Source of the DNA: Gavia stellata
Lineage: Eukaryota; Chordata; Aves; Gaviiformes; Gaviidae
Assembly: GCF_030936135.1 (NCBI RefSeq)
Contig: NC_082611.1
Coordinates: 978,501-1,042,500 of the forward strand
Length of the DNA: 64,000 nt
Direction of reading: 5' to 3'
Shown here: piece after piece, positions 1-64,000 of the stretch
Layout of the letters: every line of letters begins with the position of its first letter
How positions within the stretch are numbered: the stretch's first letter is position 1
Program-made: the position numbers and the translations under genes
Notes under the pieces: generated by a model
Told to the model about the DNA's origin: nothing
Databases searched by the model: none
What the model saw: only the letters and a program-made list of their open reading frames with translations

Positions 1-1908
1 ACCTCTCTCCAAAAGCACATCAGTGGCGCTCCTGTAAAGGTCAAGTCTGTGCGACTGTTGGTAGGGTCCAAAGGAACCGCCGCGGCGAGGACTCTCATCA
101 GGGGGAATACCTGAAATATCAGTATTGATGGGGCTTAAAAAGCCCGTAAAAAGGCAGAGTGAAACCCACCATCGGAGCACGTTAAATGAAGATGAAACAG
201 CAAGGTTCTGGAAAGCATCCAAAGACGGTTTCTGCTCCAGCTGACAGCATCTGTGTAGCACATGAGTCAGATTCCCCTGGACTTAGAAGATAAACAGCAG
301 CCAACATCATCAGAATTTAGAGTATTGTGTGTGAAGCAACGAGCAGAAAAAACCACCAGAACCTAGTAAAGAGTTGAGTGGCTCTGATACACTACCTAGA
401 GCAAAATGCAGTCAGGTGTACACATACAAAGTAGCATCCACCCTTTTTATAGTAAGGAACATTCATACCACAAAAATACAGTTAAGATCGTAGCCAATTA
501 TTTTACCTACTCCAAATTTATTACTCAAAAGCAAAGCCCTAGCCCCTTAAAGCTTACCTACCCATTAATGGCAGCGTCTGTGGGATCTGGCTCCAAGTTC
601 ATCACAATTCTGTATTCTGAAATCACCCTCACTTCTAGTTCTTAAACTCAAAAAGATGCAGAAGATTCAAAATGAAAACTGTCACCTCCAGACCCTCTTT
701 AGCAAATACTCCGTATACAAACAATTTATCAATTTACAGTGAGGTCTGCGAGCTCCAACCTTAGACCGTTCCATCGCGTATCTCACACACCACTTTTGTT
801 ACAACTGCACATTGGGCCACTTTTGCAGATTTGGATCTTTCTACGTGGCAGACAACACAACCAAAAGAAATCAAAACCTAACCAGTTATTTCTGCTACAA
901 AACATACTTCCAGTAGGACTTTCCCAATGCCTAGCTGTAGGAATATACACATTTCAACTGATTTGTCATCTGAAATGCTGCATAGCTTGCTATCATGCAA
1001 AACACTCTCAATTTGGGTACTGTTAATCTCTAAAAAGAAGAGAATCTTTCAGTAAGTAAAAAATGGAAGATGTCTGTAAATACCTGCCCAATCCAGCATA
1101 TCTTCTATTCCTTCGGCAGCGCCAGGCACCACTCGATTTTGATCTGTATCCTCCACTCTCAAAATAAAGGTCCCTTGGTGCTTTTTGGCAAAAATATAAT
1201 TGTACAAAGCAGTCCGAAGGCCACCCAAATGCAGAAAACCTGTTATCACGGGGAAATCGTAACAATTAAGGCCCAGTAAAGAGATGTTTAAACATCAGCT
1301 GGAGGGGCGATGCTGCCAGTAACGAACCCGGTACCCAGCGCTGGCTGGGGCGCGGCGGCGTGCTGCACCGGCCGCGGCTGCCGCTGCGGGCCCCGCTATG
1401 GAACCGCGCTATTGCTACCTGCCCCCCAGCGCGTATTCCCTGAGGCGATCTGGAAATCACGTACAGGCTGGCACGGGCTGGGAACCACCGTTTTCCTGGT
1501 CTTCCGCCAGAAGGGGCCACGCAACCGCCCCCGTCCCGCTGAAACGACCCAACACGCTGCGGCTGCGTCGGGGCCCATTCACCTCCGCGCTGCCCGGGCG
1601 AATCCAAGCCGGGGAGCTCCCTTCCCTCGGCGCTCCCAGAGCGAGCAGGTGCCTCAGAGAAGCCCGCGCAGGGAGCCAGCCGAGCGCCCCGCCGCACCCC
1701 CGCTGCAGACGCCCCCAAAGTGTCTGAATTCACCTTTTCCAACCCAAGGCGCCGCCCCCGCCCGCAGCGGAGCCCGCCGGGGGGGAGAGGGGGGGAGCGA
1801 GGGGCCGGGGTTACCTGTGGGGCTGGGCCCGAACCGCACCCGCGGCCCCCGCTCCGGGCCCCGCTCCGGGCCCGCCGCGCCCCTCAGCGCTCGCAGCGCT
1901 CGCGCCAT
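1..1908 (-). CDS. EARS2: Mitochondrial glutamyl-tRNA synthetase, 5' part (first three coding exons)
   Basis: Coding exons on the minus strand are 1815-1908 (start codon at 1908-1906), 1084-1239, and 1-110, which continues beyond the left edge. The enzyme charges mitochondrial tRNA with glutamate in the matrix. The reading is continuous: a short Arg/Ala-rich N-terminus (possible targeting peptide), then VRFGPSPTG, joined across intron 1 to [14 protein letters not shown]. This is the class I synthetase Rossmann core with a HIGH-like HLGG motif. The second exon continues with the FAKK and EDTDQNR motifs, and the third with the IPPDESP and GPYQQS stretches typical of bacterial-type GluRS. Introns are in phase 1 with GT-AG ends. 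Only about 120 codons are inside the window, so the tRNA-binding part and the KMSKS loop are not visible. The gene is divergent from UBFD1. Confidence 0.93.
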
Positions 1909-2297
1909 CCCACCGCCCCGCCCACGCGGCCGCGGGCGCTGCTTCCGCCCGGGCGCGCCAGCCAATCCCCTGGCCCTCAGCGGCCGGGGGGCGGGGCGCC
2001 CCGTAAAGGCGCCGCCACACTCCTCCTGCTGCCGTGCGGCGCCGGCAGCGCGGGGCCCAGGGCCGCCGCCGCGGCCCCCGGCAGCGCAGGGCCTCGGGGC
2101 CCGGAGGGGCTGGGTGGAGGGCTGGGACGCCCCTGCCCGCGTCCCCGGGCGGCGCGGCCGGGGCTGCGGGGGCGCGGCCTGCGGGGCCCGCCCCGCCCAC
2201 CGGGCTGGGAGGGGGCGGGCTACGGGAGCCGGCGCGGCCCAGCAGGCAGCGGCGGGCGTTTCCCGGCGTGCCCCGCGGCAGATTGTACACAATCATC
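1909..2297. promoter_or_regulatory. Bidirectional CpG-island promoter of EARS2 and UBFD1
   Basis: There are 389 bp between the two divergent start codons. The stretch is extremely GC- and CpG-rich and has no good TATA box. A CCAAT box lies at 1962-1966 and several GC boxes are present. The island extends into intron 1 of both genes (about 1300-2900). Many long open frames here on both strands are a result of GC content and are not genes. Confidence 0.75.
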
Positions 2298-5200
2298 ATG
2301 GCCGCCGCCGCCTCTGCCGCCGCCGATGGTAGGAGCCCGCGGTCCCGGCGGCGGGGCGCGGCGCGGCGGCGGGCGGCAGCGCAGGGTGGGGCGGGGCGGG
2401 GAGGGGAGGGGAGGGAAGGCGGGGAGGCGCCGGCGCGGGGAGCCGGCCCCGGGCAGTCGGCCCCGGGCAGTCTGGGGGCGGCGGCGGCGCGGCGCCGGGC
2501 GGCGCTTCGGGCTGGAGCGCGGTCGGGCCGGGCCGGGTGGGCCGGGGCAGCTTCCCGCTTGCCGGACTCTTCCTGTCCGCTCGCCTCCAGGCGCCGAGGA
2601 GCCGGGCATGGAGGCGGAGGCGCAGGAGCTGCCGCTGGGCTGCGGCGGAGAGGGCGGCTCGCCGGCGGCGGGGAGGTCTCCGGAGGGCGAGGAGCGCCGG
2701 GATCCCCCGCAGGCGTCTGTCAGCAACGGCGGCGACGCGGAGAGCGGGAAGGAGCTGGTGGAGCTGAAGGTTATCTGGAACAAGAACAAGTACGACGTGA
2801 AGTTTTGCCTGGACAGCACGGGGGCCGAGCTGAAGCAGAAGATCCACTCGCTCACAGGTCTGTCGGGGCTGCTGCCGCCTCTCCCGCCTTAGCCCGCGCC
2901 TCCTCTCGCCGCTGTCGGGCGGTCTCGTAACCGTTGTTCTTGCCTCTTAGGCCTTCCGCCTGCTATGCAGAAAGTTATGTTCAAGGGACTTCTACCAGAG
3001 GAGAAAACGTTGCGGGAAATCAAAGTAACAAATGGAGCGAAAATAATGGTTGTTGGCTCTACTATCAATGATGTTTTAGCAGTAAATACACCCAAAGAAG
3101 CTGCTCAACAGGAGGTCAAAGCTGAAGAAAATAAAAAGGAGCCGCTTTGCAGACAAAAGGTTATTAATGTCTCAATAATTCCTGGCATGGGGGAGCTGTA
3201 GGATTTACACTGTTCTCTTGTAATACTCTGCAGTCACCTTTGGGTCCTGTTCCTCCTCAAAGCAGGCTGGGGTTTCTTTTCCCACAGCTAAGCGATAGAA
3301 GGAGGGCTCTGTGCAGAGGAGTTCTAGCAGCAGAAAAACGTTTAGCCTAGCAGAGGCTGGGCTTTGCAAGACTCCGCTTGCAAGATACAGCCTAGCATTT
3401 CAGACAAGAAAGGGTAAATAACAGAAATATTTCATGGTTGTTAGCTCAAACACAGTCTAGATTAATTCTGTCTAAAAACTGACTAATTTTTATTGGCATA
3501 AAAGAGTTTGATCTCCAAAAACTGCCTTTAAAATGAAGACCAAGAGAGCAGTTCCTTCAGCTGTCCCAGCGCTGAAGGGAACATGGATGCTGAATGCTCC
3601 TCTCACTTACTGAAGTGCTGCCTCCGGATAGGGAGTGCAGTGCAGTGAGGCTTGATTTGGTGGTGGTGCTGCAGTGTTGTGGGGCTGATAAAGGATTTTC
3701 AGCTCAAGGTATTACCGGCCCCATACCTTCCTCAAAATAAACTTGATTAAAAATTAAATAGTCCATCATTGAACTGCAACCTTTATGAAACATGCTTTTG
3801 TTTTTCTATAATTTATCATAGTTCACGTTCACTGTAAGTTCCATCATTGTTTAAAGGTACTCAGCAACTTACAAGCTGTGAGCATGGTTTTCTTAGTTAC
3901 TACTGCTCTAATCTGTTCTGGTTTGTTGTTGTCTTGCGGTATGTTGCACTGTCAAATGTGGAGGGTTTTCTGCCATTCACTGGATGTAACACTTGACTGT
4001 TAAAACTGTCTTGCCAAATGCCAACAATGTGATTCAGCATGTATGATATTAAAGTGGGACTCGGGGTTCTTTCATTTTTTTTTGTAGATACATATTTCTG
4101 TATATTCTAGAAGGGATGTTACCTTTTGCGTTATATTGGGGTTTTATTCCTTTATATAATGTCTTTAGACTGTCATGGAAAGTGCTCGGTTAACTTTGAA
4201 AATTAACCATTTCCTGTGTGACAAATGACTGTGAATAGTCCTTAACTGTCTCTTAGTGCTACTGGGATATGGTCAAGGGTGCCGCTGGAAGTAAATTGAA
4301 AAGCTCTGTTGCGTTTCTGTAAATTCTAATTTCTGTGTTTATACTGCAGCAACACAGAAAAGTATTGGATAAAGGAAAACCTGATGATGTGATGCCTTCT
4401 GTTAAAGGTGTTCAGGTAAGTAAATAAGTACTTGAGACATTGTCATAATCAGAAGAGAGAGACTTTTTTGTGGTTTGAGACCTTTCTTTGCTGGTTCAAT
4501 CGTTGTTTGTTACCTTAGCAGAAAACTGGAAAGATGGACTGTCCTTATGCGTAAAAAGTTAAGAGAATATAGCTTTTCCTATTAAAGTCCTCCACTGTGA
4601 CTTACTATGTTGCCTTTTTGTAGGAGCGCCTGCCAACAGTGCCATTATCTGGCATGTACAACAAGTCAGGGGGGAAAGTAAGATTGACCTTTAAACTTGA
4701 GCAAGACCAGCTATGGATTGGTACAAAAGGTGAGCAACTCTAAAACTCTGGGATGAATAATTGATAATTGGGCTGTGAGTGGATTGTGTGACCTAGAAAT
4801 AGCTTCTGCTGTGACTAAATTGTGTTTAGGGAATAATGTTGGTATTGCAATACTTCAAAGCTAAATCTTGCTTCCTCTTCTCAAATGTCATTCTTCCAGA
4901 TCATTGACTATTACTTAATATTTTACTTCTGTTCCTGAAAAACTTGAGTTCAGTTGTGCCAGTAGACTAATGTTCCAATCTGCTATTCATAGGTCCAAGT
5001 GTAAATTACAATATTTGGCATTTCTAGCATATCTCAAAAGCACTTCATAAACATTGGGTTGATGCCAACATCGCATAGAGGCTCAATGACTCGGCTAAGA
5101 CTCGAACGGGAATCTTAGGACCGGGATTAAAACAAGGAGTGCTGGCGTCTCTGTCATTATCTGTCCTTCCAACCAAAATTAGTTGGGTGTCTTGTTTCAG

Positions 5201-8200
5201 TGATGCACAACTGCAGAAACTGTGGCATGTGTTGCTGTGCAGAGGAATCAGTTTACCATCTTGAGTGGTGCCAGGAGGAGCTGAAAGTGCTGTGGTGATA
5301 ATGTGCATTGCTGAGGACGTCTCAGATAACCCCCTGCCTCCAAAGGAAGCTGTGCTCCTTTAGTTTGAGCGGGATAGGGCAATATTATAGTGATGAGCAA
5401 GAGGAATAGAAATGCTTGCTCGCTGTCCAGTAAAGTAACCTAATTGGATGGTAGTATTGGCTTTGGATGGCACCTCCAGCTGCTACCTTATTTCCAAACT
5501 AAGCAGAAATCTCGGAAGTTTTTGACCTTTTCTTTGTAGGACAGACTTGACTGTGAAGATTTCTCTGGCTTTAAAACCTCTATTGGTACCAGTTGCAGTG
5601 ATTTTTCTCCTGGGCTAAGTGATGGAGCGAGTCACTGGGTTGGTTTTTTTTTTTTCCTCTGTAGGTTGGGCATGCAGATCTTTTTGTTACTGATAATGTG
5701 TACATGCTTAGTATTTAGGTAATTAATCCTCTTCCTTCAACTTCTAGACGAGTTTCAAGTTTAGTATTTCTGAAGTTCTAGATTAGTGTTTCTTAAGCTG
5801 TGAAATTTGATTCTTCTTGTAGTCATCTGTCTTTCATGTAACCTGTTCCCCTACTTCCCAAAATTAGCAGCAGCTTGCTTCCTCTAGGGAATGGTTGTAA
5901 TTGCTGGCTGTTGTTGGGAAAACCTCCTTCCTGCTCTGGGAAATTCGTGGCAGACACCAGCACGTAAGGGCTAGAATAAAACCAACTGGGTTTTAACACA
6001 ATTTTTCACTTGCTAGTTCTGGAAGGTTGAAACTGATCCTTCCCCCACACAGCCTGCTTGCGCTTCACAGGTCACTTTGTACATTCCTGTAGTCTAAGGT
6101 TTGGAACAGGCAGATGTTTTTCAGTTGCTCTGTGTCATTTTCGTAGAGGCATTGATAACATGGATTTGTCTATTGCTGAGATACTGTGAAGAGTAATTGA
6201 TTTGCGGGATGCTAAACGAGTGCAAAGTAAGATTTTACTCACTGAATGAATGTCACGAGTCTGAGTTGGGTAGTTCGGAGTCAGCTTAGTTACAGTGCTG
6301 AGGGAGAGAATATTTGTCTTTACATCACGAAGTTTATCTCCCTTTGTGCCTTTTTTAGGTAGGTGCTTTTTTTTTTTTTTTTTGATCTAAGGAGCTCATA
6401 GTTCAGTTTCTCATTTGTAGAGTGTTTATGGCTTTCTGTCTTATATCCAAGAAGGTAATTTTAGGCTGACACTGAAGCCGGAACTGAAGGGAAGGATCTT
6501 GGAGTTAAGTCTTCAGAAAGAAGTGAGGACAGAACTGAGACAGAAAAAGTCTGCCATGAACCATATACTTTGTCATTCTTGTTTGTTACCTCTGGCTGGC
6601 TGACGTTACTCTGTCATGTAATTGTAGTCATCTTTTTTTTTTTTTTCAGTTTGTCTTTTTGTTTCTTTCCCTATTTACTCATTAATATTTCCTTCCGCAT
6701 GCTTTTATAGTAACAGTTGAACACTGCCTCAGGGTAAAACCAGGACTAGGCTTTCAAAGAGTTAGCCTATCTTTATTCAGCTTTCAGCCTTGTAATTTCT
6801 GCAGAGCTTGGTATAATCCTTGGTAGTCAGTCCTGAATATTCTTAGACCTGGGCCAGCTTTCACTATGGCGAGTAATCCTGCTGGTCCGAGTGGAGTTCC
6901 TTATGGGGAAACGCTAAATAAAGCCGGGGCTTTCCTGTCACTCAATTTAGGCCCGAATCAGGTACACTGAAGTACTTAATGAGATCCAGAGACATAAAAC
7001 GTGAGGAACTGTGTGATCCAGTTTCGGGTCCTTTAAATTACTAGCGTGCCAGCTGTGGGCTATGTGGTAATGTGGAAGACGGGCTTCTCAGCAGCAGGTA
7101 TCCAAAGTTCACCCAGAGAGGAGACTGCTGACATGAGGAGCTTTTGGAAATAATGGAGGTGGTATTTGAAATTAATGTGAAATACTACTTCCTCATATAT
7201 CAGAAATAATACTTTGATCAATTTTAATGTAGAGAGAACAGAAAAGTTACCCATGGGGTCCATTAAAAATGTGGTGAGTGAACCTATTGAAGGACATGAG
7301 GATTATCACATGATGGTGAGTAATGTCTCTACTTTTAATAATATCCAGTCTAATTACTTCCTGCAAATACACAGAAGTTAGGCTTTTAAAATGGAGCAAG
7401 TTGGAGATGGGTAGTAATACCAGTCTCATGTGTTGTGGAAGGTGGGAATGTGGACACGGTCTGCTGTCACAGTGTAAATATTTTGGGTGGCGTATTGAGT
7501 ATCTGCTGCTTTGTGGAAATCTGGGCTGATTTCACATGAACATTAAGTGCTTAAGCATTATTTCATATCTTCTGTCTTGTGACAGTGTTAAAACAGTAAA
7601 AATACTCGCAATATAGCTCATGATTTCTTAATGTTAGTGATATTTTCCTATATCTAGTTTAATTTCTAGTTTCTGTTGTATTTGTATAAACAAGAGGCCT
7701 TGCTGGAGGTTAAAAAAAAATAGTGATTTGATGCTGTAGTATTTTTTTTCCCCTATGTAATTTTCTGAAAAACTGGTGTTTGGTCTAGAAAAGTAAGGCA
7801 TTTAAGAAGAGAGCAGTGCTAATGCTACTGAATTTTTGGCTGTTTCTTGTAATCTATGGGGTTTTTTGAGGTCTTGGTTTCCAAAGTACAGTAACTAACT
7901 TTTAATGTTGAAGTAAGTTCCTTGTAAATCTGTTTCCTTCTTTAGGGGAAGAAAGGAGAAATGTTATACCTTAAAATTATTGTCTGCACTGATCTAGTCT
8001 TTGTCCAAATACTTGATTTTTGATCACCCATGTAAGAAAATGTCCTCTTCAGAATATGCTACAATAAACTCTTATCCTAAAGCAAGGATAGAGGTTATTG
8101 GCATGCTATGGTGCTCCTCTCCTATTTATACTGACGTAAGTCAAGAATAGGACATTATGCCTAAATATAAAATACTGTGAAGTTATATGACTATGAAAAT

Positions 8201-8696
8201 GTGGTCATTGTCTTGTTTAGTTCCTGTTTGGCTTCTCAACGCTGTGCATGCTGCTCGTTTCTTTAGATACTTTTGAGTTATGCTTCAGATTCTGTCTTGC
8301 AGAATAATTTCCTCATGTTCTTGAAACTGGCCAGGAGTTTTCGTTGCTGCTATGATACCGTAAAAGGAAAGAGCTCATCATTTTAATTGGTGCTTTGCAG
8401 TTCTCGTTTCTCCGAGGAGTGTTTTTTTAATTGCTTTCCAAATAACTGTAGTGTGCACCAGGTGTTTGAAGGAGGCAGTAGGTACAACAGATGACTTTGA
8501 ATTTGTAGTGGATAAGCTGTATCTGTCCACTGGTATAAGCTGTTCTGTTTCCCATTTGTAAATGTTGTCATTTTTAACTTTGCAGGCATTTCAGCTGGGC
8601 CCAACAGAAGCATCTTACTACTGGGTCTATTGGGTACCAACTCAATATGTTGATGCAATCAAAGACACGGTGCTGGGAAAGTGGCAGTATTTTTGA
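2298..8696 (+). CDS. UBFD1: Ubiquitin family domain-containing protein 1
   Basis: Seven coding exons: 2298-2328, 2591-2857, 2951-3159, 4350-4415, 4624-4729, 7233-7315, 8586-8696; total 873 nt, 290 residues. All junctions are GT-AG and the phases agree. The first 65 residues are low-complexity and acidic/Ala-rich. A ubiquitin-like domain follows (about residues 66-145, ELVELKVIWNKNKYDVKF to KIMVVGSTINDVL). The C-terminal half is a conserved PH-like module containing SGMYNKSGGKVRLTF and ending in VLGKWQYF, almost the same as human. The biochemical role of the family is poorly defined; human UBFD1 has been linked to NF-kappa-B signalling. The start codon is the first ATG of the CpG island in a frame that reaches the conserved domain. 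Intron 5 (4730-7232) is the longest. Confidence 0.96.
5035..5160. repeat. Possible ancient MIR/CORE-like SINE fragment in UBFD1 intron 5
   Basis: The stretch resembles the tail half of old amniote tRNA-SINEs: a 'caatgactcggctaagac' segment, then 'ccgggattaaaacaagg' and 'gtgctggc', like the usual 'agccgggattagaacc..ggagtcctggc' pattern. It is heavily mutated. The assignment is by eye only. Confidence 0.3.
6367..6383 (+). repeat. Poly(T) run of 17 in UBFD1 intron 5
   Basis: An uninterrupted run of 17 T. It could be a homopolymer slippage site or the tail of a degraded minus-strand retroelement. No element body was recognised next to it. Confidence 0.8.
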
Positions 8697-8935
8697 AAGC
8701 ACGCTCACCTCTGGCACAGGAAAATGACACAAAGCTAAGGACACTGCTGGGAGAGGCCTCCAACATCCCTGGATGTGATAGTCCTGGAACTTATTAATAA
8801 AATATGATAAACGAGGCATTGATGGAAGCCAGAGGTGATGTTCTTTCACCATTAGTTTACTTTTAACTTAAAAATTTCACCATCCCTTTTCTGCAGTCAG
8901 CTTCAACCATATTTAAAGCAAATACAATGGAAATC

Positions 8936-8941
8936 AATAAA
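8936..8941 (+). terminator. UBFD1: Probable poly(A) signal of UBFD1
   Basis: AATAAA lies 240 nt after the stop codon and is followed within about 25 nt by a GT-rich stretch (TTGTGTGTAA), as expected for cleavage near 8958. An earlier AATAAA is at 8796-8801, and further copies occur downstream, so a longer 3'UTR cannot be excluded. Confidence 0.6.
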
Positions 8942-9326
8942 TCTTAATTCACAAAATATTGTGTGTAATACACTTAAATCTGCTGAGAGTTGATCTTCCA
9001 ATTTAGTTTTAAAAAGAAAATATTACAATGTATTACTGAGGATTTTTTACATGGTTTGAACAAAAATATTTTCATAATCTTTCAGTTACAAGCGTTAGAC
9101 TTAATTTAGTTACTTGGTTGCGACTGAGAATTTCAGAAACAGTTTTTTAAAAATAAACTTTAAACAGTATGCAAAATTGATGTTTAGGAAGCCATATTCT
9201 GCTGGCCCTTTTATTTCAGGTTTAACTCTTTGGTAGCAAAACTCTAATTTTTAAATTTTTTTTTAACCCAGAGATGCCCTTGTGGGTGCTTTTGCAGTTT
9301 GGTTTTTTTCTCTCTCCTTTTTTCTT

Positions 9327-9339
9327 CCCCCCCCCCCCC
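9327..9339 (+). repeat. Poly(C) run of 13
   Basis: Homopolymer of 13 C following a pyrimidine-rich tract (9301-9326). The complementary G-rich strand could form G-quadruplex-like structures. Confidence 0.75.
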
Positions 9340-12300
9340 AATACTGGAAGCCCTGGGTTGGTTCTCTGTGTGGCATGTTTGGAGCAGACGAATACTGCTG
9401 TGGATGTTTTGTAATCGCAATGACCCAGTGCTGCTTACTGTCCCCTTTCATGCCATGTTAGTGTTTCCCCTCCCACCTGCATACCTCTCTGCTCCTGTTC
9501 TGCCTCCTGCCCCGGGGGTGCTACATTTTTCAGAGCATTTTCTTGATCATGCATGTTGCAGTCCAGAATCATTTTGCAGCTGTTGCGATGACACTTACCT
9601 GTTTGACTGAAAAAAAAGCCGTAGAGCGCGCTGCATCATGCTGCCTGGCGTGAGCGGGGTGAAGCAGTGATGCAGATCTCACAAAGGGATTGAACCAAAG
9701 AGACCTTCCTGCCTTGTTTGGGGATGGGCGGCACGGGGAAGAGAGAAGCTCGGATGCTGTTTTGGATCCTGAGTAACTGCAGTAGTCTCTTGTGACCAGG
9801 ATTTGAAAATGTACGGTGATCTTATTCAGTGAATCTTACCAAATTTAGAATATCTGTCCAGCAACTGATCTTTTGAAATTTAAATCACCTTTCAGCTTTT
9901 CTCTTGCTCAAGTTTACAGGAAGTTCTTGCATCTCGTCCTGTCTGAAATAATGCTCCTTGCCTTTGGTTTGTGACGTTCTGCGTGTCATCTCAGCAATTC
10001 ACGTGCCATTTATCTCAGGTTTTCTGAATGGACCTTTCAGTCCTGAAAAGGTGCACACCCTTAACAGATTGTTTTGTGCAGTCAGACTGAATCAATCTTG
10101 CTCTGTGTTAAACCTGCATCTAACAGATCACTGTTTGTTTTTTTTTAACACTGGAGGCTTGATACTGCGCAATGCAAGTAGCTCAACATTTTGTGAAACT
10201 CCTGGAGAAGTAGCCTTGTAGCTGAATAGCTGATCTTGATATATTCCATGTCCATTTTTCACTCTCCTTGAAACAGCCCAGGTGAAACTCAGCAGGTGCA
10301 AATTCCCAAATGAGTATTTATTTTATTTTTATTTTATTTGAGAGACTGGGAAAAGTGTTCACTTCATGGTATGTGTTAAGATTACGTATTTACCTGTAGA
10401 CTCTTGATAGCAACATAAGCAGCTTTTGTTTTGTATTTTCAGTTAGAACATTCATGCAATATGAATTTTAAAGGTGTTTCATATCCTACATGTAAACTAG
10501 TGATGTTCTTGTTACTCTTGTAGCTTAAGATATTTCCTTTTTGTGTACAAGCCACCAGCAGTGTGTCTTGACATAAATGCATTGAGACAGGAGCTCTTCC
10601 TGCGGCAGTGCAGTGTCAGCTCCCTGGAACAGCCCCTTTCCAACGCTCTGAGCGAGCGAGTGCAGGTAGTGGAGTTGGTTCATTGGAGATAACTTTACAA
10701 CTTAAACGCAGCTACCACACTTCTTATTTCCTAATTGCCAGTCCTGGTGTTAGGGGTTAAACTTAAAATTCGGTACCTGGTGAAAAGCGTACGTGCTGCA
10801 ATATAAAGAAAATTGGTGGCAGGAGCTTTTTCTGTCACTTAGTGAGTGCAAAGGTGACCCCATCTTGTTGGTTCTGTGGGTACCAGCTCCCGCTTGCTAC
10901 CTGACTTGCTTGGACCTCTCTGTGCATCCGTTCATATTCCATTTTCCTTTCCTATTCTTCCGCTTGCTTGCTCCTTGAGAGGACTCGTGTCTTAGTTCCA
11001 GCTCCTCCCCAGAGTTCCTGAGGCTTCTGTGCTCGATGCAGTGACCCGGGTGAGTACGCTCTGCTGCTGGTGCTGAGGGGGGCAGATACCCCATCTACTG
11101 CTGCCGAGGCAAGCAGGGCACCTTGGGCGTGGGGTACAGGGCAGCGCTGAACATTCCTGTCTGCTCCTTCTCCCGAGGGCACGATTACTCTGCATCCTGT
11201 GCCAGGTACAATCAATCCTCGCAAAAGAAACCGAATATAAAAACCATGCGTTACAAAGCAGTTTTAAACACGGAGAAGAAAATACTATGAACTAAGAAAA
11301 GGTGATGCTATTTAGGTGCTTCTTTTCAAGTTGGATTTGATTTGAAAAATGAAATTGTTTCACTTTTTTGTTCTGTGTGCAAAGTTTGAATTAAAATACA
11401 GGAAAGTGATACTTACATAAAATGCTTTAATTGGTGTTTGTTGGCTTAATATAGTAGGTTTCTTGGGAGTTCTTTGAAATGAATATTCCAGCTGAACTTA
11501 GCAGCACCACTTTTTTTTAAGATCCTTTCTCTTTCGGAATGATGTGGAGCTTTGTATCTTCTGGTATATACCGATTCTTCCAAGGCAATTATTGACATCA
11601 ACTAATGATCATTAACATCTAAGAAAACACCGTCTCTTTAGCTGGACAGTGTCACAGCTTGCCTAACTGGGGAGCTGTTCGCTAGCCTCTCTCTTGACTT
11701 CGGATTTTACTCCGATATCTGTGATCGTCTCCAGGGCAGATTCAGCGTAACAACTGGTCCTGCGGACGAATTTGGCGATTGGTCCTCAGTAAGGCACAAG
11801 CATTGTGAGTAAAGTGCAAATGTTATCAGTATTTTGAGTTGGCTGATAAAGATTGTTTTGAGATCCAACGTGTAACCTTCCATATTGATGGTAATATCTG
11901 GTGATTCTTGCACAAAAGTTTATTTCAGTTAAGTTACAATTCAATGATTTACTTTCAACGGAGATCGATTCCCTGTTGTATATATGTGTAATTCCCCGTG
12001 AGCATTTTGGGGTACAATTCCTTATGGAGTTGTATTGAGTGCTTTGCTGGGTTTACTAATTGGGGATTAAAGCATCCGTAATGCAAACATGGGTTTCCAC
12101 AGAACAAAGCCGGTGTTTCCCATGCTGCGCTGGCGGCTGCTCCCAATGCCCGGGCAGCGTCCCCCTCCTCGCCGCCGCCCTGTCGGGAAGAGTTCTGCTG
12201 CAGCCCCTGAGCTCTCCATAGGCGCTTTGACGGCGCTGAGTCTTGCAGCTCACCTGTGAGCCGTCCCTTTCCCTCCTCCGTGCCCAGCACTGTGGGTTGT

Positions 12301-13300
12301 TTCTTCTCTCCTTGTCCTGAGTTGAGTATTCCTTCCTTCTCTGTTTGTGCCTCCCAAGCGTAAACAGTTCCTGAATTAGTATTGCATTACGAATGCAAAG
12401 TGTATCACTAAACCTTGTTTGGGTTTGAACTGAGACTGTATCTTGCATGAAAATCTTGTATTACTTGCAAGTTTTTCATATCAAGTTTAAAGTAAATAAT
12501 TAATTTCCATTAATGACACTGTTTGAGAAGTGTGTAACTAAAATAAGGGTGCTATGATGTTGAAAGAGGAAAAAAGTGATCTGAATTCAAAGAACTAGAT
12601 GAGATGCTGCGTGTTAACAGTTTCTTGTAACTGGTAACACTCGCACACAACCTGCTAAATTTTGTACTTGACGCAGTTTGTATCCGTTGCTGCTTCATAT
12701 GTTAAGGGCCAAAGAGAAGCAGTTCACTGGCAACGACGCTGTCATGGTGCCATACTGCGGTGGTCTGTTCCGTGCGCTCCCCAGTCGCAGGGTTCCCTTG
12801 CAGCCGCTGCTGACGCAGCTGTGCGGGCACAGGCGCAGCACGCGCTCCCTGCTCTGGTTGCTCGCTGGGCCGACTCAGTGGACCAAGGTTTGTTTCCAAA
12901 CTTCCCTTCTGTTGTTTACTTTTCCTTCCTCTGTTAACTTGATTTTTCCAATGGAACTGTTTTCATTTTCAGTTTGGTACTCCAGCCTTTCACCGCCTGT
13001 TAGGATTAGCTTGTTAGCACCTTGTTTTGTTAATTAATGTCCTCGTCACTGGGGGAGGGAGGAGGGGACCAGGAGAGCTGTAGCCTTGTATGAAACATAC
13101 GGCCAATTGACCTTCTAGCCAAGGATTCACCTTCTGTGGCTCATGGAAGTTCACTGTGTCTTATCCATATTCTAAGCAATTCGTTCTTTGGTTTTATATT
13201 AAAAAAGTCTTAGATATTTGTGTCCACTGCAGATTTATTTTAAATGGAATATGTAAGTACCATGTATTATGGTATTTTTAAATAATCTATTGCCTATTTT

Positions 13301-13313
13301 GGGGGGGGGGGGG
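13301..13313 (+). repeat. Poly(G) run of 13
   Basis: Homopolymer of 13 G in otherwise AT-rich DNA between UBFD1 and ERN2. Confidence 0.75.
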
Positions 13314-14199
13314 AGATGACAAATATTTAGTCTTAGATTTGCACTGCTGGATTTTTTAAGTGTAACCTTGACTGGTTATCCTATTGTTTTATTCTGTAAG
13401 ATTAGTCCTATGAATTAAAGTTTGATAATTAAGTATTTATGTGTTCGAGTGTTTGGACATTCTGTACGTACTAAGCTACTTCCGCCTGCATGAACAACTG
13501 TTAGCAAGTGGTTTGTAGTTGTTTTCTGTGTAGAAAGACGGATGCAGGCAGAAATCCCTGGGCACCGGTGCTTGCTGTCACATCTGATGCCATTGGTGCC
13601 TTTTTCCCAGGGTGGGGATTTGGATATGCTGCTGCCATATACCACGTTGTATGAAAAGGCTGTGAATTGCGGGATGATTCTTCTTTGGCTCCCTGTCCAA
13701 AACCAGGGTTTACTCTTGTTTTAAGCTGCGATGCGCTTGTCGTGCTGAGTGTGCTCATGTAAGTTATACATGTCGGCAGCTTGTTGTGATGTCAGAAGTC
13801 CCACTTCTGTGTCGCAGCCCCCAAAAAGCAGGTGCTCAGGCAAAGCCTGATGTATTGGGGCTTACAGCAGACTCGGCTTTTTAACGCTTAACGGATGCTG
13901 CTCGTGTTTGCTGCCGGCTTTGCAAACTTTCTCTCCTCCCACCCATTTCGAAAAAAAAATAAAAAATGGGCTGAGACAGTTCAATAGTGTTATTGCTGAA
14001 ATAAAGTTCGAAATACGTGATGTGTAGTCCACCTAACGTGTACAGAGGGGCAAGTTCTCGTTCCGTTTAGTATCTGGCTGCGCCCTAACTGCGAGGGGCG
14101 ATGCACTAATGCCGGGGGGGGTTGAATCCTGCTGAACATCCCCTTCAGCCCCACTTTGTCTCTTCGGAAAGAGCTCTCTCTGGAGGTGAATCTAAAGGT

Positions 14200-14612
14200 T
14201 GTTGACAGCGGGTTAGTGGGGAAGGCGGCCGGGAAGAGCCCCCCCGCCTCCCCGCGGGACCGGCTGCCGCAGAGGGGCTGGCGGGTCCCGGTGCGCGGTG
14301 GCGGGTCCCGGTGCGCGGTGGCGGTGCGGGAGGGGAGGGGGCTGTCCCGGCATTTGTCCCCAGGGCCGTGTTAAAACGTGCCCTCGGGGGCGGGGGGGAT
14401 GCTAAACCCGAGAGGAGGGGGTCCTGCGCTCGTGTCGAGGGCTCGGGACACCGCGGGGGGCACCGGCGTGCCCGGGACTGCCGCTCTGCCGGGGCCGGGC
14501 CGGGGGGGCAGGAACCCGCCTCCCGGGTCCGCCCCGGCCCCGCTGACTCACGGCGCGGCGATAAGCGCGGCCCGGCCCGGCCCTGCGCGCCGCGGCCCCG
14601 GCATGTCCGGGA
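14200..14612 (+). promoter_or_regulatory. ERN2: CpG-island promoter of ERN2
   Basis: An abrupt change from AT-rich to very CpG-rich sequence occurs just before the ERN2 start codon, and the island continues into intron 1. It includes a perfect 20-bp tandem duplication at 14281-14320. No TATA box is obvious. Confidence 0.6.
14281..14320 (+). repeat. Perfect 20-bp tandem duplication
   Basis: Two identical adjacent copies of GCGGGTCCCGGTGCGCGGTG lie upstream of ERN2, followed by a partial third copy. Confidence 0.85.
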
Positions 14613-27069
<12,457 letters not shown>

Positions 27070-28345
27070 GCGGGGACATGCGCCGGGACGGCACCTGCGC
27101 TGCGAGGCTGCTGCGGCCGCTCCTCCCTGCCCTGCCTGTACCTGCAGCCCCGTCTTGCAGCAGCTGGGACCAGCCTTGGGGGTCTCCAGCGTCCTTCTCC
27201 CCCTCCCCAGGGCGAGGTGGGGCCCCAGGACCAGCTGGTTGCCCAGCGTACACATGGGTTACAAGCAGCACAATCCAGAAGAGATGAGCATAGGGTGGGG
27301 CTGTGCTCTCACCTGGGGTCTCCTGAGCCCGAGAGAGACCATCTAGGCACCCACCTTTGCAAACACTCACAGTCAGACCCGGTGGACCGAAGGCATTTGT
27401 GTCAGAGAACAAAAAAAAAGAAAATCTCTGTCATGGACATGGTGTTTGAGAAGAAAGAAGAAAACGCGCGTTGGATTTTCCTGAGGGCAGCCAGCAGCGC
27501 GATGCGCTGGCAGAGCAATGCAGCCAGGCTGGTGCTGGGTCCCAGTGGGGCATTCACCCGCAGTCTGCGTTTCATCCTGTGCATCCTCCCATGCCACGCG
27601 CCTGGGAGAGCGGCTCTTTGAGCCTGTGTCCAGCACATGGCTGTCACCAGGACTGATATACCAGCCTTGACACTGGAGACCATCCTTCAGCCCTGCCAAG
27701 GGCTGAGGCACAGCAGGTCAGCTTTCAGCAGCCACCTCAGGGCTTGGACCTGGTATTTGTACCAGGGCTGCTGAGGGCAAGGTGCCACCAGCCCCAGAAG
27801 CCTCCAGCACAATCCCAAAAATGAAGTTTTTAATCTCAGCTGGGCTGAGAAAACAGTTTTCTCCCTTTTGGTCACCAGCAGCCTGTCATTGTGCCAGGCC
27901 AGAGCCCCCCATGTCAGTCCTGCGCCCAGGAGCGCTGAGCGGTTTGCACAGCAGCTCCGCTGATCAGGAGCCCTTGTCTCAGGATACAAAGGCAGGGAAA
28001 CCCCTTCTCCCCAGGGGTCCCTTCCCTCTGAACACAGCCTGCGCCTCCCACAGCCTCTCCTGCTGCCCCAGGGCAGGAATCCCATGGGTGTTCTGGCTTA
28101 CGGCATCCCCGTGGGCATGTGTTTCATACAAGCCAGCCTCCCCGGGCAGCACCCACTGGGTCCGTGGGCAGCCTGGGAGCTCCTCAGCAAGGCTTCCTCT
28201 CTGGAACTGCAGTAATTTTGTACAGTGCAATTCCTCTGTGTGCTGGGGTGTGGGATTTTGTTATACAGGTAACAAGAGGTTTGTACCTGGTTTGGTTTTG
28301 GAATACCCTATTGCCTAGAGCATTTTATACAAAATGATATAAAAA

Positions 28346-28358
28346 AATAAAAAATAAA
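28346..28358 (+). terminator. ERN2: Poly(A) signals of ERN2
   Basis: Two overlapping-spaced AATAAA hexamers lie in an A-rich tract about 1.28 kb after the stop codon, with a third at 28377-28382 and a T/G-rich stretch in between. The implied 3'UTR is 27070 to about 28380, with no other feature seen in it. Confidence 0.55.
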
Positions 28359-28958
28359 AAGCTTGTCCTGCTTAAAAATAAACTGGCCTGAGAGCACCAG
28401 TAGGTGCTGGCAGTGAGCAATGGTGGGAGAAAACCCAAGGTAGCTTACTGGGCTCCTCCAGAAGCCTACTACAGTAGATGACTTTTGCCAATTCTATAGT
28501 CACATTTGTGAGCTTCTTCCATGTAGTAAATAAAGCCAATCAAACGGGAAGTGGGAAGGTAAGGCTGTGAGCCTACAGGTTGGAGCACAGCTCCTGTCAG
28601 ATGCCCACGGTCTCCTCTCCTGCAGCACAGCTGGGGAGATCAGCACAAACAGCAGTAACAACTCACAGGCCCTTCTTTGCTCACAAGCATCTCCCAAAAC
28701 AACTTAACTTCCTCTGCAGTTCCTAGCATGCTCTGCTGCTGTTTCCCTGTTGCTCTGTGTTAAGAGGTGGAGCTGAGCAAGGAGCAAGGCCAGGGCTCAG
28801 CTCAGCCAGGACGGTTAGTGAGGGCAATCAAGCAGACAGCACAAGCTCGTGAAGAGGACAGCTCTTGCTTGGAGGGGAAACCAGAGGCAAGGTGCTGCTC
28901 CCTCCCTCACAGCAAGCCACAGGGAACCACAACAGGCTGGACACTGCAGTGAACAATC

Positions 28959-28964
28959 TTTAAT
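28959..28964 (-). terminator. PLK1: Probable poly(A) signal of PLK1 (ATTAAA)
   Basis: On the minus strand ATTAAA lies about 520 nt after the PLK1 stop codon. Together with the ERN2 signals this leaves roughly 600 bp between the two convergent transcripts. Confidence 0.5.
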
Positions 28965-29486
28965 CAAGTTACGCAATATACAAAAGTTTAGGTTTCATGT
29001 AGATTAATTTCAATATTAAAAGGCCGATTGCTCAGTCTCACCCTGGGCATGTTAAATATCTTACCTGAATCTCTGCAAGAGGAAATAAAAGCCTAGAGCA
29101 TCAGCACGGACATGTACAAATAACTTACATGATAGATCTGCTCTCCCCATGCTCTGTTCTCTCAAGGCCCAGGAGCCTCAGACAAGAGGGTTGTTTTTTG
29201 AGTCAGGCTTTTGGCTTTGGGAAGTTAGAAAAAAAAATACTAGGTATGCAATTAAAAAATAGACTTTCTATTAGGAATGGGGAGCAAGAAACCTTTGGGT
29301 ACCAGTCAGAGTGAACAACGCCATTCCCACAGCACAAGGGGCTTCCTTGTGGCAGCTAGACCGCACCCAGGAGTGGGAGCCCAGCTGTGTGATGGGAGGT
29401 TACAGTGCGAGCAGGGATGCCACCAGACCTCCCCATCCACAGGTGGGACAGTTTGGCACAGATGTCAAGTCCATCAAGAACAAGGT

Positions 29487-34445
<4,959 letters not shown>

Positions 34446-34545
34446 GCTGGGGCCGGGCCGCTGCGGGTGCTGGGGGAGCGGGAGCTGCGCCGGGCCGAGG
34501 CCGGGGGAGGCTGAGGCGGAGGCCGAGGCCGAGGCAGGCGCTGCC

Positions 34546-34600
34546 CGATTCAAACGCGGCCCCGGAGCGTTACGCGCCCGCGGCCGCTCCCCATTGGCCG
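34546..34600 (-). promoter_or_regulatory. PLK1: PLK1 core promoter with CHR and CCAAT elements
   Basis: On the PLK1 strand a CHR motif TTTGAA (34554-34549) follows a GC-rich block that may hold a CDE-like half. A CCAAT box (34597-34593) lies about 40 nt upstream. CCAAT (NF-Y) plus CDE/CHR is the known arrangement at G2/M genes controlled by DREAM and B-MYB/FOXM1 complexes, including mammalian PLK1. The exact CDE is uncertain. Confidence 0.6.
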
Positions 34601-34609
34601 AGAGGATTT

Positions 34610-37600
34610 AAAATCCACGCCGCCCGCCGCGGGGCACCATGGGAGCGCCCCGCCCGCCGCGCTTAAAGAGACAGGCGCCGCAGCGGGAGGGCGGGGACGG
34701 AGGCGCCGCGCCACGCCCCCACGCGAGACGGGGCGGGGCGGAAGGGGGGCCGCACGGCGCGTGCTCCGGCGGCCGTTGGCGGGGCCACGCGCGGTCCGCG
34801 GCTCCCGCGGGACACGCGTGGGGTGCCCGGGCGCCGTTTCCCCGCGGGAAGGAGCGGCCCAGCGCCCCGCCGCAGCTCGGCCCGGCCCGGCCCGGCCCCC
34901 GCCGGGCTCGATGCGGCCCCGCCGCCGCTCGGGCTGCGGCCGTTCACCCGCGCCCACGGGACTCCCCGGGCCGGGGCACGAAGTACTGCGTGAAGGGAAA
35001 TTCGCCTGGGAGCTTGTGCCTGGCGTGGTTTTCTCTGGGACGGAAGCTGCGATTAGGCAGTTCGTTCCCCTGCAGCTTTCTGTGACACTCCCACGTGCAG
35101 GCACGGCCCCTTCACAGAACACATGTCCACGCTGACCCAAAAATCTGGTCCCTTTGCCGATTTTTACTCTGTAGAATCCCACCCGCTCCCGGTGCCCCTC
35201 GGTCACCGAGGGTGACGTTGTGGCTGCTGAGCGGGTCCGTGCCTGACCTCGTTAACGATCTTTGCGCTCTCCTATTCCCACCCACCCCACGGACACACTG
35301 CCCAGTGAACCAACCTCGGCAGCGGCCCACCGCCGCCCTGGGGCCCCCAGAGCTGCTCCCGCGCTCTGACGCCACTTGCCAAGAGGAGTAACCGCGCCGG
35401 ATGTTCTCACCCCTTCCCCTGACCTCGCTGGCGCAGAACAGAGCGCCACTGAAAAATAACCAAGAACCGCACAAAACGCAGCCCCAGCGCCTCGGCCCGC
35501 GAGCCTGCCTTCTCCCACCAGGCACGCACGGTCCCACCCTGCCGAAACCGGGATGAGGACGGCGACTCAACCTTGCACGCCTTCCCTTCCCCATCAGTGA
35601 AAGCTGCTTCTTTCAGCCCTGGCTAACAAGGAATAGGTGGTCCTGGCCAGCATACTCCATGCTTTTGCAATGTGCTGGACCCGCGGCTACTCCAGATGAC
35701 AGCCAGCTGGCCTTTAACTACCGACACAAGCCACTGGTCGCTCCAGGGTGGCCTGGAGAGGCCAGCGCACGGGACCAAGCTGCGAGCCCTGCAGATCACT
35801 GCAGCCAACAGTTAAGCTGTTACTCCCCCAGCGGAGCCAGATCACCTCGGGAAATTCTGCTCCACGCAAAGTGGACACAGCCTCCACTTCGTTACCTTCC
35901 TGCACAGCCCCTCACGGGCAGTGGCTCTTGGCCGTTCCTTACGCTGAGCAGCTGCAGTTCTGAAGAGCCATCAGCACCCAGCCCAGAGCCTCTCGCAGCA
36001 GAGGCAAAGTGAAAGAGAAGGTGTGTGTTCCCGAGGTTTCTGAACGCCCTGAAATAAAAGCAGCACGACCCGCCCGTCTGGGTCAGAGCAAACGGGAGTA
36101 AAGCACCTAGGATCAATGAAGCAATACAGCGACTCAGTGTTTGAAGTGATCACTGTTTGTACAAGATTCCTGAAAGAAGGAACTTCCCTCCCTGAGGGGC
36201 ATGCTTCCCCATGCACCTGCAGCTCCTCCTTGGCTACGCAGCAAAGCCCTCCCTTGGAAGTCACGTTTGATTGCACTGCGCTAGACTGATCGTTGCCATC
36301 AGAAACTCATAATTTCCCAGGGCTGTAGTAGCACACTGCAACCCACTGACACTCCATCTTTCCAGAGCTGGCAGAGGCGTAGAGGTGAGCCCAGGTCAGA
36401 GGGATGCTTCGGAGGACGGGAGGATAAAGTGGCCAAATCTAAGGAATGTTAACAGTGCTGAGTGTTTGAGATCTTCAGTGGCGACTTGGTTTTAGACCCT
36501 GGCAGAGGCCACCTTAACAGAGACAATAAAAGAGGTTTTAATTAAGGCAGAAGGGTCATCTCAGCCTGCTAAAAGGAAGAGTAGGCCAAGAAACATGTAA
36601 CTGTGCAGTGACGTATCCCTCCGTGCACTACAGCTGTGCTGCTCAAGTGACCGTGGAAAGGCATCACTCAGACGCTTCCAGCTGCCATCCCACTCTCACT
36701 CTCAAACTCACATCCTGTAATTTGGCAGCCGCCTCTTCCCACCTCTCTCCCATGCCAGCAGCCTAGCTTCATGCTGCCCAACTGCGGCCATTAATCAAGC
36801 GATCCCGGTGAAATGTACTATGTGGTGTTGAAACTTTGAAGTGACACCATGGCAACACAGCACACACAGCCCCCTCCTGACCAAATACAGGGCAGCTTCC
36901 CACGCTTAAGAGACAGCTGACGGCAAGCTAAAAGGGCAAAGTAGTACTTGCAAGTAGCAGCATAAACCCCTAAACCTCTGACTTGCAGGAAATCTTGCAA
37001 GAATCCCCAAACCCGTCAGGCCTTGTGATGGGGGAGGCCTCCTACAGCCCCTCACTGCAAATGGCTTCTGAAAGGGCTAGTCAGATCCTGAACAGCAGAA
37101 ACTAAACATTTTTGGAAACTGAAGTCCCTTAGGAAGCTGCCTGTAGTACAGACACAAGGAACACTTAATACTTTTTCACGTAGGTGGAAAAAGTGGCGAG
37201 CCTGGGCCTTTCACACGGACACCCCCCTGAACCCACAGGGGATTGCAGGAAGAACACAGCTTCCTTCTGCGCTTGTCTCCACTCCCACTTCAGGAGGACT
37301 TGAGGAACGCAGCTGCCACTGAACAGGCATTTCTAGCCAGTATGGGACTAGGCGGTACAACAGTCCCGCTGAGTCTGGGCTTCCAGTAAAACACTTCACC
37401 TCTGTCGAAACCTGACAGACATGACCTAACCGATCCACTGCATCGAAGAGCTCAGTGGTACCAGCCAGGTTGTTGCAGCTTCACCACAGAATCTCATCTT
37501 CTCGTCCCAGCTGCGCTCCCTGCCATGAGAAGCTGGCTCCAGCTCCTGTTTTTTTGTACAGATGCAAAAGGAGTCACGCCATCTGGGATGGCTAGACCCA

Positions 37601-37985
37601 AAAAGTGGCCATTTCCAAGTGCCTGAAGCAACACTACCGGAGCTACTGCTGTACCAAATAGGTGTGCCTAATGTTTCAGTGCTGAAGAGAGGATTTTACA
37701 GTCACCCTGGTGGCTTTAGGATTCTAGCTTCAGCACAAAGAACAGAAGCAAAGACAGTCTGTGTCAGAGCCATTATAAAACAACAATGCTGGAATCATTT
37801 GTGGGTGAAAGTCATCAGCTCAGAGGCAAAAAGAAGAAGCTGTTTCACACTGTACTTCACTTTTTTAATGCACCGACACTGTAATAGTCACAGCACAAGA
37901 GACTGCGGCTCATGTGCCCAGGCACAGCAGAAACCTCACTCTAGTCTCAAGTTTGATTTGAAGAGTCACAACCTTGAGTCGCTTG
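34610..37985. other. Intergenic stretch between PLK1 and DCTN5
   Basis: Starts with the distal part of the PLK1 CpG island (to about 35.0 kb) and then becomes ordinary mixed-composition DNA. The longest open frame away from the island, 147 codons on the plus strand at 37562-38005, shows no recognisable domain and overlaps the DCTN5 3' end. No gene was recognised. Confidence 0.55.
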
Positions 37986-38000
37986 AAAAACTGCAGAGGC

Positions 38001-38006
38001 TTTAAT
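38001..38006 (-). terminator. DCTN5: Probable poly(A) signal of DCTN5 (ATTAAA)
   Basis: Minus-strand ATTAAA about 1.4 kb after the DCTN5 stop. The implied 3'UTR is 39426 down to about 37985. No other gene was seen in it. Confidence 0.45.
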
Positions 38007-39426
38007 TTATGTACAATAAAAATACAAACAAACCAGTCAGTGGTTTTACATTTGATTAACAGTAGTTACTACACACTTTAGTATTTGTACAGCTGTTTGC
38101 TATTTAAGGTGTATGGGCACTTTGCATTATACAGAACAGCTGAAGGCTCCAGGGCTGCTGAGCTCACAGCCATACACCTACTACATAACTCATATGTGTC
38201 CTGGCCCTAGCTGCTACACTACAACATGCAGGAGCCCCAGTTTTAAAAGCTAGAGAAGAACGATGCTAAGCTTTACTATAACACAACCAGAGCAGGCAGA
38301 TTCATTTTTAGCCAGTTGTCTGGTACTGAGTCAGGTGCACACAAGTGCCAGCTGTCCCCAACTTTCACAGACCTGCTCCCAGCAAGAATTATTCCTGCTC
38401 TACTGCATATCCAAAATGAAATGTTCACTCTTTTCAAGAAGTCTGAATCTCCTTCTTCAGTTTTGTAATGCAGAGAAGCACCAAAGAGCTTTCTGCAAAG
38501 ATACAGAATAATAAATGGGGACAATTGCAGCATTCTCTCACCCACCTCCGGTTTCTGCGTTTGATTACCCACTTTCTGCCGCACTGAATTCTGTGAGTGA
38601 CATGGCAATCCTCCTTCCAAAGCCCTTTGGCTCTTTAAGGTCTGCGATGTTCAGGAAGCAGAACATTCATTGGCCATGAGAGTGCTAACCCTGCGTGACG
38701 GGTGAGAGCACAGGACTGACGTCTACCTTAAGAGCTAAAAGCTAAGAAGTGTCCTGTCAGGCAAGGTCTAGAAAGACAGGTTTCAATGTCACCCAAAAGT
38801 CCTAAAGCCTAAAGATGATGAACAATACCCTGTCCCTATAGGAGAGAATCTCAGTCCACAGGGAGAAAAGGAAGAGGCCACCCACCTCAACACGCAGTGC
38901 TATAGAGTGGCAAATATTTTGCTGAAGGAAAGCACTGGATCTAATGAACCCTGGTAAGTAACTGCCCATGACAGGCACATAGGCCACACAGCACTTCCAT
39001 TCTAGGATAGAGAACGCTTCTAGCAAATGTAAACCCACTTGCTTTGGGTTAGGAACAGAATTGACATGAAAGACAAGCTTAGGCTGCAGAGTGTGCGTGG
39101 TCAACTCTGCCTCGTTCCCCAGCTGCAGGAAGGAGATGCTGCCCTAAAGGGAATTGTATCAGCTTTCCTAACTCCAGAACATTTAATGGCACAATTCAGA
39201 CAACATGGAATGAATTACATTCAAATGAGATACAAAGTTTAAACAACATGACACAGCAGCTTTCACGAGGGACTGCTTGGCCAGACCATTAGTGTTGAGG
39301 AACACTCACAGAAGTGCTCAGGAACAGCGGAGGGCTGTGCCCCGGTCTCACTGAACAATATCCCTCTTCCCGCCCCCAGAATACTCCCGCATGCCTTTAC
39401 TGCTCTGAAACACGGTAAATAGGCTA

Positions 39427-42468
<3,042 letters not shown>

Positions 42469-42619
42469 GGCGGCGCCGCTTCCGCACAGCCACTCCCAGC
42501 TTCCGGTACGTCACTTCCTCCCGCCAGCGAGCGCTTCCGCCGCGGGCGCGACCTATGGCGGCCCGGTTGCCATGGGCACGCACCGCCCGCGCGCCGCGCG
42601 CTTCCCGCGGGCGGCGGCC
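42469..42619. promoter_or_regulatory. Bidirectional promoter between DCTN5 and PALB2
   Basis: A 151-bp CpG-rich spacer. It carries an ETS-type CTTCCGG (42500-42506) directly followed by a CRE-like TACGTCAC (42507-42514), a second ETS-like CTTCCTC (42514-42520), and an X-box-like GTTGCCATGGGCAC near 42567-42580. There is no TATA box. The arrangement is typical of housekeeping divergent promoters. Confidence 0.65.
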
Positions 42620-45600
42620 ATGGAGGGACCGGCGGCCATGGAGGGACCGGCGGCCGCGGAGGGGGAGGCGGCGGGCGGGGGGGCCCTCAGCGGCGCCGAG
42701 AAGGAGAAGGTGCGGGGCCGGGCGGGACCGAGCGGGGCTCGGGGCGGCGGGCGCGGCGCGGCGGTGCCAGCCCGGTGCGTTGTGTCTTGCAGCTGAGGGA
42801 GAAGCTGGCGCTGCTGAGGAGGGAGTACAGCGAGACCGTCAGCCGGCTGCGGGTGAGCGGGCCGGGCCGGGCCGGGGGCGGGGGGGCTCGGCCCGGCCGG
42901 GCGCGGGAGGAGGTGCCGGGAGGCCGGTCCCAGCCCCGCGCCGGTGTTGTGTCCGCAGCGGGCGCGGCGAGCCGAGAGAGCCCGGAGCTACGGCCGGGGC
43001 ACGGCGGCGGAAGGAGGCCGGCGGGAGCGGAGCCCCGCAGGTAGGAGCCGGCAGGCGGCCTCCCGCTTCGGGGCGGGTCGGCGGGAGCGCCCGGCGGGCC
43101 CCGTGTGCTCCCCCTTGTCCTCGCCCAGGCGGCGGGTCCGGGCCGGTGAGGGCGGGGGGGGCCAGCCCAGCCCAGCCACCGTCGCCCCTCTGTGCCCCCG
43201 CGGCCCGTCCTGCCGAGCCGGGGACGGAGCCCAGCTCTGCTGACCGCCTGGCTCCGGGCTGCGCTGTCCCCCCTCTGCAGCTGCTGCCACGTCCTCTGCC
43301 CCCCCGTGCCCACGCCCGGCCTTTCCACTGCTGCTGAATCCTCATCTGCCGTAACATCTCCTCTCCTTTCACCTCGCCAGGTCTGCAGTGCTCTCTGATC
43401 CCGACTGCAAGATCCCACTCTTGCGCTCCTAACAAAGTCGCCTAGTTTTACCGTGTGATGTTTTTCTTGGACAGGACTTGGGAGTACTTTACTCATACGA
43501 CATTTTTTCCCACAGGTTCTAGAGATAACATATCTCCTAGTGCTGACAAACATGAAACTTCTCAGTTACAGACTAAAACCTGCTCTGATCTTGACGCAGA
43601 GAAGAAAACATCTGTCGCATTTAAACATGTACCCGAATTCTCCAATAATGAGATTAGCCTGCAGGACAGCTCGCAGGCAGAAAGCATACAGGCTAGCCCG
43701 GAAAACCTGTGCTGCGGAATTGTTAGGCCTGCCCCTGAGGAGAAAAAACCCCAAACCTCCAGAAGCTTGATGAAGCTGAGGAGACGGACGAAGGCTCTGG
43801 TATCGGAGGAAGGGGAATCAGTGCGTGATGTGCATCTAATCAGCGCTGATGAAAAGGTGAAAAATCAAATTGCCAGTACAGAGGAACTTCGGTCACCAGT
43901 CTTCAGGCGAAGCGGTCTCTCGAACACTGAGGAAAACGCTCAAAGAGCATCCAGACCAGCCCTTGTGCAGAGAGAAGAAAACAGTTTCACTCCTCCTGAT
44001 GCAGCATTAGGAGTTGTACAAGACATGCTTGAAGACAGCGTCCCTCCAGGAGTGCCTGAGCGGCTCCTCTGCGCGCTGAGGGACAGCAGCGATGTCTGGC
44101 AGCCTGAGTCCCTGAGTGCTGTGGCCACACCTGATAACCGTGAGCCTGCACAACTGTGTTCAGAGAATGATGACTCTGTTTTACTTGACACCAGTGGTGA
44201 TGGAGGAAAAGAATCTTTCAGTATAATAAAACAAATGGACGGTGAAAGTATGTGTGAAGATCAGGGAGAATTACATAAGCTCTTGGATTTTATGTCAGAA
44301 AATGAAGTATTGCCTGCTGACGGAAATAATACTGTAACTAATGAGAGCAAAAGCCATGAAGGAAATCAAAGTGGCACTAATAGCTTAAATCCCTTTCCTA
44401 CAGATCTTGCTCTGGGCAACGTTGAAGAACTGTTGGAGAATCAACAGCTTGAAATTCGGTCAAGAATTTCTCGTCCAGAAAAGGTGACAGCTCCTGAAAG
44501 CTCACTGAACTCTTGCACGGTGGTTGAAGGGCTTCTTTTTCCGGTTGAATACTACGTTAGGACAACGCGACGCATGTCTAATTGCCAGAGGAAAGTGGAC
44601 CTCGATGCTGTAATTCTTAGCCAGCTGGGCAGAAGCAAGAAAGGTCAGCGAAGTAAGTGCAAGCAGAAAGATACAAATTCAGGTCGGCCCTCCCAAGAAA
44701 GAGTTGAAAATGATTTGGAGTCAGGGGTCGTGCCGTTCCCTTTTCTTGGCGCAGAAAATGATCCAGCAAATTCAAGTAGTCCTCAGAAATCTCTCTCTGC
44801 ATCCAGTGGTAGCAGCACTTCACTTGGATCGATTTCTCAAAATGGTATCACTAGCATAAAGAGAGATCAGAGACGATCACAGAGGAAACAAAAGGGAAGA
44901 AAGTCCACCTGCAAACCCCCTGTGCATCAAGTGTCACAGGAGCTTATAGCGAGTTTGGATCTCATAACAACGAGGGAAAGCAGTAGTCTGCCATCAAATG
45001 AGTGTCAGAGTGAAAAGGAAAACTGTGAGGCTAATCTTGAAAAATCATCTTCCGATGAGAGAAGATCGTCTGCTGCTGCAGCTCTTGGGTCTGGAGAGCC
45101 AGAAGTGACTGGCACTCTACAGCCAATGAGTGCTGATCCTCCTCCTGCAGGAAGCCAAGTGCCTGGCAAATGCCGTAAGACTCTGTTAGAACAGGTTCAA
45201 AATCCACTTCAGAACAGCGATTCTCTGAACCCAGGGAATGAAACTTTTGCCAACCATATAGGAGATCTGGAAGCAAACTTAACTGTGTGCCAGGCTGATA
45301 AACATCCAGTGGAGCATGTTAAGAACCAGCGCGTGCAAGGAGCCTGCAAGGCTGAGCAGCTCCCGGCGATTGATGTCCCTCTGCGCCGCTCCCTGCGTTC
45401 CTCTGCCAGACAGAGAGCCAGTCAAGTCTCAAAAGGTACTTCATCAAATATAAGCACTCCCTAAAGCTACAGCCCGAGAGCAAGGCAGGGAAACGTCCCA
45501 GTGAGTGCATGCACTGCTGTTCACACCCTGCCAGTTTTTTTTTTTTTTTCAAGAAAATCTGATATGGGTTAACTATTATTTTTTTAAAATAAGAGATTTT

Positions 45601-48600
45601 TTAAAAAAAAATTTAGATCATTGTGGTGCCCATGTTCCTTCAACAATTCCAGAAACTTCTGTTTCTGCACAGTGACGGGGAGTGAACAGCAATGCATGGA
45701 CGAGGAGCAGGGCTGCTGAGAACTTCTTAAGCTGCATTTGCTGTTGGAGCAAATGTTGTGCACACTGATTTTCCAGCAAATGGATGTAAATCTGTTTCTC
45801 CAACTAAGTCTACATATTAATGATTTTTTTTTTTTAGGGCTGACAAGTGTGAAACACAAAGAGTAGGATGACAGTCTGAGGGTCTGTGAATATTGTGAAA
45901 AGAGAAAGTGTTGGGAGAAAACCAAACAAAACAAATTGACCAAGCGCTCGGTCAATTCTGTCGGTCTTTGGCAATAATCTTTTAGCTGAAGGCTTGATGC
46001 AGAGCAATTGCAGAGTGTAATGTCTTTTCAGAAAAGTGCCACCTCCATGTGTTAAGATGGATATGGCGTTTTTTGGGTGGGTTTTTTTGGAAAATAGATT
46101 AGAGTAACACTGTGGATGAGAGATTCTGAAAAGGCTAGTTGCTGGTTATTTTATGATGTGGTGTTCTCTCTTGTATTCTTGTGTTTTTCTTTGTCTAGAT
46201 AAGAGCAAAAGAGGATGTAGCTATCCAACGGGTTCAGAGGGTTCTGCTTCTCTTGGCCTCCCTGCTATGGACCCCGATACTTGCGGCTCTCTTTTCTCCT
46301 TCCGCAGTCTCCAGTGGCTGGCCCCCAGACTGGGTATCAGAGAGTTTCACTTACCGGATGAGGAATTTGGACTACTAAAACTTGAGAAATTAGAATCTTC
46401 CCCTGTGAATGACTTGGAGGTTTTTGTTCCTAGTGTGTTTGGAGATGGTGTGGCTTCAGAGGACGCACAAGATGCACAAATGAATCCAGAAGGAAAAAGT
46501 CTCAGAAGTAACTTGATTTCGCCTTTCGAAAATGGATTGCCCAAGTTACATCATGTAGAAAGCCCAGCTTCCAAGAAGGAACTTTCCACGCATGAATTGC
46601 TATTTACTCCCATAGGGACTGTCTTAGCTGATGCTCCCACTCAGCCTGAGACTGAGATTTCCTCATCTGTTTTCCCTGTCGTGGGTGCAACCCCAGCTGT
46701 TTTACCATCGGTAAGCAGTGAGGTATTCCCCAATGCACCTTCTGTACCTCCCCCGCAAGCGAGCCTGCATTCCTCCAAAGGAGCGTCTGCCCAGGTTGTG
46801 GATGATGGGGAATGCAAAGACTCTGCCATTCCGTTGCACTTGGACAGCTGTGGTGCAGGATCTGCTAGAAAAGAAGAGGAACAAGGTACAGCATTTCCGT
46901 TAGAGGCTGAAAGAGGTCCCGATAATAAATCTGATGAGGCTGTGGCCTTGGAGAAGCATCAGCAGTCAGAGAACAAACAGCAGAGATCCTGCAGAACTTC
47001 TCCTGAACAGGTAACAAGCTGGCCTTTTTGCCAAGGGTACTAAGCCAGTGGTTTTGTGGGCGAATCCCCTTTTCCAGAGTCTCACCTGACTTCAGGGGAA
47101 AGACCTCTTTGTATGCTAGCCCTGCATGCTGTCTTTTAGCTGACTTGGTAGTTTGGTTTTCATCTGTTGCCTAAATTCTTTTGACCTCAAGAGCAAATTC
47201 TTTAAAATCCTGCTTAATGAAACTGGAGATGTGGGTTTCAATGCTTATTGCAGGATGCGTGTTTGAAACACGTATATGAACAAAAAGTTTCTGGTACCCA
47301 CATAGTGTTGGTCTACCTTAAGGAAATTTTTCAGCTAGGACTTGGTAAAGGAGGTTAAATGACATGCGGTATGGGTACTGAGAGAATGACTTGTCTCTGA
47401 AGGCTGAGAGATGCAAAGTGGTGGAAGACAATTTTCAGGTGACACCAGGAAATAACCTGTCTGGGATCTCTTGTTTTTCAAAGACATGCAAGTACAAAAA
47501 GAGGTGCTCCTACCATAGCTCTCCAACAACTGCATGCAGAGTGAATTCATGCTTCTGCCTCATTCTTGCAGGTGCTGAATGTAATTTCAAAGTTGAATTA
47601 TCCTCATTCTTTACTTGCTTGTGCAGAAAAAAGATGTAGCAGAACAGTTGACTCCGGTACTGCTTGATGGCCTGAGAGAAGAGAGCTTGCAGCTTGTATC
47701 AAAGCTAAAGGTGGGGTAAGATCAGATAATTGTTTACTGAGTCAGTAGCAGCTCTTTAATACCAAGTTTAACAAAAATGCAATACAAAATGCAGAATAGC
47801 TAGTTGAACAAAATAGATTGCTGTCTAATTTAATCAGTTCTGTCTTCATTTGCGGTAAAGCATGCTGCAAAGTTAGATTGCTGTATACCTCCTTTTGACT
47901 GACAAAGGATTTCAGTGTTTGATTCTGAATAATGAATGTCTAAACACATGCAAATGTCTTAACAAACAGAACTGCTGCATTTTTCTTTGGCCTCAGGTAA
48001 AATGATCTCAGCCCTTGTACCCCTGTTGCCTGCCCTGTGGCTCCTGTGGCCTCCTGTCACCATTTCAGACACTAAGTAACCCAGTAAGGAGCAAATTTTG
48101 TGAGGGACTATGGCACTGCCAAATACACATGTTGATGTTCGCACCCTTCTGGAACGGAGCCTTGCTTGTACATGCCACAACCAAGGCAAATCTTGCCCAG
48201 GACTGTTTGCACAGCTGAGCCCTCAGGTCATCTTCCTGCAGTGATGTCCTTCCGCCATCCTCTGTCTCGTAGGGCGTAGAGAACGGTTGGCAGGCAAGGA
48301 AGCAACATCTGTGGGAAAGCCCGTTGAACTCCAGATGAGCTTGCCGGGGCCTGGGTCACCTCTAGCTTTTCCAAACCAAAGTGCAAAGTTTTGCTCCAGA
48401 AGCAAGTCTGGGGGGGTTAGCACAACCAGCCAACAATAATACAGCTGAAGCTGAAGACTTTTTCACAAGGGAGAAGGGAAGGCCCTTGCTTTGTTCAGTT
48501 TTAAACTCTGTGCCACTGCCAGTCCTGTCTCCCGTTTGTGCAACAAGGGAAGCAAGTGCATGACTGCAGGTAGGTGGCACTCGGGCTTTGTGGTGGCTGT

Positions 48601-51600
48601 GCCGTGGTACCCCCAGTCCCGTCCCAGCTCTGAGCTGTGCCATGTCCCTGTCATTTCAAATGACAAGTGATTTTTGTGAAGTGAGCCAATGTATTTGCTG
48701 CTCTGAGGGTGAAACCCACCAGGCTTGTCTTCCTTGGTGCACTACTGGCACTCTACTCAAAATTAAACAGCATAGCCGTTAAGTTTTGGCCTCAAATTCT
48801 CATCACGCTGAATGTCAAGCTTTTTTCTTGGGCTGAACCTCCAGGTTAGATAACCGTGTCTATCAGAAGAAAAGCAGTGCTGATTTGCTTTGGACAGGAT
48901 TCTTCAAGTTCCTGCGCTGTGGATGTGAGTACCATGTGGTGGGAAGCAGCTGGCAGGAGAGAGCTGTGCGTGGTGACTGCCTGTGAGAGTTCTGTCTCCC
49001 TGTGGAAACCTCTGGCATCCGACCGCTGGGCAAAGGTCTATACTTGGCAGCTTGGAGAGGTAGGAACACAATCCCTATTTCTAGAATTTAGGGCAACTTT
49101 CTTGCCCCAGCGTGTTAGTTCCCAAGATACAAGAAGCTTGCAGTCTTGGGTGCAAGGTGAGTTCTTTAGGTGGCATAAATTTTTCATTCCATCAGGCAAC
49201 AGAGAAGAATGATCTGCACTGCTGATGGAGAAGGCCAGTAGCTTGTATGGTCGCGTGTTATCTGCTGGAATTTGATACTTCATGTACTGAATGGTGGCTG
49301 CACTGACTTGTGCTCTTTCCCCTTATGCTCCCTGGAGATGCTTTTTGTCTCTTATATCAATAGGGATTGTTTAATTAGGTAAACAGTCAGCAGAGAGTCC
49401 AGCTGTTAATCTAAGTGTGCTTCTTCAGAAGGATCTGAAAATTAGTTCTGCTCCACATCAATTTACTTGAAACACTCTAGAAAATGGAAATAAAGTCAAA
49501 GGGACATTGTGGGTGACACTGAGTTCTTGTTTTGCTGTCCTAGATTCCCGTAATACAGATCGTTCCTCTGCCGGACACCTGTAATCTCGTGTGTGTAGCA
49601 TTGGGAGATTTGGAGATTGGAGAAATAAGGTCTTGTATTTATTTCTTACTAGCGCTTTGCACCCTGAATAGCTGCAGCTTAACTCTCCTCTTGTGTAGTA
49701 GTTGAAATGATCTCTTATTAATGTGTCACTTTCTCAGTTGCTTTAACAGTTGGAAAATGTGGAAGGGATTTCTAAAAATCGACCATAAAGACTTGCTTAT
49801 TCTCCCCTAGAGGTGGTAGACTGTTTAAACACATGCTTATTTTTATATGCTATGGCATGTTTGAGTTATGCTTCCTTCTGTCATTAGGCGTACTTTTCTC
49901 TAATTTAGGCTCTTGCTTTATTCTTCTGAGACCGGCTCACTCAAGCAATCACTAGTAAAAACTGGAAACATAAAAGCTGTTCTTGGGCTAAAGGATAGGA
50001 GGCTGGTCAGCAGCAGCAGGACCATGCAAGAGCAGCAAGTGGAAATAGTATCGCTTTCAGAGACAGGAAGGTGAGTCTGCTGGTTTTGGGGTGGTCTCAG
50101 TGTGGCAGGTGGAAGAAAAGGAAGGAAACATCTCAGATGTAGCAAAGTGTCGGGTTCCTCTTCTTTCTGCAGATGTGCTGAGTGCAGAACACGTACTTGT
50201 TATTTTGACTGCCTTTTCTCACTTGCTAATCCGCTATTCAGGAGCAAGGACGGACAGACTTTGATGCCCCCCGAAGAAACTGTTTTAGCTTTTGCCGAAG
50301 TGGAAGGAATGAGAGACGCCTTGGTTGGCACCACTGCAGTGAACAGCATTGTTGTTTGGTCAGTGTTTCCTTTGAAATTAAATGATTTAGCTTGCAGGTG
50401 TACGTGGTGGCTGTGGCAGCTAGCTGCAGACGTTGTATCAGGGTGTTGGCTGGCAGCTGATTTGCCTGTGAAATGGTAATTGTTGAAGGGCCTACCGTCT
50501 GGCACTTTAACTTCTGTACAGTTGGACAGATAGTGAATGAACTGTGCTGCTGTAATTCCACTTGCTTTTGCATCATATTCATTACATCTCTTCCTGTGGC
50601 CTCTTGTCTTTGTTTGGTTTATGTGAAACCAAAAATGTGTCCATCTTGCATAGTGCTGTAACTATGATTAGAAAATAACAGACAGAGGACGGAAATGTAG
50701 TCAGAATTTGTATTTTCACCAACTGCAGGAATTTGAAAACAGGCCAGCTCCTGAAGAAGATGCACGTTGGTTACTCCTACCCAGCTTCCATCTGCCATCG
50801 AGCATATTCCGACTCTGTACGTACGTGAAACATGACACGCAGTTTATGCATGGACTGCACTGACTAACTGTGCTGGGGGCTTAAAGGATTAGGGTTTCTA
50901 GAGTGGATTGAAATATCAGCTCTATTTAGATACACTGAAGATATTTCAAAGGAAAATAGGTTAACTAGGAGAAATAAGCCAGACTGGCTACCTCGAATTC
51001 TTGGCTTTCTGCAGCATACTAATAAAATGAGTGGTGCTTCAAAGTGTATTCCAAAGCAGCAGCATCTTGGATGTGGGAAGCAGAAGTACTGTTGCCCAGT
51101 GCTGGTGCTTGGTCTCTTCCGTTTCACCAGGGGGTAGCTGCCAGCGTGGTGGTGACGGCACGCTGCCATTGTCGGAAAACCTGTTTGAAGTGGTTATTAT
51201 TTCCATATACCCCGAGGATATCAACTGTTTGAAACCAAGATTCCTACTAATGATTCTTTCCCACCGGCTTCCAACTGTGCTGTGATTCCAGATGGATTTT
51301 TGTACTTTATCAAGGATTGGATTGTTTTCAGTGAGCATTTAACCTTTTGGGACAAGCATGTCTTGTCCGACAATGACGGCCTGAGTCAGGCTCTTGGGAG
51401 ACTTCCTCAGAGTTTCTATCCCAGCGTATTTCGTGCTGGCCTGTGGCTGTTCTGAGAGCTGCTGTTTTCAGCTGTGCTGGTTTGCATGGAATTCTTGTTA
51501 AATTTATAAGCTCCTAGGGATTAAAACGAGGCCCAGGAATTTTACTTTAAATGTCACCTCATCCTACGGCAAGTTTAGCTTTTTCAGGCGGAAAGATAAG

Positions 51601-53059
51601 TGCATAAATCCATTGGGTCACTGAGCTGTCATTCTGTGGTATTGTACCAGCCCTTATCAGTCAGCAGCTGCTTTGGTTTTTATCTAATTTGATAAGGAAA
51701 GTAAACCATTTCTGTTTTATTCAGTAAAAGTAATGCATCACTGTCCATGGGGCTTTGATTATAGAGAGAACGTAGCAATTAATTTTTGGAAAATTCTTTG
51801 GGTTTTTTCCCCTCTTGCTGTTGTTTTTAGTGATGTATTTTTTCCTCTGTGCATCAGGGCCTTCTGTTTGTTGTTCTAAGTCATCCACATGCCAAAGAGA
51901 GTGAGTCCTGTGGAAACCCTGCATTCCGCGTGATAGCGTTCAACCCCAAAACAGCCAGGAGCGCGGGAGTGATGTTCTCTTCCCTCCCCCCTGGGCATGC
52001 GGGAAGGCAAGTACCTCGGGGACTCTGCGTGCCGGCTTCGTGGCTCCTTCGAGGCGGTTTTGGGGGAGAATCACTTAACGAGCTGAGTAGCGCTGCTGGC
52101 AGGGATCCATTGCCATCTTGCTGATGATAAGGAGGCCGCATCCGTCACTGCACGGTTGTCCTGCACAGAGGGTGGAATGGGGCGAGGGTGTTGGCTGTTT
52201 CCTGCCCGCTTCCTGCGCCAGTCTGCGCGCTGACCTCTGAGCTCCCGGCGTCACTGCGCGGCAAGGGGCTCTGCTGACAAAGGGGAGGCTCGATTTTGTG
52301 CATGCCATTCGCTTTTGTACATTTCTCCCCCCACGAAGTGATCGTGGAAAGGGTGTAACTGGGTTCATCAGGCAAACCCCCCTGGGAAAACGTCTGCACG
52401 TGAGGCGCGCTGAGCCCCCCTGCCGCTGAAGAGCGCTTTGCCGGGTTTATTTCTGTTAAGCAGCTGTGTGCGGCCAGACGACCTTTTCCTTCCTATGTCT
52501 TGCATTTTGAAGACTAAGCTGTTTAAGACGCGGTCTTGCAATGCGCTTACGTCCATCATCATGCTTCCTATGTGCACAAATACCGGCAGACTGAGGTCTT
52601 GGCTTGCTGAACGGTTTTCAAGTATGTTCCGAGGCTGCGGCAGGATTGTCTTGACATCCTTGGTTCTCGGGGGTGCTGAGGATACAACACGTAACCTGGC
52701 TTCCCACCGTTGGCTTAAATCTGCTTGTTAATTTTCTGTGTTAAAAACGAGCTGATTTCAAAGAGTGATGTGATGGTGTTTTGACAAACAAACTGCAGCA
52801 TCGTGACCCTTCTGCCTACCGCCTTAGGTACCTGGAGGGCGACGTGAAGGATGCTTCTGCCGCCGCCGTGCTGACATCGGGAGCCATCGCCGTGTGGGAC
52901 CTGCTGCTGGGGCAGTGCACGGCCCTGCTGCCCCCGGACCCGGAGGCGAGCTGGGCACTGGCCCGCTGGGCCACCACCGGTGCCTGCCTGCTGGCCGGGC
53001 AGCGGGATGGGACTGTCTGCCTGTACCGCTACCGGCAGCCCCAGCCCGGAGCGGCCTGA
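42620..53059 (+). CDS. PALB2: Partner and localizer of BRCA2
   Basis: There are 13 coding exons: 42620-42709, 42793-42852, 42959-43040, 43516-45435, 46199-47010, 47627-47710, 48898-49059, 49544-49629, 49909-50070, 50242-50358, 50729-50816, 51858-52006, 52828-53059; 1347 aa (human 1186). Exons 8-12 have the human lengths (86, 162, 117, 88, 149). PALB2 links BRCA1 to BRCA2/RAD51 in homologous recombination. Domains: N-terminal coiled coil ([18 protein letters not shown]); chromatin-association motif about 408-465 ([16 protein letters not shown]); MRG15-type FxLP motif at 767-770 in [11 protein letters not shown]-terminal WD40 propeller from about 1017. The middle is disordered and poorly conserved. 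Intron 12 uses a GC donor. The ETGE motif for KEAP1 is not at its human position. The start is uncertain: in-frame ATGs also occur at 42467, 42572 and 42638. Confidence 0.95.
45436..46198 (+). other. PALB2: PALB2 intron 4
   Basis: AT-rich intron with T runs (near 45534-45552 and 45826-45836). If the exon 4 donor is not used, the frame reads on for only nine codons after the donor to a stop at 45462-45464. Confidence 0.7.
52007..52008 (+). other. PALB2: Non-canonical GC splice donor of PALB2 intron 12
   Basis: Exon 12 ends GGGAAG and the intron starts GCAAGT. The GC choice gives the 149-nt exon length known in human and keeps the frame into RYLEGDVKD. The nearest GT, 4 nt downstream at 52011, would shift the frame. 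The rest of the donor (AAG|GCAAGT) is a strong match to U1, as is usual for GC donors. Confidence 0.85.
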
Positions 53060-53217
53060 CAGCGGGCTGGGGGCGAGGGCCCCCCTCGCCGGCAGCTCCG
53101 GCGGAGCCTGGCGCTTCAGCTGCCGCCTCGGGGCCGCCGGTAACGGGCTCGGGGGGGCTGTGTGTGCGCTCGGGGGCCGGGCACCGGGCGGGCTGGCGCC
53201 TCGGTGTGTGCAACGCC

Positions 53218-55528
<2,311 letters not shown>

Positions 55529-56555
55529 AAAACAGTTCTTCAAAGCCGGGTAAGTAGAAACGTGCTCCTGCGAGTGTCTCGGGCGCACGTGCACGTGTGA
55601 CGCCTGTGGAGGGGAGTGTCCGGACACCGTACGGCTGTAGGGCAGGCAGAAGTCTGGGAGGTCTGGGAGGGAGCTGGCAGCAGCTGCCCGCTCTGAGCGG
55701 GGAGGATAAAGTGTATGTGTTTTCCTGAGGCATCTGCTGTTGGAGGGAGGATGGGGGGCTCAGCGCCCTTTCATCTCGCCCTGCGTGGCACTTCAAGCAC
55801 TGAGGTTATCCGCAGGTCTCTTAGTAGGTGGCTAATTGACTTTAGTCATGAAAGTCCATCTTTTCAGCGCTCCTCGGCCATGCGCAGAGCATGCGGGGTC
55901 GGCAGCTTCAGAGGTGTGGGATAGCACAGCTCCCAGCTGCCCGTGGTGACCATTTCCTCCCTGCCAGCCGCAGCCGGAGTCTGGAGCAGGAAAGGAAACG
56001 GGCAGGAAAGGGTTATTGGAGCAACTGCCCTGAGGTGCTCTGGGGCTGCAGGGGAAATGAGCCGATGGCCTCGGGCCAGCGTGCAGCAGCAGATCGGTCC
56101 CCATTCCTGTTTGTTCCTGTGTGCGCTTCTGGCCTCCCCCCACACTTGTGGCCTCCCCCACACGCTCCTCCTGCGTCAGCAGGGGAGCTGTGCCCCTTCG
56201 CTGCTCTCTGAGCCAAGGGGAGAATCCTAGCGATCCGGAAGACCGGTGGCCTCCTTTACCTGCCTGCTTTTGGTATTCAGCTTGTCTTGTCTCTGCCTGA
56301 CCTGCTTCTTTTGTGCCTTAAAATGGTAGTTCTGGGTTGATGAAATACTAAATATGTGGATTTTTATTTTTTAACAGGAGATGTCTCTACCACCAGGACT
56401 GGGCTGGTGTCAGCGGGTGTGAATGTAAGCGCACATGCTGTACCGTTGCTGCTTTCATCGGAAAGTTGTACTTGGACGTTGTATTTAAAGCTGTCTGAAT
56501 GTGTTGTCCTTTAAAAAGAAGAAAAAAAAAAAAGGAATAAATATGTAAAACCATG
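55529..56555 (+). other. NDUFAB1: NDUFAB1 3'UTR with an intron and terminal exon
   Basis: A GTAAGT donor occurs 21 nt after the stop codon (intron from 55550), and a pyrimidine-rich TTTTTAACAG acceptor ends at 56377. The terminal exon runs from 56378 to about 56555, with AATAAA at 56536-56541. The stop codon is too close to the junction (less than 50 nt) to trigger nonsense-mediated decay. Confidence 0.6.
56536..56541 (+). terminator. NDUFAB1: Poly(A) signal of NDUFAB1
   Basis: AATAAA after an A-rich tract, followed by a T/G-rich stretch (GCTGTGTTGATGGCTTTT) about 15-30 nt downstream. Confidence 0.75.
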
Positions 56556-56559
56556 CTGT

Positions 56560-57540
56560 GTTGATGGCTTTTCCATTTCACGCTGTCAGCGGGTCACTGT
56601 GCTGGTGTTGAGGGTGTGAAGGACACTTCAGGGATGAGGAACTGGCTTCGCTAGAAACGCCTTTCTCTAACCCAGGCTTTCACTGGCGGCACGGCTGCTG
56701 CCCGCCCGGGGCCGTTCCCCTGTGGGTAGAAGCACCACCTGCCAAGCGCGGGAGGGCTCGGGCTCCGAGTGCATCTCGCTGAGAGCGTTCTGCGGTTCTT
56801 CCTCCCTGTGTGTCTGAAAGCGCTAGCAGCACCTGTACCGCTTGTGCCCTCTGCCGCTGGCGTGATCGCTCTTCCCTGATCTCGCTGCTTGTGCCTGCTC
56901 TTTCCGGTGAACCGCCCTTCTGCTGCCTTTACTGTTCATTCCATCAGTGCTGGTAAAAACAAGCGAGTTCTATTTATTTGAAAGGCTTCTGCTTTCCCGA
57001 TGGAAAATAAAGGGGGGAATGACTTCCTTGCTGCTGGAAAGCAAAATCACATCGGTGTTTCTGTAAGCCCAACTAATCTCAGCACAGGAGGCTTGCTTTA
57101 AATCTCTCCCGAGACAGAAACACGAGTTATTTCTGGACACTACACAGTTTTTCCTCTGAGCCAAGAAACACTTTCATATGTCAAAGAGGCGCTGCTAGGC
57201 TGCGAGCCAAGAAAGTGTCACTGGATAACGTATCCTCCTCTGGCAATCAGGGTGGCGGAGGATGGAAAAGGGACCCGGGTCTGTCGGTGCGGCACGTGGT
57301 GCCTGAGTGTGGTGCGGGTGTTCTCGGGGCTTCCTCTGGAGCGGCATTTCGCTTCTAAAACCGCGCGGTGCCGGACCCTCGGCCAGCCGGGTGACCCTCA
57401 GGGCCCGAGTTCTGCTTTCCTCGCGTGCGAGGCCCGTGCCTTTGGAAACTCCTTAATCGCCCCTTCACCCCCAACGTGTTTAAAACGTTTTCTGGACAGG
57501 CTGCACGGTGGAACCGGGAGGAAACAGTCGTTTTGGCCAC
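56560..57540. other. Gap between NDUFAB1 and the mucin-like gene
   Basis: No coding exon recognised. Mixed composition, with one AATAAA near 57005, rising to CpG-rich after 57.25 kb. Using human gene order as reference, this gap contains the second breakpoint of the inverted block. Confidence 0.5.
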
Positions 57541-57549
57541 CGGCGGTGT

Positions 57550-58238
57550 CGAGGCGCCCGCTCCGCGGCGGGAGTGACGGTGGCTGCAGACCCCCCCGGT
57601 GTGGGGCGGCCCTGAGCGCGGTGGGGAAGGAGCCGCGGGCGGATGCAGCCGGCGGTGCCCCGCAGCAGCCGCTGCCCCCGCCCCAGCGAGGGGCAGAGCG
57701 GGGCGGGCGGGGGAAGGCCCCGGGGGCAGCCGCGGCCGCGGAGCCCCGGCAGTGCCTAAGGGCGGCTTTTCCGGGATAACCCCGTTGGCTGGAGGAGCGG
57801 GGGCCGACAGCGCGTGCCCGCAGCCGAGCGGTGCCGGCGCTCTCCCCGGGCACCGGCACGGCGCTGCGGCCCGCGGCAGGGCGCTGGGGTGCCGAGCCGG
57901 GCTCCCGTCCCCGCGGGACCGCACCGCAGAGCGCGCAGCGCGGGTGCGGGGCCCGGCCGTGCCCCCCCCCCCCCCCCCGCGGGCGCCGCAGCCCGAGCTC
58001 GGCCCCGCCGCGGCCGGGCGCCGCCGAGCCCCCCCCCCGCCCGCCCGGTGCCCCTCCGGGCCGCGCGTCCCGCGCCTCCCGCACTCGCTGCCGGGGGCGC
58101 GGGGGGGGGGGCGGGCGGTGCCGGCGGGGCGGGACCGGGCCGGGGGCTGCGGCTCCCCGGCGCCTCCGCCCCGCCGCAGCGGGGGCGGGCGGGGGCTTCC
58201 TGCCGCCGCCTCGGCAGAGCCGGCAGCGCCGCCGCGCC
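57550..58238 (+). promoter_or_regulatory. CpG-island promoter of the mucin-like gene
   Basis: Extremely GC-rich DNA with a C run of 17 (57962-57978), leading to the proposed start codon; the island runs on through intron 1 to about 58.9 kb. Long open frames on both strands (up to 483 codons) overlap each other and are composition artefacts. Confidence 0.5.
57962..57978 (+). repeat. Poly(C) run of 17
   Basis: Homopolymer in the CpG island; the opposite strand is a G run that could form a quadruplex. Similar G runs occur at 58601-58621. Confidence 0.75.
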
Positions 58239-61200
58239 ATGGAGCGGCTCCGGCTCCCGCGGCTCCCGCGGCTCCCGCGGCTCCTGGCCGCCGCAGGTGA
58301 GCGCCGGGGCCCGCCGCCTCCCCCCCCCCCCGCGGGGCCGGCGGGCGCGGGCGGGGGCACGGCCGGGAGGGCGGCGGGCGGGGGCCCCGCAGCCGCCGCC
58401 GTGGGGCCCCGGGGTCCCGGGACCGGCCGCCGGTCCCTCGGCGGGGGATGCCGGGCTCGCGGGGGGGTGCCGCGGGCTCGGGGGTCTGCGGCGGTGGCGG
58501 AGCCGGCACAGGCACCGCGCTCGGGCGGGTCTGGGCTCCGCGCTTGCAGCGGGGCGGGGGGCGGGGGGGGGGCGGCTGCTCGAGTGTCATCGGGACGCGC
58601 GGGGGGGGGGGGTGGGGGGGGCTCGGCCGCGGGGTCCCGGGGGCACGTGGCGGGCGGGCGGCGGGGCGGACACCGGGGTGCGGCCGGCGAGGGCCACGTG
58701 CCCCACCGCCAGCCCGGGCTGGGCCGCGGCGTCGAGGGCAGCGGGTGCCGCACCCGCCGGAGGAGGAGCGGGAGCCCCGGCGAGGCGCGGGTGGCGAGCG
58801 GGGCCCGAGGGGCTCCCGGTGACCCCAGCCCCGGGCCCACCGAGGCAGGTGACCGCCCGTCCCGACGCCTGGTCAGCCGCCCGCTCCCTCCGGAGAGCAG
58901 CCACCCCGCAGCGGGGACCCGGAGTCCTGCCCGGGACGATGGCTGGCCTGGCGCTGGCCTGGCGCTGGCCTGGCACCGGTGTCGCGCTCTGCCCAGGGAC
59001 CTGCTGGTGCCGGCGTTGGCACGTGGCGACTGCCGGACGGCAGTTTGGTTCAGGGCAAAACGGGCGTTTCCAGCACGTGGCCGAGCGTGGCTGGATGGGG
59101 CAGGATTCGGTTTCGTTTGCTGAGGCGAAGGCAGGTGGTTTCCAGCCGGGTTTGGGTCGTTCCCGAGCGCCTCCCCCAGCAGTGCTGCCCGTGGTTAACG
59201 GAGGGGAGGCGCGGAGCCCCCCGCCTGCACCGGCAGCTCCTGGGGCGGTGGGGGCCCGGTGCTGATGCCCGATGCCCGGTGCGCACTGCTCTCTCCCCTC
59301 TCTCCCCAGTGATCGTGGAGTGCTGCGCGCGGCTCTGCCCCAGTCTCGGCAGTGGGACGGGCTCCACGCTGGGCTCTGCCGTCCCCTGCGCCCGTCTGGG
59401 GACCGCGGTGGGGGAGCGCTGCCGGACAGGTACTGCCGGGGCTGGGACTGTCCCGCTCGTGGCCCTTCGTCTGTGGCACTGCACGCCGGCCACGTGCATC
59501 AGAGCCGTGCTGGGGCCGGGGTGCTGAGCTGGCGGGTGTGGGGTGCCAGCCGCGGATCAGCCTTGCTCAGTGTCCCCCCACTTCTGCCTCTGCCCGTAGA
59601 TCCGGAGCGAGGAGCTGTCACAGGGCAGGCACCGATGCTGGAGGCCTTGGGGCGGCTGGGGACAGAGGCTGAGCTGCTGCCCTTCCCTGGGACCCCCACT
59701 GGGACTGCTGAGCCCTCCAGCCCCCAGGGGAGCCCTGGAGGCCCCCGGGCAGGCGGGGAGGGGACGGGGCCCGCGGTGTGGGATGGAGGAGCCACCGAGC
59801 GCCCAGGGACCCCGCTCTCTGCAGGCACCGCTGAGCAGGCAGCTGCAGCCAACAAGCGTCTGTCTCCGGCCAGCCTGGGGGTGACCAGCACGGGGGCCCC
59901 AGCTCCCACGGAGCCGGACACAGCGCCTACCACCAGATACAGCCCCGGGACTGACCCTGTAGGAAATGTGACGGCAGAAGGTGCCACAGCTCCGCAGGGG
60001 ACCCCCTCCCATTCACCATCCTCTGTGACAGTACCTGGCTCTGCCGGGGGGCAATGGGGGTCCCCCAGCACCCTGCTGGGATGGAGCCCCATGGGGACAG
60101 CACTTGTGCAGAGCCAGAGGGTCTCACATGGCCCCTCATCCCCGGAGCTGTGGGCTGGGGAGGGCCCGGGTGCCACCATCCCGCTAGGCGACAGCAGCCC
60201 AGGGACCCACCCGAGCCTCGCGCTGGCCACAGACAGCCCAGCACGGAGGACAATCGGGACATCGCCCTTTGCGGGGGCGCTGCAGAGGCTGCTGACCCCC
60301 ACAGGGACACTGAGGCAGGGGCTGCCAGGGCAGGGGCTGGCAGGAGGACGGAGCTCTGACTCCCGCCCGTGGCACGGGACGGACGTTGCTTGGCAGGGTC
60401 CCCACTCTGCCCCTCGCCCCTCTCCACCGTCCCTGGGGGCCGGTGGCCATGGGGGCCCTGTGGCCAGCACAGCCCAGCCAGCCATGGGGATGGGCCCAAC
60501 CTTGCTGCCTGCTGCAAGCAAGGGGTTGGGTCTGCCTGTCCCCACTGCCACGGCTGGCACCGCAGGGGTGACATCCCCCGGCCCGGGGGGAGCCCTAGAC
60601 CCGACCACAGGGGTCTTAGGGCCACCCGACATGGAGGGTTCCCCTGAGCACGGCCACATCCCTCTGGACCAGACCCGGCGCCCGCCAGCTGTGCCGGGGC
60701 AGCCTCCCGCCTCCGTGGCCCCGGGCAGCACTGCTGCGGCACAGAGCAGGGTGCCGTACGCCAGCCGAGGGTCCCCCCGTGCCCCCCCGTCCCCACAGCC
60801 TGCCCCAACCGGTGGCTCTGCAGTGCCCACGCTGCTGACCCTGCAGCCCTCCCCAGGGACCGGCTGGGGTGTCCTGGGGCTCAGTCCCACTGCGGGCACC
60901 CCCCTGGCACGCCCATCCCCAGGGTTCTGGCTGCCCCATGCCGGCTCGGGGGGGGATCCTGCTGAGAGCCCCCAAATCCTGGGGGGGACCCCGGTGGGAG
61001 TGGGCGAAGCCGGGCCCTGGGCAGCAAGTGCCCTGCCGAGCTGGCAGCCAGGCAGCCCGGCCCCCCCCTCAGCCCCTGGGCCCCCCCGGCAGCCGGCTCC
61101 TTCCCAGCCTGTGTCTTCCCTGGGGCTGACCACCACCACCGCTGTCACCGTCACCGCCACCACCGTCACTGCCACCACCGTCACAGCCGCCACTGCCAGC

Positions 61201-64000
61201 CCAGCACTGCTCGGGGACATGGGGACAGTCATGCCGGAGCCCGGTCCTGCTGTATTGCAGAGGGATGTGGCAGGGTTGACATGGGGGCCCCCAACTCATC
61301 TGCCCACTGTGATGCCAGGGGTCCCCCAGCAATCCACCGATCCTTCCGGGACCCTGGGCCATCAAGGGGGCCCTCGGTCCCCCCCAGCTGCTGGGGACAC
61401 AGATCTGGTCCAGCCTTCGAGCAGCCCCAGAGGGTGGCCGGATGCTGACACCCCCGGAGCAACGGCAGCCCCAGCTGCGGCAGGCAGGGCCCCCCGGGTG
61501 TTCATCGTGGAGGATCAACCACCCGTCCTGAGAGGTGGGTCTGGGGGGTTTGGGACCCTCTGCCAGGGCATGTGGGGGCTAGTGGTGGTGGCCCCCCCTG
61601 GGGTGGGCAGTGCGGGTCCGTGTCATACTGATGCCCGTGTCTCCTCCTGCAGCATCCCTCCTCCGCATCCCCTGCGAGCTGGTGCTGGACATGGGGTTCG
61701 TCCCCGCCCTGCAGGACCCCGGATCCCGTGAGCACCGGGGTCTGCTGCACAGCTTCAACCGGACGGTGAGCAGGGGCCAGGGCTGTCCGGGGGGGGCTGC
61801 GACTGGGGGGCTATCCCGCATCGTGCTCAGCTTCCTCCCTGCACAGGTCGCGCCCCTCTTCATGTCAGTGCCGGGGTTCCTGCGGCTGGAGGTGACGGGG
61901 ATCAGGTAGGTGCTTGCGCGGCCCCGCAGCGTGCGATGCTCCCTGTCGTGGTGGGGTGCAGGGAGTGTCACACGCTGCGGGGCCACGGCAGTGCCGGGCG
62001 GCAGCACTGGATCTGGGAGTCTGGGCCACCCCTGGACTCGCCGTGGGGTGTCCCTGCAGGGAGGGCAGCGTGGTGCTGGAGTACGACGCGCTGTTCGCGG
62101 CGGAGCAGGTGCAGGCGCTGGGGCTGGGCACGCTCGTCAACACCGCGCTGGGCTCCGGCAGCGCCCGGCCGGGGCTGGCGGTGGGCACTGCCCCCGTCCT
62201 GCGCAATGTGGCTCTGGGTGAGTGCGGGGCCGTGCACGGGGCTGTGCAATCACCGGACCCTGCCATGGCCCCCGGGGTCCGGTGCCCGGCTGGGGCCGGT
62301 CTCAGGGCGGGTGCACGCCTGGCCCCGGCTCTCTGCACGGTGGCACAGCTGAACCCCCATCTCTGCAGAGCGGCCGCTGGACCCCTGCGCCGTGCTCTTC
62401 GCCTGCCGGGCCGGCTTCGCCTGCGTGGCTGGGGCAGACGGTAACGCCACCTGCACCTCCCTCTGCCACCGCGACTACTGCAAGAACCACGGCATCTGCA
62501 CCCACCTCCGGGACCGCGGGCCCCTCTGCCAGTGAGTGTCCCTGGGACCAGCCCTGGGGTGATGGGTGCCGTCTCCCCCCGCGGCTGATGCCCCCCCCTT
62601 GGCGCAGGTGCCCCGTTGGCAGCGATTTCTGGTTCATGGGGCTGCGCTGCGACTACCGGGTGACGCAGCAGAGCCTGCTGGGCATGGCCGCCGGGGTCCT
62701 GCTCAGCATCGTCCTCCTGGGTGCCGTCGTCGCCGCCGTCGCCATCCGCCGGTTCAAGGCGCTGCTGCTGGAGGCCAGGGCCGACCAGACCCGCAGCAGG
62801 TGGGGTGCGCGGGGCCGGGGGGACCCTGGGCCTGGGGTCCGGGGTGGGCCCGGAGGGAGGGGTGCTCCTGCTGCAGCGCCCATGCCCCTGCCCTCCCCAG
62901 GGATGCTGAGGGGTGACGGGCAGTGACCCCGGCCCCACGTGTGGGTGCCCGGGAGCAGCACAGCCCATCCGGGGTCAGGGAGAGCCATGGCTCGGCAGGG
63001 AGGCAGGGTTGGGCTTGGGCTGAGCTCTGCCAAGAAAAACACTCTGCAGCGGCTGATAGCGGCGGGCAGGAGGTGCCGGGGCCGGGGGGGAGCACGTGCG
63101 GGGTCCGGGAGTAGCTGGACCCAACGGCCCACGGAGCCGCACGGCCATGGCGGTGCCCCCGGCTGGGTGGGGGTGACTGGGTGGTCGTGCCAGCAACGGG
63201 GAGCGCGCGGGCGCTGCCGGCAGCCCCACGCTGGCCCTGGGGAAGCAGCGTGCAGGCAGGAAAGGAGTGCCGAACCTGCTGGGCTGGATGGGGCCGCAGT
63301 TGCACCCAGTGTTGTGAGCTGCGTCGCTGCACACTCTGTGCTGATGAGCCCCCCCTGCAATGCATGGTCCCGGGGACCCGTCCCTGTCCCCTCCGTCCAT
63401 CCGTCCCCCCAGTGCCTCCTGTGCCGGCTGCCTGGGCCGGGCTCAGCCCCGGGGGGCTGCGGGTGGGGAGCAGGGCTCCGGCACAGCCCCACCAAAGCAG
63501 CTCCTCTGGGACCGCGGGGTTTCGTAAGGTGCCACAGGGGATTGTTCCCGAGGACACCACCCCAACAGCCGCATCAGCCGCGGGGCTGCAGCCAGATGCT
63601 GTTCAGTGTCACGGCTCTGCCCCCACCCAGGGCGTGGGGCTGGGCCCTGCCCCGGTGCCGTGAAGTTTGGGTGGAAATCTGCAATCTGTGCTTGCAGCGC
63701 AGTCACGGGGGTTGCGTGTGAGTGTGCACGTGTGCGTGTGCATGCGCCCGCATGTGCCCACGGGGTGCCGGCCGCAGCCGCCCTGCCTTGCCCCGCAGCT
63801 ACCGGCGGTTCTGCCGGCTGGACGACGTCTCGGCCCAGTACTGGTCGCGCTCCTGGCTGCCCTCGGCCAGCTCGCTGGACAACCCGGCCTTCAGCAACTC
63901 GGAGGAGCTGCTCCACTTGCAGATCTTCGACAACGGCTGCTGCAGCTGCCGGGAGGGCTCGGGCATCACCGACAGTGCCAAGCATCGCCCCGCGCCGCCC
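58239..64000 (+). CDS. SEA/EGF/transmembrane mucin-like protein, 3' end outside window
   Basis: Nine exons by splice sites and phase: 58239-58296, 59310-59429, 59600-61534, 61653-61765, 61847-61905, 62060-62217, 62369-62531, 62608-62799, 63799-64000 (continues); 1000 codons so far with no stop. Residues 60-704 come from one exon and are Pro/Thr/Ser/Gly-rich, mucin-like. Residues about 705-800 form a SEA domain with a GSVVL cleavage motif (Gly764/Ser765). A Cys-rich EGF-like part follows (about 816-883; CKNHGIC, CPVGSDFWFMGLRC), then a membrane helix (891-915) and a cytoplasmic tail with YRRFC and SLDNPAF motifs. The order resembles IMPG2 and transmembrane mucins, but I do not recognise an ortholog. 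Exon 1 (an RLP-repeat leader rather than a clean signal peptide) is the least certain part. Confidence 0.75.
58246..58278 (+). repeat. 9-bp tandem repeat (CGGCTCCCG) in the mucin-like gene exon 1
   Basis: About three and a half copies of a 9-bp unit encode repeated Arg-Leu-Pro. The repeat makes the N-terminus length-variable and weakens the signal-peptide call. Confidence 0.7.
61126..61200 (+). repeat. Short tandem repeat encoding Thr/Val/Ala units
   Basis: The (G/A)CCGTCACNGCCACCA-like unit repeats inside the mucin exon and encodes TVTATTVTATTVTAAT. It is the only clear tandem repeat in the 645-residue mucin region. Confidence 0.65.
62800..63798 (+). other. Intron 8 of the mucin-like gene
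   Basis: A GC-rich intron, the second longest of this gene (1.0 kb) after intron 1. It ends with a degenerate alternating TG/CG tract at about 63713-63756. No further exon was recognised in it. Confidence 0.5.

Follow-up and report, generated by a model that had tools for sequence, protein, structure and literature searches.

According to work on IMPG1 and IMPG2, SEA domains with the motif GSxxV cleave themselves, and the two resulting parts can remain attached to each other non-covalently (PMC9478142). For birds, excerpts of a 2006 inventory of chicken mucins name Muc4, Muc13 and Muc16 as transmembrane mucins and give MUC3, MUC12 and MUC17 as apparently missing (PMC1552070). The same excerpts describe an 'unknown' SEA protein, weakly related to MUC1, in which a PTS domain comes before the SEA domain and the N-terminal part falls in an assembly gap (PMC1552070).

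Here we analyzed a window of bird DNA, that is, the whole 64,000-nucleotide stretch C18:978501-1042500 of a 1.32-Gb assembly. We consider it likely that one gene in this window encodes a single-pass type I membrane glycoprotein and belongs to the SEA-EGF-membrane family as an extra member, apart from the bird IMPG2 and MUC17-like genes. In the open-licence literature we found no description of such a gene, and a peptide search in open-licence papers gave 0 matches for the protein. The bird gene is apparently without a name.

Results

The gene order at the locus is EARS2, UBFD1, ERN2, PLK1, DCTN5, PALB2, NDUFAB1, the SEA-EGF-membrane gene and a TNRC6-like gene. UBFD1 and EARS2 (window 1-3.2 kb) were identified by eye. 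Five of ten neighbouring stretches matched Pfam families, namely the PALB2 WD40 domain, DCTN5, two kinase pieces and an acyl-carrier domain, and the Pfam search gave no family match in the other five. Comparison of the neighbours with the PDB pointed to PLK1, to the mitochondrial acyl carrier protein (NDUFAB1) and to an IRE1-type kinase, which we placed as ERN2. Directly past the window end, positions 64001-69000 consist of exactly 5000 bases of N, so that the last exon of the SEA-EGF-membrane gene is cut there and the frame, followed in search of a stop codon, is still open at 64000. Beyond the N stretch, the Argonaute hook was found above the cut-off in one of three stretches tested and a weak match to the GW182 M domain in another. 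Therefore, we place a TNRC6-like gene downstream on the minus strand. In what we take to be the human order at 16p12, the ERN2-NDUFAB1 block is inverted relative to the bird, and presumably no SEA gene lies at the corresponding place. Measured against this presumed order, ERN2-PLK1-DCTN5-PALB2-NDUFAB1 (window ~14200-55530) seems to be inverted with respect to UBFD1-EARS2. Scanning the window for Rfam families and for tRNAs gave 0 matches. The window contains 916 open reading frames, 97 of which were selected by a codon-position filter.

The SEA-EGF-membrane gene was modelled with nine exons from 58239 to beyond 64000 (Table 1). Each of the eight introns follows the GT-AG rule, their phases fit together, and joining the exons gives 1000 residues that are open and free of stops. 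The nine phase-consistent exons proposed in the first-pass annotation were thus recovered, and the predicted protein-coding gene looks real and intact. Exons 1 and 2 are the least certain part of the model, exon 1 most so, because the signal peptide is modest (N-terminal hydropathy peak of 1.68).

Table 1. Features of the predicted SEA-EGF-membrane gene (window positions).
Feature	Position	Strand	Evidence and remarks
Exon 1	58239..58296	+	predicted start codon, signal-peptide-like start; GT donor, phase 1; hydropathy peak 1.68
Exon 2	59310..59429	+	AG/GT, phase 1 on either side; GC3 0.88 versus GC2 0.72
Exon 3, Cys-free, Pro/Gly/Ala/Thr/Ser-rich	59600..61534	+	644 full codons; 0 stops, 0 Cys, low Arg compared with shuffles
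Exon 4, first part of predicted SEA	61653..61765	+	SEA below Pfam cut-off; following phase-0 intron at the position found in bird IMPG2 and the C827 MUC17-like gene
Exon 5, middle exon of predicted SEA, 59 bases	61847..61905	+	length and phases 0/2 identical in the C827 MUC17-like gene
Exon 6, last part of predicted SEA	62060..62217	+	exon model, Pfam, IMPG2 alignment
GSVVL, close to the self-cleavage motif GSxxV (Gly764/Ser765)	62064..62078	+	sequence
Exon 7, first EGF-like unit (shortened, 4 Cys) and beginning of second EGF	62369..62531	+	Pfam EGF; phase 1 and phase 2 introns match bird IMPG2
EGF-like Cys cluster, 10 Cys, residues 821-883	62386..62650	+	split by intron 7
Exon 8, EGF end, membrane helix, start of tail	62608..62799	+	exon model, hydropathy
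Membrane helix, ~residues 891-915	62672..62746	+	hydropathy peak; ends placed by eye
Exon 9, predicted cytoplasmic tail, open at window end	63799..64000	+	exon model; next 5000 bases N

The EGF-like cysteine cluster, the membrane helix and the SEA domain named in the same annotation were recovered as well. For the EGF, PF00008 scored 23.3 bits with a cut-off of 21.5, and the single membrane helix after the SEA domain is the top hydropathy peak of the protein (2.77 at residue 897). PF01390 (SEA) reached 16.6 bits and stayed below its cut-off of 26.4 (E=0.0087 over the entire Pfam library), whereas the SEA domain of bird IMPG2 scores 58.8 bits. We nevertheless counted a predicted SEA domain as present, because this part alone aligned with the SEA domain of the bird's own IMPG2 at E=5e-7 (BLAST) and because the two genes have introns in common. 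The locus was not among the 51 matches (E≤1) of a genome-wide exon-by-exon SEA search since its SEA domain is weak and divided over three exons. Of these 51 matches, one unit on C32 and the IMPG2 place on C1 were examined further. A sequence search of the PDB gave weak matches only, the best of them to an EGF (E=0.08).

The genome has its own IMPG2 at C1:124.11 Mb, where six pieces align with the C-terminus of the human IMPG2 query at 58-94% identity. In this query the helix falls at residue 1100 and the EGF begins at residue 1012, in agreement with a published description (PMC10558372). The joined bird IMPG2 module aligned with the window module at E=3e-15, with 22% identity over 235 columns. 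Moreover, four of the five IMPG2 introns in the joined stretch have a counterpart of equal phase in the window gene, at most one column away (columns 39, 112, 184 and 247/248; phases 0, 1, 2 and 2). The remaining IMPG2 intron (column 316, phase 0) is situated far out in the tail, past the end of the BLAST alignment, and has no equivalent in the visible window. With this far-tail intron left out, placing four introns at random under a simple uniform model gave four matches in 0 of 2,000,000 trials and three matches in 54 of 2,000,000. At the sequence level, we regard common ancestry of the SEA-EGF-membrane module with IMPG2 as demonstrated.

A genome search with the EGF-membrane-tail part of the protein gave ten matches, three strong ones at its own locus and seven weak ones. 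Two weak matches were examined, one being IMPG2 on C1 and the other a small Thr-rich EGF/membrane gene on C3 (L036:3368-5450, minus strand). The latter encodes a membrane helix and an EGF whose end reads CPAGDNWWYMGEKC, and it matched the dystroglycan (DAG1) profile weakly, below the cut-off. Scans of viral contigs and of prokaryote contigs found no relative of the window protein.

Discussion

The gene is not IMPG2 and probably not MUC17, because the genome holds a separate IMPG2 on C1 and MUC17-like genes on C827. An unnamed automatic prediction of the gene may already stand in avian databases under a generic name, which would be compatible with an extra family member, and we see the chances of this as evenly balanced. 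Such an entry would be expected from the usual working of annotation pipelines, and the 'unknown' chicken SEA protein of the 2006 inventory could be this gene, although the excerpts of the inventory give that protein without an identified membrane helix and name no chromosome for it (PMC1552070).

It is unlikely that the gene belongs to the MUC3/12/17 group (human 7q22) and was translocated. The three-exon SEA domain with its 59-base middle exon would fit such an origin, as would a BLAST match to the human MUC17 query (E=1e-13), the motif TRSxYR past the helix in both and the ten cysteines after the SEA domain, which we also counted by eye in the MUC17 query. However, closer MUC17 relatives lie on C827, an 88-kb contig with MUC17-type EGF exons at three places (13047-16587, 55394-58579 and 63491-68037) and SEA pieces close to them. 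The best identities of these exons to the human MUC17 query are 46%, 36% and 35%. The query was checked against C827 pieces with 18-50% identity, the lowest of which run through introns. Used as a query of the genome, it gave nine matches (seven on C827, one at IMPG2 and one on C23), and the SEA-EGF-membrane locus was absent from them. The start of the first EGF and the SEA-EGF junction are also IMPG2-like. When the SEA domains of the bird's own IMPG2 and MUC17-like genes were compared with that of the window protein (BLAST, E≤10), only IMPG2 matched, at E=5e-7.

We hold it to be very improbable that GC-rich DNA yielded long frames by chance and that the model is artefactual or describes a pseudogene. 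Other long frames do occur in the region (598 aa on the opposite strand), and exon 3 has no GC contrast between codon positions (0.72, 0.72, 0.71), which is a mild point against coding. Therefore, its coding status rests on the absence of stops and cysteines and on its composition. The exon 3 frame has 0 stops in its 644 codons, of which 0 code for Cys, 27 for Arg and 131 for Ser or Thr. In 2000 dinucleotide shuffles of this exon, Cys averaged 19.3 (minimum 6), Arg 58.5 (minimum 40) and Ser+Thr 81.6 (maximum 107), and the longest open frame in any of the six frames reached at least 644 in one shuffle of the 2000. A chance open frame was rejected, as no shuffle had fewer than six cysteines compared with none in exon 3. 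The other five frames of the exon contain 3-15 stops and 20-41 Cys. Besides this depletion of cysteines, stops and arginines, exons 4-9 show a third-position GC of 0.89-0.97 versus 0.45-0.58 at the second position. The eight phase-consistent introns and the homology and introns common with IMPG2 likewise speak against an artefact.

Least probable of all is an orthology of the gene with IMPG2, which encodes a proteoglycan of the retinal matrix; the module alignment at E=3e-15, the four common introns and the near-equal spacing of the second EGF would agree with it, but it was rejected because the separate IMPG2 on C1 matches the human C-terminal query at 58-94% identity, the window protein is only 22% identical to bird IMPG2 and has 4+6 Cys, and Pfam (E≤0.1) found no second SEA domain in the 300 N-terminal residues and nine further stretches (upstream open reading frames and exon 3).

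Mucin PTS domains have about 40% Ser+Thr per 100 residues. Exon 3 reaches a maximum of 29 per 100; it consists of 17% Pro, 15% Gly, 13% Ala, 11% Thr and 9.5% Ser, and the tandem repeats within it are short. We prefer to describe its predicted product as a disordered stalk, possibly with O-glycosylation, rather than as a canonical mucin PTS domain. The first-pass annotation had described a 645-residue Pro/Thr/Ser region in one exon of a mucin-like gene. Of this, the single long exon and the domain order of IMPG2 and membrane mucins stand, whereas the exon is Pro/Gly/Ala/Thr/Ser-rich and low in Ser+Thr. The name 'mucin' is a weak label because Ser+Thr peaks at 29 per 100 residues.

We infer translation, cleavage, glycosylation, location and function of the protein. 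It would begin with a long stalk that is disordered and probably O-glycosylated, followed by the SEA domain, by one and a half EGF-like units and by the membrane helix with its short tail. In such a protein the SEA domain would fold and may cleave itself between Gly764 and Ser765, and the two halves would remain joined non-covalently. The stalk would thereby be held on the cell surface, presumably within the glycocalyx or matrix, and could be released under force, while the short tail would serve as an anchor or in signalling. Cleavage is plausible but not assured, with about equal chances for and against, because the putative motif reads GSVVL, with Leu as its fifth residue compared with Val in GSxxV.

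More tentatively, and at somewhat below even chances, the gene may represent a third branch of the IMPG2/MUC3-12-17 group that has so far gone unrecognised. It would then be an old gene that birds kept between NDUFAB1 and the TNRC6-like gene and that mammals lost or relocated, maybe bridging retinal matrix proteoglycans and gut membrane mucins. If the gene is confirmed across birds, the cell-surface glycoproteins of birds would gain an unnamed member. Moreover, its mixture of IMPG2-like and MUC17-like structure could help to show how the proteoglycans of the eye matrix and the membrane mucins of the gut originated from one ancestor. The locus also suggests that unstudied surface proteins remain in GC-rich bird DNA.

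One of the closest described systems is the C-terminal SEA2-EGF-EGF-membrane-tail module of IMPG2 (SPACRCAN), which has the same domain order as the window protein. The SEA-EGF junction, made of a split codon, three residues and DPC, is alike in the two genes, and W and G stand near the last EGF cysteine in both. The cysteines of the second EGF are spaced 6,5,9,1,12 in IMPG2 and 4,5,9,1,12 in the window protein, and a short stretch of the tail aligns with the IMPG2 tail, so short that chance may account for it. The earlier impression that the cysteine pattern and the tail differ from known ones was thus not borne out for the second EGF, while its view that the order recalls IMPG2 and membrane mucins in a gene other than IMPG2 agrees with the separate IMPG2 on C1. 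Differences are found in the first EGF, which lacks two cysteines (6+6 Cys in bird IMPG2 versus 4+6), in the number of SEA domains (two in IMPG2 versus one found here), in the motif (GSIVV versus GSVVL) and in the stalk. In addition, the window gene has an extra intron within the SEA domain. This fifth window intron, in phase 2 and two codons before Gly764 of GSVVL, is absent in IMPG2.

Together with the preceding phase-0 intron, it is present in the MUC17-like gene on C827. In both genes three exons encode the SEA domain, the middle one being 59 bases long, its introns are in phases 0 and 2, and one intron closely precedes GSVV; an EGF and a membrane helix are found in both as well. MUC3/12/17 members have a C-terminal PDZ-binding motif, a part that in the window gene falls within the 5000 bases of N. 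MUC17 has an EGF before its SEA domain, whereas Pfam (E≤0.1) found none there in the window protein, which also differs from MUC3/12/17 in its low Ser/Thr stalk and its IMPG2-like SEA-EGF junction; the MUC17-like copies, moreover, lie at another locus. A tandem SEA array on C32 (4537683-4563406), which we call MUC16-like from its arrangement, contains several units of equal score at 1266-base spacing. In the one unit of this array examined by eye, the SEA introns are likewise in phases 0 and 2 and the middle exon is short, but the array has many tandem SEA matches, unlike the window gene. The window gene has the junction and introns of the IMPG2 type and the 59-base SEA exon of the MUC17 type and therefore combines features of both branches.
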